In this document: positions 1-64,000 of the stretch, piece by piece
Layout: the number at the start of each line of letters is the position of its first letter
Position numbering within the stretch: position 1 is the first letter of the stretch
Assembly (NCBI RefSeq): GCF_028710345.1
Contig: NZ_JAQTUH010000008.1
Coordinates: 1 to 64,000 of the forward strand
Length of the DNA: 64,000 nucleotides
Direction of reading: 5' to 3'
Source: Sulfuricurvum sp.
GTDB lineage: Bacteria > Campylobacterota > Campylobacteria > Campylobacterales > Sulfurimonadaceae
Program-made: the position numbers and the translations under genes
The notes under the pieces: generated by a model
The model's input: only the letters and a program-made list of their open reading frames with translations
Told to the model about the DNA's origin: nothing
Database searches by the model: none

Positions 1-405
1 ATTATTAAAACTATTACCGAAACAGGGACAGCATCACGGATAGTTTTTGAGATTTTGGAATCAGAAGGGATTGAAAACTATGATGAAGTGACGCAATTCA
101 TTACACAAGTTAAAGCGTTGGGGGCAAAAATCGCTATTGATGATTTTGGAACAGGATACTCCAATTTTGAAAATATTTTAAAACTAAATGTCGATTATAT
201 CAAGATAGACGGATCTTTAATACGAGAACTTTCAGGAAACCGCCGCCATCATATTATCGTTGAGACAATCATCGATTTTGCCCAAAAAATTGACGCAAAA
301 ACAATTGCGGAGTTTGTATCGGATGAGCTTATCTATGATACGATCAAAGAGATGGGGGTTGATTATTCACAAGGATATTTTACGGGTAAACCGACAGCAC
401 TTTAA
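1..405 (+). CDS. EAL-domain protein, C-terminal part (c-di-GMP phosphodiesterase-like)
   Basis: This is the 3' end of a gene that begins before the window; the frame is open from base 1 to the TAA at 403-405. The visible part carries late EAL-domain motifs: DDFGTGYSNF (DDFG loop), DYIKIDGSLI with the conserved Lys, a FAQ-type helix followed by TIAEFV, and a GVDYSQGYFTGKP end. EAL domains hydrolyse cyclic di-GMP to pGpG in the cytoplasm. The DD pair and the Lys needed for metal binding and catalysis are present, so this portion looks intact. The EAL signature itself and any N-terminal GGDEF, PAS or sensor domains lie outside the window, so partners and input cannot be stated. It converges on the minus-strand gene at 435-1613. 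Confidence 0.85.
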   Translation: MIKTITETGTASRIVFEILESEGIENYDEVTQFITQVKALGAKIAIDDFGTGYSNFENILKLNVDYIKIDGSLIRELSGNRRHHIIVETIIDFAQKIDAKTIAEFVSDELIYDTIKEMGVDYSQGYFTGKPTAL

Positions 406-434
406 GTAGTGATGCAGATTTACAATAAGGGATA

Positions 435-1613
435 TTAACGGAGAACATGCCCGACAAATTTGGACATATTTCCTAAAATTTTTCCACCGCGACGGAACCC
501 TAAGCCGCACGCTTCATATGCAAAAAATACCCCTGCTTGGTAGCTGTTGCCATGGATATCTTTCATAAATTCGACATACTCTTGGTAAATCGGTTTAAAG
601 TTGCCATACGGTCCATCATTTGCCTCAACAGTAGCTCCTGAGGCATCGAGTATGCGTACATTTGCCCCTTCTCGTCCAAACATCCGTTTCTCAACTTGTT
701 GGATACCTTTAAGCGGTGTGAACGATGTTTTAAGCAGATACGGTGAATCTGGGAAGAGATCGCACAATATTTTCATCATCCCTTTGGATTGGAAGAGGAG
801 GGTATAGGCTGGGTTAAGGATAATCGCTTTTTGATTTTCCATAATAGTGCTAAGCTGAGTAGCAAGTTCAGGCTCTTCGATAGCGATATCTTCCCATGGG
901 TAAAGTTTAAACCAATATTCATACAGCTCTTCGGCACTGTCATAAATACCCTCATCATCAAACTTAACGCCGCCAAGAGGTTCAAATCCAGTCATAAAAC
1001 CGGCATCGATTGCCATTTGTTGTAAAAGTCGAATCGTTTGTTCTTCTTCAATATTGCCGCTCATAGAGCTAAAGAGAATTTTCCATCCGTCATAATGTTT
1101 TTCAAACTCACTTGGGTCATCAAAAAGGGTGATGAGACGGCGAAAATTGTCACTAATGGCTTCATAGATGTTGTTAAATTGACGCTCTTCATCCATGCCA
1201 TTATGTTTTAAAAGAGCCCATTGGAGTATCGCCGTTTCAAAGAGGGCGGTGGGGGTATCGGCATTGAACTCAATGAGTTTAATCGGTTTTCCATCCACTC
1301 CTCCTGCAAGGTCAAAACGTCCGTAAAGATGCCAATGGACATCGTTTTCCCAACTTTTTTTGATTGGTTCGATGAGGTTAAATGGGATACCTAAATCAAA
1401 AAAGAGGTTATTATCGATAACGTGTTGAGCGCACGTGGTATACATATCATAGAGCTCATTGACTGCTTCATAATAAGCTTCTGCCTCTGAATCACTAAGG
1501 ACAACTAGTTCATTGGCAACATATTTACTTTGATCGCTGTCTGTGTGCCAAGCAAATCCGATTTCTTCTAACGTTGAATCACTAATAGGTGAGATTGTTT
1601 CTAATGCTATCAT
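435..1613 (-). CDS. Glutathionylspermidine synthase-like ATP-grasp protein
   Basis: The 391-residue product matches the synthase (C-terminal) half of E. coli Gsp and the stand-alone YgiC/YjfC proteins. Visible features are an EFNADTPTALFE segment, typical of the pre-ATP-grasp/substrate region, and a GREGANVRIL segment near residue 315, typical of the family. The amidase half of Gsp is absent. Stand-alone members are ATP-grasp ligases whose substrates are often unknown, so glutathionylspermidine synthesis is not proven. The gene starts two bases after the UPF0323 lipoprotein stop, and its ribosome site GGAGG overlaps that stop, so the two are co-transcribed and probably translationally coupled. 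In other bacteria ygiC-type genes also sit beside small lipoproteins or membrane proteins, which hints at an envelope-linked role. Confidence 0.8.
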   Translation of the reverse strand: MIALETISPISDSTLEEIGFAWHTDSDQSKYVANELVVLSDSEAEAYYEAVNELYDMYTTCAQHVIDNNLFFDLGIPFNLIEPIKKSWENDVHWHLYGRFDLAGGVDGKPIKLIEFNADTPTALFETAILQWALLKHNGMDEERQFNNIYEAISDNFRRLITLFDDPSEFEKHYDGWKILFSSMSGNIEEEQTIRLLQQMAIDAGFMTGFEPLGGVKFDDEGIYDSAEELYEYWFKLYPWEDIAIEEPELATQLSTIMENQKAIILNPAYTLLFQSKGMMKILCDLFPDSPYLLKTSFTPLKGIQQVEKRMFGREGANVRILDASGATVEANDGPYGNFKPIYQEYVEFMKDIHGNSYQAGVFFAYEACGLGFRRGGKILGNMSKFVGHVLR

Positions 1614-1615
1614 GG

Positions 1616-2200
1616 TTATCCTCCAAAAAATCCGCCGCCACTTGTGCTCTTAGAAGAAGAGCCGCCAAAGAAGCTTTTTTTCGGCGAGGTTGAAGAGGGG
1701 CTACTGTTCATACCGCTTGCGGAACGATGATACGCAGAGCGGTTGGACATATCTTGATGTCTTTGAACATTTTTGTTGTTCATAAGAGCATTTCCAATCA
1801 TATTACCGAGTAATGCCCCTCCTGCCGCTGCAAGGATAGTACCACCCAATCCCATCCCCTCGCTGTGTGGTTCTCCGTTGAGTTCGGATTTGCCCGATTG
1901 CATTTTTTTATACTCTTCATCAGCTAAAGATTTCATTTCAGCTTCAGTCATCACACGTTCATGTATAGTCCCATTTTCATCTTTAGAACGGATAATTGCA
2001 TGGCTAGGACCCGTTGTTGGCATCTCTTCGACAATAACATATTTTCCGTTTGAAAGTTGTTCGGCTACAATAAATTTATTTTGACTTTCTTGAGCATTTT
2101 GGTTCTCTTCTGAATTACTTTGACATCCGCTAAGGGCACTGAGAACTGCAAGTCCGGTTGCTCCAAGCATGATATGTTTTGCGCTAAGTATATGTTTCAT
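1616..2200 (-). CDS. UPF0323 family lipoprotein
   Basis: The 194-residue protein begins with a lipoprotein signal ending in a lipobox (LSALSGC, Cys near residue 26). The middle is charged and Gln/Glu-rich. It is followed by a glycine-rich stretch (GLGGTILAAAGGALLGNMIGN) that could insert in or lie on a membrane, and a Ser/Gly-rich tail ending GGGFFGG. This organisation matches the UPF0323 lipoproteins conserved in Campylobacter and Helicobacter (Cj0371/HP0232 type), whose biochemical role is unsettled. It lies between a YrdC-like gene (8-bp gap) and the ATP-grasp gene (2-bp gap), so it is the middle gene of a three-gene operon. The family assignment is confident; the function is not. Confidence 0.85.
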   Translation of the reverse strand: MKHILSAKHIMLGATGLAVLSALSGCQSNSEENQNAQESQNKFIVAEQLSNGKYVIVEEMPTTGPSHAIIRSKDENGTIHERVMTEAEMKSLADEEYKKMQSGKSELNGEPHSEGMGLGGTILAAAGGALLGNMIGNALMNNKNVQRHQDMSNRSAYHRSASGMNSSPSSTSPKKSFFGGSSSKSTSGGGFFGG

Positions 2201-2208
2201 AATAGTTC

Positions 2209-2637
2209 CTATCGTAGTTGTTGAGATTGTGTTGCGCTAAGGCGAATAATCGTAGAAGGCTCACATTGAGTTAAACCACGTGAATCTTCAATAATTATAT
2301 CACTATGTTCATAACAAAAATGAGGGTCATATATTTTCCCACTTTCATTAGCCGAGGTAGAATAGAGCCAGCCATAACGCTCTATAAGTCGTGCATGATT
2401 GCCCTCTTGAACATAACGGATGGCTTGGTTATTAATGACAAACGTTGTTTTTTTTGCATATCGTACGGTAGAACGATATTTTAGGGGGACACGGAGAGTT
2501 TGTTTCAAAAGAGAAAGAGAAGCAAATACTTTCAAAAAAGGTTTTGTTTCATCTCGCCCTTTTAGGCGTATGAGGGAGGCACTCTCTTGAGAGAGAAAGC
2601 CGACAGTGGTATCCGTTTGGGCAAGAATAATTGACAT
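2209..2637 (-). CDS. Short Sua5/YciO/YrdC-like protein
   Basis: The 142-residue product has the beginning of a YrdC fold: an N-terminal TDTTVGFLSQ (the usual PTDTVYGL-type motif), then RLKGRDETKPF, like the KxR.K.P segment that binds nucleotide and carbonate. A later STSANESGKIYD matches the conserved (S/T)SAN.SG motif. Full-length YrdC/Sua5 proteins are about 180-350 residues, so this is a compact version with parts of the central barrel missing. Full-length relatives make threonylcarbamoyl-AMP for tRNA t6A; with this shortening, that activity is uncertain. ATG at 2637 has an AGGTG ribosome site. It heads the operon with UPF0323 and the ATP-grasp gene. Confidence 0.7.
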   Translation of the reverse strand: MSIILAQTDTTVGFLSQESASLIRLKGRDETKPFLKVFASLSLLKQTLRVPLKYRSTVRYAKKTTFVINNQAIRYVQEGNHARLIERYGWLYSTSANESGKIYDPHFCYEHSDIIIEDSRGLTQCEPSTIIRLSATQSQQLR

Positions 2638-2657
2638 TTTACACCTGTAGAAATTCT

Positions 2658-2737
2658 CAAAAACGAAGTTTTTGAAGCTTTAGGGGATTGCAAAGGACTT
2701 TAGTCCTTGCCATTAAAACGGATGAATTCGTTTTAAT
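2658..2737. repeat. Array of three hairpins between carB and the YrdC-like gene
   Basis: Three perfect or near-perfect stem-loops lie side by side. They are CAAAAAC-gaa-GTTTTTG (2658-2674), GCAAaGGACT-tt-AGTCCttGC (about 2690-2710), and ATTAAAAC-ggatgaattc-GTTTTAAT (about 2712-2737). Between the first two is the string AAGCTTTAG, which is also the core of the 74-bp repeats at 25293, 54380 and 63596. No clean run of T follows the stems, so a simple Rho-independent terminator is not clear. It may act as an mRNA stabiliser or attenuator between the carB transcript and the downstream operon. Confidence 0.55.
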
Positions 2738-2745
2738 GTTTCTCA

Positions 2746-5700
2746 TTAGTGGTTTAAAAACTCTTGGAGTGCGCGAGGTTTCATCCAGCTATCATCACCC
2801 ATGTACCCCATCGCTTCAATCGCGGCACGTGCGGCACTAAGAGTAGTGAAATAAGGGATTCCCATCCGTAAAACAATTTGACGGATTTGTTCTGCATCTT
2901 TTTTAGATGTTTTATTATCGGAGGTGTTGATAGCAAGGGAAATACCGCTATTTTTCATCATATCTTCGATATTAGGGCGACCTTCTGAAATTTTAAGAAC
3001 GGCTTCACACGGTATTCCTGCTGTTTCAATCGCTTTTTGGGTTCCACGGGTAGCAACCAAGGTAAAGCCTTGGGCATGTAAGCCGCGAGCGATTTCAGGG
3101 GCATGGACTTTATCCATTTCGATAAACGATAGGAAGCATACTCCCGCTGTTGGGATTTTGTTACCTGCGGCAAGTTGGCTTTTGGCGAAACTGACGCCGA
3201 AGTTATCACTGATTCCCATAACTTCTCCGGTCGATTTCATCTCAGGGGAGAGAACCAAATCGGCACCGTAGAGTTTATTGAACGGAAATACAGCTTCTTT
3301 AATAGCGACGTGCCCTTTGAGGCGTGGTTTGAGCAATCCATCGCTCTCCATCACAACATCATAGTTATCGTAAAATTTCAATGCATTGCGCAAGGTATCT
3401 CCGAGCATAACACGGGTAGCAACTTTTGCCAATGGGATACCGGTCGCTTTGGAGACAAACGGTACGGTACGAGATGCACGTGGGTTGACTTCAATCAAAT
3501 AGACTTCGTTTTGATAAATCGCATATTGGATATTGAGCAGACCGATAACTCCAAGACCCAATGCGATTTTTTTGGTTTGTTGTTCAACTTGGGCTTGAAT
3601 CTCACGACTGAGACTCACAGGAGGGAGTGAACATGCACTGTCTCCTGAGTGGATACCTGCCTCTTCGATGTGTTGCATAACCGATCCGATATAAACTTCA
3701 TGTCCATCGGTGATTGCATCGACATCAAGTTCTATCGCTTGATCAAGGAATTTATCGACTAGTACAGGAGAATCGTTACTGACCGATACGGCAACATCCA
3801 TATAGGTACGAAGTTCATCTTCGTTGTAGACGATACGCATAGCACGTCCACCCAAAACATACGAAGGGCGAACAAGAACGGGATAACCGAGTTTTTCCGC
3901 GATTTCAAATGCACCCTCTTTGGTCATAGAGAGACCATTTTCAGGCTGTTTTAACCCTTGTTCGATGACAAAAGCAGAAAATTTTTCACGGTTTTCTGCC
4001 AAATCGATTACTTCCGCCGACGTTCCAGCGATTTTAGCACCGATATTGTGGAGACCATTAGCCAGTTTAAGCGGTGTTTGTCCTCCAAAGTGGACGATGA
4101 TTCCATCGGGTTGTTCGCGTTCCACGATAGCGCGAACGTGTTCGAAATCAATTGGTTCAAAATAGAGGACATCAGAGGTATCATAATCGGTAGAGACGGT
4201 TTCAGGGTTACAGTTAACCATGATGGTCTCGATGCCCATCTCTTTGAGGGCAAATGAAGCGTGGACACAGCAGTAATCGAATTCAATCCCTTGACCGATA
4301 CGGTTAGGTCCACCCCCTAAAATCATCACTTTTTTCTTGTCGCTAATACGAGGTGCTTGAGCACCTAAGCGGGTAATATTGGTTGTCGAATAAAGATAGG
4401 GTGTAAGTGCTCCAAACTCTGCAGCACAGGTATCTACTTCGTTATATTCATGGGCAATAGAGAGGTTTTTACGTGCATTATAGACATCATTTTCTTTAAC
4501 GTTACCACCGTTTTTGGTGATAAGACGGGCAATGTTTTTATCAGAAAATCCTACCGTTTTAAGTGTGCGAAGCTGAACTTCATCACTCAATGTTGCGGTA
4601 GTAATCAAAGGTTCTTGGGCAATAATCTCTTCAATTTGGGTCAAGAACCATGGATCGATTTTAGAGAGATTGAAGATATCTTCTTTAGTGAGCCCCATGC
4701 GGAAACCTTGAGCAACATAGAGGATACGTTCACTGTTTGGACGGCGAATTTCGTGTTGGATAAACTCTAAGTCACCTTCGATTGGATCAAATCCGCTTAG
4801 TCCTGTCTCAAGTGAACAGAGTGCTTTTTGAACCGACTCTTTGAAAGTGCGTCCGATAGCCATAACCTCTCCGACCGATTTCATACTGGTGGTGAGAGTT
4901 GATTCTGCTTCGGGGAATTTTTCAAAAGTAAAGCGTGGAATTTTAGTAACGATATAGTCAATAACCGGTTCAAATGCGGCAGGTGTGCCAGTGATATCGT
5001 TGGTAATCTCATCGAGGGTAAATCCAACCGCGAGGAGGGTTGCTACTTTTGCGATAGGATATCCTGTTGCTTTAGATGCCAATGCAGATGAGCGTGATAC
5101 GCGGGGATTCATCTCGATAACAATCATACGTCCTGTTTCAGGATTTACGGAGAATTGTACGTTTGATCCCCCCGTATCAACACCGATTTCTCGCAAAATC
5201 GCAAACGATGCATCACGCATACGTTGGTACTCTTTATCGGTCAATGTTAGGGCAGGGGCAACGGTGATGGAGTCTCCTGTATGAACTCCCATAGGATCGA
5301 AATTTTCGATAGAACAGACGATGATACAGTTATCGGCTTTGTCGCGGATAACTTCCATCTCGTACTCTTTCCATCCCAAAAGTGACTCTTCAATCAAAAT
5401 TTCAGTAATCGGAGATTCATCAAGACCCCGTTGTGCGAGGAGTTTAAATTCATCGATGTTATAAGCAACACCGCTTCCTCCACCTGCTAGCGTGTATGAG
5501 GCACGGATGATGATTGGAAAACCGATAGTTTCTGCTGCCACCATCGCTTCGTCCATGTTATAAGCATAACGGGAAATAGGAAGATCCATTCCGATTTTGA
5601 CCATACACTCTTTAAATGCTTGGCGGTCTTCCCCTTTTTTAATGGCACTTGGGTTGGCACCGAGAAATTCTATCCCCTCTAACATCCCCATTTCATGCAT

Positions 5701-6003
5701 TTGCATCGCTGCATTGAGGGCAGTTTGACCCCCCATCGTAGGCAAAATCGCATCAACTTTTTCATCTTTTATAATTTGAGCAATAATTTCAGGTTTGATT
5801 GGTTCAATATAGGTACGATCGGCAAATTCAGGATCGGTCATAATCGTAGCAGGATTGGAGTTAATGAGGACAACACGGTATCCTAACTCTTTAAGGGTTT
5901 TAACCGCTTGTGTTCCTGAATAGTCAAATTCGCACGCTTGACCGATGACGATGGGACCTGAACCGATGAGGAGTATCGTTTTAATGTCGTCGCGTTTTGG
6001 CAT
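2746..6003 (-). CDS. carB: Carbamoyl phosphate synthase large subunit
   Basis: The roughly 1085-residue protein contains two ATP-grasp synthetase halves followed by an MGS-like allosteric domain, the full bacterial CarB layout. The N-terminal half starts [21 protein letters not shown], and the second half repeats the pattern with [19 protein letters not shown] near residue 555. The enzyme makes carbamoyl phosphate from bicarbonate, ammonia (from glutamine via CarA) and ATP, for arginine and pyrimidine synthesis in the cytoplasm. The chosen start is the ATG at 6003 (MPKRDD), with an AAGGGA ribosome site; an in-frame start six codons upstream (6021) has no better site. carA is not adjacent, which is common in this phylum. 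Confidence 0.97.
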
Positions 6004-6061
6004 GCTGTCCCTTTGTATCAAAAAATTTGTTGATTATAGGGTAAAGGCACTTAAAAGCTGA

Positions 6062-6823
6062 TTATCTTACGCGAGTTATGACATGAAAATAGGTAGGATT
6101 AGTGGCATAAAAATAAGGTTCAATGATAGCATTTTGGTATCCGCTAGCACGTGAAATAGAGCGAACTTTTCCTACTTTTAGCCCTGAGAGAAAGATATGA
6201 TCAAGCCCTGAGGTAGTCACTTCATCTCCTACAGCTATTGGAATCCATGTGGGGATAAATTCAACAATAAGCTGACGGGAATTGTTACCGCGTACAACTC
6301 CCGGGGCTTGTGAATTGCCTACGGATACTGCATAAGAGCTTTTGACATCACCGTTGAGAAGTGCCATAGGACGAGCGTGATTAGCAACAACAATCCCTGC
6401 AACATAGCCTCGATACAAAAGACCGTACACTCCATCAGGTTTAAAATTATCCATTTCAATCCACAGTTTATGAGGGTCACCCATACGTACATAGGATATT
6501 GTCCGCACTAATGCGACATCGGGAAGAGTTTGTAGCGCACTGTTTTCTTCTTTCATAAGGTTCTGATATTCATCAGAAATCTGATGTAGTTTTAGAACCT
6601 CACGTTCGTAGTAGCGATTCTGATTTTGAAGCTCTGCTATAGTGTCTGCTTGAGAAATATGTTTGGAAATAGCTGTTTTTATCGATTCAACCTGATGTAT
6701 ATAGGCAAGCTTAATGGTTTGTGAGAGATGGATAAATGGTGATTGTAACAGAGGACTAAAATAAAGAGCCCCCCCAATAGTGAGGGCGAAAAAAAAAGTG
6801 AGATTAAGGCGCTGTTTATTCAT
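6062..6823 (-). CDS. mreC: Rod shape-determining protein MreC
   Basis: The protein of about 253 residues starts at the ATG at 6823, which overlaps the mreB stop as ATGAATAA. A further upstream frame extension would run deep into mreB and is not credible. It has one N-terminal membrane segment (residues about 8-24), a coiled-coil stretch (about 50-85, IAELQNQNRYYEREVLKL), and then the beta-rich periplasmic MreC core including VAIGDEVTTSGLDHIF. MreC is a bitopic inner-membrane protein that links cytoplasmic MreB filaments to the peptidoglycan elongation machinery. The direct coupling to mreB supports the call. Confidence 0.92.
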   Translation of the reverse strand: MNKQRLNLTFFFALTIGGALYFSPLLQSPFIHLSQTIKLAYIHQVESIKTAISKHISQADTIAELQNQNRYYEREVLKLHQISDEYQNLMKEENSALQTLPDVALVRTISYVRMGDPHKLWIEMDNFKPDGVYGLLYRGYVAGIVVANHARPMALLNGDVKSSYAVSVGNSQAPGVVRGNNSRQLIVEFIPTWIPIAVGDEVTTSGLDHIFLSGLKVGKVRSISRASGYQNAIIEPYFYATNPTYFHVITRVR

Positions 6824-7853
6824 TATCGAAAAGTTCGTGGAGTTGATCGATCTCTTCGAGTGCTCTTCCTGTACCGCGAGCAACACAGAGCAGTGGCTCA
6901 TCAGCTACGTATACAGGGATTTTAATGGTTTCTGAGAGGAATTTATCGAGTTGGCGAATTAATGCTCCCCCTCCGGTGAGGATAACCCCGTTGTTGACAA
7001 TATCTCCCGCCAAATCCGGAGGCATATTTTCAAGTACATCTCGGACTGCTTCGAGGATCTCTTTGAGAGGATCGCGCATCGCTTCACGCGCATCTTCACT
7101 GGAGAGTTCTAATGACGTCAAAAGACCCTCTACTTGGTCACGCCCGTTGATAATCATTTTGAGTTCTTGTGCTAATGGCATAGCGGTACCGATATTGATT
7201 TTAATATCTTCCGCGATACGCTCACCGATAAGGAGATTGTATTTGCGTTTTACATAATCCATGATTGCGCGGTCGATTTTATCTCCTGCTACACGGATAG
7301 AACGACATAAAACAAGACCACCCAAAGAGATAACACCAATCTCGGTAGTTCCCCCACCGATATCAACGATAATGTTCCCCTTTGGCTCACGAATATCAAT
7401 CCCTGCACCGATAGCTGCTGCCATCGGCTCATCTATAAGATAGACTTCACGAGCACCCGCACTCATCGCTGATTCTCGTACCGCTTTACGCTCTACCTGA
7501 GTAAGACCGTATGGGATACAGATGATGATACGTGGGCTAATTAGGCTGGTTCGACCATGTGCTTTTTCGATAAATCGGCGAATCATTTTTTCGGTCATAT
7601 CAAAGTCAGCGATAACGCCGTCTTTCATAGGACGGATAGCTTTAATGTTTCCCGGAGTTTTTCCGACCATCTCTTTGGCTTCACGCCCGACAGCCAGCAC
7701 TTTTTGTTGACCGTATTTTTCTGTCTTTACGGCAACAACGGAAGGCTCATTAATAACGATCCCTTTCCCTTTGACGATGACGAGGGTATTGGCGGTACCC
7801 AAATCGATAGAGAGATCATTTGAGAACATTCCGATGAGTTTATTAAATAACAT
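6816..7853 (-). CDS. mreB: Rod shape-determining protein MreB
   Basis: The 345-residue bacterial actin homologue opens with SNDLSIDLGTANTLV (phosphate-1 loop). It carries VDIGGGTTEIGVISLGG (phosphate-2) and GVILTGGGALIRQLD (adenosine motif). It assembles ATP-dependent filaments on the inner membrane that guide lateral cell-wall synthesis. The ATG at 7853 has an AGGAG ribosome site. It follows clpX by 10 bp and overlaps mreC by 8 bp, so it is part of the fabZ-lpxA-clpX-mreB-mreC run. Length and motifs are normal for the family. Confidence 0.97.
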   Translation of the reverse strand: MLFNKLIGMFSNDLSIDLGTANTLVIVKGKGIVINEPSVVAVKTEKYGQQKVLAVGREAKEMVGKTPGNIKAIRPMKDGVIADFDMTEKMIRRFIEKAHGRTSLISPRIIICIPYGLTQVERKAVRESAMSAGAREVYLIDEPMAAAIGAGIDIREPKGNIIVDIGGGTTEIGVISLGGLVLCRSIRVAGDKIDRAIMDYVKRKYNLLIGERIAEDIKINIGTAMPLAQELKMIINGRDQVEGLLTSLELSSEDAREAMRDPLKEILEAVRDVLENMPPDLAGDIVNNGVILTGGGALIRQLDKFLSETIKIPVYVADEPLLCVARGTGRALEEIDQLHELFDNE

Positions 7854-7863
7854 TTAGTATCTC

Positions 7864-9096
7864 CTAGGCGCTTTTTTGAGTCGTTTTTTTAATATAAACG
7901 GGTAAAGTAGCTTCATCAACTACCTCTTTAGTGATGATAACTTCGTATCCACTGTATTCGGGGAGTTCATACATAACATCACCCATAATCTCTTCTAAAA
8001 TTGCTCGTAAACCCCGCGCTCCTGTTTTGCGGGCAAGTGCTTTTGCTGCAATAGCGTTAAGTGCCTCTTTTTCAAAAGTGAGTTCAACATTATCAATAGC
8101 AAAAAGTTTTGTGTATTGTTTTACAAGGCAGTTTTTAGGTTCGGTGAGGATACGAACCATCTCTTCCTCGGTAATTTTATTGAGTGATGCGATAATCGGT
8201 AGACGACCGATAAGCTCTGGGATAAGTCCGTAGCTGACCAAATCATCGGGTTCAACGTTTTCAAAACTGTCATCGCCCTCTGCGACACTCCGTTTTTCTT
8301 GACCAAATCCCATAACATTTTTACCTCGTTTACGCTCTAAAATTTGACCCAGTCCATCAAATGCTCCTCCACAGATGAAGAGGATTCCTGAGGTATCGAT
8401 TTGGATAAAATCTTGGTTCGGGTGTTTGCGTCCCCCTTTGGGAGGGATATTGACGACGGCACCTTCGATGATTTTAAGAAGGGCTTGCTGAACCCCTTCG
8501 CCGGATACGTCACGGGTGATTGAACGGTTCTCGCTCATTCGAGAAATTTTATCAATTTCATCGATAAAAACAATCCCTTGTTGTGCCCGCTCGATATCTC
8601 CATCGGCGGCTTGGAGCAGTTTTGTAAGGATGTTTTCAACATCTTCACCGACGTATCCCGCTTCGGTAAGACTCGTAGCATCAGCAATAGCAATCGGAAC
8701 GTTCAAGACACGAGCAATGGTTTGTGCCATGAGTGTTTTACCGCTTCCTGTCGGTCCGATAAGGAGGACGTTGGACTTGGCAATTTCAGTATCATCGGTT
8801 ACATCGTGATTTTTAAAGATACGTTTGTAATGGTTGTAGACTGCTACGGAGAGGAGTTTACGAGAACGTTCTTGACCGATTATGTATTGGCTCAAAAAGG
8901 TATTAAGCTCTTTAGGGGTGAGGAGCTGTGTATCAAGTGAGGTGTGTGGTGATGTAGACTCACCCCCATTTTCCCCAAACATAATTTTGTAAGCAGAAAA
9001 GACACAGTTTTTGCAGATATAGACATTATTGCTGGTAATGAGTGGATTATTATCACTCTCTTCTGCTCCGCAAAAGCTGCAATGACGATGGATCAT
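7864..9096 (-). CDS. clpX: ATP-dependent Clp protease ATP-binding subunit ClpX
   Basis: The 410-residue AAA+ unfoldase carries the N-terminal C4 zinc finger (CSFCG...ICKNC, residues about 8-31), Walker A GPTGSGKT (about 113-120) and Walker B FIDEID. The [13 protein letters not shown] sensor-2 region is near residue 365. ClpX hexamers unfold tagged proteins and thread them into ClpP, which is not in this window. The start ATG at 9096 overlaps the lpxA stop by four bases (ATGA), so translation is coupled to lipid A synthesis genes. This gene order is found widely in Campylobacterota. Confidence 0.97.
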
Positions 9097-9878
9097 GATT
9101 CTTTCCTTTCGAAGGGGATACCCCGTTTAGTGTTGATAATAAAAGTTGCCATATTTTTAACATAGTCACTTGTTGTCGATTCGAGTAATACGGTTGCTAC
9201 CTCTTGGAGAGGTTTCCCTGATTCGAAAAGCTCTCGATAAGCCGCTCGAAGGGCATCGATATCGACACGTTCGACATGACGACGCAAACCGTTGAGATTG
9301 AGTCCACGCAAGATCGCACGGTTTCCCTCTGCCAAACAATACGGCGGGACATCTTGGGAGAGGGCTGATGCTCCCGCGATCATTGCGTAATCGCCGATTT
9401 TCACAAACTGGTGGATAGGGGTCATTCCGCCAATAACGGCATAATTTCCCATCTCAACATGTCCTGCAAGGGTCGCGGCGTTGGCAAGGATACAGTGATC
9501 ACCGATAATAACATCGTGACCTAAATGGACGTATCCCATAAAAAGATTGTGATTGCCAACAACAGTTTTACTGCCACCACCCGCTGTTCCTGGGTTAAAT
9601 AAGGTAAATTCTCGAATGGTATTATTATCACCAATAATGAGTTCAACCTCTTCACCCGCATATTTTAAATCCTGAGGAATAGAGCCTAAAACCGCGTGGG
9701 AGAAGATAGTATTGTTTTCCCCGATGGTGGTGTTGCCATAAATGCAGGCACTTGCCGCTATTTTTGTCCCGTTTCCGATTTTGCTTTTAGAGGAGATAAA
9801 ACAAAACGGTCCGATTTCGACATCATCACCAATGATGGCACCCTCTTCGATTACTGCGAGTGGAGAAATAATACTCAT
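9093..9878 (-). CDS. lpxA: UDP-N-acetylglucosamine acyltransferase LpxA
   Basis: The 261-residue protein is built of hexapeptide repeats (left-handed beta helix), for example [21 protein letters not shown] and [21 protein letters not shown]. It has the catalytic His region [12 protein letters not shown] and a C-terminal helical part ([20 protein letters not shown]). It transfers a 3-hydroxyacyl chain from acyl-ACP to UDP-GlcNAc, the first step of lipid A synthesis. It starts five bases after the fabZ stop and overlaps clpX by 4 bp. Length is normal (E. coli 262). Confidence 0.96.
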
Positions 9879-9883
9879 GCGAC

Positions 9884-10327
9884 CTACTTGTCCACGATCA
9901 TTGCTTTAAGTTCAGCTTCGGAGACGAGGGTGTCATCGACGTATGCTTTCCCCTCTAGCACCCAAATAGAGCCTTTATGTTTGACCACTTTCATACGGTA
10001 TTCTAAACGATCTCCTGGACGGACAGGGGAGCGAAATTTTGCACCGTCGATACTCATGAAGTAGACCACTTTATGAGAAGCTTCTTCTTCGGTCATATCC
10101 ATGCTTTGAAATGCTAAAATACCGCCTGCTTGTGCCATCCCCTCCAAAATCATTACCCCCGGATAAATCGGGTGACCTGGAAAATGACCTTCGAAAATTT
10201 GTTCACCGATAGTGACGTTTTTAAATCCGATAAGAGATTCATTAGGGGTGAGAGCTGTTACTCGATCAACCAGTAAAAAAGGGAAACGGTGAGGTAAAAT
10301 TTTTTGTATTTGAACAACATCTATCAT
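9884..10327 (-). CDS. fabZ: 3-hydroxyacyl-ACP dehydratase FabZ
   Basis: The 147-residue hot-dog fold enzyme has the hallmark [13 protein letters not shown] start, the [20 protein letters not shown] segment with the catalytic His and Glu, and an [13 protein letters not shown] segment. It dehydrates 3-hydroxyacyl-ACP in fatty acid elongation and competes with LpxA for the same acyl-ACP substrate; the two genes are adjacent and co-oriented. It is the first gene of the fabZ-lpxA-clpX-mreBC-carB run. About 80 bp separates it from the antiporter gene upstream. Confidence 0.96.
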
Positions 10328-10408
10328 ATTTGTAGTACACCTTGGGTAAAAAATCGCCCAATTTTACCGTAAATTTTGTTAATAAATCATAAGAGAATTG
10401 TAAATGCG

Positions 10409-12013
10409 CTAACTACTGGTTTTATATGCACGTTGTACCAATAAATCTGCCACTTCAAAACTCGCATCAACCAATTCGATTTCCGATAAATCGCGTAAAC
10501 TTTTGCGCTCTTCAACACTGTCAATTTTTAAGATTATTTTGGCTTTAGGATCAAAGCGGAGTACCGCTTCACTGATAAGACGACGCTTTTGTTCGCTGAT
10601 CATCGTAATAATGATTGCTTTTGCCTCTTTTACCATCAACGATTCCAAAACTGGGAGTTTATCGAGGTGTCCGAAATACGCCATGTAGTTGAGCTTACGG
10701 GCATGGAGAACATGTTTTAGGTTGTCTGAGATGATAATAAAATTAGCCCCTTGTGAGTGAAGATTGGATGCAACGATTTTCCCCAATACCCCAAATCCTG
10801 CCACGATAATGTGTTCAGATCGCTCAATAGGGGTAATGACGTCCGATTCGTAAAACTCTTTTTCGAAATAAGAGGAGAGTTTATAAATATTTCCTATAAT
10901 AAAAGGGGTGAGAATCATCGAAATAACACTCACTAAAATCAAAAAACTTGCCATCTCTTCACTAATGAGTTTTTGTGCTCCCGCGAGGGCGAAAATAGCA
11001 AAAGAGAACTCTCCGATTTGTGCGAGAGAGAGTGCCGTTTTTGCCGAGGTGTTTTTGTCCGAATTACGGCGGATAATGGCATAAATAACTACTGCTTTAA
11101 AGAGCATTGCAAAGATAAAAATAAAGGTGATAATGTGGATGTTCTCCGCAAAATAGAGCATATCGATTTTCGTCCCCACCCCGAAGAAAAAAGCCCCTAG
11201 CAAGAGGTCTTTATAGGTAGAAATATCGGATTCGACTTTGACGTTATAGCGAGTATCCGCGATAATCATCCCTGCGATAAATGCCCCCAGTGAGTAGGTA
11301 AATCCCATGCTATGGGCGAGCAATGCCGCCCCTATAAGGATAGAGAAAACCGAGCCTAAAAAGAGCTCTTCGAGTTCTGTTTTCGCTGAAAACTGCAACA
11401 GTGCATTGACGATTTTATCTCCGATTGTAAACATAAATACGACGACAAAAACAGCGGAGAGAAGAGTTTTGAGTAGTACTTCACCTAGTGATAGGGTATC
11501 GTTGGATAAAAAGGTGATGAGCAATAAAATCGGGATAACGGCGAGATCTTGAAAAATCAAAATTCCCATCGATTTTTGACCATAGGGTGTATGGATGTCC
11601 TTAGACTCTTTGAGATAGGTGAGGACGATGGCGGTGGAGGATAGGGAAAATGCTAATGAGATGATGAGCGAGGTGTTGAAATCGAGATGAAACAGAAAAT
11701 GTGAGAGTAAAAAGATCACGACGACGCTGAAGAGTACTTGGAGTATCCCGTTGGTGAGGAGGATATCTTTCATCTTTTTGATTTTATCCAGACTCAGTTC
11801 CAACCCGATAGTAAACATCAAAAAAACGATCCCAAACTCCCCGATAAAATCGAGTGAATCGTTCGCTGAACCGTTAAACCCGAACAAGGTACTGATGATT
11901 GTTCCCGTCGCGATATAGCCGATGATATGCGATATCCCGAACCGTTTTAGGATGATGTTGAGCACCGTCGCGATGGCAACAGTTAAAAAGATTGATAAGA
12001 GTAAAGTTTCCAT
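10409..12013 (-). CDS. CPA2 family cation/proton antiporter with RCK/TrkA-N domain (KefB-like)
   Basis: The 534-residue product has about 12 hydrophobic segments in residues 1-380. These include GYIATGTIIS and the acidic EFGIVFLMFTIGLELS motif of the Na/H exchanger fold. A cytoplasmic nucleotide-binding TrkA-N domain follows (IIVAGFGVLGKIVASNL, near residue 400). It is likely a K+/H+ or Na+/H+ antiporter regulated through NAD(H) or another ligand on the RCK domain. The ATG at 12013 (METLLLS) is preferred; the frame also offers a TTG six codons upstream. Neither start has a strong ribosome site. The Kef ancillary flavoprotein is not adjacent, so a glutathione-gated Kef role is not supported. 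Confidence 0.85.
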   Translation of the reverse strand: METLLLSIFLTVAIATVLNIILKRFGISHIIGYIATGTIISTLFGFNGSANDSLDFIGEFGIVFLMFTIGLELSLDKIKKMKDILLTNGILQVLFSVVVIFLLSHFLFHLDFNTSLIISLAFSLSSTAIVLTYLKESKDIHTPYGQKSMGILIFQDLAVIPILLLITFLSNDTLSLGEVLLKTLLSAVFVVVFMFTIGDKIVNALLQFSAKTELEELFLGSVFSILIGAALLAHSMGFTYSLGAFIAGMIIADTRYNVKVESDISTYKDLLLGAFFFGVGTKIDMLYFAENIHIITFIFIFAMLFKAVVIYAIIRRNSDKNTSAKTALSLAQIGEFSFAIFALAGAQKLISEEMASFLILVSVISMILTPFIIGNIYKLSSYFEKEFYESDVITPIERSEHIIVAGFGVLGKIVASNLHSQGANFIIISDNLKHVLHARKLNYMAYFGHLDKLPVLESLMVKEAKAIIITMISEQKRRLISEAVLRFDPKAKIILKIDSVEERKSLRDLSEIELVDASFEVADLLVQRAYKTSS

Positions 12014-12119
12014 AGTGACATTATAGTGCAAGGTGAGTACTAGGGGTGGTTAAAAAGTGGGCGGTTACGATTGTATGTAGAGAAGTGAAGATTTAATATC
12101 TCATCTTCGTTATTTGGTT

Positions 12120-12785
12120 CTACTTCAAGACTCGTGACACTTTATGTGGAATTATATATGTTCCATCTAGCATATGGTCTATGATCTGGATAGCCAAAGA
12201 TAATTGTTCTTTATTATGTGCTTGTACTTCATGAGCGGCTTTATTTCCGAGAACTCTGAGTTTATGAAGTATATCAACGCCTTCTTTGGTTACTATGGAC
12301 TTCTCATGAAGAGAATTTATTTGCTGGTTAAGGTCTTTACCTTCAGCTTTTTGATCTTTGCAAATGGTTTCTATTAAAGCTCTAATTCCAATACCAGCTA
12401 AAATATTTTGTTCGTTTTCAATTGCTAAAATAGTTTCTTGATATATACCTTGAACTTCAACTGGTAATAAATAAATATTTATGGCTTTAAGCCCTTCAAA
12501 GCGACTTGGATAGTATTTAATTGTTTCATAATGGTATATTCCATCTATGTCAACATCATAATCTTCTGAACAAGTTGAACTCACTCTAAACGAGATATTT
12601 TCACAGCCGAGGCATTGAATTATTTGATTCTTTACAGTCCAATCGACTGAATTTCCACCACCGTGATCTTCACTACCATTTTCACAATAAGAGGAAATTA
12701 TTTTATGCGATGTTTCTCGGCAACATTCTTTACAAATAAATTTATGTGTTCCCTCTAAATTGTTTTCTAAAATGAAATCTTTCAA
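12120..12785 (-). CDS. DUF4145 domain-containing protein
   Basis: The 221-residue soluble protein has N-terminal zinc-ribbon-like cysteines (CKECC near 18-22 and CLGC near 78-81) with Asp/Gly-rich loops between them. An alpha-helical DUF4145 region follows (residues about 125-205, with IGIRALIETICKD and KLRVLGNKAAHE). DUF4145 occurs alone or fused to restriction and other defence enzymes, but its biochemical activity is not established. The gene stands alone between the antiporter and a REP-like repeat, its base composition is more AT-rich than its neighbours, and no partner gene is next to it. It is therefore probably an acquired accessory gene. The function is unknown. Confidence 0.7.
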   Translation of the reverse strand: MKDFILENNLEGTHKFICKECCRETSHKIISSYCENGSEDHGGGNSVDWTVKNQIIQCLGCENISFRVSSTCSEDYDVDIDGIYHYETIKYYPSRFEGLKAINIYLLPVEVQGIYQETILAIENEQNILAGIGIRALIETICKDQKAEGKDLNQQINSLHEKSIVTKEGVDILHKLRVLGNKAAHEVQAHNKEQLSLAIQIIDHMLDGTYIIPHKVSRVLK

Positions 12786-12913
12786 GTATATTTTCCTCTC
12801 ACGATTAGAAATAAATATCAGGTATTTAATCTTTAATTTTTTGGCTTACAAAAAGAAAGGGGGCAAAGGGATAAACCTATCAATCTAATCTTACCACTCC
12901 ATTGTCTGTATTA

Positions 12914-13014
12914 CTCGTTCCCAGCGTCCTCGTTGGGAATGCATAACGTCAGATAAAAAGTGTGTAAAAGCTTAGTAAAAAATGGCTATACACTCCCAAA
13001 CTGGAGTTTGGGAG
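12914..13014. repeat. Two REP-like inverted repeats
   Basis: The first unit (12914-12948) contains TTCCCA...TGGGAA arms with a GCGTCCTCG loop and ends in GCATAACG. The second unit (12993-13014) is CTCCCAAACTGGAGTTTGGGAG, an almost perfect palindrome. Both resemble the short extragenic palindromes of the form GTTCCCA-loop-TGGGAATGC seen in many proteobacteria. They fill most of the 287-bp gap between the DUF4145 gene and the cytochrome gene. Confidence 0.6.
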
Positions 13015-13072
13015 CGAGAAGATATTACGGAGAATACAAAATATTAAAGATGATACGGCAGAGCCGTATCTC

Positions 13073-13480
13073 CTACCAGTCGCGCACGAGGTTGTGACAG
13101 CGCATACAAGCACGTTGAATATCGAGATAAGCATTTTGGGCTGTGTCACGACGGACGTTATCCATACTCGATTTAATGATTTCGACGTTATCGTTGATCA
13201 AGTGTGCAGATGTACTTGCGATACGGGTTTTATGCGCTTTATTTGCTGGGAGCATATTACGCATAATCGCTTCATCACCTAATAGTTTATTGCTCTCTTC
13301 GCCAAGGGCTTCCGCAGCTTTAAGCGATTTGGCTTTATCTCCTTCGATAAAACCCGCTTGCATCTGCATCATGTAGTTATTGAGTTTGTACATATTTTCT
13401 TTGAGATTAAACTCTGCTGCATTGAGAGTTGAACTGATTGTTAAAGCCGCCATAGCACTGATTAAAAATCTTTTACCCAT
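13073..13480 (-). CDS. Small periplasmic monohaem c-type cytochrome
   Basis: The protein of about 135 residues starts at the ATG at 13480 (MGKRFL), with an AGGAG ribosome site; an upstream in-frame start has none. Residues 1-22 form a Sec signal peptide ending near LNAAEF. The mature part is helical (four-helix-like spacing). A single CXXCH haem site (CMRCH) lies close to the C-terminus. This placement at the end of a four-helix bundle is the pattern of cytochrome c'-type proteins. It is probably periplasmic; the redox partner is unknown. The sensor kinase downstream (13601-16213) is co-oriented about 120 bp upstream of it, but no functional link is demonstrated. Confidence 0.75.
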   Translation of the reverse strand: MGKRFLISAMAALTISSTLNAAEFNLKENMYKLNNYMMQMQAGFIEGDKAKSLKAAEALGEESNKLLGDEAIMRNMLPANKAHKTRIASTSAHLINDNVEIIKSSMDNVRRDTAQNAYLDIQRACMRCHNLVRDW

Positions 13481-13600
13481 AAAAACTCCTTGAATGATGT
13501 TAGGAATACTATAAGTCAATTTTGATTAAATGAATATTAATTCATGTTATAGAAAAAGGATAAATTGTTATGTTATGAAGAAACTCTATAAACACCTTTC

Positions 13601-16213
13601 TTAAAAATCTATTTTTTCAAAATCGATTCCTTGAATATCTACTTCCTCTTGTTTCAACTTTTGCTCTTCTTGTTCGAGCAGTAATGAAGGAATTTTTATA
13701 TAAAAGCAAGTACCGTCAGTGGTAGCTTCAAATCCAATGGAGCCATGTAGATTGTTTTCGACTATTGCTTTGGCGATGTAAAGCCCTAATCCGCTCCCCT
13801 CTTGCACTTCTTTGGTTGAAAAATAGGGTTCGAATATCCGATCTTTGATTGTTTCATTCACACCACCACCGTTATCGATAATCTCTACAACGAAAAGCCC
13901 ATTCTCCTCCAAATAATTGGTGCGCAATGTAATTTTTGCAGAAGCGACGTTACGATGTATTAGGACATCTTTGGCATTGGTAATCAGATTAATCAGCACC
14001 TGTATGACGTCTTGTTGTCGTGTATTGATTTGCATCTCTATGTTACACTCTTTTTGCAGTGTGATATGATTGTTTTCTAAATCTTTTTCTAATAATTGGA
14101 CGGCATTGCAGATAATAGTATCTAATTCATTCGTCTCTATTTGTGTATCATTTTTAAAACAGTTGCTAAAATTATCGATGGTATTGGATAAAAATTCTAC
14201 TTGTTCTGTCATGGTTTTGATACTTTCTTGCTCTTCGAGTTCCATAAGTTGCAGTGTAAACTCTAAGTTATTTAAACACATTTGGATGATTGAAAGGGGT
14301 TGACGCCATTGTTGAGCAATCATACTCAGCATTTCTCCCACTGCTACAAGACGTGATTGTGCTAACAACATTTTTTCTTTTTCTTTGAGGGTGTTTTCGA
14401 TTGTTCGGTATTTACTGACATCTTCACCGATGGCTATAAGGTGTGTAATGGTGCCATTCACATCTTTTATTGGGGAAATCGCCATACGAATAATATGTTC
14501 GGAGCCATCTTTATGTTGTTTTTGTACCTCACCAATCCATACTTTGTTTTCTGAGAGGGTATTGTAGAGATCTTTAGAGGCGAGAGGATTGAGCCCAATC
14601 GTGTTGAGTAGCTCTGCATTATGTCCCACAAGTTCTGATTCCTCATGCCCACAACACTCGCAAAAAGAGTTATTAACATACTCCACAACACCATCTACTG
14701 TGCTGATTAATATGGTATTACTCGATTGATTTACCGCTTTTTGTAACAATACGAGTTTTTGGTGTAACTCTTCACTGGAAGTGATATCGACTAGATTTAC
14801 CACAAAAAGTGATGCATCATGCGCAAAACGGTCGATATGGGCATGGAATACACGAGGATAACCATTTTGATCGAGCATCGTAATTTTAGAATATACCCCC
14901 TGTTGTTGCATCGCAAAAATAGTCGATAAACAACTATGCTCTCTATCATTATGTGTTTCATCAATAAAATACGAACATAACCCGTGATGAATAATTTCAT
15001 CGGACGATAAAACACCGAAAAAATTTAAAAAGGACTCATTGCATTCAACAATACGTGTTTCGTCGCCCAACATTGTTAATGCAGTTTGACTATCGAGCAT
15101 TTGTCGAAAAATATGTTCACGTTCCATTTGTTTGGTCAATTCTCCATTCAAAGTGGCAATACGAGCAGACTGTTTTTGTAACTGTCGATAGAGAAAAAGG
15201 ATAAAGACTACTATCACACTCAGGACAAGGATAATTAAAATAGCTAGAATAATCTCTACGGCATATTTTTTCACAACTTCCGTAAGGGTGATTTCTGCAT
15301 CATAAGGGGGCATATTTAAGGTTTTAAGGAGGTCGTGAACCGGTGAATAATCCATTGGAATCGTCCAATGGTCGGTTTTGGTACGTTTGGCAACGTCAAA
15401 TTGCGGTTCAATACCAAGCAAGGCAATAAGAACTGATTCAGCAAGTTCATCAGATGTGTGGGAGAGTTTAGAAAAAGGCCATTCGGGATAGAGTGCGGTA
15501 CTGGTTGCAAAAGGAAATCCAGAATAGCTTTTGGGGGCGATAACGCGTACCTGATTCATACTGATTTTACCTTCGCTTGCCATCCGCTCTAATGTATCAC
15601 TGCGTATGGTTCCTGCGTCTACGCGCCCTTCTAAGACTGCATGCACAACAGCATCATGTGAATGTAAAAAAAGAAGCTTCGAAAAATCCTTTTCGCTCAC
15701 TCCATGATCGAGTAACTCTTTTTTTCCCATAATCCATCCACCAAACGATTCCGGATCCACTGCTGCGAAACGTTTGTGCCGAGTATCTTCGAGCGTGTGG
15801 ATGCTGGTATTGTCGCTTCGAGTAAAAATAACTCCCCCAAAACGTTGCTGACCGGGTCCTTTGTCCGAGTGATTTTGAAGTGTAGCGATTCGACTTGCAC
15901 CGTAATGGTACTCGAATGCAACATACTGAAATGTATTGGTCAATACAAAATCGACCGAATTATGAGCTACGGCATCATTAAGATCTTTAAAACCAAGAGG
16001 AACGATTTTAAAGGTATATGTGGGAATTTGTTGATCTAAATACTCTGCTAATGGCTGCCACTGCTGCATCGTTTGCGGTATACCTCGTTTTGCAAGAATA
16101 CCTATTTTAATAGTCTCTTTAGTTTCAGAGTGGGCATTGAGTGTCGTAAAGAGTAATAAAATAAACAAAATAATCGAGATAATACTTTTATGAGGTTTTG
16201 TAGTACGATGCAT
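13601..16213 (-). CDS. PhnD-type periplasmic-binding, PAS-containing sensor kinase with His to Gln in the phosphoacceptor motif
   Basis: The 870-residue protein has an N-terminal signal or membrane segment (about 10-27). A PhnD/PBP-like sensor domain follows (about 32-300, starting IKIGILAKRGIPQTMQQW), as in TtrS-type kinases. A membrane helix lies at about 325-348, then two or three PAS domains (about 360-590), a dimerisation helix and a complete HATPase domain (DNGGGVNETIKDRIFEPYF, GSGLGLYIAKAIVE). In the helix where relatives have AHQWRQPL, this protein reads AQQWRQPL; the codon at 14312-14314 is CAA, so the phosphoacceptor His is Gln634. It may act only as a phosphatase or as a partner in a hetero-kinase, or use another His. 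No response regulator is adjacent. Confidence 0.8.
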   Translation of the reverse strand: MHRTTKPHKSIISIILFILLLFTTLNAHSETKETIKIGILAKRGIPQTMQQWQPLAEYLDQQIPTYTFKIVPLGFKDLNDAVAHNSVDFVLTNTFQYVAFEYHYGASRIATLQNHSDKGPGQQRFGGVIFTRSDNTSIHTLEDTRHKRFAAVDPESFGGWIMGKKELLDHGVSEKDFSKLLFLHSHDAVVHAVLEGRVDAGTIRSDTLERMASEGKISMNQVRVIAPKSYSGFPFATSTALYPEWPFSKLSHTSDELAESVLIALLGIEPQFDVAKRTKTDHWTIPMDYSPVHDLLKTLNMPPYDAEITLTEVVKKYAVEIILAILIILVLSVIVVFILFLYRQLQKQSARIATLNGELTKQMEREHIFRQMLDSQTALTMLGDETRIVECNESFLNFFGVLSSDEIIHHGLCSYFIDETHNDREHSCLSTIFAMQQQGVYSKITMLDQNGYPRVFHAHIDRFAHDASLFVVNLVDITSSEELHQKLVLLQKAVNQSSNTILISTVDGVVEYVNNSFCECCGHEESELVGHNAELLNTIGLNPLASKDLYNTLSENKVWIGEVQKQHKDGSEHIIRMAISPIKDVNGTITHLIAIGEDVSKYRTIENTLKEKEKMLLAQSRLVAVGEMLSMIAQQWRQPLSIIQMCLNNLEFTLQLMELEEQESIKTMTEQVEFLSNTIDNFSNCFKNDTQIETNELDTIICNAVQLLEKDLENNHITLQKECNIEMQINTRQQDVIQVLINLITNAKDVLIHRNVASAKITLRTNYLEENGLFVVEIIDNGGGVNETIKDRIFEPYFSTKEVQEGSGLGLYIAKAIVENNLHGSIGFEATTDGTCFYIKIPSLLLEQEEQKLKQEEVDIQGIDFEKIDF

Positions 16214-16272
16214 AAGAATCTCCCATTTTTATTTGGATAAATGCGATCATTGATTACACTCACCAAAATCAA

Positions 16273-17877
16273 TTAAGATGTTTTAAACTGATCTAGTGAT
16301 TTGCTTAGATTCTCTGCTAATTGTGCCAAATGTTCAGCCGCCGCTGCTATCTCTTCGACACTTCGTGCATTGGTCATGGATAAATGGTTTATGGTATCAA
16401 TTTGCATGATAACCTCTTTGGTTTTTATATTACCGAAGGAAGCATCTTCTGCTGTTTGATTGGCTATTTTTGCTGCATCTGCGATAATGCCTACTGTTTT
16501 ATTCATCGTTAATTCAACAGTTTTAGATCGTGTTCCCAGCAGTTCAATTTTTTTGGCACTTTTGGACATAGCTTCCGTGACTTCCATAACCGATTGAACG
16601 ATTACCGAGACCGTAGCATTGCTTTCAGTCAAGCTTTTTTGTGTCCGCTCCGCCAGCTTTCGTACTTCGTCGGCAACTACGGCAAATCCACGTCCGTGTT
16701 CTCCTGCGCGAGCGGCTTCAATAGCGGCATTGAGTGCTAGTAAGTTTGTTTGATCGGCTATATCGGTAATAACAGAAAGGATAGATTTCACTTGTTCTGC
16801 TTCTGATGAGAGTCTCTCTAGCTGAGTGGACATTTCTACCTGTTCAGCAACAATCAGTTGTAATGCACTTGATACGGATAGAACATCTTTAGCAGCGTCA
16901 GATACCTCATGGGAAGCTTCGTTTATCTCGACTTCCGCTTTTTTGGATTCATCTTCGCTATTCGATAGTATATCGGCTACTTCGTTGGAGCTCTCTTTTG
17001 TTTCATCAACGGCAACGGCGGTATCTTCTGTTCGTTTTCCTATTTGTAAGCTTGTAACCGATAACTCTTCCGCAACCGATGCATTTTCGGATGCCGATCT
17101 TTTAGCTCCGTCTATTGCTATGGCGAGTTCATGCAAAAGCATATTAACATACACCATCGTTTCAGCAATTTCATCTTTGCTTCCGGTCTCTATTTTTTTG
17201 GTGAGATCTTTACTCTTCATAATCTCTTCGCACCCTTTTTTGGCTGCGGAAATGGAACTATTAATCGATCTTAAAACCAGTAAAAACGTTCCGATGGAGA
17301 GTATCACAATAAGTGCAACGGTTATTTCAGAGGAGCTGGAACTGTCTTTTATATATTTTAGATTTCTTTTTTCTACCCCTTCTTTAAAAACGGTGACTTT
17401 TTCCTCTATGATTTTGTATCTATCAGCAGATAATCGCGTAAGAGTTGTTAATTTTTTCCCGTCATTGGTCACAAAAAATTGATCGCTATTAATCTCTTTT
17501 TGATATTTTTTGATAATCTCCATTCGTTCATTGTTGCTCTCTTTCCACTCTTTGATGAGCTCCAATATCTCTTTGATCTGCGCTTTTGCTTCCGCAGCAC
17601 GAGATTGTTGAGAGAGTGCATTGAGATTTTCGACAATAGAGAGATATTCTTTTTCATAATTTTGGGCAAATCTTTCATCAAAAAGGAGTTGATACCCTCT
17701 TAAATTCATCATAAGTTTAGCTTCGGACGTTTCGAGTTTACCAATATCTCCGATTCTCTTGACTGCCCTAGCGGCATCAGAGTTCCCTTTCCACGTTAAA
17801 TACCCTATAGCGCTAAACCCTACAATCAATAGTGCGAAGAAAAGTGTTAATTTACCTTTTATGGTTCCGAGACTCAT
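16273..17877 (-). CDS. Methyl-accepting chemotaxis protein
   Basis: The protein of about 534 residues starts at the ATG at 17877 (MSLGTIKG), with AGGAG upstream. The first membrane helix is at about 9-26 and is followed by a roughly 165-residue helical periplasmic domain of four-helix-bundle type. The second helix is at about 190-208 with a HAMP-like linker. The signalling domain carries the conserved tip [19 protein letters not shown] and [19 protein letters not shown]. It reports through CheW/CheA to the flagellar motor. No pentapeptide for CheR/CheB docking is seen at the C-terminus (ends LDQFKTS). The ligand is unknown. It sits directly upstream of the PhnD-PAS kinase on the same strand, about 60 bp apart, so both may respond to related stimuli. 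Confidence 0.92.
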
Positions 17878-18035
17878 GGTGACTCCTATAAAAGAGGGTG
17901 GTATAGAAAAATTATATTCCATTTCACTTAATGCAATCTTTTATACAAATTTTAACAATAAATGGTTTTTGAAGAATTTTTATATGCTTGAGATTGGAAA
18001 TAGTAGGATTATCGAAACGGTACAAAGTAAGTAAT

Positions 18036-19115
18036 TTAAAGAAGTATAAGCTTTTCTCTCGTATCTTCATACATTTTTGTCTCTAAAACGAGAGAGATTT
18101 TATCCGTTGGAATCGTATCCACGACGATGATTGCTGAAGTATTGAACGGGTTATCACTTAGTTGTGTCCGTAACGCTATCTCGGTTTCGAGGGAAGGTGC
18201 ATTAAACATCAATTCTTGGGTGTTTTTATACATCGATGAGGTGAGCAGATTAAACGTATCGAGGGTGATAAATCGTACCTCTTCACGGTTGAGAAAAAAC
18301 TGACCGTCTATTTCAAAATCAATTTTTCCCTCGGTGGAGGTGCGGTTGATGGTGGAGTAGAAGAGGGGGTAAGAGGGGACGATTTCGGTGCCGACTTTTA
18401 CTAAAGATCGAATCAGGCGGTAGTTGTAAAACCGCTCTTTGATGATACGATAGGAAATGCCTTGTTCTTCGAGTGCATTACGGCGGCTGTAGAGTTCCAA
18501 TCTCTCTTCGATAGAGGCAGGGAGAATCTGTTTTGAAATAGGGGAGAACATCTCGTCCATCAGTCGTTGTTGCTGATTTCGTTGCATGGAGAGTCCAAAA
18601 AGACAACCGCAATAGTCTTGACGGTAGAGTTGCTGTTCTTTGGCAACGCGTCCTTGATCGGCGGTTCCATTATTTTTACGGTAATCAAACGCCACAAATT
18701 TGACACCATGCGTCTCTTCGAATGCTTCGCCGCTACTGATAAGTTGTTCTTGGGATTTTTTTGGGCTGACGAGGAGGGTGGTGGTCATGGTAGACTCGCC
18801 GAGTTCGATGGCTTTGTGGGCACTTACCTCGAAACGCTTATCAAAGCACACCTCGCAGCGCGCTCCTTTTTCGGGCTCATATTCGAGACCTCGAACCGCG
18901 TCCATCCAGTTCTCAAAATCGTATGGGCCTTCTATCAGCTCAATCCCCAGTTTTTTGCAACTACGTTCAACGTCTAAAAGGCGCAATCGGTATTCGCTAT
19001 AAGGGTGGATATTGGGGTCATAGAAGAAAGCGACGAGCTTTTCATCGGGGTATTCGTACTGTAGTTTTTCGATAAAGAAGTGGGAATCGACGCTACAGCA
19101 GATGTGGACTAGCAT
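18036..19115 (-). CDS. queH: Epoxyqueuosine reductase QueH with C-terminal extension
   Basis: The first half of this 359-residue protein matches QueH (DUF208). It has an N-terminal HICCS motif (paired Cys), a YDPNIHPYSEY segment, GARCEVCFDKR, and a later DYCGCLFG pair. These cysteines fit a metal and iron-sulfur site. QueH reduces epoxyqueuosine to queuosine in the tRNA wobble position and is unrelated to QueG. Typical QueH proteins are about 180-220 residues, so residues about 205-359 are an extension without a recognised domain. The ATG at 19115 has no strong ribosome site. A REP-like repeat lies just upstream. Confidence 0.88.
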   Translation of the reverse strand: MLVHICCSVDSHFFIEKLQYEYPDEKLVAFFYDPNIHPYSEYRLRLLDVERSCKKLGIELIEGPYDFENWMDAVRGLEYEPEKGARCEVCFDKRFEVSAHKAIELGESTMTTTLLVSPKKSQEQLISSGEAFEETHGVKFVAFDYRKNNGTADQGRVAKEQQLYRQDYCGCLFGLSMQRNQQQRLMDEMFSPISKQILPASIEERLELYSRRNALEEQGISYRIIKERFYNYRLIRSLVKVGTEIVPSYPLFYSTINRTSTEGKIDFEIDGQFFLNREEVRFITLDTFNLLTSSMYKNTQELMFNAPSLETEIALRTQLSDNPFNTSAIIVVDTIPTDKISLVLETKMYEDTREKLILL

Positions 19116-19136
19116 AAATTAGTTTTTTTGGTTTCT

Positions 19137-19208
19137 GTCATCCCCGACTTGATCGGGGATCCATCTTAAAACAAAGAGCTGGATTCCCAATCGAGTTGGG
19201 AATGACGG
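19137..19208. repeat. REP-like double hairpin
   Basis: Two stem-loops, CCCCG-acttgat-CGGGG and TTCCCAA-tcgag-TTGGGAA, are enclosed by GTCATCCCC at the left and GGAATGACGG at the right, themselves an inverted pair. This is the widespread bacterial repeat type that begins GTCATTCCC and ends GGAATCC. It fills the gap between queH and the cyclophilin gene. Confidence 0.65.
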
Positions 19209-19221
19209 AGAGGAGAACATC

Positions 19222-19728
19222 TTACTTTTTCTCAGCCAAAATCTCTACAGAATCGATACTATCACGCATAGCGATAGAGTCTAATACCGCCATTGATTCT
19301 TTATCATCCGCTTCGATTCCGCCGAATACGGTATGAACACCATCGAGGTGAGGACAGCTTACGAAACAGATGAAGAACTGGCTTCCTCCGGTGTTTGGTC
19401 CTGCGTGTGCCATAGAGAGAGTCCCTTTGACGTGGCGGTGCTTGTTCAGTGCAGTTTCACATGGAATTGCCCAACCCGGTCCACCGGTACCTGTACCGTG
19501 AGGACATCCCCCTTGAGCCATGAACCCAGGGATTACACGGTGAAAATTAAGACCGTTGTAATAGCCATCATTTACCAGTGCCGCGAAGTTAGCAACGGTA
19601 TTAGGAGTCTCTTCATTGTAAAGTTTGATCCATATAACCCCTTTAGCGGTAGTCATTTTTGCCCATTGGTAACTTGCCATCTCTTCTGGAGTGACAGTGT
19701 AAGTTTTAAGTTCTTTGCGTCCAAACAT
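19222..19728 (-). CDS. Cyclophilin-type peptidyl-prolyl cis-trans isomerase
   Basis: The 168-residue single-domain cyclophilin has the catalytic segment FHRVIPGFMAQGGCP, the GGSQFFIC motif and LDGVHTVFGG. These cover the conserved Arg, Phe, Gln and His of the active site. The usual Trp is in PGWAIPCE. There is no signal peptide, so it acts in the cytoplasm (PpiB-like) as a general proline isomerase. The ATG at 19728 is 12 bases after an AAGGAT ribosome site (rc of atcctt at 19736-19741). It diverges from the two-component kinase gene on the other strand. Confidence 0.92.
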   Translation of the reverse strand: MFGRKELKTYTVTPEEMASYQWAKMTTAKGVIWIKLYNEETPNTVANFAALVNDGYYNGLNFHRVIPGFMAQGGCPHGTGTGGPGWAIPCETALNKHRHVKGTLSMAHAGPNTGGSQFFICFVSCPHLDGVHTVFGGIEADDKESMAVLDSIAMRDSIDSVEILAEKK

Positions 19729-19776
19729 GGTTGGTATCCTTAGAGGTATATTTTTTGAAATTATAGTGGAACAATC

Positions 19777-19805
19777 TTAACTATCCAAGCCGAATGGGTT
19801 ATAAT
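19777..19805 (+). promoter_or_regulatory. Predicted sigma70 promoter of the two-component genes
   Basis: A -35 box TTAACT (19777-19782) and a perfect -10 box TATAAT (19800-19805) are separated by 17 bp. A transcript would begin near 19812, only about five bases ahead of the ATG at 19817. That ATG would then be leaderless, whereas the in-frame GTG at 19835 has a GGAGAG site inside the transcript. The promoter therefore bears on the choice of start for the kinase. Confidence 0.5.
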
Positions 19806-19816
19806 GAGGTAATTTA

Positions 19817-21058
19817 ATGTGGAGAGAGTACAGAGTGGAATCGTGGTTGCAACGCAGAGTAAATAATATTTCATTACGAGACTTAAACTTCTATACCATT
19901 GTTTTTATCCTACTTTTTACCGTTGTTTTCTCTTCATTGCTGATTTATGACGAATACAAAGGGTTTGAAAAAACTGTTCAATTAGAGACAGCGTTTATCA
20001 ATGATAGTAACACGACACAGCCGCACGCATTGACTCATAATGCAATAAAAGGTCGTTTGATAAAAATTGTTTTGGAAATTTCGACCTTGGCATTGATATT
20101 ATTTAGTTTTGTTTTTGGTATCTCTAAAATCGTTAACAGCATGTTGGCACGGGATATGGAACGATTTTTACAATTTTTTGAATCAGCACATCAGAATGAG
20201 ACGAATATCCTCCCCAATGAGCTTTACTTTAATGAGTTTAAGCGGATGGCGGGGTATGCTAATGACATGGCGGTGATGATATATGAACAACAAGAATCGC
20301 TAAAAACACTCAATGCTTCACTCGAAGAACGGGTAATTAAAAAAACAGAGGCATTACAACAAAAGAATGAGGCACTGGAAGAGGAACAACGTTTTTCTCA
20401 AGGGTTACTTGAATCGCACAAACAGTTTATCCGTTATGCTATTCATGAAACACATACGCCACTTTCGGTTATTATGGCGAATATCGAACTCTTTTCTATG
20501 AATGAAGGGCGCAACCGTTATCTCGCCAAAATCGAAGCGGCGGTAAAAAACGTCTTTAGTATCTATGATGATTTGAGCTATTTGGTCAAAAAAGATCAAA
20601 TAGAGTATCCCAAAAAAGCGATTGAATTAGGAGAATATGTTGAAAAGAGACTTGAATTTTTCGATGAGGTGGCACAGTTTTCTCATTTGACTTTTGTGTA
20701 TAAAAAACCTGAATTTCCTACATGGATTCATTTTAATGAAACCAAACTTCAACGGGTAATCGACAACAATATTACGAATGCGATCAAGTATACTGCACGT
20801 GGAGAAAAAATCTTTGTCGGTGTAAACAGTGATATTGAGGAGAGCCGATTTTGGGTAGAGAGCCATTCTCAAAAGATTGAAGATATAGAGAAAATTTTTG
20901 ATGCGTATTATCGGGAGCGGAAAAAAACAGATGGGTTTGGATTAGGGCTTAGTTTGGTAAAATCAATTTGTGATGAAGAGGGGGTAGAAATTCGTATTGA
21001 ATCGTCAACCGAATTGACCCGTTTTGAATACCGATTGCGTAAAAAAGGTGATGTATGA
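19817..21058 (+). CDS. Sensor histidine kinase (acetate-module two-component system)
   Basis: The 413-residue protein has two membrane helices (about 26-44 and 84-103) with a short periplasmic loop of about 40 residues. A coiled-coil stretch (about 155-200) leads to a HisKA helix with phosphoacceptor H210 in IHETHTPLSV. The HATPase domain has the N box DNNITNAIKYT and the G box FGLGLSLVKS. The short loop argues against a classical periplasmic ligand domain, so it may sense through the membrane or a partner. It overlaps the response regulator by four bases (ATGA). Start uncertain: ATG 19817 or GTG 19835, the latter favoured if the predicted promoter is right. Its position ahead of porin-actP-acs suggests control of acetate uptake. 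Confidence 0.88.
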   Translation: MWREYRVESWLQRRVNNISLRDLNFYTIVFILLFTVVFSSLLIYDEYKGFEKTVQLETAFINDSNTTQPHALTHNAIKGRLIKIVLEISTLALILFSFVFGISKIVNSMLARDMERFLQFFESAHQNETNILPNELYFNEFKRMAGYANDMAVMIYEQQESLKTLNASLEERVIKKTEALQQKNEALEEEQRFSQGLLESHKQFIRYAIHETHTPLSVIMANIELFSMNEGRNRYLAKIEAAVKNVFSIYDDLSYLVKKDQIEYPKKAIELGEYVEKRLEFFDEVAQFSHLTFVYKKPEFPTWIHFNETKLQRVIDNNITNAIKYTARGEKIFVGVNSDIEESRFWVESHSQKIEDIEKIFDAYYRERKKTDGFGLGLSLVKSICDEEGVEIRIESSTELTRFEYRLRKKGDV

Positions 21059-21720
21059 AGATTTTATTGCTTGAAGATGAGATGATGCTGTGTGAAGCGA
21101 TCAATGAGTATTTACTCTCTTTGGGACATCGTGTTGTTACGTTTAGTGATGGTTCGAAAGCTTTGGAAGTATTGGCTCAGGAGATGTTTGATCTCCTTAT
21201 CCTCGATATTAATGTCCCCGGAATCGATGGATTAGATCTTCTCGAACAGCTTCATACCTTGAAAATCCGTCCTCCTGCTATCTATATCAGTGCCTTGGTT
21301 GATATCGAGGGGATCTCTCGTGCATACGATTTAGGATGTTACGATTATCTCAAAAAACCGTTTCATCTTAAAGAGCTTGCACTGCGAATCGATAAGGTGA
21401 TGCAGGTGTGTACCATCCCACAAAGTCATCTACGCCTTTCTAAAAGTTACAGCTATGATGCCTCTACTTCAACACTACTGTGTGAAAACGTATCACAGCC
21501 TTTGAGTAAACGGCAACTCCAAATTATCGATTTACTCTCTCGAAATCGTGGTCGTGTGGTTGATTTTGACCAGTTTCGCACCTATATATGGGACGAAGAG
21601 TACGTTGACAACGCCACTATTCGTGCTGAAGTGAGCCGATTGAATAAAAGTCTCAAAGAGGATTTTATTCAAAATATTAGGGCGATTGGTTACATGATTG
21701 ACATTCCTAAGAATATTTAA
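21055..21720 (+). CDS. OmpR/PhoB-family response regulator
   Basis: The 221-residue protein has a receiver domain (residues 1-115) with the acidic pocket E7/D8, phosphoacceptor D51 (LILDINVPG) and the conserved Lys in YDYLKKPFH. A winged-helix DNA-binding domain follows (about 130-220: PLSKRQLQIIDLLSRNRGRVV, then VDNATIRAEVSRLNKSL). It is the partner of the upstream kinase (4-bp overlap). Proteins of this family bind pairs of direct repeats spaced 10-11 bp; such a pair lies at 21789-21810, immediately downstream of this gene and upstream of the porin. This suggests that the porin-DUF485-actP transcript is its target. Confidence 0.93.
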   Translation: MKILLLEDEMMLCEAINEYLLSLGHRVVTFSDGSKALEVLAQEMFDLLILDINVPGIDGLDLLEQLHTLKIRPPAIYISALVDIEGISRAYDLGCYDYLKKPFHLKELALRIDKVMQVCTIPQSHLRLSKSYSYDASTSTLLCENVSQPLSKRQLQIIDLLSRNRGRVVDFDQFRTYIWDEEYVDNATIRAEVSRLNKSLKEDFIQNIRAIGYMIDIPKNI

Positions 21721-21788
21721 TGTTACTTTTTTACTCAATACTTCTTTCTAAATTTACTTTTTACAAATAATTTTTTCTAATTTAACGA

Positions 21789-21822
21789 TTGCTACGTTTT
21801 TGCTACGTTTCGTTTTCATAAT
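21789..21822 (+). promoter_or_regulatory. Putative response-regulator binding site and promoter of the porin
   Basis: The 11-base unit TTGCTACGTTT occurs twice in exact tandem (21789-21799 and 21800-21810). A -10-like CATAAT follows at 21817-21822. The repeats lie across the -35 position, as activator sites of OmpR-type regulators do. The porin start codon is about 30 bp further on. Confidence 0.6.
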
Positions 21823-21852
21823 GACGGTGTAAGAAACTTGTAAGGGGTGAAA

Positions 21853-23190
21853 ATGAGACGAATCGTATCTCTATCGCTTGTTGCATCGGCTTTGATAAGC
21901 AGTGCATATGGAGCGGATGATTTAGCAGGGATGTTTAGTGAAGGAAAAGTAAGCGGACAACTTCGTGAATTTTCAATCACACGCGATTATAACGGTGCTA
22001 GTAATTTTACTCGTATGGCAAATGCCGTCGGCGGATATGTCAAATACGAAACCGGCGGATGGAACGGGTTGAGCCTAGGTGCAGCACTTTATGGAACAGC
22101 CGGTTTTGAACTCGGTAACCGTAGCAATGTGAATGATGTCGATCCAACGCTTTTAAGTAAAAATAATAGCAATGATATCTATTTCGGTGAAGCGTATCTC
22201 CAATATAAAAACGGAAACACAGCGTTTAAAGCGGGACGTCAAAAACTCGATACCCCAATGGCAGGCAGTGATGATGCCCGTATGCTTCCAAACCTTTTTG
22301 AAGCGTATGTGTTGAGTAACACCGATATCAAAGATACAACTTTGGTTGCAGCACACGTAACAAAGTTCGCACAAGGGACATTTGGACGTGTTTATAATGC
22401 CAGTGCCAATCATGCAAATGCTGTGTTGAGTGCGACTGCTGGATACTCTTATTGGGATTCTCGTAATCAAACGGGCAGTTTTGTAGATATGGGTAAATAT
22501 GCTGTTGGTCAAAATACTGACGGTGTAACCGTTGCGGCTGTTGTCTATTCCGGTGTACCGGGATTGAAGCTTCAATTGTGGGACTATTATGCACATGATA
22601 TTCTTAATGCAGTCTATGCAGAAGCGAATTATGCTTTGACAATGAGCAATGGAATGGCTCCTTATTTCGCCGCTCAATGGATTAATGAGCGAGATGTTGG
22701 AAGCAGTTATGCCGGAAATGTACAAAGTGACTTTTTTGGTGCAAAAGCAGGAGTTAAAGTAGCTAATTTTGATCTCTATGCAGCGGTTTCAAGCAATACC
22801 AAAGATGCATCTTCTCCGGCAGTTAACGGCGGAACGATTTCTCCATGGGGTGGAATGCCTGCCTATACGCAAGGGATGGTAACACGTCATCAATTTATGG
22901 CGGGAACTGAAGCTTGGAAAGTTGCAGGAAACTATAACTGGAAAGATATGGGTGTGAATCTGAACACAGGTGTTTATTATGCTTCGTTTGATTTGGATGC
23001 ACTCAATGGGTATTCTGCAAAAGCATGTACAACAACAGAATCTGGATTTGATGTGATCTATAGCCCTGAGAAAATGAAAAACTTGCAATTACGTTTGCGT
23101 GCAAACTATACGCGTGATTTTGCACAAACCGCTGCCGGCGTTCCAACTGATTGGGACGAATATCGTTTTATTACCAATTACAACTTTTAA
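21853..23190 (+). CDS. Outer-membrane porin, OprD-like (Campylobacterota type)
   Basis: The 445-residue protein starts with a Sec signal peptide (MRRIVSLSLVASALISSAYG, cleavage before ADD). The rest alternates short hydrophobic and polar stretches with many aromatic residues and ends in FITNYNF, with the C-terminal Phe typical of beta-barrel proteins. The motif FKAGRQKLDTPMAGSDDARMLP is characteristic of OprD-type porins of this phylum. It is likely a channel for small organic acids, here probably acetate, because DUF485 and ActP follow in the same orientation within 15 bp. ATG 21853 (AAGGGG site) is preferred over a GTG two codons upstream. Confidence 0.85.
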   Translation: MRRIVSLSLVASALISSAYGADDLAGMFSEGKVSGQLREFSITRDYNGASNFTRMANAVGGYVKYETGGWNGLSLGAALYGTAGFELGNRSNVNDVDPTLLSKNNSNDIYFGEAYLQYKNGNTAFKAGRQKLDTPMAGSDDARMLPNLFEAYVLSNTDIKDTTLVAAHVTKFAQGTFGRVYNASANHANAVLSATAGYSYWDSRNQTGSFVDMGKYAVGQNTDGVTVAAVVYSGVPGLKLQLWDYYAHDILNAVYAEANYALTMSNGMAPYFAAQWINERDVGSSYAGNVQSDFFGAKAGVKVANFDLYAAVSSNTKDASSPAVNGGTISPWGGMPAYTQGMVTRHQFMAGTEAWKVAGNYNWKDMGVNLNTGVYYASFDLDALNGYSAKACTTTESGFDVIYSPEKMKNLQLRLRANYTRDFAQTAAGVPTDWDEYRFITNYNF

Positions 23191-23202
23191 AGGAGGTTTA
23201 TT

Positions 23203-23517
23203 ATGAAACAAGAGATGGTTGATCGTATTAAGAACGATCCAGATTTTATTCATTTGGTCAAAACACGCAGTAAATTTGCATGGACCTTGACGATTGTGAT
23301 GTTAGTTATTTATTTCGGATTTGTTTTGACAATCGCATTTGATCCGTCAATTTTAGGAACTCCGCTATCGGCAGGAGCTGTGACAACCGTTGGTATTCCG
23401 GTTGGTGTAGCGGTTATCGTAAGCGCATTTATTTTGACAGGAATTTATGTTCGTCGTGCAAACGGTGAGTTTGATGAATTGACCGCTAAAATTAAAGCTA
23501 AAGCGAAGGGGGAATAA
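23203..23517 (+). CDS. DUF485 membrane protein (ActP partner, YjcH-like)
   Basis: The 104-residue protein has two membrane helices (about 26-46 and 61-84). It carries the DUF485 pattern: an N-terminal soluble stretch with [16 protein letters not shown], then the helices, then a basic tail ([16 protein letters not shown]). It lies directly before actP, as E. coli yjcH does, and its stop codon overlaps the actP start by one base. It is presumed to be an accessory subunit or stabiliser of the symporter; its exact role is not known. A strong AGGAGG site precedes the ATG. Confidence 0.92.
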
Positions 23518-25289
23518 TGAGAGCATTACTTTTTTTATTAATTGCTTCTGTTGGGATATTTGCCGGTGAGGCATTGACCGGTGCAGTCGAAAAACAACCG
23601 CTTAATATGTCCGCTATTATGATGTTTATCATCTTTGTTGCTGCTACTCTTGGGATTACCTATTGGGCGGCAAAACGTACTAAAACGGCAAAAGATTTTT
23701 ATACTGCCGGCGGAGGAATCACTGGATTTCAAAACGGTATGGCGATTGCAGGGGACTATATGTCAGCAGCATCGTTTTTGGGTATTTCTGCTCTCGTTTA
23801 CGGAAAAGGGTATGATGGTTTGATCTACTCTATCGGGTTCTTGGTCGGATGGCCGATTATCTTGTTTATGGTAGCTGAACAACTCCGTAACCTCGGTAAA
23901 TACACCTTTGCAGACGTTGCATCGTATCGTCTACAACAAACTCCGATTCGTACATTGGCGGCATTTGGTTCAATCTTGACGGTTGTATTGTATTTGATCG
24001 CGCAAATGGTAGGGGCTGGAAAATTGATCCAACTTCTTTTCGGTTTAGATTATAACGTTGCAGTTGTGATGGTCGGTGTATTGATGATCCTTTACGTAAC
24101 ATTCGGTGGTATGCTCGCGACAACATGGGTTCAAATCATCAAAGCGTTCTTGTTGCTCTCTGGGGCTACATTTATGGCGGTTGCGGTTATGGCTCACTAT
24201 AACTTTAACTTTGAAACATTGTTCTCTACTGCGGTGAGTATGAAAGATCAAACGATTATGGCTCCGGGTAAATTGGTAAGTGATCCGATTTCAGCGATTT
24301 CGTTGGGGGTTGCATTGATGTTCGGTACAGCAGGTCTTCCGCACATCCTTATGCGTTTTTTCACCGTTAGCGATGCAAAAGAAGCCCGTAAATCGGTTTT
24401 TTATGCGACAGGATTTATCGGGTATTTCTATATCTTGACGTTCATCATCGGTTTCGGTGCGATCGTAATGGTATTCAAAAATCCTCATTATCTTGATTTG
24501 GCGAAACAAGCAACAGATGGCGGCTTCCCAATCCTCGGTGGTGACAACATGGCGGCGATTCACTTGTCTCAAGCAGTTGGCGGTGACTTTTTCCTCGGAT
24601 TTATCTCTGCGGTAGCGTTTGCAACGATCTTAGCGGTTGTTTCCGGTCTTACATTGGCGGGTGCATCAGCGATTTCACATGACCTTTATGCGAGTGTTAT
24701 CAAAAAAGGTAAAACTGATGGGATGATGGAGATGAAAGTTTCTAAAATCGCTACGGTTGTTTTAGGTCTTGTCGCGATCTATCTTGGTATTATTTTTGAA
24801 AAACAAAATATTGCATTCATGGTAGGATTGGCGTTTGCGGTTGCTGCAAGTGCGAACTTCCCGATTTTGTTCCTCTCTATGTTCTGGTCAAAATTGACAA
24901 CACGCGGTGCTTTGATCGGTGGAACTATCGGGTTGTTGACGGCAATTGTTTTAGTTATTCTCGGGCCAATGGTTTGGGCGGAAATTATCAATGGTGATGC
25001 ACTTAAAGCAGCTATTGCTGCGGCTAAAGCTGCTGCAACGGCAACGGGTGCATCTGCAGCTGACATTGTAAAAGCAGGTGATACGGCTAAAACAGCTTTC
25101 ATTAAAGAAACTGCGATTTTCCCGTATCAATATCCGGCATTGTTCTCAGTAACAGCGGCATTCGTCAGTATCTGGTTCTTTTCGATTACCGATCGTAGTG
25201 AAAACTCACGTAAAGAAGAAGAGGCATACGAAGCACAATATATCCGTTCTCAAACCGGTATTGGTGCTGAGGGTGCAGTAGAGCATTAA
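23517..25289 (+). CDS. actP: Cation/acetate symporter ActP
   Basis: The 590-residue sodium:solute symporter has about 13 membrane helices plus a signal-like first segment. Family landmarks include [29 protein letters not shown] (part of the cation site) and the later [15 protein letters not shown]. It takes up acetate (and related short acids) across the inner membrane. Between the last helices, residues about 493-531 form an unusual Ala/Lys/Asp/Thr-rich stretch ([19 protein letters not shown]), probably an enlarged loop. The C-terminal tail is charged. It follows DUF485, and the DUF294, exonuclease and acs genes follow it. Confidence 0.94.
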
Positions 25290-25292
25290 TTG

Positions 25293-25366
25293 GAACGTCC
25301 AAGGAATAAAATCCCTTGGACTACGCTTGCCGCTAAGGCACTGAAGCTTGCCTCTGTCGAGGCAGA
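25293..25366 (+). repeat. 74-bp multi-hairpin intergenic repeat, copy A
   Basis: This is one of three closely similar copies; the others are at 54380-54452 (inverted) and 63596-63669. It begins GAACGTCCAAGG and ends GAGGCAGA. It contains a stem CCAAGGaataaaatCCCTTGG, a GCTTGCCGC core, the string CTGAAGCTTGCCTC, and a terminal stem GCCTC-tgtc-GAGGC. Here it sits in the 109-bp gap between actP and the DUF294 gene. Confidence 0.75.
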
Positions 25367-25398
25367 TTTCTTTCTATAGAATTAATTAGGAGTTAGCT

Positions 25399-27222
25399 TT
25401 GAGTCTATTTGACCAAAAAGCACTATTGATGTCAATTCATCCTTTCGACCTTTTGGGGGAGAGGATGATCGAAAAACTGATGACCCAGATGGATATTGCC
25501 TATTATCCCAAAGAGACGATACTTATCGCTCCGAGGGTGAGGGCGGAATCTCTCTATATCATTATCAAAGGTATTGTCAACGAAACCATCGAGGGTGAAC
25601 TCCAAAACGTTTATGGGGAGCGCGACAGCTTTGACGCCAACTCCCTCATATATGGAAATACCCAAAGCACCTTTAGCGTTGCCGAAGATCTCATTTGCTA
25701 TGAACTCCCTAAAGAACCCTTCCTTAACCTTCTCCAAGATGTTGAATCCTTTCAAAATTACTTTATGCAAGATTTCATTACCAAACATCAAAATCTCAAA
25801 GAGCGTCAACACCAAAATGAGCTAACCCCTTTTATGGTTTCCCGTGTGGATGAGATTTATCTGCATACCCCATGTTTTGTGGATGCTATGATGCCTATCA
25901 AAGAGGCATTGCGACAAATGGCGGATCAAGATGCGAATGTTATTTTGGTTAATGATGGCGATAAGGTCGGGATTGTTACCGATACCAATTTACGTGAAAA
26001 ACTCCTTTTAAGTGATAAAAGCCGAAATGACCCGATTGGCGAGATTGCGACGTTTGGTTTGATTAGTATAGAGCGAAGTGATTTTCTTTTTAACGCGTTA
26101 TTGCTCTTTACGAAACACGGAGTCAAACGGCTGGTTGTTGTCGATAATGAGCAAATCGTCGGGATACTTGAGCAGCTTGATTTGCTGAGCCATTTTGCCA
26201 ATCATACCCATCTCATCGCTGCTTCTATCGATCGCGCGGTGAGTATCGATGAACTGCAAAACGCACAGCGTTCACTCACCCATTTGGTACGCTCACTCAC
26301 GAGCAAAGGGGTACGTGTACGCTATGTCTCTAAACTGGTAAGTGAACTTAACGCAAAGGTGTATCGCAAAGTTTTTGAGATGGTTCTCCCTGAATCATTG
26401 CATGATAAATGTGCATTAATCGTTATGGGTTCTGAGGGACGGGGCGAGCAAATATTGCGTACCGATCAAGATAATGCCCTTATTGTTCGAGACGGCGAAA
26501 ATGTTGAGAGTTATGAACCTTACATGGTAACTCTCAATGAATATCTTCTTCAATTGGGATTTCCAAAATGCAACGGTAACGTCATGGTCTCTAACCCCTA
26601 CTGGCGTAATAGTGTTATGGGATACAAAAGCAAAATCGAGGGGTGGACGGATACTTTAAATGAAGAAGCATTGATGGGATTATCGATTTTCCTCGATGCC
26701 CATTGCGTCGCGGGTGATGAACACCTTTTGGATGATTGTAAAACTTTTTTACAACAACATTTTGAAGGGCGAAGTGACATAATGGCTCATCTGGCAAAAT
26801 CGGCTTTGGCTTTTGAGACCCCTTTGAGCCTTATCGGCGGTTTTGTTTTGGGGAGAGCTGAGCACGGGAGTGAATTTGATATTAAAAAAGGGGGGATTTT
26901 CGCGATTGTTCATGGCATCCGAATCCTCTCATTGGAGTATAAAATTGCCCATACAAATACGACGGAACGGATTAAAGAACTCAATAATCTAGGGGTATTT
27001 GATAAGCGTTTTGCGAGTGAATTGATCGAAGCGTATGATACGCTGCTCAGTATCCGTTTAAGATTTATCCTTGCACAGAAACAAGGCTCTAACGAGCAAA
27101 ATTACGTTAACCCGAAATTACTCACCAAAGCAGAGCGCGATCTGCTCAAAGATGCGTTTAAAATTGTCAATACATTCAAAAAATTTCTCACCTACCATTT
27201 TCATTTAGGAATGGTGGTTTGA
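25399..27222 (+). CDS. Cyclic-nucleotide-binding / CBS / DUF294 putative nucleotidyltransferase
   Basis: The 607-residue protein has a cNMP-binding-like domain (about 15-125) and a pair of CBS domains (about 155-275). A DUF294 nucleotidyltransferase-like domain follows with GSEGRGEQILRTDQDNA (about 345-361), and then the DUF294 C-terminal helical domain. The GlnD-like active-site Asp pair (DQDNA) is present, so it may uridylylate or adenylylate a target; the substrate is unknown. It starts at a TTG codon with AGGAG six bases upstream. The set actP, DUF294 protein, DEDDh exonuclease and acs is recurrent in Gammaproteobacteria with acetate-switch systems, which supports a role in regulating acetate use. 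Confidence 0.85.
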   Translation: MSLFDQKALLMSIHPFDLLGERMIEKLMTQMDIAYYPKETILIAPRVRAESLYIIIKGIVNETIEGELQNVYGERDSFDANSLIYGNTQSTFSVAEDLICYELPKEPFLNLLQDVESFQNYFMQDFITKHQNLKERQHQNELTPFMVSRVDEIYLHTPCFVDAMMPIKEALRQMADQDANVILVNDGDKVGIVTDTNLREKLLLSDKSRNDPIGEIATFGLISIERSDFLFNALLLFTKHGVKRLVVVDNEQIVGILEQLDLLSHFANHTHLIAASIDRAVSIDELQNAQRSLTHLVRSLTSKGVRVRYVSKLVSELNAKVYRKVFEMVLPESLHDKCALIVMGSEGRGEQILRTDQDNALIVRDGENVESYEPYMVTLNEYLLQLGFPKCNGNVMVSNPYWRNSVMGYKSKIEGWTDTLNEEALMGLSIFLDAHCVAGDEHLLDDCKTFLQQHFEGRSDIMAHLAKSALAFETPLSLIGGFVLGRAEHGSEFDIKKGGIFAIVHGIRILSLEYKIAHTNTTERIKELNNLGVFDKRFASELIEAYDTLLSIRLRFILAQKQGSNEQNYVNPKLLTKAERDLLKDAFKIVNTFKKFLTYHFHLGMVV

Positions 27223-27836
27223 TGTTCGAATCTCTCAAACGTTCGTGGAACCGTCGTGGTCTTAACGATGAAAACTATGCGTGGATGTTTGAACCCTATA
27301 GCGGTGATGAAGTGGTGGTTTTTGATACCGAAACAACGGGACTCAATACTAAAAAAGATGCGGTACTCAGTATCGGTGCGGTGAAGGTCAAAGGGGATCG
27401 TATTTTGACCTCGGAGAGCTTTGAAATTTTCTTAAAACCTGAACGTGAAATTAGCACGGAAAGTATCAAAATCCACCATATTCGACCATGTGATTTAGAA
27501 CAAGCGTATGAACCATTAGAGGGGGTAAAAAAATTCTTGGATTTTATTGGAAATCGCCCACTTGTAGGGTATTATTTGGAGTTTGATATGGCGATGATAA
27601 ATCGCTTGATCAAGCCATGGTTAGGGTGTGAACTCCCCCATAAACAGATCGAGGTTTCAGGGCTCTATTTTGATAAAAAAATTGCTCTGATTCCCCAAGG
27701 AAACATTGATTTGCGCTTTGACACAATCCTACGAGATTTAAATCTTCCGCGGATGGGTCAGCACAACGCATTAAACGATGCAATTATGACCGCAATGGTC
27801 TACATAAAATTAAAAAATACACTTAAACTACACTAA
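27222..27836 (+). CDS. DEDDh 3'-5' exonuclease (DNA polymerase III epsilon-like)
   Basis: The 204-residue protein carries all DEDDh residues: VVFDTETTGL (Asp, Glu), GYYLEFDMAMI (Asp) and QHNALNDAIMTA (His, Asp). It is longer at the N-terminus than the catalytic core. It lacks the beta-clamp and polymerase-binding region of DnaQ, so it is probably not the replicative proofreading subunit. The ATG at 27222 overlaps the upstream stop (TGATG), giving tight coupling to the DUF294 gene. The pairing of these two genes beside acs is conserved in other phyla; the cellular substrate is unknown. Confidence 0.88.
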   Translation: MFESLKRSWNRRGLNDENYAWMFEPYSGDEVVVFDTETTGLNTKKDAVLSIGAVKVKGDRILTSESFEIFLKPEREISTESIKIHHIRPCDLEQAYEPLEGVKKFLDFIGNRPLVGYYLEFDMAMINRLIKPWLGCELPHKQIEVSGLYFDKKIALIPQGNIDLRFDTILRDLNLPRMGQHNALNDAIMTAMVYIKLKNTLKLH

Positions 27837-27848
27837 GGAGCCTTAACT

Positions 27849-29807
27849 ATGAGTGATATCGTAAAACCAACTTTTCAACCGAACCGTGAGTTCGCCAAAC
27901 AAGCCCGAATCAAAAATATGTGTGAGTACCATGATTTGCAAACATGGGCAAATGAAGATTATGAAGGATTCTGGGGCAGTTTTGCCAATGAAAAAATCGA
28001 TTGGTTTGAACCCTATACCCAAGTGCTCGATGAGAGCAATGCACCGTTTTACAAATGGTTCGTAGACGGGAAACTTAACGTCGCTCACCAATGTATCGAC
28101 CGTCATCTCAGCTCACGTAAAAACAAAGCGGCAATTATTTTCGAAGGGGATCGCGGCGATAAACAAATTATTACCTACCTTGAACTTTATTATAATGTAA
28201 ATAAATTTGCTAACCTCCTTAAAAACGAGTTTCATGTCAAAAAAGGTGACCGCGTCGTTATCTATATGCCGATGATTCCTGAAGCGGCGTATGCGATGCT
28301 CGCATGTGCCCGTATCGGTGCAATCCACTCTATCGTTTTCGGTGGGTTCTCTTCTGAAGCGTTGAAAGACCGTATTGAAGATGCACAAGCGAAATTAGTT
28401 ATTACCGCAGATGGAGCGTATCGTAAAGATAAACCGTACATGCTCAAACCCGTTGTTGATCAAGCCATCGATGAAAAATCTCCGGTTGAAAAAGTTCTCG
28501 TCATTGAGCGAAATAACGAAGATGTCACGTGGGTAGCGGGACGCGATTACTCGTACAATGAACTCATCAAATCACAATCAAGCATCTGTGAAGCGGAAGT
28601 AATGGACGCGGAAGATCCACTTTTCCTCCTCTACACCTCAGGCTCTACCGGAAAACCAAAAGGGGTACAACACAACTCAGCAGGGTATATCCTTTGGGCG
28701 CAAATGACGATGGAATGGGTATTTGACGTCAAAGAAAACGATACCTACTGGTGTACGGCAGACGTCGGCTGGATTACTGGACACACCTATATCGTATATG
28801 GTCCACTCGCGATGGGTGCGACGACCGTAATGTTCGAGGGTGTACCTACATACCCTGATGCGGGACGTCCGTGGAAAATGGTCGAAGAGTACAAAATCAA
28901 CCAATTCTACACCGCTCCAACCGCCATCCGCGTATTGCACAAAATGGGTGAAGATGAGCCAGCAAAATATGATCTTAGCTCTCTCAAAGTTCTCGGAACC
29001 GTTGGTGAGCCGATCGATCCTCCTGCATGGAAATGGTACTACGAAGCAGTCGGCGGAAGCAAATGTGCGATCGTCGATACCTACTGGCAAACCGAAACAG
29101 GGGGACATATCGTCTCTCCATTGCCGGGTGCGACTCCGATCAAACCTGCATGTGCGACATTCCCGCTTCCGGGTATCATCGCTGAAATCCTTGATCCGCA
29201 AACTGGGGTAAAAGTAGCAGCAGGTGAGCCAGGTTATATGTGTGTTACCCGTCCTTGGCCATCGATGATTCGCGGTATTTGGGGTGATCCTGAACGTTTC
29301 GTGAAATCGTATTTCGGTGATGTTAAAAAAGACGGACAACCTGTATACTTCACGGGTGACGGCGCGATCTATGATGAAGACGGATACATCACGATTACAG
29401 GTCGTACCGATGATGTTATCAACGTTTCAGGTCACCGTATGGGAACTGCCGAAGTAGAAGCGGCATGTAAAAAACACCCGAACGTCGCTGAAGTAGCCGT
29501 TGTCGGTAAACCGCACGACATCAAAGGTGAGGGAATCTTCGCCTACATCGTCCTCAAAAGTGAAGACACCGTCGGTGAAGAGATGGAGATGGTCAAAGAG
29601 ATTAACAAAGTGATTATGAAAGAAATCGGTAACATCGCTATCTGTGATGACATCGTTTTCGTACCGGGCTTACCGAAAACCCGTTCAGGAAAAATCATGC
29701 GCCGAATACTACGCTCTATCGCGAAAGGGGAAGCAATCACTCAGGATATCTCGACTCTCGAAGATCCAAGTATCGTTGCCACTATCGAAACAAAAGTCAA
29801 AGGGTAA
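27849..29807 (+). CDS. acs: Acetyl-CoA synthetase (AMP-forming)
   Basis: The 652-residue enzyme has the full length of bacterial Acs. Motifs are the AMP-binding loop [14 protein letters not shown], WWxTE-like [10 protein letters not shown], the hinge/adenylate region [20 protein letters not shown], and [11 protein letters not shown] with the catalytic Lys that is acetylated in relatives. It converts acetate, ATP and CoA to acetyl-CoA in the cytoplasm. An AAGGAG site lies ahead of the ATG, and the exonuclease stop is 12 bp upstream. It completes the acetate import and activation set that starts with the porin. Confidence 0.97.
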
Positions 29808-29827
29808 GTTTTACCCTCTCTCCCATA

Positions 29828-29872
29828 ATTCCGTGTGACCGAAGGAAATCCTTTAGGGTCACGACACGGAAT
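29828..29872. terminator. REP-like long hairpin between convergent genes (possible terminator)
   Basis: The 45-bp segment folds into one long imperfect stem. The outer arms are ATTCCGTG and CACGGAAT, the middle arms TGACC and GGGTCA, and the inner arms AAGGA and TCCTT. It lies between the acs stop and the convergent gene at 29891-30673 and is followed by CTTTTCTC on the plus strand. It shares its outer arms with the repeats at 30756 and 31527, so it may be a REP element that also ends transcripts. Confidence 0.5.
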
Positions 29873-29890
29873 CTTTTCTCTAAACAACCA

Positions 29891-30673
29891 TTATTCAGAA
29901 ATATGTGGCTTAATATTGGTCGGCATTCTGTAGCTTGAAAAATCGGTTACATTAGAAAATGCACATTGTACTCCGAGTGTTACATTTCTCTTATCATGAG
30001 TAATATCCTTTGAGTAGTTGGCATATAAATATCCGTATGCCAATGCAAATCTATTCGAAATACTTTGATCCGAATAAGAATAACTAGCACCTATACGGGC
30101 ATTATCAACCGGATAATAATTTACTGTACCATAATAATAATTAGTATCTGAAAATTTTTGATATGTCCGATTAGCCCCTATAGAAGTATCCAGTGTTCCT
30201 ATAGTACTTTCCCAGCGTTTAGTAATATGTGCACCCATGACTTTAATCGTTTCATCGGTTACATTTGTGCTGTCGTCATGTTTTGTAATTCGTCCTCCTG
30301 CTTCCACATACAAATCATCTTGAATCATATAACCAGTGGCTAATACACCTGAATATGCAATTAATCGTGCGTAAGGAAATTGTTGATTACTATAATCACC
30401 TTCCGTTTTAACAAACCATTTTCTATCGTTTAATGGATCGAATTTATACAAAATATTCGTATAAAAAAGGTTGGAAGCACCCCCAACAGAGAACTTAACA
30501 CTTTCCGTATTATAAAAGAGATCATATGCATTTCGATTATTATCACTAATGTCGTATGAATTGTGTGTTGTAGACAATGATAGTAGATTATCCCGTGGCG
30601 ATCCGTCATCGGCTTGAGCGGTGCAAGCACCTAGGATAATAATGGATGAGATAACTGAACGAAGTTGTTGCAT
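29891..30673 (-). CDS. Putative outer-membrane beta-barrel protein, unknown family
   Basis: The 260-residue protein has a probable signal peptide (residues 1-21, SIIILGACTAQA, cleavage before DDG). The mature part is rich in Tyr, Asn, Ser and Thr. It shows alternating short strands such as KFSVGGASNLFYTNILYKF, DLYVEAGGRI and NRFALAYGYLYANYS, as expected of a small beta-barrel. There is no terminal Phe. I do not recognise a named family. A Cys in the signal (GAC) might be read as a lipobox, but the following residues are not typical. It stands alone between REP-like elements and converges on acs. Confidence 0.55.
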   Translation of the reverse strand: MQQLRSVISSIIILGACTAQADDGSPRDNLLSLSTTHNSYDISDNNRNAYDLFYNTESVKFSVGGASNLFYTNILYKFDPLNDRKWFVKTEGDYSNQQFPYARLIAYSGVLATGYMIQDDLYVEAGGRITKHDDSTNVTDETIKVMGAHITKRWESTIGTLDTSIGANRTYQKFSDTNYYYGTVNYYPVDNARIGASYSYSDQSISNRFALAYGYLYANYSKDITHDKRNVTLGVQCAFSNVTDFSSYRMPTNIKPHISE

Positions 30674-30755
30674 ATTTTTCCTTGGATTTATGATGATAAA
30701 TTATATGATTTTTTGTATAAAAATAAGATAACTCAATAATTCATTCTGCATCCTT

Positions 30756-30783
30756 CCGTCATTCCGTGCCACGACACGGAATC
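30756..30783. repeat. REP-like palindrome
   Basis: The unit begins CCGTCATTCCGTG and ends CACGGAATC, with arms ATTCCGTG/CACGGAAT and a short CCACGA loop. It is nearly identical to the unit at 31527-31556. Confidence 0.6.
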
Positions 30784-30801
30784 TATCTCTCAAAATCACA
30801 T

Positions 30802-30830
30802 TTAACTATTTTCCTCCAACGTGTTATAAT
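30802..30830 (+). promoter_or_regulatory. Predicted promoter of the MazEF-type pair
   Basis: A -35-like TTAACT (30802-30807) and a perfect TATAAT (30825-30830) are 17 bp apart. The antitoxin ATG follows about 22 bp after the expected transcript start. Confidence 0.5.
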
Positions 30831-30858
30831 ACTTCAACCTTATATTTGGATATGTATC

Positions 30859-31068
30859 ATGCAAACACTCAAATTAGAAATCGAAGATTCTAAAATAGAT
30901 ATTGTTCTGACGATTATAAAAAACCTCAAAAATGACATCGTTAAAAGTTATGAGGTTATTGGACAGCCAAACGAAACAAAAGAGTTCGGCAAACTTTCCG
31001 AAAAAAGTCTGAATAACGTATGGGATAATGCTGAGGATAGCGAATATGACCGATTTCTCAAAGTATGA
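30859..31068 (+). CDS. Putative antitoxin of a MazEF/PemIK-type pair
   Basis: The 69-residue acidic protein begins MQTLKLEIEDSKIDIVLTII and ends SEYDRFLKV. It has a small beta-alpha N-terminal part like a DNA-binding or dimerisation core and an acidic, Asn/Glu-rich tail of the type that wraps a toxin. It does not carry a clear AbrB or HTH motif. The role is inferred from its position: it overlaps the downstream MazF-like gene by 23 bases, the usual antitoxin-first order. The ATG at 30859 follows a predicted promoter. Confidence 0.65.
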   Translation: MQTLKLEIEDSKIDIVLTIIKNLKNDIVKSYEVIGQPNETKEFGKLSEKSLNNVWDNAEDSEYDRFLKV

Positions 31069-31381
31069 TGTGGTCGTCGTCAAATTTCCTTTTGCCAGTA
31101 GTCTCAAATACAAAGCCCGCCCCGCTGTAATTATTTCATCTCCAATATACAATCAAACTTCTCGAAACAGCTTGCTTATTTTGGCGATTTCGAGCCAAAC
31201 GGAGAACAAATTATCTATTGAGTCTCACGTAGCAGACTGGAAAGAAGCAGGACTTTTAAAACCCTCGATTTTCAAATCATCAGTTGCGACCATCGAAAAA
31301 GATGTGATTTTGACACGCTTGGGGACGTTATCGAAAAAAGATGTAGAGCGATTAGAAATAATGCTTGATGGGATATGTTGA
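31046..31381 (+). CDS. PemK/MazF-family endoribonuclease toxin
   Basis: The 111-residue protein has the MazF/PemK fold signature: YDVVVVKFPFASSLKYKARPAVIIS at the N-terminus (RPAVI motif). The Ser/Thr-rich LILAISSQ segment and a KPSIFKSSVATIEK region follow, where family members hold the catalytic Thr/Ser. A final motif, LGTLSKKDVERLEIML, closes the fold. Such proteins cleave mRNA at short sequence motifs and are inhibited by the antitoxin encoded upstream. The ATG at 31046 (MTDFSKYD) is chosen rather than a start further up inside the antitoxin gene. Confidence 0.85.
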   Translation: MTDFSKYDVVVVKFPFASSLKYKARPAVIISSPIYNQTSRNSLLILAISSQTENKLSIESHVADWKEAGLLKPSIFKSSVATIEKDVILTRLGTLSKKDVERLEIMLDGIC

Positions 31382-31406
31382 GCCAGTCGAAGGGTGATTT
31401 CTCTCT

Positions 31407-31556
31407 CCCGTCATTCCCGCGAAGGGCGAAAAGCGTTTAAAACGATAACTGTTTATCGTTTTTAGCTTGGAGCGGGGCATCGATGTGCAAAGCACCGATG
31501 TCACTGAATCCAGCTTATTTCTTTCTCCCGTCATTCCGTGCCACGACACGGAATCC
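31407..31556. repeat. Composite REP-like repeat block
   Basis: The block starts CCCGTCATTCCCGCG. It contains a perfect stem AAAACGATAA-CTGT-TTATCGTTTT (31439-31462), then a stem CATCG..GTGC-aaa-GCAC-CGATG near 31480-31500. A complete CCCGTCATTCCGTG...CACGGAATCC unit ends it (31527-31556). It occupies nearly half of the 357-bp space (31382-31738) between the MazF-like gene and the first TIR gene. Apart from the small frame at 31624-31719, nothing else is visible there. Confidence 0.6.
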
Positions 31557-31623
31557 ATCCCCAAAACTATTTGCTTTTTTTATAATTTTTAGCTATTCTA
31601 TTCTGACAAAATAAAACGGGATA

Positions 31624-31719
31624 ATGAGAAAACTGATAGAGCTACGGGATGAGGATGTTTTCAACCTTGATGATGTCCTTCCGAAGATGCTTTTGAAGTT
31701 TGGGGTACAGACGTATTAA
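31624..31719 (+). CDS. Very short frame of 31 codons, possible gene remnant
   Basis: An ATG at 31624 opens a frame for a 31-residue acidic peptide (MRKLIELRDEDVFNLDDVLP, then a KMLLKFGVQTY end) that stops at 31717-31719, 20 bp before the TIR gene. The sequence reads like the end or start of a normal protein rather than random DNA. There is no strong ribosome site. It may be a remnant of a deleted gene at this variable site, or a small leader peptide. Low confidence. Confidence 0.25.
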   Translation: MRKLIELRDEDVFNLDDVLPKMLLKFGVQTY

Positions 31720-31738
31720 AATATTATAAGGATGTAAG

Positions 31739-32332
31739 GTGGCACTTTTTTCGTATAGTGAGTTGAGCAGAGTATCGTCAAATGAGGCATTTGACTCAAG
31801 TTTAAATAGTACTATAGCAAAAAGTGCCGCGTCGGTATCTGTAAATCAAAATGATAACTTTGATATATTTTTGTCTCATAGTTATTCAGATAAAGATATT
31901 ATCCCTCAACTCAAAAAACAGCTTGAATCACTTGGATATAGTGTTTATGTTGATTGGATTACCGATAGATTTTTAAGTAGAGAACAAGTCAATAAAGCAA
32001 CTGCTGAAGTTTTACAAAAAAGAATGAAACAATCAAAATGTCTGTTATTCGCAACATCTGAAAATTCAACAAATTCTAAATGGATGCCATGGGAACTTGG
32101 ATATTTTGATGGCATAAAAAATAAAATGGTTGGAATTTTACCTTTGAAAAAAGATAATAATGGGTTTAATGAAGATTTTAGGGGACAAGAATACTTAGGG
32201 CTATATTTTTACATTGACAAAGCCAAAATTAGTGGAAGCATTAAGGAAACCTTATTCGTTAATGAAAATAGCAAAAAATATGTTACGTTTGATTCTTGGC
32301 TTATGGGGAATCAACCAATACAAAGGAATTAG
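31739..32332 (+). CDS. TIR-domain protein (first of the TIR / membrane / TIR locus)
   Basis: The 197-residue protein has a Ser-rich N-terminal stretch of about 40 residues. A TIR domain follows (about 41-160) with FDIFLSHSYSDKD (strand A), GYSVYVDWITDRFLS (box-2-like loop) and NSKWMPWELGYFDG. E119 in the last motif matches the catalytic Glu of NAD-hydrolysing TIR domains. Bacterial TIR proteins consume NAD+ or make cyclic ADP-ribose-type signals during phage infection. It starts at GTG with AAGGA six bases upstream. Its stop codon is two bases before the ATG of a small membrane protein, so the two are one unit. The DNA is visibly AT-rich, consistent with acquisition. Confidence 0.82.
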   Translation: MALFSYSELSRVSSNEAFDSSLNSTIAKSAASVSVNQNDNFDIFLSHSYSDKDIIPQLKKQLESLGYSVYVDWITDRFLSREQVNKATAEVLQKRMKQSKCLLFATSENSTNSKWMPWELGYFDGIKNKMVGILPLKKDNNGFNEDFRGQEYLGLYFYIDKAKISGSIKETLFVNENSKKYVTFDSWLMGNQPIQRN

Positions 32333-32334
32333 GA

Positions 32335-32817
32335 ATGGCAGATATAAATATTGAAGATAATCGATTAAAACTTTTCATTGAAGAAGTCAAAACTATTCAA
32401 GATATTATCAAGCGGATGGCTGGAAATTCTTTTAATATCAAAACATGGGCAATTACTTTAGTTGCTGGAACCTTACTACTTAAAGGAAGTGATAAGCATT
32501 TCTTTATTGCGTTTATACCTCTTTTTGCTTTTTGGTATTTAGATGCATACTATTTAAGACAAGAACGATTGTTCAGAAAAGTTTATGATTGGATTATTTC
32601 ATATAGACCTAATAATGATGATCAAATTTTTAATGTAAATCCCATGCGCTTTGATAATCAAGTCAAATCAATCTTTCAAATAATGTATTCAGTAAGTTTA
32701 TTGCCCTTTTATGGAGGTATATTCCTTTCCATCTTGGGGTACATGGTAGTGAGTAAATGGATGTCAATACTTGGACTTTTTAAATGCATTAGTATATGTT
32801 ATATAGGTGGACATTAG
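32335..32817 (+). CDS. Small multi-helix membrane protein coupled to the TIR gene
   Basis: The 160-residue protein has an N-terminal amphipathic stretch (about 8-32), two closely spaced membrane helices (about 34-50 and 56-73), and a basic/aromatic link (YYLRQERLFRKVYDWI). A polar loop (about 88-112) and one or two further helices (about 114-138 and 142-158) follow. No enzymatic motif is visible. The helix-helix hairpin with a soluble flank resembles the layout of SLATT-type membrane effectors, but I cannot assign it to that family by eye. An AGGA site precedes the ATG, which lies 2 bp after the TIR stop. It is probably a membrane effector or anchor for the TIR protein. Confidence 0.72.
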   Translation: MADINIEDNRLKLFIEEVKTIQDIIKRMAGNSFNIKTWAITLVAGTLLLKGSDKHFFIAFIPLFAFWYLDAYYLRQERLFRKVYDWIISYRPNNDDQIFNVNPMRFDNQVKSIFQIMYSVSLLPFYGGIFLSILGYMVVSKWMSILGLFKCISICYIGGH

Positions 32818-32877
32818 ACTTGAATCGGCGGAGTAGATTATGAATATAAGAATTTTGCAGATTGGAAAATGTAATAG

Positions 32878-33819
32878 ATGAGACCGATTGAACGAGTAAA
32901 TTTGATTGGAAAAATAGCAAATATGCTTCAACAGGATATGACATATTCAAGAATAGATGCATATTTACCAGCTTTTGGCATAGTGTGTCCAGATTATCAT
33001 TTTGATATAAATTTTAGTAAACGATTATATGTTGAAAAGTTGCTTTCTGACCAATCAGATGAAGTTATTTTAAAAATAGCAGATGATTTAGAATTAGAAC
33101 ATTCAGAGCGGGCAAAGGTAAATATAATTCCTACTTTTTGGAAGCAAGGTTATTTCAAATTATTTATTAGTCATGTTGCAAAATTTAAAGAAAAAGCGTC
33201 GGAATTACAAAATTCGCTTAAAATTTATGGAATATCTTCCTTTGTTGCACATTCTGATATTGAACCAAGTCGCGAGTGGCTTGATGAAATTGAAAAAGCT
33301 TTACATACTATGGATGCTTTGACTGCTATTCTATTAGATGGTTTTAAAGAAAGTAGTTGGTGTGATCAAGAGGTGGGATTTGCAGTAGGTAAAAGTGTTT
33401 TAATTATACCGATTAAAAAAGATTTAGACCCTTACGGATTTATTGGTAAATATCAATCTATTCATGCCGATGGGAAAAAAAGTGTTGCAGATATAGCAAA
33501 AGAAGTGTTTATTACTATTGTAAAAAATCCTAAAACAAGCAATCAGATACTTACAATATTTACAAATTTAATAAGCAACTCGACACATGAAGAAACGGCA
33601 TTAAAGCAATTACATATATTAAGTGAAATAGAAACTATTCCTAAAGAAATTCTTACTCAGATGGCAGAACAAATAAAAAATAATAGCGTATTGATAAAAT
33701 CAATAAAATTCATGGATAAAACAAAATTATTGTTAAAAAAATATGAAATATATACCTTAGAATACAAAGAATGTACATTGCCTTTGCTTGATATTGATGA
33801 AGATGAAATTCCTTTTTAA
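32878..33819 (+). CDS. TIR-domain protein with helical N-terminal domain
   Basis: The 313-residue protein has three parts. Residues 1-75 form a helical domain (IGKIANMLQQDMTYSRIDAYL, then a KRLYVEKLLSD segment) that looks like the adaptor-type modules found in front of bacterial immune effectors. Residues about 92-197 form a TIR domain with YFKLFISHVAKFKEKASEL and SSWCDQEVGFAVG, E165 being the candidate catalytic Glu. Residues 215-313 are a helical tail ending in an acidic motif (DIDEDEIPF). It lies 60 bp after the membrane protein gene, with no terminator seen. It could be a second NAD-consuming effector or a sensor working with the first TIR pair. Confidence 0.8.
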   Translation: MRPIERVNLIGKIANMLQQDMTYSRIDAYLPAFGIVCPDYHFDINFSKRLYVEKLLSDQSDEVILKIADDLELEHSERAKVNIIPTFWKQGYFKLFISHVAKFKEKASELQNSLKIYGISSFVAHSDIEPSREWLDEIEKALHTMDALTAILLDGFKESSWCDQEVGFAVGKSVLIIPIKKDLDPYGFIGKYQSIHADGKKSVADIAKEVFITIVKNPKTSNQILTIFTNLISNSTHEETALKQLHILSEIETIPKEILTQMAEQIKNNSVLIKSIKFMDKTKLLLKKYEIYTLEYKECTLPLLDIDEDEIPF

Positions 33820-33872
33820 TTGAGTTAAATTATCATCGGAATAGGATAAATTCATAAATGAAAAGAAATTAT

Positions 33873-33891
33873 GTTATCATTAGATGATAAC
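33873..33891. promoter_or_regulatory. Perfect palindrome, likely operator of the TumE/TumA pair
   Basis: GTTATCAT-tag-ATGATAAC is a perfect 8+3+8 inverted repeat ending 14 bases before the GTG start of the toxin gene. The second gene of the pair encodes a winged-helix protein, so autoregulation through this site is likely. Confidence 0.6.
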
Positions 33892-33905
33892 TAAATGGAG
33901 CCTAT

Positions 33906-34244
33906 GTGGGTGATTTAGAAAACCTCCTTTTGTTAGACGGTGAGATATTTCCGATGGATAACGGCTATTGGGTAAAGTTTGAAGCCAAAACGGTGGAAAC
34001 GAGCGAGACTATTCCTCACGGCGTCCGCTACTCCTTGACGTTGCACGATAAGAGTAATCATCGCCTCATCGGATATGACAATGCCCACAGCTTCAAACCA
34101 AGCAGTTTTCGTTACGGTGCACGTAAAACGACATGGGATCATATTCATAAAAAAGAAGAGACTTTTCCCTATGAGTTTGATTGTGCAGGGAAACTGATGG
34201 AAGATTTTTGGAACAGCGTCAATTATTATTTGGCGAATCATTAG
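33906..34244 (+). CDS. TumE-type toxin (DUF6516 family)
   Basis: The 112-residue protein matches DUF6516/TumE toxins. It has an N-terminal ENLLLLDGEIFPMDNGYWVKF, a central RYSLTLHDKSNHRLIGYDNAH, and a C-terminal RKTTWDHIHKKEETFPYEF followed by a helix. The conserved GYDNAH and WDHIHK motifs are both present. Family members inhibit growth and are neutralised by the downstream HTH partner. It starts at GTG with GGAG five bases upstream. The order here is toxin first, as in other TumE/TumA pairs. Confidence 0.8.
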   Translation: MGDLENLLLLDGEIFPMDNGYWVKFEAKTVETSETIPHGVRYSLTLHDKSNHRLIGYDNAHSFKPSSFRYGARKTTWDHIHKKEETFPYEFDCAGKLMEDFWNSVNYYLANH

Positions 34245-34255
34245 AGGAGAAAAAG

Positions 34256-34633
34256 ATGGAATCTAAAATGTTATATGTTGGAATTTTGAGTAAAGCCGAT
34301 TATATTAAACGTACTATTGCCATCGCAAAAGGGGAGTATAAACCCAATGCAGATGAACCGAAAGTATGGTTTGAGTCGATTAAATCGCTTGCGCAGGTTC
34401 TTAGCAATGAAAATCAAGAGCTTTTAAAAATCATTGCCGAAAAAAATCCGCAGTCACTTACAGAACTCGAAGTGATGACCGGTCGCAAAAAATCAAATCT
34501 TTCACGTACCCTCAAAACACTTGAACGTTATGGAATCGTTGTGTTGGAAAAAGATAAAAACATGGTAATCCCAAAAGTACAGGCAACCGATTTTAGAGTG
34601 GAGTTCGGATTTGGCGGAACAGTAGCGGCGTGA
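34256..34633 (+). CDS. TumA-type antitoxin, winged-helix HVO_A0114 family
   Basis: The 125-residue DNA-binding protein contains a MarR-like winged helix (about 60-105). Its markers are LLKIIAEKNPQSLTELEVMTGRKKSNLSRTL, a recognition helix with KKSNLSRTLKTLERYG, and the wing VLEKDKNMVIPKVQATDF. It matches the HVO_A0114 putative DNA-binding proteins that serve as antitoxins to TumE. The ATG at 34256 follows the toxin stop by 11 bp, with a GAGGAG site. It probably binds the palindrome at 33873-33891. Confidence 0.8.
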   Translation: MESKMLYVGILSKADYIKRTIAIAKGEYKPNADEPKVWFESIKSLAQVLSNENQELLKIIAEKNPQSLTELEVMTGRKKSNLSRTLKTLERYGIVVLEKDKNMVIPKVQATDFRVEFGFGGTVAA

Positions 34634-34744
34634 AGCTAGATTTACCCTAAAGGGCACTCCGCCCGCCTTCGTGGGAATGATGAATGCTTTTCCTATTAAC
34701 TAAGCCCCCTTATGCCATAATCCCACACTTACAAGGGAGTTTTT

Positions 34745-35272
34745 ATGGCGGCAGGTTCGACGATTTATAAAGCACAACTCAGTATTGCGGATATGGATCG
34801 TAACTACTACGAGACCCATGAGATTACGATAGCCCAACACCCCTCAGAGACCGATGAGCGGCTGATGATACGGCTCGTAGCATTTGCCCTCAACGCATCA
34901 GATAGACTTGTTATCACCAAAGGGATCGGAGGAGATGACGAACCCGAATTGTGGGAGAAAAACTACGGTGGAGAGGTCGAGTTGTGGATCGATTTGGCTC
35001 AGGTGGATGAAAAACGTCTGCGTAAAGCGTGCGGGAGAAGTGAGAGGGTGATTGTTTACACTTATAATCTCAAAAGTGCCAGTGCGTGGTGGAAACAAAA
35101 TGGTACTACCTTCTCTCGATTTAAAAATCTCTCGGTGATTCATCTGACGACTGAGGGGATAGAAACATTGTGTGAACGGACAATGCGGATTCAATGCAAT
35201 ATCAGCGACAGTGAGCTTAGTTTCCACAGTGATCGTGGTGATGTAGTGATAACGCAAGAGGTGTGGATGTAA
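34745..35272 (+). CDS. YaeQ family protein
   Basis: The 175-residue protein matches YaeQ: STIYKAQLSIADMDRNYYETHEITIAQHPSETDERLMIRL at the N-terminus is near-diagnostic. The WEKNYGGEVELWIDLAQ and KSASAWWKQN segments are also shared. YaeQ has a PD-(D/E)XK nuclease-like fold, but its cellular role is unclear. The ATG at 34745 has an AGGGAG site. It stands alone between the TumE/TumA pair and a P-loop ATPase gene. Confidence 0.9.
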   Translation: MAAGSTIYKAQLSIADMDRNYYETHEITIAQHPSETDERLMIRLVAFALNASDRLVITKGIGGDDEPELWEKNYGGEVELWIDLAQVDEKRLRKACGRSERVIVYTYNLKSASAWWKQNGTTFSRFKNLSVIHLTTEGIETLCERTMRIQCNISDSELSFHSDRGDVVITQEVWM

Positions 35273-35328
35273 TCCTTTATCTTTTCTAGGTTATACTTAT
35301 GTATTAATTTTAAAAGAGTGGATTTCAA

Positions 35329-36051
35329 ATGCGATATAAAATAGGAACATTTAAAAATAGCATTGCAACGTTAGAACTCAAAGAGAGAACCCTTTATCAC
35401 AACACGTTGATTCTCGGTGAGACGGGATCGGGTAAAACCCATTTGGCGAATAAAATCCGTCATTTTGTGATGGCGTGCGGTATACCGACCCTTTATCTCG
35501 ATTTTTCTGACCCTTCTATCGATAAAATCGAAGAAAAATTCAAAGATTCGGATACTTTTTTTTATCTCCGTTTTGAAGAGAGTGAGGCGTTTGAAGAGGC
35601 TCTTAATCAAGCGATTGCAGAGCGTCGTAATATCTATATGGCGGTTAATCCTTCGTATTTTGCAAGTAAACGCAGCATCAAAAGCCAATTATCTAAAACG
35701 ATCCAAAAGCAAGAGTTACTCGATAATTATTACTACTTTTTCCAAGAGATTGAGAGTTTAAACGGATTTTATACGAAATTCGAAGATTTTATCTATTATG
35801 TCTTTGATCTCGTGAATCTCAAAAAATTCGGGTTCACTTTCTTGACGCAACCCAATGAGATTTTTGAGAATCCTCGTATCAAACTTCTCTTTACATTCTT
35901 GTATTTGGGACGCTGTTCGAATGCCCATTATTACAACACATCGGTACTTCGTAGTCTCAAAACAAATACGTTTTATTACCAATACCGTATGGATAACCGC
36001 TCGTTGTTGTTCAACCAAATTAAAAGCGATATTGCGATAATCGACGATTAA
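35329..36051 (+). CDS. P-loop ATPase, HerA/FtsK-like fold fragment, unknown role
   Basis: The 240-residue protein has an early Walker A motif (LGETGSGKTHLANKI, about 29-43) followed by a strand with TLYLDFSDP. Later it has a FTFLTQPNEIFENPRI segment of the sensor kind. An N-terminal beta strand with NTLILGETGSGKTH resembles HerA/DUF87-type ATPases, but it is shorter than those (400-600 residues) and no arginine finger is obvious. It could be a reduced member or an accessory ATPase. The next gene on the same strand is about 215 bp away. Confidence 0.7.
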   Translation: MRYKIGTFKNSIATLELKERTLYHNTLILGETGSGKTHLANKIRHFVMACGIPTLYLDFSDPSIDKIEEKFKDSDTFFYLRFEESEAFEEALNQAIAERRNIYMAVNPSYFASKRSIKSQLSKTIQKQELLDNYYYFFQEIESLNGFYTKFEDFIYYVFDLVNLKKFGFTFLTQPNEIFENPRIKLLFTFLYLGRCSNAHYYNTSVLRSLKTNTFYYQYRMDNRSLLFNQIKSDIAIIDD

Positions 36052-36138
36052 AACTGCCTTAGGGCAGTAGGCTTCTCTTCTCTTTCAAATCATATAACTC
36101 TTTTTTTTTATTTAAGCTTTATTTATATACAAAATAAG

Positions 36139-36208
36139 ATATGATAATTCATATTAATCGTTTTAGAACTATAAAATTATGGTGAAATTCTATGAACGTT
36201 ATTAATAT
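36139..36208. promoter_or_regulatory. Inverted repeats upstream of the LOV regulator gene
   Basis: Within the 216-bp AT-rich gap before 36268 lie a palindrome ATATGA-taat-TCATAT (36139-36154) and a wider imperfect inverted pair, ATATTAATCGTT (36151-36162) and AACGTTATTAATAT (36195-36208). Such sites could be operators for the winged-helix protein encoded next. Confidence 0.35.
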
Positions 36209-36267
36209 CCTTTTTTAATGTCTATCTTGTCGTTAAAAAGGCACTTTGAAGATACTTTTGTAATAGA

Positions 36268-36996
36268 ATGGCTTTCATGAATGCAAAAACACTGATAAAA
36301 TTATGTGATAAATGTTATTGGAATCCTCTTACCCAAACCGTAAGTGAAGATAATCATACGATAGTATTGACATCGAGCATGACAAAATTACTCTCAATGT
36401 TGATCGATCATCATGATAAACCGGTGAGCAGTGTCGATATATTTTTTCATATTTGGGATGACTATGATAAAGAGTTTAATCCTAAAAATGTTCGCAATTT
36501 GATTAGTAATCTGCGCAAACGAATCCCATGTTTGATTATCAACAATTATTATGGAGGGCGCTATGTCCTCAAAAAATATAGGGATAATGTCCCTGATATC
36601 ACCGAATATGTCCTTGAAATACTCGATCAAGCGAAAAACGGGGTAACTATCTCTGACCCGAATTTACCGGATAATCCTATTATCTTTGTAAATGAAGCAT
36701 TTAGTGAAATGTTTGGTTATACATCCGAAGAGGTAATCGGTCGTAATTGTCGTTTTTTGCACGGAGAAGATCGCGATCAACTCTCTTTAAAAGAGATTCA
36801 AAAAGCACTGAGCGAAGAGCGAGATATTACCGTGACCCTTCGTAATTATACGAAAAGTGGAGAACTCATTTATAATGAACTCACTATTAGCCCTATTTTT
36901 GATAAAAAAACAGAAAAATTAAAATATTTTTTAGGTGTCCAAAAAAATGTCACCGCCATACAAAAGCTGATTCAACAAATCAAAAGGATGTTATAG
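36268..36996 (+). CDS. Winged-helix/LOV fusion protein, probable blue-light transcription regulator
   Basis: The 242-residue protein has an OmpR-type winged helix at residues about 30-103 (LTSSMTKLLSMLI, NPKNVRNLISNLRKRI, NYYGGRYVLKK). A LOV domain follows at about 115-230. LOV signatures are GRNCRFLHG with the adduct-forming C161 (the usual Gln after FL is His165), N193 in LRNYTKSG, N203 in YNELTISP, and Q225 in FLGVQKNVT. These positions contact FMN in known LOV proteins, so blue-light sensing is likely. The order DNA-binding domain first, LOV second is the reverse of EL222. It ends three bases before the CheB-CheR-kinase gene, so the two are co-transcribed. Confidence 0.85.
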   Translation: MAFMNAKTLIKLCDKCYWNPLTQTVSEDNHTIVLTSSMTKLLSMLIDHHDKPVSSVDIFFHIWDDYDKEFNPKNVRNLISNLRKRIPCLIINNYYGGRYVLKKYRDNVPDITEYVLEILDQAKNGVTISDPNLPDNPIIFVNEAFSEMFGYTSEEVIGRNCRFLHGEDRDQLSLKEIQKALSEERDITVTLRNYTKSGELIYNELTISPIFDKKTEKLKYFLGVQKNVTAIQKLIQQIKRML

Positions 36997-36999
36997 TCA

Positions 37000-39900
37000 A
37001 TGGCAAAGAGAAAAGTAAATAACGACTATGCAAATCTCACAATCGTCGGTTTAGGAGCGAGTGCCGGAGGGTTTGAAGCACTTCAAAAATTTATTCAAAA
37101 TATCGAGCCATCGAGTCGAATTACGTATGTTATTGTCCAACATCTCGATCCAAAACAGCCTACAATGCTAGGGACACTATTGGAGCGTTTTTCGAAAATC
37201 CCTATTATTGCTGTTACCGATAATCTTGAGCCTTTGGCAGATCATATCTACTATTGCCCGCCCAATTCCGACATCGTCATCGAAGAGGGGCATTTTAAAC
37301 TTGTCGCCCCCTCTCTCAAGCCTTATCCAAAACCCTCGGTTAATCGATTTCTAAAATCACTGGCATTGGAGAAAAAAGAAAAAGCGATAGGGATTATCCT
37401 CAGCGGTACGGGAAGTGATGGTGCAGAGGGGATTGTTGCTATAAAACAAGGGGGTGGTATCGCTTTGGCTGAAAACGAAGATGCCAAATATTTTTCGATG
37501 CCCAAAGCGGCTATCGATACCCATGCAGTGGATGCAGTTTTACCCTCGGAGTTGTTAGCGCAAGGGATCCCCTATGCGATTGATGATCCGAAATATTTTG
37601 ATCGCCATTTCGATCTTTTAGACAATATCGATAAAGTGTTTCGTTTGTTAAATCAAAAAAGTGAAGTTGATTTTAGCGATTACAAAGAAAATACCATCCA
37701 TCGCCGATTGGAGCGACGGATAATTGATACTAAATCAGAAAGTGTTACTGATTACATCGACCTTTTGCAACGTTCCCCTGCCGAAATTATGAACCTAAAA
37801 AAAGAGCTTTTGATTATTGTTACTTCACTGTTTCGCGATAAAGAGGCTTTTAGGGCATTAGGAATGGAAGTTGAGTCGCTTTTAAAGGATAAGCTCGATA
37901 ATCATATCCGTATATGGGTTGCCGCATGTGCTACGGGGGATGAAGCCTACTCTATGGCTATTGTTATCAGCGAGCTTTTGAAAAAGATGGAGATCACTAA
38001 AAAAGTGACGATTTTCGCTACCGATGTGAGTGAAGAGGCAATCGATGAGGCGCGTAGTCGAAGCTTTAGTGAGGAGGAGATTAGTGAAATCGATCCGCTA
38101 ATCCTCTCTAGCTATTTTGTTGAAAAAAACCGCAGGTACTCTCCTATCAAAGCGATACGGGACATGATCGTATTTTCGAAGCATGACGTCATTAAAGATC
38201 CTCCATTTCTAAATCTTGATTTGGTCAGTTGTCGTAATCTTTTGATTTATTTTAACTCTGAATTGCAACAACGGGTCATCAGTATCTTTTCGTATGCATT
38301 ACGTTATCAGGGGTTGATGTTTTTAGGGTTGTCCGAGACTATCGGGAATCTCACCTCTATTTTTGCTATTATTGATAACAAACACAAGATTTATCGTAAA
38401 TCAAATGATATGGGAAATATCGATATCGAAGCACTCGCCTATTTTCAAAAAAAGGATTTTCAACGCGGTTCTCGAAAATTGCGTGATGAGGTAAATGCGT
38501 TAGACATTAACGGTTCGATCAACAATGCCGTCGCAGGATTTTTTGCTCAAAACGGTATTGTAGTGGACTCCAGCGGGGGTATTTTGTTTTTCAAGGGGGA
38601 GAATAAATACATTTCTCATCCTAACGGTTTAGCAACCAATGACATCTATAAACAAGTTTCCGATTTTCTCCGACTCGATTTACGAGCTACACTAAATGAA
38701 GCAGTTAAAAATGAACACGTCACCGTCTCTAAAAAAATTCGCGTATTACCACTGACGGATGATCGTGTTTATGTGACGATCACGGTTTTTCCTCTTCCGC
38801 GAAACAGACTTGCCGAGAACAGCTATTTTATTGCATTTGAAGAGATCAATGAAACCGATCGCTCGGTACTCCTCTCGCATCAAATGCAGGTGCATGACAT
38901 CAATGACGTCAATATCCTCGAAAATGAGCTAACGGCACTCAAAGAGCGTTTACAAATTACCATCGAAGAACTCGAAACTTCAAACGAAGAGCTCCAAAGT
39001 ACGAATGAAGAGTTGCAAAGTACCAACGAAGAGTTACAATCGACGAACGAAGAGTTAGAAACCTCGAACGAAGAGCTTCAAAGTACGAATGAAGAGCTAC
39101 ATACGGTTAATGATGAACTGGAACATAAAAATAAAGAGTTGGCATTTGTCAACGAAGCATTGAATAAAGTGGTCGAAGTAATCAACACGGATGTATTGAT
39201 TTTAGACAAAAATCTCGATCTTTTCCTCCATACCAAAGGGATGGAACGGTTTTTCAAAATCAATTATATTCATAAAATCAATCTCAGTGAAATCATTATT
39301 AATGCATTAGTTTCTATCCCTGATTTGTTTGAAAACGTCAAAAATGTTGTGCAAAATAAGACAGAAGTGGAATACGATTTGATTATTGATAATCGCATCT
39401 ACTGGTTTCAAATCAAATCGATTAATTTCTCCAGTGATGATTTTGGGGTCATTATCGGCTTTACCGATAAAACCGATATCATTCGCAACCAAGAGCTGAT
39501 GTTTCAACAATCAAAACTCGCCAGTATGGGGGAGATGATTGGTAATATTGCCCATCAATGGAGACAACCGCTCAACTCACTAGCATTAAACCTTTTTGCC
39601 ATAGAGAAAAAATTTCATACCGATGCGGTCAATAAAGATCTCTTTCATACTTTTGTGGAAGAGTCTCAAAAAACCATTCAGCACATGTCCACTACTATCG
39701 ATGATTTTAGGGATTTTTTCAATCCGAATAAAGCCAAAAAATTGTTTAAATTGTCATTTGTAATCGATAAAACAATCTCATTCGTCCACGATTCGTTTAA
39801 AAATCATGGAATCACTATCTATTATGATGATAAAGGGGATATTGAAATTTTTGGGTATGAGAATGAGTTTGCACAAGTGCTTATTAACATTTTCAATAAT

Positions 39901-40200
39901 TCCAAAGATGCCATTTTACGAGAAAAACGTGAGGATGGCTTTATCCGTATTGGAGTTGAACATAAAAGAGATAAGGCTATCGTGATTATCACTGATAATG
40001 GTGGCGGAGCATCCGATGAAATTATCAATCGTGCATTTGAACCTTACTTTACGACCAAAGAGAAGAAAGATGGGACAGGAATAGGGTTGTATATGTCAAA
40101 AATGATTATCGAAAATAGTATGAGTGGATCAATCCGTATGGAGACGATCCAAAATGGGATGCAGACTGAAATCACTTTAGAAGTTAAATACGATGCTTAA
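37000..40200 (+). CDS. CheB-CheR-PAS-histidine kinase fusion
   Basis: The 1066-residue protein contains, in order, five parts. A CheB methylesterase (about 12-190) has triad residues S21 (GASAGG), H48 (VQHLDP) and D140 (GTGSDG). A CheR methyltransferase (about 205-470) has WVAACATGDEAYSMAI, FATDVSEEAID and LVSCRNLLIYF. A coiled coil (about 645-715) is built of repeated EEL(Q/E)(S/T)(T/S)N heptads. A PAS domain spans about 725-825. A histidine kinase has H852 in NIAHQWRQPL and the HATPase G boxes DNGGGAS and GTGIGLYMSK. It could modify chemoreceptors and phosphorylate a regulator; the receiver gene downstream overlaps it by 8 bp (ATGCTTAA) and is the obvious partner. It is downstream of the LOV gene. 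Confidence 0.92.
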   Translation: MAKRKVNNDYANLTIVGLGASAGGFEALQKFIQNIEPSSRITYVIVQHLDPKQPTMLGTLLERFSKIPIIAVTDNLEPLADHIYYCPPNSDIVIEEGHFKLVAPSLKPYPKPSVNRFLKSLALEKKEKAIGIILSGTGSDGAEGIVAIKQGGGIALAENEDAKYFSMPKAAIDTHAVDAVLPSELLAQGIPYAIDDPKYFDRHFDLLDNIDKVFRLLNQKSEVDFSDYKENTIHRRLERRIIDTKSESVTDYIDLLQRSPAEIMNLKKELLIIVTSLFRDKEAFRALGMEVESLLKDKLDNHIRIWVAACATGDEAYSMAIVISELLKKMEITKKVTIFATDVSEEAIDEARSRSFSEEEISEIDPLILSSYFVEKNRRYSPIKAIRDMIVFSKHDVIKDPPFLNLDLVSCRNLLIYFNSELQQRVISIFSYALRYQGLMFLGLSETIGNLTSIFAIIDNKHKIYRKSNDMGNIDIEALAYFQKKDFQRGSRKLRDEVNALDINGSINNAVAGFFAQNGIVVDSSGGILFFKGENKYISHPNGLATNDIYKQVSDFLRLDLRATLNEAVKNEHVTVSKKIRVLPLTDDRVYVTITVFPLPRNRLAENSYFIAFEEINETDRSVLLSHQMQVHDINDVNILENELTALKERLQITIEELETSNEELQSTNEELQSTNEELQSTNEELETSNEELQSTNEELHTVNDELEHKNKELAFVNEALNKVVEVINTDVLILDKNLDLFLHTKGMERFFKINYIHKINLSEIIINALVSIPDLFENVKNVVQNKTEVEYDLIIDNRIYWFQIKSINFSSDDFGVIIGFTDKTDIIRNQELMFQQSKLASMGEMIGNIAHQWRQPLNSLALNLFAIEKKFHTDAVNKDLFHTFVEESQKTIQHMSTTIDDFRDFFNPNKAKKLFKLSFVIDKTISFVHDSFKNHGITIYYDDKGDIEIFGYENEFAQVLINIFNNSKDAILREKREDGFIRIGVEHKRDKAIVIITDNGGGASDEIINRAFEPYFTTKEKKDGTGIGLYMSKMIIENSMSGSIRMETIQNGMQTEITLEVKYDA

Positions 40201-41497
40201 ATCATTTACCCTTTTATATGTTGAGGACGATTCTTCCACCGTGCGTTCTTTTATCAATGCATTCGGTGATTATTTTAATGAGGTAATTATTGCGCGAAAT
40301 GCAGAAGAGGGGTTAGAGCTTTTTGAAAAACATTCTCCTCATATTTTGATTACTGATTTACAGCTTCCAAAAATGAGTGGATTGGAGATGATAGCACACA
40401 TACGCCATGCACATCCATCTTTTCCTATCATCGTTAATTCCGCTTTTAGTGATACCCATTTGTTATTACGAAGTATTGCATTGCATGTTGACAATTATAT
40501 TCTCAAGCCGACTGATCCGTATCAGCTGTTGCATGTGTTGGAAAAAATAGCTCGGATTATTACATTGGAGAAAAAACTCAATACCACTCGTGAAATAATG
40601 CAGACGATGATCGATGGAATACCCGATCCCATCCTTTATATTGAACCTGATTACACGATAGCAATGATGAATCAGGCAGCAAAAGAACAAGCCGATGATT
40701 CAGTACTGGTCAATAAATGTTTTAATTTAGCACAAAAAAATCTTCCTGCGTGTTCAGAAGATGGGAGCTCATGCCCAATGAACAGCGTTAAAAAAATAAA
40801 GCAACCAGTCACTATGCGTCATCTACGAAAAGATAAAGAGGGAAACAAACGGTATGTTGAAGTGCATATGCGCCCCATTTTAGATACAGAGGGTGAGATA
40901 ACTGCTTATGTTGAAATTACGCATGATATTACGCAATATCTGACAGTACAAGATCGCCTTGTGGCGGAAACAGAAAAGTTATCCCATATTTCGATGCACG
41001 ACCCCCTAACACATCTCCCTAACAGACGTCTTTTTATGGATAGAATAGAACAAACGATTCAACATAAAAGCCGAACTAAAGAGATATTTGGTGTATTTTT
41101 TATCGATTTAGACCATTTTAAAGAGATTAATGATTCTATCGGTCATTCAAGTGGTGATTTGTTATTGATAGAAGCGGCAAAGCGGATGCAAAAAGTTATC
41201 CGTAAAGGGGATACCCTATCACGTTTTGGCGGGGATGAATTTCTCCTGATAATTGAAAATGGAATGACAGTATCCCATTTTTCAAAGATAGCAGAAAAAA
41301 TACAAAAACTTTTTCAAGAACCTTTCTTAATTAATGAACATCAAGTCGTGAGTAGTTGTAGTATCGGCATTAGCTTATTTCCGCAAGATGGCAAAAATGC
41401 AGAGCTTCTCTTAAGTAATGCAGATAAGGCAATGTATGCGTCTAAAAACGGTGGTCGTCACCAATTTCACTTTTTTGATCCGAAATTGATGGTGTAA
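40193..41497 (+). CDS. Receiver-PAS-GGDEF diguanylate cyclase
   Basis: The 434-residue protein has a receiver domain (residues 1-125) with acidic residues E11-D13, phosphoacceptor D55 (ITDLQLPKM) and the Lys of NYILKPTD. A PAS domain (about 135-250) includes a CXXC-like ACSEDGSSCPMN segment. A GGDEF domain (about 265-434) has HDPLTHLPNRRLFMDR and an intact GGDEF at 346-350. It makes cyclic di-GMP. An RxxD inhibitory site is not obvious. The 8-bp overlap with the CheB-CheR-kinase gene strongly suggests that this kinase phosphorylates it, linking the module to motility or attachment decisions. Confidence 0.92.
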   Translation: MLKSFTLLYVEDDSSTVRSFINAFGDYFNEVIIARNAEEGLELFEKHSPHILITDLQLPKMSGLEMIAHIRHAHPSFPIIVNSAFSDTHLLLRSIALHVDNYILKPTDPYQLLHVLEKIARIITLEKKLNTTREIMQTMIDGIPDPILYIEPDYTIAMMNQAAKEQADDSVLVNKCFNLAQKNLPACSEDGSSCPMNSVKKIKQPVTMRHLRKDKEGNKRYVEVHMRPILDTEGEITAYVEITHDITQYLTVQDRLVAETEKLSHISMHDPLTHLPNRRLFMDRIEQTIQHKSRTKEIFGVFFIDLDHFKEINDSIGHSSGDLLLIEAAKRMQKVIRKGDTLSRFGGDEFLLIIENGMTVSHFSKIAEKIQKLFQEPFLINEHQVVSSCSIGISLFPQDGKNAELLLSNADKAMYASKNGGRHQFHFFDPKLMV

Positions 41498-41578
41498 ATC
41501 TACAAATCCTTTGTTATGCATAGGTAAACGCGCTATAATTCCACCAATTATTGAACTATATTTAGAGGAGCATATCGT

Positions 41579-42286
41579 ATGGGAAGAGCGTTTGAATATC
41601 GTAAAGCCGCAAAAATGAAACGTTGGGGAAATATGTCCCGCGTATTTCCAAAGTTGGGTAAAATTATCACGATGGCGGCAAAAGAGGGTGGGGAAGATCC
41701 CGATATGAACCCGAAACTCCGTAGTGCGATAATGACTGCTAAAGCGCAAAATATGCCAAAAGACAATATTGATGCGGCAATCAAACGAGCATCCGGTAAA
41801 GACGCTATCTCTTTGGCAGAGATGAATATCGAGGGAAAAGGACCACATGGGGTACTCTTTTTCGTCGAGTGTGCTACCGATAACAATGCGCGTACAATCT
41901 CCAATGTCCGCACGATTTTTGGACGTGCCAAAGGTGAAACTCTCAACAACGGTTCACTCGAATTTATGTTTAGCCGTAAAGCGGTGTTTCGATTTCCAAA
42001 ACCGGCTATGGATTTAGAAGAACTTGAATTTGCACTCATCGATGCAGGGTTAGACAGTATCGAAGAAGAAGAGGGTGAGGTGAGCGTGTATGGTGAATAC
42101 ACTTCGTTCGGCGCCCTCTCATCAGAGTTGGAAAAAATGGGAATTACCCCTGATAGTGCGGCATTGGAGCGTATCGCGAACTCTCCGGTAGAGTTTAATG
42201 ATGAGCAGATGGCGGATATTGAAAAACTAATTGATAAACTCGAAGAGGACGATGACGTTCAAGCGGTTTATACGAATATCGGATAA
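41579..42286 (+). CDS. yebC: YebC/PmpR family protein (transcription or ribosome-associated)
   Basis: The 235-residue protein has the family start [21 protein letters not shown] (the family signature is GHSKWANIKHRK; this phylum uses the variant seen here). It also has the diagnostic [20 protein letters not shown]. YebC proteins are described as DNA-binding regulators and, more recently, as factors that help translation of proline stretches; which applies here is not visible. The ATG at 41579 has a GAGGAG site. A strong hairpin at 42296-42324 lies at its 3' end, where it converges on the lytic transglycosylase gene. Confidence 0.93.
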
Positions 42287-42295
42287 AGTTTAACT

Positions 42296-42324
42296 GTTCA
42301 CCCCTGAATAGGCTCAGGGGGAAC
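42296..42324. terminator. Hairpin between convergent yebC and lytic transglycosylase genes
   Basis: The stem GTTC-a-CCCCTGA / TCAGGGG-GAAC (loop ATAGGC, one bulged A) has 11 paired bases, 7 of them G:C-rich. It covers the 3' end of the transglycosylase frame and begins 10 bases after the yebC stop. T-tracts on either side are weak, so bidirectional termination is likely but not certain. Confidence 0.45.
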
Positions 42325-42966
42325 GGTTGAATCTTCTTTTATCTCATTTTGATGGATGGTAGCATCCAAGAGTAATGTTTTAATAAAGTGATCTTTCGTC
42401 CCTCTTTTGAATTCGGGATCTTTTAAAAGTACAGAAATTTTATTACTTCCATTCTTTTTAATAAGTCGTTTGAGCTTTATCTCTCCCAGTCCATAAGCAA
42501 AGTCAGCGAGATACCACTCTCCAAACTCTTTTTTTAAATCTTTGATATAGCGTATAGCGGCTTCGGTTGAGAGGCAAATATTGGTTCTCTCATCATGCCC
42601 TTTTTTGATTGTGAGACCATAGGTTCGTCCTGATTGTTTCATGAATTGCCATAAGCCGACGGCTCCGCTTCCGTGAGCATCATTTCTAAAATTTGATTCG
42701 CAATAGGGGATAAGAGAGAAATATAGGGGAATATTTGCCTCTTCAAATTGTTTTGCTATTTTTGCATGTTCTTCTTTGGTGACTTGATAGCGTTTCATGT
42801 GATAGTTATAACTGGTAGCGTACGTCTCGCGTACGTTGTGAAGGGGATTAATATCATCATAGGACTCTTCAGAACCTATGGATGTTAGAGAAGCATTGAT
42901 TGCATCCTCAGAGGGTGCACCGTAGAGAGAACTCAGGGTAATGATGAGGACGAAAACCTTTCTCAT
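42298..42966 (-). CDS. Lytic transglycosylase, SLT family
   Basis: The 222-residue protein has a signal peptide (residues 1-16). An SLT-type catalytic domain follows (about 75-185) with the Glu in PYCESNFR, the GAVGLWQFMKQSGRTYGL motif and CLSTEAAIRYIKDL. It cleaves the glycan strand of peptidoglycan to 1,6-anhydro ends in the periplasm. The stretch of about 55 residues before the domain is unusual in content (two tyrosine-rich segments) but has no known domain. The ATG at 42966 overlaps the MFS gene stop by four bases (ATGA), so both come from one transcript. Confidence 0.88.
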   Translation of the reverse strand: MRKVFVLIITLSSLYGAPSEDAINASLTSIGSEESYDDINPLHNVRETYATSYNYHMKRYQVTKEEHAKIAKQFEEANIPLYFSLIPYCESNFRNDAHGSGAVGLWQFMKQSGRTYGLTIKKGHDERTNICLSTEAAIRYIKDLKKEFGEWYLADFAYGLGEIKLKRLIKKNGSNKISVLLKDPEFKRGTKDHFIKTLLLDATIHQNEIKEDSTVPPEPIQG

Positions 42967-44195
42967 ACTTCGATATAATCCAAATCTTTGTGGAATGTTT
43001 CATGGGTATAATAAAGTGCAACGGCAGCAAGGGTAAAGCAAACTGCTCCCACAATAGCACCTGCCCCTAAAATTCCATAATTTGCTTTGAGGGAAATAAA
43101 TGAGAGGGTAATAGGAACTACTGCACCGCGAACGAAATTGGGTGCAGTAGTGGCGACGGTAGCACGGATATTGGTTCCGAACTGCTCTGCAGCCATCGTG
43201 ATAAAGAGAGCCCAATAGCCGCAGAAAATACCCAGTGCAAAACATGCCCAGTAAAACTCAGAAGGTGTTGCTCCGTGTAGGGTGTAATACCATACGACAC
43301 TCAAAGAGGAGAGGAGTAAAAAGAGGGTAAATGCATTTTTGCGACTTTTGAGTTTTTGGGAGAGATAACCGCTGGCGAAATCACCGATAGCCAAACCGAT
43401 ATAGCAGTACATTAATGCAGTACCTGCACTTATGTCACCGGTAATCTCTAATGCCTTGGCAAATTCGGGAGAGAACATAACGAGTACTCCCACGACAAAC
43501 CATAATGGTATACCAATAGCAATTGCTTTGAGGTATTTACCGAGTAACCGTTTGTGTGTAAAGAGGGCAAAAAAATCTCCCCGTTTGATATTTTCACTAA
43601 GATTGTGTTCAAACATCCCTGATTCACGCACTTTGAGACGAAGTATTAGCAGTGTAAAACCTAATATCCCTCCAAACATATAAGCATTTCTCCATGCAAA
43701 ATGTTCCGCAACGAGATTGGCGGCAACCACTCCGAGTACACCAAAACTGGCGATGCTCATTACTCCATATCCGCGAAGATGTTTTGGGAGGATTTCGGCA
43801 ACCAGTGTTACTCCTGCTCCAAGTTCTCCCGCTAAACCGATTCCGGCGATAAAACGCAACGCCGCATATTGTTCGACATTGGTCACAAAAGCGTTAAGAA
43901 AATTGGCAACCGAATAGAGGACGATAGAGGCAAAGAGTACCGAAAGTCGCCCTTTTTTATCCCCCAATATTCCCCATAAAATTCCTCCGATGAGCATCCC
44001 TCCCATCTGCATATTGAGAATCGTAGAACCCCATGCAGTGATTTCATCAGCTTTGAGCCCAAGCTCACTGAGACTTGCTACACGGACTACTCCGAATAAA
44101 ATAAGATCGTAGATATCGACAAAATACCCCATTGCGATAACGATGACCGGCAATGTCAATACTTGACGAATAATTGTGAAAGAAGAACTGTTCAT
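42963..44195 (-). CDS. MFS transporter, metabolite:H+ symporter-like
   Basis: The protein of about 410 residues has 12 membrane helices. Motifs are FVDIYDLILFG in helix 1 (similar to the sugar/metabolite transporters of the major facilitator superfamily), a helix 2-3 loop GDKKGRLSVLF, and GIGLAGELGAGVTLVAEILPKHLRGYG in helices 4-5. These point to the metabolite/H+ symporter group (for example, shikimate, proline/betaine or dicarboxylate), but the substrate cannot be read. The ATG at 44195 (MNSSSF) has GGGAG upstream; a TTG four codons earlier is part of that site and is rejected. The lytic transglycosylase gene follows. Confidence 0.85.
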   Translation of the reverse strand: MNSSSFTIIRQVLTLPVIVIAMGYFVDIYDLILFGVVRVASLSELGLKADEITAWGSTILNMQMGGMLIGGILWGILGDKKGRLSVLFASIVLYSVANFLNAFVTNVEQYAALRFIAGIGLAGELGAGVTLVAEILPKHLRGYGVMSIASFGVLGVVAANLVAEHFAWRNAYMFGGILGFTLLILRLKVRESGMFEHNLSENIKRGDFFALFTHKRLLGKYLKAIAIGIPLWFVVGVLVMFSPEFAKALEITGDISAGTALMYCYIGLAIGDFASGYLSQKLKSRKNAFTLFLLLSSLSVVWYYTLHGATPSEFYWACFALGIFCGYWALFITMAAEQFGTNIRATVATTAPNFVRGAVVPITLSFISLKANYGILGAGAIVGAVCFTLAAVALYYTHETFHKDLDYIEV

Positions 44196-44311
44196 TAAAA
44201 CTCCCAATAGATAGTGATTGATTATAGATTATTTTAGCTTAGAAGTAGTATTATTAGCGATGTTTAAAAAATAGTAAAAAACATTATTAGTTTTTTAAAG
44301 GGGGATGTATT

Positions 44312-44563
44312 ATGCAAGACGTTCAAAAAAAAATTATCCGTTTTGTATTGGATTATGATATTTCTAATATAAATACGTATGCGGGATACAAAGGGGATTT
44401 AATCATAAAAGTAACCACGAAAAATAGAGAGGATGTCATAGATTTACGTAAATATGCACTCTCATTAGGCGTGAAAGAGGTTGTTATCAAAGAGAAGCTT
44501 GATACCAAGCAATATGAAATTTTTTGCGTCACGGTGGATGATGACGTTTACACGTTACGCTAA
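44312..44563 (+). CDS. Small protein of unknown function
   Basis: The 83-residue protein has no recognised domain. It starts with a strong GGGGGA ribosome site and is predicted mixed alpha/beta. Its features are a first helix (DVQKKIIRFVLDYDIS), two strands around LIIKVTTKN, a helix (DVIDLRKYALSLG), and two strands around KEVVIKEKL and EIFCVTVDDDVYTL. This could be a small dimeric fold. It lies in a gap between the divergent MFS gene and the methyltransferase gene, and its 3' end overlaps the latter by nine bases in convergent orientation. Confidence 0.6.
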   Translation: MQDVQKKIIRFVLDYDISNINTYAGYKGDLIIKVTTKNREDVIDLRKYALSLGVKEVVIKEKLDTKQYEIFCVTVDDDVYTLR

Positions 44564-45493
44564 CTCTTTTTTGAGTGAAGTAGCGGTTAAAAAGAGGTAA
44601 TCACGTCCTGTAACGGTGACGCGAAACTTTTTTTGCTGTAAATATTTTTTACAGTAATAGATATCTTTTATGATTATCGACATCTCTGAATAGGGATAGT
44701 TCGGTGCTTTTGCCCCATAAATCATCTCCCCCCCCATCCATCGACAATTCGGAAATCCTAAAATCATGGCACCATCTTTATTCAAATACTCTTGTACTAA
44801 CGAGGCAAAGAGGGGTTTAAACTCCAATGTAGAGCTTTGTAGGGTTCCGATGGTGATAATGAGATCGAATCGTCCTAGATTGAGCGATGATAAATCGTTA
44901 ATATCATGGACGTAAAAGTGGGCATTCCCCTCACCAAACCGCTCCCGTGCGACATTGATAGCACTGGATGAAAAGTCGATTCCGACGAGTTCTATATTCC
45001 TATACACTTCATCTGGGAGAATTTGACGGATGAGGTCAAATTCATCTCCTGTGTTGATCCCCAAATTCAATATCCGTTTTTTATCACCCACTTTGACACT
45101 TCGTAATGCACGCAGATAGGGACTCAAGAATGCGGGTTCTTCATTTTTGTGGATAGCGGCAAATCGGGACGCTGTGCCGTATTTTTCCTCTTTTTCCTCA
45201 GAATGATGAAACGAATCGCTAAGGTCGAGTTTTTCATAGGTGAGAGCTATGGTGTGTTCAGATAGGGGTTTGGGGGTTAAGAGGCGGCAAAACAGCAGTT
45301 CAGCTAAATCACTCCACCCTTTGTAAGAGCGATGGAGATAGTTTATTTCGTTTATTGTGACGGTTTCACCCGCATAGGAATTTTTGGCAATATCAGGGTT
45401 AAGTACTTCAAAGGTGATGGTATCAGACACCGTGAGTGCTTCGTGTGCCCATGAGAGGATTTCGCTGAGAGGTTCTGAGGTGAAGGTTTTCAT
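44555..45493 (-). CDS. Class I SAM-dependent methyltransferase
   Basis: The 312-residue protein has the SAM-binding motif KRILNLGINTGDEFDLIRQ (about 140-158, motif I LNLGINTGD), the acidic end of strand 2 in ELVGIDFSSSAINVARERF, and motif IV LGRFDLIITIGTLQ. Around it are about 130 N-terminal residues with no known domain. The methyl acceptor is unknown; LNLGxNTGDE plus the C-terminal ...YCKKYLQQKKFRVTVTG resembles small-molecule methyltransferases. The gene starts directly after the stop of the EamA transporter (TAA then ATG), so the two are co-expressed. Confidence 0.8.
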   Translation of the reverse strand: MKTFTSEPLSEILSWAHEALTVSDTITFEVLNPDIAKNSYAGETVTINEINYLHRSYKGWSDLAELLFCRLLTPKPLSEHTIALTYEKLDLSDSFHHSEEKEEKYGTASRFAAIHKNEEPAFLSPYLRALRSVKVGDKKRILNLGINTGDEFDLIRQILPDEVYRNIELVGIDFSSSAINVARERFGEGNAHFYVHDINDLSSLNLGRFDLIITIGTLQSSTLEFKPLFASLVQEYLNKDGAMILGFPNCRWMGGEMIYGAKAPNYPYSEMSIIIKDIYYCKKYLQQKKFRVTVTGRDYLFLTATSLKKELA

Positions 45494-46375
45494 TTATTTA
45501 CTCCGTGAGAGCATCAGACCGCTTATCACAATCATGAATGCGCCGATGATGATAGAGATAGTGGGCAAGGTATCCCCTAATAGTATCCCAAAAATGGTTG
45601 CAAAGAGGACAACGGAATAACTAACACTACTCACCAATCCTGCTTTGGCGTAAAAGTAAGCGCGAGTCATGTATATTTGTCCCCCTGCGGCTGATAATCC
45701 TATCAATACAATCCATACCCAATCGATTCCTTGGGGGAGAATAAATGGGCTTAGTGCGAAACTTAGCGAAGGTGAGGTGTAAAACTCACCTAATATCATC
45801 AGTATGAGGGGGATGAGTACACCCGAAATCATAAAAGAGAGGACGACGGTGCGTGTATCGTAGTAGGCTTTTAAACTTCGGACACTGGTGTAGGCGAGTG
45901 CGGAGAGAAATCCTGTGAGTATCCCCATAATATGGAGATAATTCCACTCCATTCCATTGAGTGTCACAACCCCTAAAAAACCGATGAGGATTGCTAAAAG
46001 CGCACTGGTTTTGAGCCTCTCTTTGAGGAGGAAAAAAGCGAGAATAGCGGTAAAAATAGGCTCTGTTTTAGCATAAATGATAGCGTTTGAGAGTGATGTT
46101 GCACTGATGGTGTAAAAAAAGGTGAGCAATGCAACCGTTCCAATAACTCCTCTAAAAACGAGGGTGAAAGGGCGACCCCCGACATTACGAATCGGAGAGT
46201 GAAAGAGGGTAAACGAGATAGCAATCAGACCGATAGCGTTACGCCAAAACGTCACCTCAACCGAGCTCATCGAAGCTGAGAGAAGTTTTGCAAACAGCAT
46301 CGTGAGGGCAAATAAAAACGATGCTAAAAGCATAAAAAATATGCCACGGCGTGTGTCAGAAGATGTATTCACCAA
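45494..46375 (-). CDS. EamA/DMT family transporter
   Basis: The 293-residue protein has 10 membrane helices in two EamA halves. Its markers are an N-terminal GIFFMLLASFLFALTMLFAKLL, a FWRNAIGLIAI segment, and two central GxxxG-like loops (LIGFLGVVTLNG; SAAGGQIYMTRAYF). The family exports or imports metabolites; the substrate is unknown here. It precedes the methyltransferase with no gap, and the two may serve one pathway. The lipoprotein gene lies just 5 bp from its stop side (46381). Confidence 0.85.
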   Translation of the reverse strand: MVNTSSDTRRGIFFMLLASFLFALTMLFAKLLSASMSSVEVTFWRNAIGLIAISFTLFHSPIRNVGGRPFTLVFRGVIGTVALLTFFYTISATSLSNAIIYAKTEPIFTAILAFFLLKERLKTSALLAILIGFLGVVTLNGMEWNYLHIMGILTGFLSALAYTSVRSLKAYYDTRTVVLSFMISGVLIPLILMILGEFYTSPSLSFALSPFILPQGIDWVWIVLIGLSAAGGQIYMTRAYFYAKAGLVSSVSYSVVLFATIFGILLGDTLPTISIIIGAFMIVISGLMLSRSK

Positions 46376-46380
46376 AAAAC

Positions 46381-47937
46381 CTATAGTGAATCGATATAAG
46401 CAATTAAGCTTTCAAAATAGGTTGTTAAAGTATCCCACGGATTTGGGATTGTATCGTTTGTCAGGTAAATATATCCTAATTGATACGTTGAAAGTTTGGA
46501 TATCTTAGCAGATGTTAATGGTGCATTATACGCTAACAGTGCAAAACGTCCGGCACCGTAATGAAGTGTATAAGATGGAGGGGAGAGTGTATCATAATTC
46601 ATTCCACTGTCTTCATAAATGACAGTCGTATCGGACGCTCTAATAATCGATTCATCAGGATAAACTCCTGGATTAACAACGACACGACTTGACTGATTGT
46701 GATCTTTGATATAGCGATACAATCGATCATAATAGTGATTAGTATCGGCAGAGGAATTGGTTTCATCAAGAAAAATACCGTCTAAATCGGGGTAGCAACT
46801 ATAATAGGTATCAATATCGTTTTTAACTGTTTGTTCTGATCGTGCACTATAAGACGTATAGACGTAGCCTATGATTTTTATAGATGAAGATTTTAGTTTT
46901 GTAATTCCTTGACGATAGTCACTAGCTACTGAAGTATTGCAATCGACTGGACCATTATTAGGATTGATGATAGCAATAGTCTCTTTTGTATGAGCCGTTT
47001 GTGCCACTTTTTGCCAGCTAGAATCTGTTGGATAGGTATAAAGAGGGATCAGTGTTCCTCTAAAATGAGTTATTGAGGATGGTTTGAGGGGAGGAGAAAA
47101 TGAAGCGAAGGTATCGAGTTGATGAATTACATAACCTTGAAACGAGCGGTTGGTAATTGCTGTATTTAAAATGGTATGAATCGATTGAGGATCGGTATAG
47201 AAAGAGACGTTTGGTTCTTTGGAAGCTACTGTTTCGATTGCTAATTTAATACTTTTTCCTGTTTTGCTATCAGCATAGAGAAGGGCATTTTGGCAATTGG
47301 TAGAAAAATCGGCAAAGTTATTCGTGTAATTCATAATAATAGTTTCATCTGCTAAATCGATTACACTATAGTCGATGGCTCTATTATTGGGAAAGCCGGT
47401 TGTAGCAATGAGATCAAGCCAATAGGGGAGCGATACAGAGAGTTTTAATCCATGGGCATGAAGTGTAGTGCTGGCATAAGTAACCAGATCAAGATAGTTC
47501 TGCCATGCAGGGATATTTGCAGGATCAGTTTGATCGGTAAATGCAGTCCATGGCTCGATATCCAAACTTAACCCAATGATTTTTCCACCTGAAGCATTGT
47601 ATGTCATGATTTGATTAATCCATTGATCTATTGTTGATCGTGTTGGATGATCTGAACCTAACATCCAAATCTTAGCTCCAGATGATTCCATTTGATGTGC
47701 ATTGGTAGTAAAATTGGCATCTTGATTGAGATAAATGGTTAGTGTATGATTCGGAAAGTTGCTTTGAACGGTACTGTATCCGTTGTTGCCGTTCCATGAA
47801 TAAAATGAGAGTTCGTTAGTGGTGCTACTCTTTTCTGTATTAGTGTTATTCCCTCCTCCTCCACAGCCATATAGAAATAGTGCGAGGAGTAAAAAAATCA
47901 CTCTATAAAATGATGAGATATATTTAATTGTTGTCAT
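46381..47937 (-). CDS. Spherulin-4/glycosidase-like lipoprotein with two hydrolase-like domains
   Basis: The 518-residue protein has a lipoprotein signal (FLYGCGGGG, lipobox Cys near residue 25) and a Ser/Thr-rich linker. Residues about 40-300 form a TIM-barrel-like domain with IIGLSLDIEPW and IMNYTNN segments, as in GH18/GH-H-like enzymes. Residues about 318-518 match spherulation-specific family 4 (Spherulin4; GH135/GH114-related). Key residues there are AIINPNNGP at the start and DGIFLDE near the catalytic acid (Asp and Glu). Spherulin-4-type enzymes cut alpha-1,4-galactosaminan. It is probably an outer-membrane-anchored glycosidase acting on a polysaccharide; two barrels in one lipoprotein is unusual. 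Confidence 0.7.
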   Translation of the reverse strand: MTTIKYISSFYRVIFLLLALFLYGCGGGGNNTNTEKSSTTNELSFYSWNGNNGYSTVQSNFPNHTLTIYLNQDANFTTNAHQMESSGAKIWMLGSDHPTRSTIDQWINQIMTYNASGGKIIGLSLDIEPWTAFTDQTDPANIPAWQNYLDLVTYASTTLHAHGLKLSVSLPYWLDLIATTGFPNNRAIDYSVIDLADETIIMNYTNNFADFSTNCQNALLYADSKTGKSIKLAIETVASKEPNVSFYTDPQSIHTILNTAITNRSFQGYVIHQLDTFASFSPPLKPSSITHFRGTLIPLYTYPTDSSWQKVAQTAHTKETIAIINPNNGPVDCNTSVASDYRQGITKLKSSSIKIIGYVYTSYSARSEQTVKNDIDTYYSCYPDLDGIFLDETNSSADTNHYYDRLYRYIKDHNQSSRVVVNPGVYPDESIIRASDTTVIYEDSGMNYDTLSPPSYTLHYGAGRFALLAYNAPLTSAKISKLSTYQLGYIYLTNDTIPNPWDTLTTYFESLIAYIDSL

Positions 47938-48034
47938 ATAAAACTTTTGTTTGGAATAAAATGAAATTGTACAGTAGTGTGATAGTTAATTGGCTTTAGT
48001 TTGAAATAGTGGTTTCAATAATTACGAATGTAAA

Positions 48035-48706
48035 CTATGCAGGGAAATTAATCCATGGCTTGCTCCACAGCTCCAACTGAGCTTTGCACTCCGCACTCAC
48101 AAACCGCTCCCCCGCATCAGGTGGTGATACAAACTCGAACGCTTCATCATTCAGGCTAAACCGCAATGCGTAAGCATGTAAGTATCCCCGTTCTTCTTTG
48201 CGTGCCTCATCTGCTTGTGCGTAACGCTCATCTCCTGCGATAGGGGAACCGAGAGATTTGAGGGCGACACGGATTTGATGGGTTTTGCCCGTATGGGGTT
48301 TGATGAGGAAAAATCGTTCATGAGTACGCAATGCACAACTGATGAACTGAGTAATGGCGGGATTTTCCATCGTCGTGAGGAGTTTATAATCTCCCCGTCG
48401 TGCACCTGTCATATCTCCCTTTATCCACCCCATTTTTTTCTTCGGTTTACGCATCGAGATGGCGAGGTAGTATTTTTCGACTTCGCGATTTTCAAACATT
48501 TTGCCAAACTGTGCAGCGGTTTGCGAATCTTTGGCGAGAATTACTAGTCCTGAGGTCATTTTATCGAGACGGTGGACGGGGAAGAGGGAGATACCAAGTT
48601 GTTGGCTGACTTGCACGACAAATCCCGCTTCTCCTTCGGAGTGGAAGTTGACACCTGCACTTTTGTGGGCGATAATGAAAGAGGGGTTGTCATGGAGGAT
48701 TTTCAT
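48035..48706 (-). CDS. RluA-family RNA pseudouridine synthase
   Basis: The 223-residue protein has the catalytic motif PVHRLDKMTSGLVILAK (Asp of HRLD), the family start NPSFIIAHKSAGVNFH, and the conserved HTGKTHQIRVALKSLGSPIAGD. It lacks an S4 domain. It makes pseudouridine in tRNA or rRNA; the exact site is unknown. A short REP-less gap of about 95 bp separates it from the lipoprotein gene. It converges on nothing; the next gene on the other side (48840) is on the same strand. Confidence 0.92.
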   Translation of the reverse strand: MKILHDNPSFIIAHKSAGVNFHSEGEAGFVVQVSQQLGISLFPVHRLDKMTSGLVILAKDSQTAAQFGKMFENREVEKYYLAISMRKPKKKMGWIKGDMTGARRGDYKLLTTMENPAITQFISCALRTHERFFLIKPHTGKTHQIRVALKSLGSPIAGDERYAQADEARKEERGYLHAYALRFSLNDEAFEFVSPPDAGERFVSAECKAQLELWSKPWINFPA

Positions 48707-48839
48707 GGTGTGATTATAGCGAAAGGTAGGTTGATAGTCCGAGGGGGTGGTGCTCTCACTCCTATTCTCTTGAGTTGGAGCACTTAGATTATAGGATAAT
48801 GTCCATTCCTACTCTCCTAAATGGGAATGAGAGAAAAAA

Positions 48840-49613
48840 TTATTTTTTTTCTTCTTTTGCCATTGCTACTATTACAGTAAGAATTTCTATTGCTTTTCCA
48901 ATAATCTGATTTGTATCAGATTGCGCTTGAAGTGAACTCATTGAACCCTCAATAATACGTAGTCCTTGTGATGTCAGAAAGGTTATTCTGATTTCTCCAC
49001 GTTGAGGAATTGCGCTTCTTTTTACTATTTTAATATTGTTATTTTTTAAATATTTAGCAGAGAGATTCACTAATTCTTTTTCTAATTTCTCTATTTCAAC
49101 ATTGCCACTTTGTTCGATAAATACAATTTTTTCACTTTGATTGATATATCGGATTGATCCATCCCCATAAGATGCTAGTGTATCCAACCCTAAACGAAGA
49201 GGTACTTCTATTATTACGCCTAATAAAATATCATCTGTTGATGGTTGCCCGGAATCTCTTAACCAATTATACGCTAGTGCACGCACTCTATTTTCAGTTG
49301 AAGGATTAATAGCAATAGATTTAATCTCATCAGCATTTGGTTGAATAAAAAAAGCTTTTTCCCAGTAAGCTAAATCTTTATCATGCTTTGGTTTGAATAA
49401 ATTTAGATTGTCACAAAAAAGTAGGTTGTAAATAAAATTTGCATTTTTACTGGTATACGGAGAAACCTCAATGTTTGAGGCTGCAGATAGACTAATTGAT
49501 ATACAAAAAAGTAAAAATATTTTTTTGTATATGCTAATTGTCAAATTGTTTGTATTGGAAATAAAATTAAATAATTTTTGTATAGACACTCTTTTTTTCC
49601 TATTATTTGACAA
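48840..49613 (-). CDS. Putative secreted/membrane-anchored protein, unknown family
   Basis: The product is up to 257 residues. Its start is uncertain: TTG at 49613 overlaps the gene before by 11 bases, GTG at 49589 has an AGGA site, and an in-frame TTG at 49544 would give a compact signal peptide (KKIFLLFCISISLSAA). The mature part has no recognised domain. It is Lys/Glu/Ile-rich, with two segments that could be beta-strands (IRYINQSEKIVFIEQSGNVEI) and a hydrophobic C-terminal helix (IIGKAIEILTVIVAMAKEEKK). The gene is the last of an AT-rich three-gene group (48840-50608). Confidence 0.5.
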   Translation of the reverse strand: MSNNRKKRVSIQKLFNFISNTNNLTISIYKKIFLLFCISISLSAASNIEVSPYTSKNANFIYNLLFCDNLNLFKPKHDKDLAYWEKAFFIQPNADEIKSIAINPSTENRVRALAYNWLRDSGQPSTDDILLGVIIEVPLRLGLDTLASYGDGSIRYINQSEKIVFIEQSGNVEIEKLEKELVNLSAKYLKNNNIKIVKRSAIPQRGEIRITFLTSQGLRIIEGSMSSLQAQSDTNQIIGKAIEILTVIVAMAKEEKK

Positions 49614-50022
49614 ACTGCTTTTTAATGAATGTATAACCGAGCATTATTAGGATAAACAGCTCTAATGTATAACCAAAAAGATAGTCCATCAAACTCAATT
49701 TTGTCTTTGGCAATTCAGCAGGTAAAAGACCGGAAGTCTGTAAAGCGCTCAATGCTTCTCCTTTTGGCAAGGGCATATACATTGTCGATTCACCAGTTAT
49801 ACCTAATACTAATCCTTTATCTTCGACAGAGTAAGGGAGTAAAAAAGAATGTCTTGCAATAAGTTGTCCAAGGTATAAATGTTTACCATCAGGAGTAGTG
49901 ATAGAAGTATTTGCGATATGAGTGATCGATTCTTTATCACCGAACATGAGATGTCCTGCGAAAGCTTGTGACGAAAATCCGAAACCTAAAAGAAGAAGTG
50001 ATGTTAAAGTGAATTTTTTCAA
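49603..50022 (-). CDS. Small envelope protein of unknown function
   Basis: The 139-residue protein has a Sec signal peptide (MKKFTLTSLLLLGFGFSSQAFA, cleavage before GHLM). A polar domain of about 75 residues with many short strands follows (HLYLGQLIARHSFLLPY). A C-terminal membrane helix (about 113-133, YLFGYTLELFILIMLGYTFI) is followed by a KKQFVK tail. It starts at TTG with AAGGA nine bases upstream. It is anchored in the inner membrane with a periplasmic domain. No family is recognised; it is the middle gene of an AT-rich three-gene group. Confidence 0.55.
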   Translation of the reverse strand: MKKFTLTSLLLLGFGFSSQAFAGHLMFGDKESITHIANTSITTPDGKHLYLGQLIARHSFLLPYSVEDKGLVLGITGESTMYMPLPKGEALSALQTSGLLPAELPKTKLSLMDYLFGYTLELFILIMLGYTFIKKQFVK

Positions 50023-50083
50023 ACGTTGTATTCCTTTCTATGTGAATGATATGTTTTATATTTTAGACAGTAAATATTGTCTT

Positions 50084-50608
50084 TCAATAAGGCGATGTTT
50101 TAGTACCTTCTATGAATCCATAGATAGCTATAGCGGCTCCTTTATCAACAGATAGGACTTCTTTGCAATCATTAACGGTGATACCGACGGCTATTGAGGC
50201 ACTAATAGCCGCATCATAGAAACTGACGCCTGTTTTACAATATGCGAGAAAAAAAGTTGATAATCTTTCATGAGATTCTTGAAATGTGAGTTGTGAAGTT
50301 TTTGGGGATGCATATTCCATATTGAGGTTATTTTCACCTATTTCGTTCCCCATTTGGTTTAACACGGCAAACATAGTATTCATGAGTTTAGGACCATGTA
50401 TATTAGCCTGATCAGAGAGAACCACCGTGCCAGATGTAATCGAATTATCAAATTCAAAACTTCTGTACATTAGTGAACCGGCTATTCTAGCTAACGATAT
50501 AATAAGTGTTTCGGCATGAAGTCGCCCGTTTTCTGTAAGTAGTTTTCTCGAAGCATCGATAAAAAATTGGGCTGTGTTTAAAAGACTATTCAATTTCTCT
50601 TCAGTCAT
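50084..50608 (-). CDS. Soluble protein of unknown function
   Basis: The 174-residue protein is alpha-helical at the N-terminus (EEKLNSLLNTAQFFIDASRKLLTENGRLHAETLI). The middle and end are mixed and rich in Ser, Thr and small residues (DAAISASIAVGITVND), with one Cys near residue 127. There is no signal peptide or membrane helix. I do not recognise a family. It is the first gene of the AT-rich group with 49603-50022 and 48840-49613 (61 bp to the next), so it is a cytoplasmic partner of two envelope proteins. No strong ribosome site precedes the ATG at 50608. Confidence 0.5.
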   Translation of the reverse strand: MTEEKLNSLLNTAQFFIDASRKLLTENGRLHAETLIISLARIAGSLMYRSFEFDNSITSGTVVLSDQANIHGPKLMNTMFAVLNQMGNEIGENNLNMEYASPKTSQLTFQESHERLSTFFLAYCKTGVSFYDAAISASIAVGITVNDCKEVLSVDKGAAIAIYGFIEGTKTSPY

Positions 50609-50733
50609 ATTTTCAAATCCGTGAAATTTTAATTGTTGTCATATTATCTAAATTTATTTAAAATAAACACAAAATTATTCTTTTCCATTTTCCAAAATAA
50701 GAGGGAGAATAATTTGTATTAGTAATAATTTCT

Positions 50734-50752
50734 TTTCCTTTCCTTTCCTTTC
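50734..50752 (+). repeat. Short tandem repeat (TTTCC)n upstream of the TetR gene
   Basis: The 5-base unit TTTCC is repeated three times followed by TTTC, in the 251-bp intergenic space between the unknown three-gene group and the TetR gene. It is short, but pentanucleotide tracts can vary in length and alter promoter spacing. Confidence 0.5.
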
Positions 50753-50806
50753 TTAATACCCATTTCTAACCAATTTTTCTATTTTATTTAACTTGCTATA
50801 AAATAC

Positions 50807-50852
50807 TTGACAATAAAAGCCTATTTAATATATACTACTTTAAATAAATAGG
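50807..50852 (+). promoter_or_regulatory. Promoter and inverted-repeat operator of the TetR-UbiB operon
   Basis: A perfect -35 TTGACA (50807-50812) is 18 bp from a -10-like TATACT (50831-50836). An inverted pair CCTATTTA (50820-50827) and TAAATAGG (50845-50852) flanks the -10 region, a typical TetR operator position. AGGAGG at the end of this region is the ribosome site of the TetR gene. Confidence 0.55.
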
Positions 50853-50859
50853 AGGAAAT

Positions 50860-51597
50860 ATGAAAATCTCTCAGGAAAACAAAGAACTTACCAAATTGAA
50901 GATCTTATCAGCAGGTGTCGAGCTGATTATCGAAAAAGGGTTCAAAGATGCTTCGATGCGTGAGATAGCGCAACGTGCCGGAGTGAGTAATCCGACGATC
51001 TATAACTATTTTCCGACCAAAGAGCAGATGCTCTATGCCTATATCGAATGGAAGCATCAGCAAACGCGCGAGATTTTGGGCGGTATCGAGGGGTTTGAGA
51101 ACTATACGTTGCGTGAACAGCTTCAAACACTGATCGAAACGGAACTCGAACTTTATCTCGAAGATCGCGAATTTATCCTCCAAATCTCAGAGATGGTGTT
51201 TCACTCTTCGTCGTTGAAACTCGATTCTCTCTATGCAACCAATCGTCTCTTTGTCGAAACTGCGGCTGAGATGATTGCTATTTCTATCGAAGCGGGAGAG
51301 ATTGAGAAGCCTCCGTTTGAAGAGTATCTGCCGAAGTTATTTTGGGACTATTTCGTGGTGGTGGTCGCTTACTGGGTCAAAGATGAGAGTGAGTCGTTTG
51401 AAAATACGACGCAGTTCATCGATCACTCTATGGGGGTTATCGAAGCGTTACTCCAATCAAATCTTTTAAATAAAGCCTCTGAGTTGGGGATGTTTTTGTT
51501 TAAAAATCATCTCCTCTCCTCCCTGACACGTTTTTCCACCAAACAGAGCCGTTTCACCAAAATGAAGCGTAAACTCGGGGAGGTGTTGCATGGATAA
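50860..51597 (+). CDS. TetR/AcrR family transcriptional regulator
   Basis: The 245-residue protein has a TetR N-terminal HTH (about 12-58): KILSAGVELIIEKGFKDASMREIAQRAGVSNPTIYNYFPTKEQM. The rest is a helical ligand-binding domain, longer than average, with a basic C-terminal tail (SLTRFSTKQSRFTKMKRKLG). It overlaps the downstream UbiB-like kinase gene by 8 bp, so it is the first gene of an operon that it probably represses itself through the palindrome around its promoter. Confidence 0.92.
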   Translation: MKISQENKELTKLKILSAGVELIIEKGFKDASMREIAQRAGVSNPTIYNYFPTKEQMLYAYIEWKHQQTREILGGIEGFENYTLREQLQTLIETELELYLEDREFILQISEMVFHSSSLKLDSLYATNRLFVETAAEMIAISIEAGEIEKPPFEEYLPKLFWDYFVVVVAYWVKDESESFENTTQFIDHSMGVIEALLQSNLLNKASELGMFLFKNHLLSSLTRFSTKQSRFTKMKRKLGEVLHG

Positions 51598-52918
51598 GTG
51601 CATACCGACAACCACGATGGCACGTGCCAATGTAATCGGTAAAACATTGGTCAAAATCGGAGCGAACCACTCCAAAGGGGCGATTAAAAAACTGATCTCA
51701 TCGGGTAGTAACCGACAATCCATCCACGATGAGACGCAAGAAGCTACGGCAAAGCTAATCATCGAAGCACTCGGCGAGCTCAAAGGGGTGTCGGTTAAAA
51801 TCGCCCAACAAGTCGCTTTGGCGTTGCCTTTTTTACCGCAAACGTATCTCGAACAGATCACTAAATCATTTAATGCGATTCCGCCGATCAACCGTGCGCT
51901 GATTCGTAAAATTATTAAACAAGAGTTGGAACACTACCCTGAAGAGGTGTTTGAATCATTTGAATCAACACCGTTTGGGAGTGCCAGTTTGGGACAGGTG
52001 CATAAGGCGACGTATGGGGGAGATGCTCTTGCGGTAAAAGTGCAGTATCCCGGTATCGCCAATACAATCAATACCGATATGGGGATGATCAAGTTCGCCC
52101 TTCAACGCTTCGCTAAAGGGCAAAATGTCGATCATTTGATTGAGGAGATCAACCAACGTCTTTTTGAGGAGGTGGATTACGCGTATGAAGCGAAAAACGT
52201 CCTATTTTTTAGCGAACGTCTCAATCATCCACAGGTGGTTATCCCTAAAGTCTACCCTGAATTCTCTAGCTCAAAAGTACTGGTGTGCACGTATATAGAG
52301 GGGAAATCGTTCGGAGATTTTTTAAAATCTTCTCCGACGCAAGAGGTGCGAAACCATTATGCACAGCTCCTCTTTGATACCTTTTTCACCTCGTTGTATG
52401 CGCTTAAAGCAATCCATGCTGATCCTAATCCGGGTAATTTTATCTTTATGGATGATGATCGACTGGGGCTTATCGATTTTGGATGTATCAAATACGTGGA
52501 TGATGATTTCCTCGTCCCCTATAATCGATTGCACCTCTCGCTCATAGAAGGGTGCGATGATCTCACTATCGCAAAACAGTATGCCGCGCTCAATATGATC
52601 GATTCGAGTGATGATGTGTCGATGGTTGCGTTTTATCACGAGGTGATTAAACCTCTGGATCGGCTCTATATCGATGTTCTCACAAAAGATCATTACGATT
52701 TTGGAAATAATCACTCATTTTCCAAAAAAGGGTTTGAAACCATCTTGGAAGTGCAGAGGAAACAGACCCATTCGGTGCACAAATTTAACCAAGAGTACCT
52801 TTTTCTAAACCGTACTCTCTTGGGGTATTACACAATGTTTGAGCAGCTAGGTGCGCAGATCGACACACGATCGGCTAGAAGTATTATGAATCAATACCAA
52901 GGAGAAAATCATGGCTAA
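51590..52918 (+). CDS. AarF/UbiB/ABC1-type atypical protein kinase
   Basis: The 442-residue protein has the family motifs: GELKGVSVKIAQQVALALPFLP (KxGQ-like helix), FGSASLGQVHKATYGGDALAVKVQYPG (Ala-rich loop and Lys), FEEVDYAYEAKN (Glu), and IHADPNPGNFIF plus GLIDFGCIKY (catalytic Asp, DFG). UbiB proteins are ATPases that aid quinone synthesis or lipid transport at the membrane; which one applies is not visible. It overlaps both the TetR gene and the downstream membrane protein gene by 8 bp. The three-gene operon is therefore strongly coupled. Confidence 0.9.
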   Translation: MDKCIPTTTMARANVIGKTLVKIGANHSKGAIKKLISSGSNRQSIHDETQEATAKLIIEALGELKGVSVKIAQQVALALPFLPQTYLEQITKSFNAIPPINRALIRKIIKQELEHYPEEVFESFESTPFGSASLGQVHKATYGGDALAVKVQYPGIANTINTDMGMIKFALQRFAKGQNVDHLIEEINQRLFEEVDYAYEAKNVLFFSERLNHPQVVIPKVYPEFSSSKVLVCTYIEGKSFGDFLKSSPTQEVRNHYAQLLFDTFFTSLYALKAIHADPNPGNFIFMDDDRLGLIDFGCIKYVDDDFLVPYNRLHLSLIEGCDDLTIAKQYAALNMIDSSDDVSMVAFYHEVIKPLDRLYIDVLTKDHYDFGNNHSFSKKGFETILEVQRKQTHSVHKFNQEYLFLNRTLLGYYTMFEQLGAQIDTRSARSIMNQYQGENHG

Positions 52919-54377
52919 TATGACTGAAGAAGTTCGCACAATAGATGTTGAAGAGTTGCGCTTTACGAGCGGGTGGTTTAGTATGTTGTTGATCGGGGTG
53001 AGTTTGATACTTGCGTTGTTTCAATCGTTTTTTGTTCCGAATAATGTGGTTGGATTAGGGAATATCCTTTTTTTCCTGATTGCGATGATTCCGATGCTTT
53101 ATTTGGCTTTGAGCGCTCAGGTGAGCAATCGATATACGTTATGGCTGCTTCCGTTGGTCGCGGTGTGGACTGCCGATGTGTTTATTTATAATAATGCGTT
53201 GACGCAGTATTATCTCCCGACTATCATAATGGCGATGATTGGGATTTTGTACCTCACGAGTATGCACAAAGTCGATCATTTGTATCAGACGATGATTCCG
53301 AGATTGTTGGTTGCATTTTCACCGTTGAAATATTTTAGAGTATTTTTCTCTCATCTGTTTGCACTCAATCCGAACTATTCAATCTACAAACGGATACTCA
53401 AAGGGGTTCTCGTGACCGTACCGTTCGTGGCATTATTTTTGGCACTGTTTATGAACGCAGATGTCCGTTTTAATCATGAAGTTAATGTAATCGTAGGACT
53501 ATTTGCTCTTCCGAGAATAGATCAGGCCATTTCGATGCCACTCTACTTTTTCCTCTTTTTAGGTATCTATCTCTATAGCTATCTCAACCGTGCGGAACGC
53601 TCTAGCAATGATGAGGCAAAACCCTATGATAAAGTGATTGTCGGTATCTTTTTAGGGGGACTTAATATCCTCTTTGTCGCTTTTTTGGCTTTTCAGATTG
53701 CGTATCTCTTCGGAGGGGAAGCGTACATTACTCAAGCAGGAGTTACGCACGCTCAGTTTGCTCGTGAAGGATTTTTTCAACTTGCATGGGTTATCGCTTT
53801 GGTCGTCGTTATCTTTTTGGGGATGATGCGCCGCTATAAAGGAGAGATGAGTATTCAAATCCTAATGGGTCTGTTTATGGCGCAAACGGTAATTATGGGA
53901 ATCGCATCGCTCAAAAAGATGCATTTGTATCAAACATTGATGGGGATGACAACACTGCGCTACTATGTGGAGTGGTTTGAATATTTCTTGATCGCGGTGT
54001 TGGTTGTGGGGATTGTTCTGATGATTATCCGCCAATCGTATCACGTTATCTTGAGTACCGTTACCGCTATGGGGTTGATTGCTTTTACGATAGTCTCATC
54101 ACTCAATGTCGATTATATGATTGCGTCACATAACGTAGAAAAGTTCAAAAATGAACCTGCAAAACTCGATACCGAGATGCTCTCGACTCTCTCTATCGAT
54201 GCGTTGCCGGCATTGAATGAGACTCCCGTAATGATAGCGGTCAATTTTCCAAAAGATAGTTGCCAAATTGCTATGCAATACCATTACGGTAGATGTAAAC
54301 TGATTGGGCAACATGGGGAGAAACAATTGTTTTATGTCAATCAACGCAATACGACTACGGTTGCTGTCAATAATTAA
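52911..54377 (+). CDS. Multi-helix membrane protein, DUF4173/DUF4153-like
   Basis: The 488-residue protein has about 12 membrane helices. A soluble C-terminal part (about 415-488) has Cys residues (DSCQIAMQYHYGRCKL). A central loop with a HAQFAREGFFQL segment resembles the YAREGFFQL motif of DUF4173 proteins, a family of unknown role. It is the third gene of the TetR-UbiB operon (8-bp overlap), so it may work with the kinase-like protein, perhaps in lipid or quinone movement. A 74-bp repeat follows 3 bases after its stop. Confidence 0.75.
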   Translation: MANMTEEVRTIDVEELRFTSGWFSMLLIGVSLILALFQSFFVPNNVVGLGNILFFLIAMIPMLYLALSAQVSNRYTLWLLPLVAVWTADVFIYNNALTQYYLPTIIMAMIGILYLTSMHKVDHLYQTMIPRLLVAFSPLKYFRVFFSHLFALNPNYSIYKRILKGVLVTVPFVALFLALFMNADVRFNHEVNVIVGLFALPRIDQAISMPLYFFLFLGIYLYSYLNRAERSSNDEAKPYDKVIVGIFLGGLNILFVAFLAFQIAYLFGGEAYITQAGVTHAQFAREGFFQLAWVIALVVVIFLGMMRRYKGEMSIQILMGLFMAQTVIMGIASLKKMHLYQTLMGMTTLRYYVEWFEYFLIAVLVVGIVLMIIRQSYHVILSTVTAMGLIAFTIVSSLNVDYMIASHNVEKFKNEPAKLDTEMLSTLSIDALPALNETPVMIAVNFPKDSCQIAMQYHYGRCKLIGQHGEKQLFYVNQRNTTTVAVNN

Positions 54378-54379
54378 AT

Positions 54380-54452
54380 TCTGCCTCAAAGAGGCAAGCT
54401 TTAGTGCCCTAGCGGCTAGCGTAGTCAAAGGGATTTCATTCCTTTGGCGTTC
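54380..54452 (-). repeat. 74-bp multi-hairpin intergenic repeat, copy B (inverted)
   Basis: Read on the minus strand, this matches the copies at 25293 and 63596. It begins GAACGCCAAAGGAATGAAAT, passes through CTAGCCGCTAGGGC and CACTAAAGCTTGCCTC, and ends in the stem GCCTC-tttg-AGGC with CAGA. The stems are AAAGGAAT/ATCCCTTT, CTAGC/GCTAG and GCCTC/GAGGC. It lies between the membrane protein stop and the gene at 54473. Confidence 0.75.
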
Positions 54453-54472
54453 AAATATTATAGGAGCTTCAA

Positions 54473-54835
54473 ATGAAAGTTTATGATTTTTATAAAAGTT
54501 TTGGAATCGATATGAGTTGCCATAACGGCGGTCAATTTTATGCGCTAAAGCGTTCAGAAGCACTGGAAATGGTCGAACTTTTGAGGGAAGATGGGGTTAC
54601 TATCCACAGTATAGATGTATTGCATCGTAATATCAGCGGATTATTCGATTATCGAAACGAGAGGGGTGAACGCATCTGCTGGGATTTTGATAGCGAAAAT
54701 ATCCCGGAGTCTGAGCGTTATGGTGTTGCGACATCAAGAATAGAGGCTTTGGGAGTGGAGAACGTCGCATTTTTGTTCTCGGATGAAAAATCATACAAAG
54801 CATGGAAAAAAAATCATCAAAGAATGAGTGCGTAG
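54473..54835 (+). CDS. Small protein of unknown function
   Basis: The 120-residue soluble protein begins MKVYDFYKSFGIDMSCHNG and has a charged middle with many Glu and Arg residues. Its Cys residues are CHNGG near residue 17 and CWDF near 71. A region ESERYGVATSRIEALGVENV precedes a KSYKAWKKNH tail. No family is recognised. It starts with a clear AGGAG ribosome site right after copy B of the 74-bp repeat. It is followed by a VanZ-like gene 4 bp further on, so the two form an operon. Confidence 0.6.
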   Translation: MKVYDFYKSFGIDMSCHNGGQFYALKRSEALEMVELLREDGVTIHSIDVLHRNISGLFDYRNERGERICWDFDSENIPESERYGVATSRIEALGVENVAFLFSDEKSYKAWKKNHQRMSA

Positions 54836-54839
54836 ATCG

Positions 54840-55232
54840 ATGGAAACGACACTGAAATCGAACACTCTGAAACGGGTTTTTTATCCTGCATCTTTTTTCG
54901 TCCTATTGTTAGCGATCATCTATAAAGCCGATACGGCAAATTACAATTTTGCGTTTCATGTGGTAGGGATGATCCCCTATGGCGACAAAATCGCTCATGC
55001 CGTTTTATATGGGATTATGGTGTATTTGCTGAATTACGGTTTTAATGGAAAACAGTGGTTTAGGATAGAAATTGGATCATTAATTGTATTTGCTTTTGCG
55101 TTTGTCGAAGAGGTGAGTCAACTCTATTTCCCTAGCCGCTCATTTGATTGGTTTGATCTGCTCGCGGATGTGATCGGGATTGTTGGGGCAGCGGTGGTTT
55201 ATCGGAAGGTGAAAAAGCATGAAAAAGCGTAA
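54840..55232 (+). CDS. VanZ-like family membrane protein
   Basis: The 130-residue protein has four membrane helices and the VanZ motif set: PYGDKIAHAVLYGIMVYLLNY (Asp and His) and FVEEVSQLYFPSRSFDWFDLLADVIG (EEVSQ, DxxDLLAD). VanZ-type proteins in other bacteria confer teicoplanin resistance or have unknown roles in envelope biology. ATG 54840 (METTLK) is preferred over an in-frame start that overlaps the upstream gene. Its stop overlaps the next gene by 14 bases. Confidence 0.85.
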   Translation: METTLKSNTLKRVFYPASFFVLLLAIIYKADTANYNFAFHVVGMIPYGDKIAHAVLYGIMVYLLNYGFNGKQWFRIEIGSLIVFAFAFVEEVSQLYFPSRSFDWFDLLADVIGIVGAAVVYRKVKKHEKA

Positions 55233-55692
55233 TATCTTTTTGTCTGTTGCTCTTATAGTTGTAACAACAGCATATTATACGGGGATTTCTTTTTCGATAC
55301 CGATATTTAACACTGTTACTTTTGGGATAGCTTTAATCTCATTTATTATTTTATCGAATCTGTTAGCAACAGAAAACGCAAAATTTTATATCAAATTAAT
55401 TTTTGCTTTTGGATGGGTATACACATTTGTATTTGGAATATTTTTATTAAACATGCTAATAGATAATCGAAATGCTGATTTTTCAAATATAGATGAAACT
55501 CAATTTTGTACACAATCAATGTATGGTTTTGTGGGAACAGATGGTGGTACTGAAATGCGTGCGTATAAAAGATTCTGGATTTTTGATAAAGAAATTGGAA
55601 ATTATCGTTTATCCGATTATTATCAAAGTGCGAACGATACGAAGGGTATTTATGAATTTTGTAAAGATAAAAAGATAATTGAGCTCAGATAA
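55219..55692 (+). CDS. Membrane protein of unknown function
   Basis: The 157-residue protein has three membrane helices in the first half (about 5-24, 29-48, 57-80). A polar C-terminal half is rich in Tyr, Asn and Asp, with Cys residues (FCTQS, EFCKDK). No family is recognised. It is the third gene of the operon with the gene at 54473 and the VanZ-like gene, and its tail overlaps the convergent pseudouridine synthase gene by eight bases. Confidence 0.55.
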   Translation: MKKRNIFLSVALIVVTTAYYTGISFSIPIFNTVTFGIALISFIILSNLLATENAKFYIKLIFAFGWVYTFVFGIFLLNMLIDNRNADFSNIDETQFCTQSMYGFVGTDGGTEMRAYKRFWIFDKEIGNYRLSDYYQSANDTKGIYEFCKDKKIIELR

Positions 55693-56398
55693 ACGTATTT
55701 TCCAATATACGATACTCCCCCTCTTTTAAATCCCCCAGTGTCAATTCCCCAAATGACAAGCGGTGCAGTGCGGTGACATGATTTCCTACCGCCGCGAACA
55801 TCCGCCGTACTTGATGATAGCGCCCTTCGGTAATTTCTAATGTGGCATGGGTTTCGTCGATTACGGTAAGTTTGGCGGGTAGGCAGGGGCTTTTTTCACC
55901 GTTTAACATCAATGTCCCCGAAGCGAAAATCTCTGCTTCATTCCCGTTTAACGCTCTATCTAATGTCGCTTCGTAGATTTTAGCAACATGGTGGCGCGGG
56001 GAGGTGAGGCGGTGGAGTAATGCTCCATCATCGGTGAGGAGAAGCAGTCCACTCGTCTCTTTGTCGAGCCGTCCGATCGTGGAGATTTTGGGATCGCGCA
56101 CTCTCCATCGCGGCGGGAGGAGATCATAGACGAGTCTCCCTTCTCCTTCATCATGACTACAGATCAAACCTATGGGCTTATGCATCAAAATCACCATCCC
56201 AGAGGGGGGATCGAGGGGTTCGCTATCAAAACAGATTTCATCATGAGAGACTTTGGTATCGTTTTTGAGGGGGAGATTTTCAGCATGGGTGATGATCCCT
56301 TCTCGTATGAGGGATGCAACCTCTTTGCGGGTGCAATACCCCAATGAGGAAAGGAGTTTGTCCAGACGGGTTTGTACTTTAGATCTTGAATTTTGCAC
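55685..56398 (-). CDS. RsuA/RluB-family pseudouridine synthase with S4 domain
   Basis: The 237-residue protein has an S4 RNA-binding domain (about 8-60: TRLDKLLSSLGYCTRKEVASLIREGI). A catalytic domain follows with ISTIGRLDKETSGLLLLTDDG (GRLDxxTSGLLLLT, catalytic Asp) and the end EGRYHQVRRMFAAVGNHVTALHRLSFG. It makes a single pseudouridine in 16S or 23S rRNA; which one is not visible. It starts at GTG four bases after the DUF3226 gene stop, so it is transcribed with the upstream ATPase pair or from a promoter inside it. Confidence 0.93.
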   Translation of the reverse strand: MQNSRSKVQTRLDKLLSSLGYCTRKEVASLIREGIITHAENLPLKNDTKVSHDEICFDSEPLDPPSGMVILMHKPIGLICSHDEGEGRLVYDLLPPRWRVRDPKISTIGRLDKETSGLLLLTDDGALLHRLTSPRHHVAKIYEATLDRALNGNEAEIFASGTLMLNGEKSPCLPAKLTVIDETHATLEITEGRYHQVRRMFAAVGNHVTALHRLSFGELTLGDLKEGEYRILENTFI

Positions 56399-56402
56399 GA
56401 AA

Positions 56403-57053
56403 TTAAAATAGTTGTAAAAAGGCTTTTAAATCAGTAAGTGCTTTGTGCTCAAAATTCCAGATAGGTTTTTTGATGGCAATCTCATTTTTACATTTTCTAT
56501 CAGCTTGTGTTTGTTCTTTTTTGGTGCAGGTATCGTATCTTAGATAGTTATTGACCCAAAATTTATCAAAATCTTTATCACTGATCTTTTTGCCGGAAGC
56601 TATAAGACAATCTTTCCATGCACTTAAACAATCCGCGAAAGTTGAATCTTCAGTTTTAATTGTTTTGAGTAGTGTTTCGAGTTCGCCATATCCATCGATA
56701 TTAGTGATATAACAAACAAATTCTATATTGAGTTTGTCACTTCTGATGGGTGTGTTAATGTTTTTAATCTCAATAGTATCATCAAACTGTTTAACGACAG
56801 AGTCAATCAGTGCTAACCGATTTTCGATACCTTCTTTATCCGCATCGAGAATGATGCCAATTTTAGTGTAGTCATCGAATTTAACTTCGTCTAGGCACTC
56901 AAATAATTTTTTTTCTGATAGTCCATTTAAACACTCATAGTCATCTATTTTACATATTGGCTGATTAATTTTAATATCAATTTTAAGTGATTCACTTAAT
57001 GCTTCGATAAAATATTTGTCATTATGACTTTCGACGATTAAAAGATTACTCAC
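56403..57053 (-). CDS. DUF3226 Toprim-like protein (partner of the AAA ATPase)
   Basis: The protein of about 216 residues has Toprim-like motifs: an N-terminal Glu in NLLIVESHNDKYFI and a DxD in KIGIILDADKEG (near 64-76). These are the metal-binding residues of Toprim nucleases. GTG at 57053 is chosen: it overlaps the ATPase stop (GTGAGTAA) and has GGAGAG upstream; an ATG five codons earlier (57068) has no ribosome site. An ATPase plus Toprim pair is the layout of OLD and PARIS defence systems (PARIS uses DUF4435 instead). The pair sits in one block ahead of the pseudouridine synthase, with more AT-rich DNA than its neighbours. Confidence 0.75.
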   Translation of the reverse strand: MSNLLIVESHNDKYFIEALSESLKIDIKINQPICKIDDYECLNGLSEKKLFECLDEVKFDDYTKIGIILDADKEGIENRLALIDSVVKQFDDTIEIKNINTPIRSDKLNIEFVCYITNIDGYGELETLLKTIKTEDSTFADCLSAWKDCLIASGKKISDKDFDKFWVNNYLRYDTCTKKEQTQADRKCKNEIAIKKPIWNFEHKALTDLKAFLQLF

Positions 57054-58008
57054 CTCTAAACTCTCCATTATGAGATAGTGAATACTCTAATTGTTCTTTG
57101 TCCCGTTTTTTTACATTAATTTGATTGGTTTTTTTGCTTTGGTAAAATTCGAAATAATAAGTATCTTTATCATCAAATTTTTGTTGAATACGATTGAATG
57201 ACTCAATACACTCTTTGGAATGAGTTGTTGCAAAGACTTGGACATTTTGTTCTTTGGAAACTTTTAAAATAATTTCCCATAGTTCATCAAGTTGAGTGTA
57301 ATGAATGCCATTGTCAAGCTCATCAATAAAGAGATATCCATTTTCGCATTTAAACAGTGATGTAATGATAGAGACCAAATGTCTCGCACCATCCCCAAGT
57401 TCAGTGAGGTCAAGCCATACACCATTTACTCGACATTGTGGTATATCGCCAGCGATAATTTTTTCGATTCTATTATCAAATGTATGTAAAATATCATTTA
57501 AAAATTGTTCTTTATCTTTTTTTTGAATAGAGAGATAAGCATCTTTAATTTGACTATTACCAAATCCAAAATTATCGATAAATACTATATTGTGTATTAA
57601 ATTAAGATCATAAGAGAATTCATTAGCATTAACATCAATGATTTGTTTATTAAATTCAAAATGGTATTTTTTAATTCCTTCGTTTTCATCGATATTAAAA
57701 TGAGCGTTATTGATATTGGAGGAGACTGAGATATTATTGGTTTGTTCTACAAATTTTTTAGTATCATCTATAAGTCTATTTTCTAAAATATTAAGATTTT
57801 CTCGCATATATTTAATACTTTGTAGAGAACCAACAAAGCTTTTAATATTCATAGCCATTATATTGATATAACATGCTTCCATAAAAGAAGTTTTACCTAC
57901 ATTATTTTTTCCACCAATGAGATTAACTCTACCTAACCCTTCGGCTTTAAAATTGTGAAAACATTTAAAATTATTAATTTCTATAGTGTTTATAAAATGA
58001 TTGTTCAT
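57046..58008 (-). CDS. AAA_15/AAA_21-type ATPase (SMC/ABC-like, defence-associated)
   Basis: The protein of about 320 residues has Walker A GGKNNVGKT (32-40), an ABC-like signature region LTELGDGARHLVSIITSLF, Walker B NGYLFIDELDNGIH and an H-loop VFATTHSKECIES. The insertion between Walker A and the signature is about 160 residues with low homology, as in the AAA_15 family. ATG 58008 (MNNHF) has GGAGG upstream. It is coupled to the Toprim-like DUF3226 gene (8-bp overlap). Such ATPases act as sensors or gates for the nuclease in OLD/PARIS-type systems. It lies between the ABC-F gene and the pseudouridine synthase, an insertion site in otherwise housekeeping genes. Confidence 0.8.
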   Translation of the reverse strand: MNNHFINTIEINNFKCFHNFKAEGLGRVNLIGGKNNVGKTSFMEACYINIMAMNIKSFVGSLQSIKYMRENLNILENRLIDDTKKFVEQTNNISVSSNINNAHFNIDENEGIKKYHFEFNKQIIDVNANEFSYDLNLIHNIVFIDNFGFGNSQIKDAYLSIQKKDKEQFLNDILHTFDNRIEKIIAGDIPQCRVNGVWLDLTELGDGARHLVSIITSLFKCENGYLFIDELDNGIHYTQLDELWEIILKVSKEQNVQVFATTHSKECIESFNRIQQKFDDKDTYYFEFYQSKKTNQINVKKRDKEQLEYSLSHNGEFRGE

Positions 58009-58062
58009 GTTTTCCTCCAAAAGTATTAGTGTATCATACGTTATCGAACAAACTCGTAAAAA

Positions 58063-59895
58063 CTAGAGCTCTTCAATCTTCGCCTCGTATTCGCTCTCGA
58101 TACGTGCTATCTCATCGCTCGCGATTTCGAGTCGTTCGAACAGCTCTTCGATCATCTTCTCATCATCTCCGACGCTTTTGGAGAGTTCGAGGAGTTTGGA
58201 TGTCTCCCCTTGGTTTGAATAGGTCGTTAGGAGTTCATGAGAAGTCTTTAGTTTCTCTTCGAGCTTCATGATGGTATTTTCGCAGGTGTCCACCTCTTTT
58301 TTGAGGGGGCTGAGGAGTTTTGAACGCTCTTGGATGAGGGCGGCACGAAGCTGTTTATTCTCTTTTTTGTTGACGTTTTGGGTCACTTTGGGAGGTTTTG
58401 GAGCATCACTGATCTCTTCATCCCATCCGATTTTCTCTAAAAAGTCATCATAGGTGCCATCGAAAAACTCAGCGTTCCCCTCACGGAAGATGATGAGCTG
58501 ATCGGCTAACTCGCGCAATAGCATCTCGGAGTGGGTGACGATGACCACAGAACCCTCGAACCGCTTTAATGCGTCGCAGAGCGAATCGATCGATTGCATA
58601 TCGAGGTGGTTGGTCGGCTCATCGAGGAAGAGGAGGTTGGCAGGGGTGGCGATGATTTTGCCCAGCATAACGCGGCTTCGCTCCCCCCCAGAGAGGATAG
58701 AGATTTTTTTATCGGCATCGTCACCGCTGAACATCATCGTCCCGCAGATTCCACGGATACGGACATTTTGCAACGTATTGTCGGCACTTTGTATCTCTTC
58801 GGTGATGGTGCGGTTTTTGTCGAGGCGGTCGATGTTGGTTTGACCGAAGTGGGCGATGGCAGTGGAGGGGTGAGATATGATCTCACCGTTGGGTGTTAAA
58901 ACCCCTGCAAGGGTGTTTAGGAGGGTTGATTTTCCCTTACCGTTTTTCCCGATAATGGCGAGACATTTTTTTGCCTCTAGTGCAAAGGAAATATTGCGAA
59001 AGAGGAGTTCATCGGCACTGTAGCCGAACGAGAGCTCTTTAACCTGCATAATCACTTTGGCGGGAGTAGGTTTATACGAGAATGAAAAAGAGAGGTCTTT
59101 CTCTCCCTCAAGTGATTCCATAACACCCATTTTATCCAACTCTTTTTGCTTGGATTGTGCCATTACTGCTGAAGAAGCACGGGCTTTGTTGCGGGCGACG
59201 AAATCCTCTAATTCGGCACGCTTCTTGTCGTGGTTGATTTTGGTCTTCTCATACAGCTCGTCTTCGCTTGCCATCATCTCATAATATTTGTGGCTGTTTC
59301 CTTTGATGATACTGACACAGCGGCGGCGCAATCCCATCGTATGGGTCGTGACTGAGTCCATAAAATCACGGTCATGGGTGATGAGGATCACTTCCCCCTC
59401 GAAAGAACGGATAAACGAGGCGAGCCAGCGGAGTGAGACAATGTCGAGGTAGTTGGTCGGCTCATCGAGGAGTAGCAGATTCGGTTCGGTGACGAGGAGT
59501 TTCACGAGGTTGAGTCGGATTTGATACCCACCTGAAAAACTGAGGGGATCTTTTTCCAAATCGTCCTGCGTAAACCCTAGACCGAAGAGAATTTTTTCGA
59601 CGCGATAGACCTCATGCTCCATATCACCTGTGAGAACCGAGGCACACTCTTCACGGACGGTTTTATGGGTGAAATGGAGGTGCTGACGTAGCGTTCCGAT
59701 GCGGTAGTTTCTAGGGATAATGACCTCACCCGAATCATAAGGCTCTTCATCCAAAATGATTTTAAAGAGGGTCGATTTACCCGTCCCGTTACGTCCGACA
59801 AATCCGACTTTGTTTCCGGCGTTCAGTTTGAGAGATAGGTTCTCAAAGAGAACCCGAGTGCCGAAGCTTTTGGTAAGGTTGTTGATCTGAATCAT
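58063..59895 (-). CDS. ABC-F family ATPase (translation factor-like)
   Basis: The 610-residue protein has two ABC domains without membrane segments. Walker A is GRNGTGKSTLFK and GKNGKGKSTLLN; signatures are SFSGGYQIRLNLVKLL and LSGGERSRVMLGKII; Walker B is LLLLDEPTNYLDI and LLFLDEPTNHLDM. A linker with MAQSKQKELDKMGVME and a C-terminal coiled coil (about 525-610) follow. ABC-F proteins bind the ribosomal E site and relieve stalled translation; the C-terminal coiled coil resembles Uup. It ends the tight minus-strand run Rrf2-flhA-DHH-ABC-F, 8 bp after the DHH gene. Confidence 0.93.
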   Translation of the reverse strand: MIQINNLTKSFGTRVLFENLSLKLNAGNKVGFVGRNGTGKSTLFKIILDEEPYDSGEVIIPRNYRIGTLRQHLHFTHKTVREECASVLTGDMEHEVYRVEKILFGLGFTQDDLEKDPLSFSGGYQIRLNLVKLLVTEPNLLLLDEPTNYLDIVSLRWLASFIRSFEGEVILITHDRDFMDSVTTHTMGLRRRCVSIIKGNSHKYYEMMASEDELYEKTKINHDKKRAELEDFVARNKARASSAVMAQSKQKELDKMGVMESLEGEKDLSFSFSYKPTPAKVIMQVKELSFGYSADELLFRNISFALEAKKCLAIIGKNGKGKSTLLNTLAGVLTPNGEIISHPSTAIAHFGQTNIDRLDKNRTITEEIQSADNTLQNVRIRGICGTMMFSGDDADKKISILSGGERSRVMLGKIIATPANLLFLDEPTNHLDMQSIDSLCDALKRFEGSVVIVTHSEMLLRELADQLIIFREGNAEFFDGTYDDFLEKIGWDEEISDAPKPPKVTQNVNKKENKQLRAALIQERSKLLSPLKKEVDTCENTIMKLEEKLKTSHELLTTYSNQGETSKLLELSKSVGDDEKMIEELFERLEIASDEIARIESEYEAKIEEL

Positions 59896-59903
59896 AGAGT
59901 GAG

Positions 59904-60980
59904 TTACTCTTCTATTTTATGGGGTAATTTACCGGGCATTGCCTCTTTGTTGGCGAGCATATCTTCCATCTGACGTTTCACTTTATCGTAGCGGAATTGC
60001 TCTTTAAACCCTTGGATACGTCCCCCTGCCGCGTTAGGATGTCCTCCACCGCCGACCCATTCGCCTGCCATTTGAGCGACATCGACTTTGTCATGTCCGC
60101 GAAGACTCATCGTTCCGCGTGTACCGACATCGACGATGAAATCAAAATCGGGATATTCGGTTAAAAAGCCGTTTCCGATGATCGAGGTGTTTCCTAAACC
60201 GTAGCTCAAAAATCCACGCCACCCTTTATAATAGATGGTCATCGTAGAACGCTTGGTTCCAAGCAGTGCGACAATGTGTTTGGTGGAGAGATTATCGAGG
60301 GTATTATCGATATCTTCTTTGAAAAAATCTTTTTTCATTTTATGAAGTGTCTCATCCAAAACGATATTGGCATTAGGGAGATTTCGCATGTGTGCTGCTT
60401 GCTCTAGCATAGCGAGTTTGTAGGCACGATCTTCATCACCAAACATAACACGACTCAGCTCTTTGGCATCCGAGATGAGACGCATACACACTTTGCCGTA
60501 TTCGAAATCGTCCTCTTCATCTTGGTGCCATAAATCGACGGCATTGACGACGTGAACAAATGCTTCGAGCCATCCAGCTCCGTTTAAACCATAATGTTCG
60601 CACGCATAGTCATAGACGATTTTTGTAGCACAACGCTCGGTATCGAGATAATACCACGGATATTGTGCCGCTGTATCTTTTCCGCTACCGTGATGATCGA
60701 GGAGGGTGATGGTAAGCTTCCAGCCGCTATCATTGAGACGGTTCACTTCAGTATTAAGCCATTTCGCCTCTTCGGGATAGAGGTTAAGATCGCTGATAAG
60801 GATGGTTGCTTCTTGCTTATTTTTTTTGATAGTTTCAATAATCTCTTCGAGACGATCCATTACCTCAGCGCCATAGTTTGCATTATAACTGTACATAAGG
60901 TGTGCGGTTTGTGCCATAACCAATTGACAGCTGTACCCGTCGAGATCGATGTGAGAGAGATGATAAAACGTTTTTTGCAT
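59904..60980 (-). CDS. DHH family phosphoesterase
   Basis: The 358-residue protein has DHH-domain motifs: HIDLDGYSC (DxD), ISDLNLYP (Asp) and LLDHHGSG (DHH). A DHHA1 domain ends with VGGGGHPNAAGGRIQG. It is a metal-dependent phosphoesterase, possibly acting on short oligonucleotides or cyclic dinucleotide products (NrnA/GdpP-like); the substrate is unknown. An AAGGAA site lies before the ATG. It follows flhA by 8 bp and precedes the ABC-F gene. With an EAL and an HD-GYP protein in the window, a role in c-di-GMP breakdown products is possible but not shown. Confidence 0.85.
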   Translation of the reverse strand: MQKTFYHLSHIDLDGYSCQLVMAQTAHLMYSYNANYGAEVMDRLEEIIETIKKNKQEATILISDLNLYPEEAKWLNTEVNRLNDSGWKLTITLLDHHGSGKDTAAQYPWYYLDTERCATKIVYDYACEHYGLNGAGWLEAFVHVVNAVDLWHQDEEDDFEYGKVCMRLISDAKELSRVMFGDEDRAYKLAMLEQAAHMRNLPNANIVLDETLHKMKKDFFKEDIDNTLDNLSTKHIVALLGTKRSTMTIYYKGWRGFLSYGLGNTSIIGNGFLTEYPDFDFIVDVGTRGTMSLRGHDKVDVAQMAGEWVGGGGHPNAAGGRIQGFKEQFRYDKVKRQMEDMLANKEAMPGKLPHKIEE

Positions 60981-60988
60981 ATATTTCC

Positions 60989-63163
60989 TTATTTGTCTAG
61001 AGTGATAGAGCCGAGTACTTCAAATTTAGCACCGGAATCGATTTCAGCGTGAGAGAGAACGACTATATCGAGGTTAAATCGCTCATATATCTCTGCCAAT
61101 GGACGGCGAAGTTTTGGATCAACGATGATTATAATAGGGGATATCCCCTTTTGAAGTAGTTCACTCGCTTTCGTACTGGTTGCTTGGATGAGTTCATTGA
61201 TCTCACCGACATTGAGGAGGAGCTGTCGAATCCCATCACGCTCTTGCGATTTCTCTAAAAGACGTTGTTCACTCATCGTTTCAAAGGTGAGGAGTTTGAT
61301 AACTCCATCAGCACCGCTATAAGCCTGTGTAATGATACGGGAGAGTTTTGCACGGACATGCTCGGTAATGATATCGACGCTTTTGGTATATTCGCTCACA
61401 TCGGCTATGGTTTCTAAAATCGTAATCATATCTTTGAGCGGGATACGTTCATGGAGTAACGCTCTAAAGACACGTTGAATTAGTCCAATATTAGAAACTT
61501 TGAGAACATCATCGACGAGAACCGGATAATCGTTTTTGATTTTATCGATGAGCGATTGGGTCTCTTGGCGAGTGAGGAGCTCTTCGGCGTATTTTTTTAC
61601 CAGTTCAGACATATGAGTAGAGATAACGGTAGAGGGGTCTACGACCGTATATCCGTTGATAATTGCATCCTCTTTGAGTTCAGGGGCAATCCAAAAGGCA
61701 TCGAGTCCGAATGCCGGCTCTTTGGTGGGTTCCCCCTCAATCTCACCGATTGCCATTCCGCTGTCCATTGCTAAATAGCGATCTGGCTGTATCAAACCAT
61801 CCCCAATCATTACCCCTTTGAGAAGAATAGAGTACTGGGTAGGTTTGAGGTGAAGGTTATCACGTATACGAACTTGAGGCATTAAAAAACCGAAATCAGA
61901 AGCAATTTTACGGCGCATTGAACGGATACGTTCCAGTAAATCTCCCCCTTGGTTACTATCGGCGAGACGAATAAGCTGATAGCCGAGGGTGAGTTCTAAC
62001 ATCTCGATTTTGAGGATATCTTCGAGTGCTGCCTCTTCTTCTTTGGCAATCTCTTCGTTGGTTTTTTTGCGAGTCGTTCCTGTAGATGGTGCAGAGGGGT
62101 CGGATACGGACGAAGTACTTTTTGAAGCGGAAGCTTTTGGTGTCAAAACAAAATCCCCTTTTTCATATTTGTATAGGGCATACCCTAGCCCTAAGAAAAT
62201 CAATCCAACAAACCCCATGGAGAGTGTCGGTAATCCCGGGGTGAGGGCAAACATCATCATAATGACACCCACGATAATCATCACTTTGGCATTACCCATA
62301 AGCTGTTTGATACTTCCCTCAGCAAAATTGCCCTCATCATTGGATGCACGCGTAATCATAATACCGGTAGCTGTAGAGATAATCAAAGCGGGGATTTGGG
62401 AGACGAGACCATCTCCGATAGTTAGAATCGTATAGGTTTGTGCACTGTGGGCAACATCGAGATCAAATTGAAAAATACCGATTAAAAATCCGCCGATGAT
62501 ATTGATAAAGGTGATGATGATTCCGGCAATCGCATCCCCTTTGATAAACTTACCCGATCCGTCCATTGCCCCGTAAAAATTGGCATCTTGCAAGATTTCG
62601 GCACGTCGGCGTTTGGCTTCTACTTCATCGATGAGACCGCTGTTGAGATCGGCATCAATCGCCATCTGTTTTCCGGGCATCGCATCGAGGGTGAATCGCG
62701 CTGCAACTTCGGCGACGCGGTTAGATCCTTTGGTAATAACCATAAAATTGATGAGGACGATGATACTAAAGACGATTACACCGATGACGTAGTTTCCACC
62801 GACAACGAAATTTCCGAAACTGGTGATGATGTCACTCACTGCTTCAGGACCATCATGCCCATGGCTCAAAATCATACGAGTCGTTGCAATATTGAGCGAG
62901 AGACGAAAGAGGGTAATAATGAGCAATAGTGTTGGAAAAGTAGTAAGATCGGTTGGTTTAGGGATATAAAGGGAAATCAGTAAAATCAAAACCGATAAGG
63001 AGATAACAATAGCGAGAAAAAAATCGAGCATTCCACTTGGGAGTGGGACGATAATAATCGCCAAAATTGCCATAACGAAAACAACAACACTGAGATCGCG
63101 TGACGCAAAAATAGCGGACATTACCCCCTGAGCAGTTGGTGTACGGTTTTTTGCTTTTGCCAA
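60989..63163 (-). CDS. flhA: Flagellar biosynthesis protein FlhA
   Basis: The 724-residue protein has seven to eight N-terminal membrane helices (about 20-335). The FHIPEP segment includes [27 protein letters not shown] and [23 protein letters not shown] linker (Ser/Thr-rich, about 350-375) precedes the cytoplasmic domain (about 385-724), with [20 protein letters not shown] among its motifs. It is the central membrane and chaperone-docking part of the flagellar type III export gate. A TTG start at 63163 is used, three bases after the Rrf2 stop. Coupling to an Rrf2 regulator is noteworthy. Confidence 0.96.
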
Positions 63164-63166
63164 ATC

Positions 63167-63571
63167 TTACTCTTCTAAAATAGCTTCGAGGGTGAGAGTT
63201 CCTAAAAAGGCATCTACTTTCCCCTGTAAACGATTTAAAAATGGCCAAATACCGCAACTCATCGCTTTATGAGAGGGACAATCTTCGAGCGATGGCGAAC
63301 AGCTAAAAACAGCTGGACTTTTCCCCTCTGCCGCCTCCATCACTTCGAGCATGGTAATCTCTGAACTGAGCCGTGCAAGTTCAAATCCGCCATTAACCCC
63401 TTTGAACGAGTTTAAAATCCCTTTGCGGGCAAGAGCTTGAAGAATTTTCGCAAGAAAGCTTTTGGAGATATCGAGTTCACGGGAGAGAGTGTCAACGTCA
63501 AGAGGTTTATCTGCTTTGGCAAGAATGATAAGTGATAATATGGCGTATTCACTGGCACGGGTCATTAACAT
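63167..63571 (-). CDS. Rrf2 family transcriptional regulator
   Basis: The 134-residue protein has a winged helix of Rrf2/IscR type (about 5-65: SEYAILSLIILAKADKPLDVDTLSRELDISKSFLAKILQALARKG). Three Cys residues, C91, C98 and C106, have the spacing CX6CX7C of IscR/NsrR-like Fe-S ligands. It could sense iron-sulfur status, oxygen or nitric oxide. A GAAGGA site precedes the ATG at 63571, and copy C of the 74-bp repeat lies just upstream. It is directly coupled to flhA (3 bp), suggesting that this regulator and flagellar export share one transcript. Confidence 0.92.
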   Translation of the reverse strand: MLMTRASEYAILSLIILAKADKPLDVDTLSRELDISKSFLAKILQALARKGILNSFKGVNGGFELARLSSEITMLEVMEAAEGKSPAVFSCSPSLEDCPSHKAMSCGIWPFLNRLQGKVDAFLGTLTLEAILEE

Positions 63572-63595
63572 CCATAATCCTTCTATCTATTATTT

Positions 63596-63669
63596 GAACG
63601 CCAAAGGAATAAAATCCCTTTAGCTACGCTAGCCGCTGAGTCACTAAAGCTTGCCTCATCCGAGGCAGA
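63596..63669 (+). repeat. 74-bp multi-hairpin intergenic repeat, copy C
   Basis: This copy begins GAACGCCAAAGGAATAAAAT, followed by CCCTTTAGC. It has GCTAGCCGCTGAG in the centre, then TCACTAAAGCTTGCCTC, and ends in the stem GCCTC-atcc-GAGGC with CAGA. Stems are AAAGGAATaaaATCCCTTT (19 bases, perfect) and GCCTC/GAGGC. It lies between the end of the HD-GYP gene and the start of the Rrf2 gene. Confidence 0.75.
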
Positions 63670-63707
63670 AAATAATTAAATTAGGAAATTATTATAGCTA
63701 AAACTGC

Positions 63708-64000
63708 TTAATCGTCATTGGTGTATTTCTCTTTGATGTCTAAAAAGAGAGAGAAATTATCGAAAAAAAGATCAACTATTTTAGGATCAAAATGTTTACC
63801 ATATTCGGATTTTACAAATGAAAAAATCTCATCGAGCTTCCACCCCTTTTTATAGGTACGTGTACTGCTAATCGCATCGAGTACATCGGCGAAAGCAACA
63901 ATACGACCGAAGATATGTATTTCATGCCCTTTGAGCCCTCTTGGGTAGCCGCTGCCATCAAATTTTTCATGATGCTCATGAGCAATAATTGCGGCAACTT
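63708..64000 (-). CDS. HD-GYP domain protein, C-terminal part
   Basis: The gene runs off the right edge of the window; the frame is open from base 64000 to the TAA at 63708-63710. The visible last 96 residues carry the HD-GYP core: AHEHHEKFDGSGYPRGLKG (GYP motif), IHIFGRIVAFADVLDAI and KHFDPKIVDLFF. HD-GYP domains hydrolyse cyclic di-GMP to GMP. The HD signature and any receiver or sensor domain are beyond the window. The c-di-GMP theme is shared with the EAL protein at 1-405 and the GGDEF protein at 40193. Confidence 0.88.
   Translation of the reverse strand, partial: VAAIIAHEHHEKFDGSGYPRGLKGHEIHIFGRIVAFADVLDAISSTRTYKKGWKLDEIFSFVKSEYGKHFDPKIVDLFFDNFSLFLDIKEKYTNDD

Follow-up and report, generated by a model that had tools for sequence, protein, structure and literature searches.

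The operon and its genes

Three genes follow one another on the forward strand of the window, the 64,000-nucleotide stretch of Sulfuricurvum sp. DNA analysed here. The first (36277..36996) encodes a winged-helix (wHTH)-LOV protein of 239 aa, a putative one-component photoregulator; the second (37000..40200) a 1066-aa fusion of CheB, CheR, a coiled coil and a histidine kinase; and the third (40193..41497) a 434-aa diguanylate cyclase in which a receiver (REC) with the phospho-acceptor D55 and a PAS domain with three cysteines precede a GGDEF domain with an I-site at R337/D340. Pfam and NCBIfam matches underlie all three assignments, joined by residue checks for the fusion and the cyclase and by an OmpR-family profile match, an AlphaFold model of the wHTH and an alignment for the LOV protein. 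A preliminary description of the locus had proposed an operon with this content, the genes being separated by 3 bases (36997-36999) and overlapping by 8 bases (40193-40200); both distances are correct, and all of its domains were recovered with their active-site residues intact. It overlooked a proposed operator and promoter at 36240-36269. An Rfam search of the operon for RNA elements gave no match.

The open reading frames were first called at 36268-36996, 37000-40200 and 40193-41497, all on the forward strand, which would give a LOV protein of 242 aa. Translation probably starts instead at the ATG at 36277, since the ATG at 36268 shares bases with the -10 hexamer TAGAAT and is absent from several homologues, whose protein begins in the alignment at an MNxx equivalent to 36277. 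The flavin-contact residues first listed as C161, N193, N203 and Q225 are all present, but their numbers were counted from 36268 and become C158, N190, N200 and Q222 when counted from 36277.

The wHTH-LOV protein

The LOV half is recognised by PAS_9 (1.6e-21, Pfam) and by the YtvA-family LOV model (4.8e-44, NCBIfam), and has the FMN-pocket motif NCRFLxG with the photoactive Cys, two Asn and the C-terminal Gln; flavin binding is predicted. AlphaFold models this half with low confidence, and Foldseek matches of the whole protein are LOV domains already evident from sequence. The winged helix matches Trans_reg_C (2.9e-7, 30.9 bits against a cut-off of 26.2, Pfam) and, in profile comparisons, CssR (6e-8) and PDB 1kgs of the OmpR family (2.5e-5). 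Its AlphaFold model has the predicted order E-E-E-E-H-H-H-E-E at a pLDDT of ~88 over most of the domain, so that sequence match, beta4-alpha-alpha-alpha-hairpin topology and a basic recognition helix are found together, with the recognition-helix and wing residues R76, R83 and YGG invariant across the family alignment. A tandem direct-repeat operator near the promoter, the further hallmark of an OmpR/PhoB-type wHTH, is present at the sequence level. A domain search detected no N-terminal receiver; the input domain being LOV, the protein is not classed as an OmpR-family response regulator.

This architecture was seen only in Campylobacterota, at full length in ~32 of 200 family genomes, and the wHTH is kept in every family member examined. 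Three loci (L046-L048) carry a wHTH-LOV gene that adjoins no GGDEF gene and is divergent from a 127-aa open reading frame for a small PAS_3 protein, which we take to resemble the energy-taxis proteins Aer and CetB.

The promoter of the operon and its proposed operator

At 36240..36259 on the forward strand, in the position of a -35 element, stands the tandem 11-bp repeat GGCACTTtgaaGATACTTTT, located by alignment, position weight matrix (PWM) and genome scans and proposed as the operator of the wHTH-LOV protein. The repeat is direct, of the form GGCACTT-N4-GATACTTTT with an 11-bp period, and comes just before the -10 hexamer TAGAAT (36264..36269, forward strand), which the ATG at 36277 follows at a distance of 7 nt. 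PhoB-type pho boxes are likewise tandem 11-bp repeats that replace the -35 element directly before the -10, and the repeat at 36240-36259 is an OmpR/PhoB-type operator for which binding is predicted. In LOV-first relatives a TAnAAT hexamer recurs at fixed spacing with the ATG 6-8 nt downstream, a distance so short that the operon mRNA is probably leaderless or nearly so. Alignment of the upstream regions across relatives yielded a single conserved block of 30 bp, RRCACTTYnnnRRYACTYTTnnnnTAnnAT, and no conservation outside this operator and -10 block.

When the PWM for each test was trained without the clade under test, the operon promoter outscored every other position in 32 of 34 complete loci (5-64 kb each); the training sites had first been chosen as the best upstream matches, which makes this a cross-validation by clade rather than a blind trial, and for clades G and I the site is reported a few bases or one repeat unit off. 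Shuffled sequence (598 kb) contained no PWM site above 12 bits. The operator tracks whichever gene leads the cassette, be it LOV, CheB-CheR (L052, L059, L060, L061) or GGDEF-EAL (L053, L055-L058), the last group having the LOV gene at the end and the operator ahead of the leading gene. A further cassette with an operator is L051; in L049 the box is located after the LOV gene, and in L094 none was detectable. Allowing 3 mismatches in a scan of the family genomes proved too permissive, with matches in 165 of the 200; the exact degenerate pattern, used instead, gave 44 matches in 200 genomes against 0 for the reversed control. Matches that begin with G number 21, with 17 at wHTH-LOV cassettes, one in genome G142 and three in G198.

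A different OmpR-family regulator might bind the operator, with the wHTH-LOV protein working elsewhere. AACACTT boxes before TonB receptors and before an OmpR-type response-regulator gene in other lineages would fit such an arrangement, as would G198, where a protein search of the family genomes found no wHTH-LOV protein to accompany the three G-type boxes. Against it, the G-type box has stayed with the cassette when this was transferred horizontally or rearranged, and is nearly absent otherwise; in the source genome (3.0 Mb) the site at 36240-36259 is the only one with zero mismatches. Sites with 1-2 mismatches in that genome, considered as a possible wider regulon, number 17 against 15 in the reversed control, and none has a properly spaced -10; near-matches at control level favour a dedicated regulator. 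Binding by a different regulator is therefore regarded as improbable, and with an OmpR/PhoB-type operator at the operon promoter, autoregulation by the wHTH-LOV protein is most likely.

Similar boxes occur in other places. In G142, the genome that carries the closest relative of the cassette, an exact operator-promoter (L184; contig C83, reverse strand, starting at base 2933 when reverse-complemented) lies ~30 nt before a gene for a GGEEF cyclase of 612 aa that has a CMQCH heme motif, and this cyclase is likely a second target of the wHTH-LOV protein there. A sister box, AACACTTTTGTAACACTTTT-n4-TAnnAT, precedes TonB-dependent receptors in other genomes (L188, L189, L192 and further ones) and probably serves a different OmpR-type regulator as its operator. 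Boxes of the type AACACTT...AACACTT were considered as further wHTH-LOV targets and set aside as belonging to another regulator, because in other lineages they stand before TonB receptors and further genes. In G139 the site AGCACTTTAACAGCACTTTTTGGCTAAAAT stands 25 nt before a transposase-like gene in five identical copies (L187) and is probably a promoter that travels with an insertion element.

The CheB-CheR-kinase fusion and chemotaxis

The fusion contains CheB (6.5e-45), CheR (1.6e-45), HisKA (2.1e-6) and HATPase_c (6e-15) domains by Pfam. CheB residues S21/H48/D140, a Ser-His-Asp triad, and CheR residues R279/G313/D342/N413 of the SAM-site motifs are intact in 16 of 16 homologues, and this part is probably an active methylesterase/methyltransferase pair; the kinase residues H852/N967/D999/G1025 are intact in the source fusion. 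Pfam detected no PAS segments in the fusion of the source genome and weak ones in its L052 and L061 homologues. The coiled-coil linker (38950-39100) consists of near-identical ETSNEELQSTNEELQ repeats, with five or six NEEL units in homologues. The source genome (3.01 Mb) also encodes flagellins, ~two dozen PF00015 (MCP) matches over the cut-off and six CheB genes; of the five besides the fusion, three are, judged by size, not fused to CheR.

Coupling of light to receptor methylation had been suggested for this operon, and no link of this kind was found: the fusion has no detectable LOV domain, and CheB and CheR are intact even where the kinase has decayed. A related explanation is that the LOV protein signals by contact with the fusion, so that light directly alters receptor methylation and cyclase phosphorylation without a transcriptional step. 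The tight linkage of the two genes, the intact CheB/CheR residues of all 16 fusions and the many MCPs of the source genome are compatible with this. Such contact would not account for the wHTH in every member examined, nor for an OmpR-type operator before the operon in any gene order; LOV-GGDEF cassettes without CheB-CheR exist (L037, L042, L050, L053, L055-L058), and the five other CheB-bearing genes of the source genome would serve ordinary chemotaxis. Protein contact is accordingly considered unlikely. Light probably acts on transcription, because the LOV protein has a DNA-binding domain and an operator at its own promoter.

Probable pairing of the kinase with the cyclase receiver

In the cyclase Pfam identifies Response_reg (3.4e-19), PAS_4 (7.6e-14) and GGDEF (1.1e-47). 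The receiver residues D12/D13/D55/S83/K105 are intact, and the output domain has a GGDEF A-site at 346-350 (GG[D/E]EF) and an RxxD I-site (R337/D340), found in 17 of 17 homologues. The PAS domain bears the motif C-x10-C-x6-CP (C176, C187, C194), which may be a metal or redox site and whose Cys are invariant in the same number of homologues (17/17).

Every operon whose kinase is intact (16 of 16) also encodes a receiver, located on the cyclase or, in L059, just before it, whereas just one of 11 cassettes lacking an intact kinase retains it (L042). Fisher's test gives 1.3e-6 for this association, a value that is only indicative because the sequences are related and not independent. Decay of the kinase is seen in L052 and L061, with no HATPase_c and with key residues changed, while CheB and CheR residues are retained, and Pfam found no receiver in the cyclase partners of these two fusions. 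Kinase and receiver were lost together in five of six lineages, and this joint loss supports their pairing. The H, N, G1 and G2 boxes of the kinase and the acidic pocket, Asp, Ser/Thr and Lys of the receiver are thus co-inherited, and phosphotransfer between the two proteins is predicted. Some cassettes (L035-L037, L039, L043, L059, L060) have an added EAL domain, so relatives may differ in whether their output raises or lowers c-di-GMP.

Horizontal spread of the cassette

The LOV protein is 94, 88 and 86% identical to its counterparts in G142, G165 and G071, whereas YebC of those genomes is only 65-66% identical; within the genus, YebC is 82-98% and LOV 60-89% identical. Flanking genes vary between cassette loci. 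The slot between an ATPase gene and yebC (36052-36235; L161-L166) holds a GGDEF-EAL sensor gene, the LOV cassette or, in G086, both; in relatives without the cassette, the same slot reads ATPase-GGDEF/EAL-YebC. Homology with G086 starts at 36235, five bases before the operator. Taken together, the LOV and YebC identities, the varied flanks and the slot comparison indicate that the cassette passes between genera as a unit together with its promoter.

The same three-gene set was found again in many genomes, and the arrangement is therefore not attributed to chance. Family genomes are rich in signalling genes, which makes such neighbours common, and the three genes might in principle be accidental, functionally uncoupled neighbours. 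Their recurrence across genera and insertion contexts, joint horizontal transfer, shared promoter and joint loss of kinase and receiver make this highly implausible.

Phytochromes and LOV domains without the photoactive cysteine

Several relatives carry a second class of photoreceptor gene beside the cassette: heme oxygenase and phytochrome-HD-GYP genes follow it in L037, L039, L044, L050 and L094, and in L052 a phytochrome-GGDEF gene, with phytochrome only, precedes it. Phytochromes occur in nine of the 200 genomes, and six of the 14 phytochrome open reading frames lie in wHTH-LOV clusters against ~0.02 expected. No phytochrome was found in the source genome.

The photoactive Cys is kept in the great majority of LOV proteins, including that of the source genome, and is replaced in five relatives: by Ser in L037 (9530-10258), by Pro in L050 (9552-10340) and L049 (5081-5788), by Leu in L094 (9995-10711) and by Ile in L061 (9648-10367). 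Three of the five adjoin a heme oxygenase-phytochrome pair, and Cys-less LOV genes are found in three of six phytochrome-linked loci against two of 29 others (Fisher 0.026, without phylogenetic correction). In L037 and L050 the Cys-less gene is accompanied by a box still in place at the cassette promoter and by the phytochrome cluster, and since the box persists there, the LOV regulator may in places work without photochemistry of its own. The LOV gene of L039 (G005:C4), from a metagenome-assembled genome and also adjoining a phytochrome, has an in-frame TAA exactly where the conserved flavin-contact Gln is normally encoded, either a lost photoreceptor or a sequencing error.

These substitutions bear on whether the LOV domain serves in vivo as a flavin redox or oxygen sensor, as would suit a micro-oxic sulfur oxidizer, with the transcriptional part of the mechanism kept. 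The five replacements (S, P, P, I, L) speak for this, as does a Cys-less LOV-like PAS domain of P. aeruginosa RmcA implicated in redox as well as light effects (PMC8846402). Retention of the Cys in the great majority, the source genome included, and the joining of bilin photoreceptor and heme oxygenase genes to several cassettes speak for light, and redox sensing appears rather unlikely, if a little less so than the protein-contact and other-regulator explanations.

The wHTH-LOV/box core is retained while the modules joined to it (kinase-receiver, EAL, phytochrome-heme oxygenase) are gained and lost. Red light may replace blue in some lineages, because LOV often has no Cys where it lies beside a phytochrome (L037, L050, L094). 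It is tentatively suggested, with the odds still against it, that this is a horizontally moving light cassette in which one regulator and operator core was conserved and outputs and light colour were swapped in evolution.

A proposed light-to-c-di-GMP circuit

The preferred reading, to which we assign a probability of about 0.68, is a self-regulating photosensory c-di-GMP cassette in which light acts via the wHTH-LOV protein on its own operon and the kinase acts on the cyclase receiver. Blue light would form a cysteinyl-FMN adduct at C158 of the C-terminal LOV domain, as its residues suggest. The light state would then alter binding of the N-terminal wHTH to the 11-bp repeat and switch transcription of the operon, a step for which comparative genomics offers strong support; the repeat in place of a -35 element favours the wHTH-LOV protein as an activator. 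The co-transcribed kinase, with a separate input of its own, would phosphorylate D55 and thereby control the GGDEF output, and changed c-di-GMP would shift the cells between motile and sessile states. Labour would be divided such that light sets the amount of kinase and cyclase machinery and the kinase sets the activity of the cyclase; that light probably sets this amount is suggested by the passage of operator and gene set together between genera. The connection from blue light to c-di-GMP made in the preliminary description thus gains support from the conserved LOV-GGDEF/EAL linkage, the phytochrome clustering and the second exact operator in G142, but the route would run through transcription, not through receptor methylation.

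Relation to known photosensory systems

Sulfurimonas and its kin are for the most part chemolithotrophs that oxidize sulfur, and light is not an evident cue for such organisms. In the open-access literature, the scope of our search, no description was found of LOV photoreception in Sulfurimonas or its Campylobacterota/Epsilonproteobacteria kin, nor of LOV joined to an OmpR-type helix with a cassette-borne operator over c-di-GMP genes. With its own c-di-GMP module under a sharply defined predicted operator, this photoreceptor transcription factor would form a directly testable circuit, and the wHTH-LOV protein and its operator are a possible compact optogenetic regulator/promoter pair. The natural series of blue only, blue plus red and Cys-less cassettes lets the swapping of light inputs be studied.

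With PhoB/OmpR response regulators the protein shares its winged-helix effector and the tandem 11-bp repeats in place of the -35 element; unlike them, it has a C-terminal LOV domain in place of the receiver and is predicted to respond through flavin photochemistry, not phosphorylation. EL222 similarly combines LOV and a DNA-binding domain in one small protein, a one-component regulator, but its LuxR-type HTH is C-terminal to LOV. In the present protein the DNA-binding domain is instead an N-terminal winged helix of OmpR/PhoB type, with a predicted operator in the form of an 11-bp tandem repeat at the protein's own operon. Bacteriophytochromes (PAS-GAF-PHY) with heme oxygenase are joined to the cassettes of relatives (in L052 the phytochrome only) and absent from the source genome. 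Both LOV transcription factors, such as the LOV-HTH photoregulator EL222 of Erythrobacter litoralis (PMC9614035), and LOV-fused c-di-GMP enzymes, such as the LOV-GGDEF/EAL fusion SL2 of Synechococcus elongatus (PMC8846402), are known. As in SL2 and the LOV-activated diguanylate cyclase of PDB 8c05, blue light would lead to c-di-GMP here; in those proteins the sensor is fused to the enzyme, whereas in this cassette it forms a transcription factor of its own, whose gene lies beside those of the enzymes.

What the first reader, a model, noticed from the sequence alone, without database searches (positions are those of the whole stretch)
56403..58008. AAA ATPase plus DUF3226 (Toprim-like) pair, PARIS/OLD-like but with a different nuclease family
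The ATPase has Walker A/B, signature and H-loop motifs, and the second protein has a Toprim Glu (VESHND) and DxD (ILDADKEG). The genes overlap by 8 bp. PARIS uses AAA_15 plus DUF4435, and OLD fuses ATPase and Toprim. This pair has the same logic with DUF3226. It is inserted between the ABC-F gene and the pseudouridine synthase gene.
Basis: partly seen in the sequence, partly recalled or inferred. Interest (0 to 1): 0.55.

Follow-up and report, generated by a model that had tools for sequence, protein, structure and literature searches.

The report
Two-gene ATPase–nuclease phage-defence candidate
Two overlapping bacterial genes, an ATP-driven switch and a predicted DNA- or RNA-cutting enzyme, sit between two housekeeping genes and look like a small anti-virus defence module of a kind already catalogued as a candidate, for which I found no published test.

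Summary
Window 56403-58008 (minus strand) encodes a compact ABC/OLD-type ATPase (320 aa) and a DUF3226 protein with a conserved Toprim-like Glu…DxD triad; the genes overlap by 8 bp if the second starts at GTG 57053. "PARIS/OLD-like logic" is a fair analogy, but the nuclease matches neither AriB nor AbiLii. Both halves match PADLOC candidate PDC-M38 (1.5e-43; nuclease only 4.7e-9); I found no functional test of it. The pair is a unit: an ATPase adjoins DUF3226 in 29 of 29 fetched non-own phylum loci and 23 of 24 loci from the genome collection.
The new part is the site. Of 36 same-genus genomes with the pseudouridine-synthase gene, 30 have it overlapping ABC-F, three carry ATPase+DUF3226 pairs, two carry a nucleotidyltransferase/HepT-like pair beside it, one is cut off. 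The three pairs are not each other's closest relatives; one joins a close ATPase (48%) to a very different DUF3226 nuclease (21%), suggesting effector exchange. Most likely this is an abortive-infection module in which the ATPase controls a Toprim nuclease. Defence, trigger and target are inferred.

The parts
57046..58008 (-). Gene A: ABC/SMC/OLD-type ATPase, 320 aa; Walker A G33-T40, signature-region G205, Walker B D229-E230, H-switch H263; hypervariable middle 54-137; conserved C-terminal RGE
   Evidence: Pfam AAA_15/AAA_21; PADLOC PDC-M38A 1.5e-43, AbiLi 1.2e-42; conserved residues; AlphaFold pLDDT 73.6 with residues 54-137 below 50; Foldseek/VIA matches to retron PtuA, Septu PtuA, retron Eco8, Rad50/SMC heads; PtuA, Rad50, OLD, RecF and AriA chains by profile; region identities
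56403..57053 (-). Gene B: DUF3226 Toprim-like putative nuclease, 216 aa from GTG 57053 (221 aa from ATG 57068); triad E13, D75, D77 (221-aa numbering)
   Evidence: Pfam DUF3226 2.1e-22; PADLOC PDC-M38B 4.7e-9, residues 8-100; triad conservation; model pLDDT 75.5 with VIA match to OLD Toprim 6njv Z 8.3 over 160 residues
57046..57053 (-). 8-bp gene overlap GTGAGTAA, probably translational coupling of A and B
   Evidence: 8-bp overlap with a GTG start in 19 of 58 printed junctions
58063..59895 (-). Flank: ABC-F gene, upstream border of the insertion slot
   Evidence: ORF (the name ABC-F is by recall from the sequence); its end overlaps the pseudouridine-synthase gene in 30 of 36 same-genus genomes
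55685..56398 (-). Flank: pseudouridine synthase (S4 + PseudoU_synth_2), downstream border of the slot
   Evidence: Pfam PseudoU_synth_2 2.5e-20; site comparison

Best explanation
It is a two-gene, horizontally acquired anti-phage (probably abortive-infection) module. The ATPase (A) dimerises or oligomerises like OLD/PtuA/AriA ATPases and holds or positions the Toprim nuclease (B). A phage-derived trigger, perhaps read by the hypervariable middle of A (residues 54-137), changes A's nucleotide state and activates or frees B. B then cuts nucleic acid with a metal-dependent Glu/DxD site and stops the cell and the phage. Shown here: the gene pair, its motifs, the Toprim-like model fold (moderate), conservation as a unit, patchy distribution, and a chromosomal slot with changing contents. 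Inferred: anti-phage role, restraint of B by A, nuclease activity, trigger. The target is open; host RNA such as tRNA (as for AriB) is my slightly favoured guess over DNA.
For: Both proteins match PADLOC PDC-M38 models. Unit conservation: A next to B in 29 of 29 non-own phylum loci fetched (27 by BLAST; 2 more by profile) and 23 of 24 genome-contig loci, one of these with only a piece of A. Patchy: a close relative of B in 2 of 41 same-genus genomes, DUF3226 in 47 of 397 phylum genomes and 1 of 14 control genomes. Slot: 30 empty, 3 ATPase+DUF3226, 2 nucleotidyltransferase/HepT-like, 1 contig end among 36 genomes. Same-site pairs are not a clade in the A tree (p-AU 2.4e-5). Partner exchange in G013: A 48%, B 21%. 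Catalytic residues kept. B model resembles OLD Toprim domains; A model resembles PtuA, retron and SMC-type ATPases and A's profile finds AriA. Precedents: AriB is an E26-dependent tRNA nuclease (PMC12409363, passages); F. nucleatum AbiLii is toxic in E. coli (PMC3985639, passages) and AAA/TOPRIM_OLD pairs were validated as toxin and neutraliser (PMC10440598, passages).
Against: No phage or nuclease assay. Neighbours of relatives elsewhere (109 of 138 listed ORFs scanned) gave no recurrent defence family in the families shown other than AAA-ATPase types and Uma2 (3 members); the AAA hits include further pairs of the same kind in L010 (only the first 25 of 202 and 196 families seen), so no clear defence-island signal. 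One scan of viral contigs confirmed no relative. B's Foldseek matches are weak, none at E<=0.001, and its VIA Z of 8-9 is shared by unrelated Rossmann-like proteins. B is acidic (pI 4.9), which does not by itself suggest a nucleic-acid binder. L. lactis AbiLii was not toxic in E. coli, and F. nucleatum AbiLi did not relieve AbiLii toxicity (PMC3985639, passages), so restraint by the ATPase is not general.
Confidence: 0.6

Rival explanations
1. Same module, but B attacks invading DNA directly (nicking or degradation as in Gabija/OLD), with A as nucleotide-sensing regulator, without programmed cell arrest.
For: OLD C-terminal Toprim domains are among the best fold matches of B (6njv Z 8.3, 6nk8 Z 8.2), and OLD/GajA cut DNA (PMC10568477, passages).
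Against: The stand-alone small Toprim partner with a known target (AriB) cuts tRNA (PMC12409363, passages). Nothing in the calls tells DNA from RNA.
Confidence: 0.2
2. A toxin-antitoxin-like module kept for its own maintenance or against plasmids, with A as antitoxin and B as toxin, and no dedicated phage role.
For: The slot seems to hold a nucleotidyltransferase/HepT-like pair in two genomes. AAA/TOPRIM_OLD pairs behaved as toxin and neutraliser in one study (PMC10440598, passages). Overlapping genes suggest coupled expression.
Against: In PARIS deletion of either gene is non-toxic, which its authors take to exclude a toxin-antitoxin system there (PMC9122126, passages). Only 1 record of the plasmid collection had a match, and it is 4.09 Mb long.
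Confidence: 0.12
3. A host repair, cell-cycle or translation-linked function, as for the archaeal OLD protein Cran1, coupled here to the ABC-F and pseudouridine-synthase genes.
For: Co-directional with two translation-related genes (the translation link of ABC-F is recalled). Cran1 shows that OLD proteins can serve the cell cycle (PMC12796447, passages).
Against: The site is empty in 30 of 36 same-genus genomes, and 39 of 41 lack a close relative of B. None of 53 non-own loci shows both flanking genes within the flanks held.
Confidence: 0.08

Closest known systems
PADLOC candidate PDC-M38 (M38A ATPase + M38B DUF3226)
   Same: Both proteins hit its models. DUF3226 proteins paired with ATPases in L010 and L090 hit M38B at 1e-61 and 1.5e-65.
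   Different: The window's B is a divergent branch (M38B only 4.7e-9, residues 8-100) that also occurs in Thiotrichaceae, Cyanobacteria, Desulfonema and Bacteroidota. No experimental result for PDC-M38 found: 0 papers hold the name; of 14 papers found I opened one, in passages.
AbiL (AbiLi ATPase + AbiLii RloB-type Toprim), Lactococcus
   Same: ATPase plus a separate Toprim-type gene; A hits AbiLi at 1.2e-42.
   Different: B does not hit AbiLii at E<=1. AbiLii is described as RloB/TOPRIM_OLD (PMC10440598, passages).
PARIS (AriA + AriB, class 4 OLD)
   Same: Split ATPase/Toprim; A hits AriA models at 9.2e-19 and A's profile hits AriA chains of solved structures at 4.2e-6.
   Different: B is DUF3226, not DUF4435/AriB.
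OLD class 1, Gabija GajA, retron-Eco8 OLD
   Same: Related ATPase domain and an OLD-like Toprim fold for the model of B.
   Different: Here ATPase and Toprim are separate genes, and the insert holds no helicase or reverse transcriptase gene.

Membership tests
PDC-M38 (PADLOC candidate) | ATPase matching PDC-M38A | tested here: met
   1.5e-43, 147.8 bits; PADLOC's own cut-off not available
PDC-M38 (PADLOC candidate) | Adjacent nuclease matching PDC-M38B | tested here: met
   4.7e-9, 34.3 bits, residues 8-100 only; weak, so a divergent member
PARIS | AriB/DUF4435 Toprim partner | tested here: not met
   No DUF4435 or AriB hit at E<=1; the G013 same-site nuclease hits AriB weakly, 1.2e-4
PARIS | AriA-type AAA_15/AAA_21 ATPase | tested here: met
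   AriA 9.2e-19, AAA_15 4.8e-16, AAA_21 2.7e-12
PARIS | Activation by an anti-restriction protein (Ocr) and tRNA cleavage | not testable with these tools
   needs experiment
AbiL | AbiLi ATPase | tested here: met
   1.2e-42
AbiL | AbiLii partner | tested here: not met
   No AbiLii hit at E<=1 for the window protein; the G013 same-site nuclease hits AbiLii weakly, 7.7e-4
OLD class 1 | ATPase and Toprim fused in one protein | tested here: not met
   Two ORFs
Gabija | GajB UvrD-like helicase gene adjacent | tested here: not met
   The insert between ABC-F and the pseudouridine synthase holds only A and B
Retron OLD (class 3) | Adjacent reverse transcriptase and ncRNA | tested here: not met
   No third gene of that size in the insert; ncRNA not searched
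Toprim nuclease fold | Toprim fold with conserved Glu and DxD | tested here: met
   E/D/D in 49, 49 and 48 of 49; model resembles OLD Toprim 6njv Z 8.3, rmsd 4.3, 160 aligned; Z is moderate and no Foldseek hit at E<=0.001
Toprim nuclease fold | Metal-dependent nuclease activity | not testable with these tools
   needs biochemistry

The most novel reading that the evidence does not exclude
The ABC-F/pseudouridine-synthase junction in this genus is a small exchange slot in which an OLD-like ATPase platform is kept while its Toprim effector is swapped for another DUF3226 subfamily, so that one sensor lineage is paired with alternative nucleases (possibly with different targets) at a fixed chromosomal place. 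DUF3226 would then be a third stand-alone Toprim effector class besides AriB and RloB/AbiLii.
Probability: 0.3. Interest if true: 0.6.

Novelty: new member of a known kind. Interest (0 to 1): 0.42.

Why it matters
ATPase+DUF3226 pairs are fairly common (DUF3226 in 47 of 397 genomes of this phylum), yet a full-text search for DUF3226 gave 0 papers in the library held. The window gives a compact, apparently intact pair, empty sites in sister genomes, and a natural effector swap at the same place. These make a question testable: does the ATPase set the trigger while the Toprim sets the target?

Tried and rejected
Housekeeping link to the translation genes: rejected, since none of 53 non-own loci shows both neighbours within the flanks held and the site is empty in 30 of 36 genomes.

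Defence-island enrichment around relatives: no recurrent defence family among those shown other than AAA-ATPase types and Uma2 (the first 25 of 202 and 196 families seen). I gave 109 of the 138 ORFs listed; left out were all eight each of L024, L026 and L028, two each of L013 and L020, and one of L004. That the AAA-type PADLOC hits come from the same few members is my inference. Not evidence for a defence role.

Phage or plasmid carriage: one viral-contig scan confirmed none of 15 pattern matches. The plasmid and phage collections gave 1 and 2 tblastn records. The plasmid record is 4.09 Mb; the one 'phage' contig I opened carries glyQ/glyS and other chromosomal-looking genes, so both look mislabelled.

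Solved-structure sequence search for B: nothing significant with the single protein, a profile of 18 or an L010 relative. Foldseek for B: no hit at E<=0.001; retron Eco2 is third at 0.025. AriB does not appear in the 50 VIA rows shown; that excludes nothing.

Whether the hypervariable middle of A follows the effector: its identity to the window is 22% in G013 (other nuclease) and 25% in L060 (same nuclease clade), so no sign of it.

Trees: one search set aside 8 loci without a full pair (49 kept); one search used 48 (L084 left out, the L090 fusion cut to its ATPase part); one search used 35, dropping 14 (five long-branch rows, a six-row clade with L084's neighbours, L084, and the near-duplicates L013 and L022). 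AU test of the four-row A clade in the B tree gave p 0.051, borderline; window + G013 gave 0.0022. In one search the G013 nuclease sits on a long branch, so its exact place is unsure; only its exclusion from the window's clade is used. The tested groups were chosen after the identities had been seen.

Papers: full-text searches for DUF3226, PDC-M38 and PF11536/PH0156/MJ1322 gave 0 papers. Of seven papers I read only passages found by term: PMC9122126, PMC10568477, PMC12796447, PMC10440598, PMC3985639, PMC12409363, PMC12988326. Other papers were seen as listings only.

Full report
What is there. Between an ABC-F gene (58063-59895) and a pseudouridine-synthase gene (55685-56398), all on the minus strand, lie two ORFs. 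Gene A (58008 to 57046) is a 320-aa ATPase: AAA_15 4.8e-16, AAA_21 2.7e-12. Gene B is 221 aa from ATG 57068 or 216 aa from GTG 57053: DUF3226 2.1e-22, with a sub-threshold Toprim hit of 0.017. With the GTG start the genes overlap by 8 bp (GTGAGTAA). An 8-bp overlap with a GTG start occurs in 19 of 58 junctions printed (one locus printed twice), from several phyla; six more have an 8-bp overlap with ATG; most others overlap by 1, 4 or 7 bp or not at all, and five gave no second frame of 120 aa or more. I therefore take GTG 57053 as the more likely start.

Catalytic anatomy. In 49 aligned A+B pairs, B keeps E13 (49), D75 (49) and D77 (48, one E), and A keeps Walker A K39 (48, one gap), Walker B D229 and E230 (49 each), signature-region G205 (49) and H263 (49). 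Among 18 closer relatives the triad is invariant. The AlphaFold model of B (pLDDT 75.5) is confident over most of its first 120 residues and weak around 125-200. VIA-align places OLD Toprim domains (6njv Z 8.3, rmsd 4.3, 160 aligned; 6nk8 Z 8.2, rmsd 4.6, 152 aligned) and an uncharacterised archaeal protein (2p62, Z 9.1, rmsd 4.5, 172 aligned) among its best matches, but unrelated Rossmann-like proteins score as high over about 105 residues, and Foldseek gives nothing at E<=0.001. The fold evidence therefore rests on Z and coverage together with the conserved triad. The model of A (pLDDT 73.6, residues 54-137 below 50) matches retron and Septu PtuA, retron Eco8, chains of the AriA-AriB complex (the output does not say which subunit) and Rad50/SMC heads. 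A profile of A finds PtuA, RecF, Rad50, OLD and AriA chains by sequence.

A conserved unit. Of 24 loci found in the genome collection, 23 carry A, in L006 only a piece, before B; L025 has only a partial B match. DUF3226 occurs in 47 of 397 genomes of the phylum and in 1 of 14 control genomes. Of the 30 loci returned there one is the window; of the other 29, 27 show A by BLAST and the remaining two, L074 and L087, by a profile built without them. Loci of the other matches were not fetched. Several relatives have split or shortened A or B frames (L006, L015, L023, L024, L026, L068), which could be decay or assembly error.

An insertion slot. Among 41 same-genus genomes, 36 have the pseudouridine synthase at E<=1e-60. 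In 30 the end of ABC-F overlaps the start of that gene, so the site is empty. In three (the window, G020, G013) an A+B pair lies between them, the insert measuring about 1.5-1.9 kb. In two (G008, G040) a nucleotidyltransferase plus HepT-like pair lies next to the pseudouridine synthase; their contigs end before any ABC-F, so only one border is seen. In one (G015) the contig ends. For G008 the two genes hit NTP_transf_2 (4.3e-9) and HepT-like (4e-8), and the first hits PADLOC PDC-S09 (1.8e-17); G040 was judged by the similarity of its ORFs, the first of which runs off the contig. None of the 53 non-own relatives' loci searched (L004-L027 and L059-L088 less L064) shows both ABC-F and the pseudouridine synthase near the pair within the flanks held, so I saw the slot only in this genus.

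Exchange of pairs and of effectors. The three same-site pairs are not a clade in the ATPase tree: holding window, G020 and G013 together is rejected with p-AU 2.4e-5, and window with G020 with 2.6e-4 (35 of 49 rows; groups chosen after seeing the identities). In the 48-row ATPase tree the window groups with G013 and G215 (96/99) and then G248 (100/99). In the nuclease tree the window, G215 and G248 lie in one 24-row clade (100/100) and G013 lies outside it; window with G013 is rejected at p 0.0022, while the four-row A clade held in the B tree gives 0.051. Identities say the same: G013's ATPase is the closest of the 48 others (48%) but its nuclease is among the most distant (21%) and only 175 aa long, still a DUF3226 hit (5.4e-8). 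The simplest reading is that one side was replaced. Within A, the ends are conserved between the two (75% over residues 1-53, 51% over 138-320) and the middle is not (22% over 54-137), which fits a fast-evolving sensor.

What it is called. PADLOC's PDC-M38 is the nearest catalogue entry: A 1.5e-43, B 4.7e-9. That M38B means DUF3226 is shown by other ATPase-paired DUF3226 proteins in L010 and L090, which hit M38B at 1e-61 and 1.5e-65. A also hits AbiLi (1.2e-42) and AriA (9.2e-19), but B hits neither AbiLii nor AriB at E<=1. A 2026 paper describes PDCs as putative candidates found by guilt-by-embedding, with validation pending for most of those in the core defensome (PMC12988326, passages). So this is a divergent member of a known candidate kind that works like PARIS/AbiL but belongs to neither.

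How it probably works. By analogy with AriA/AriB and AAA/TOPRIM_OLD pairs, A is the nucleotide-dependent platform and sensor, and B the effector nuclease. The restraint or activation step, trigger and target are inference. Against a simple antitoxin role for A: F. nucleatum AbiLi did not neutralise AbiLii, and L. lactis AbiLii was not toxic in E. coli; PARIS was reported not to behave as a toxin-antitoxin pair.

Limits. No functional data; no clear neighbourhood signal for defence islands elsewhere; no viral carriage found in one scan. The defence reading rests on family resemblance, patchiness, slot behaviour and effector exchange.

Noticed in passing
L090 (G013:C61), 5585-8547: A second ATPase+DUF3226 pair in a sister genome: a 717-aa protein with a C-terminal AAA_15/AAA_21 ATPase and a long N-terminal part that looks ParB-like by eye (no profile hit), overlapped by a 270-aa DUF3226 protein (M38B 1.5e-65).
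   Followed up: partly
L010 (Thiomargarita), 4917-12661: A tandem array of three complete ATPase+DUF3226 pairs and the start of a further ATPase match at the locus end.
   Followed up: partly
L053 2226-2943 and L051 2228-2908 (G008, G040): A nucleotidyltransferase/HepT-like gene pair beside the pseudouridine synthase, apparently in the same slot; contigs end before the other border.
   Followed up: partly
G000:C39 (L091), 1-957: A 4.4-kb contig of the window's own assembly carries a second, 81% identical pseudouridine-synthase gene after an ABC-F end, with an empty slot: probably a second organism in the assembly.
   Followed up: no
window 57046-57053 and relatives: The very end of the ATPase is conserved as RGE, also in relatives where the genes do not overlap (L009, L016, L018), so the protein end itself may matter, perhaps as a contact with B.
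   Followed up: no
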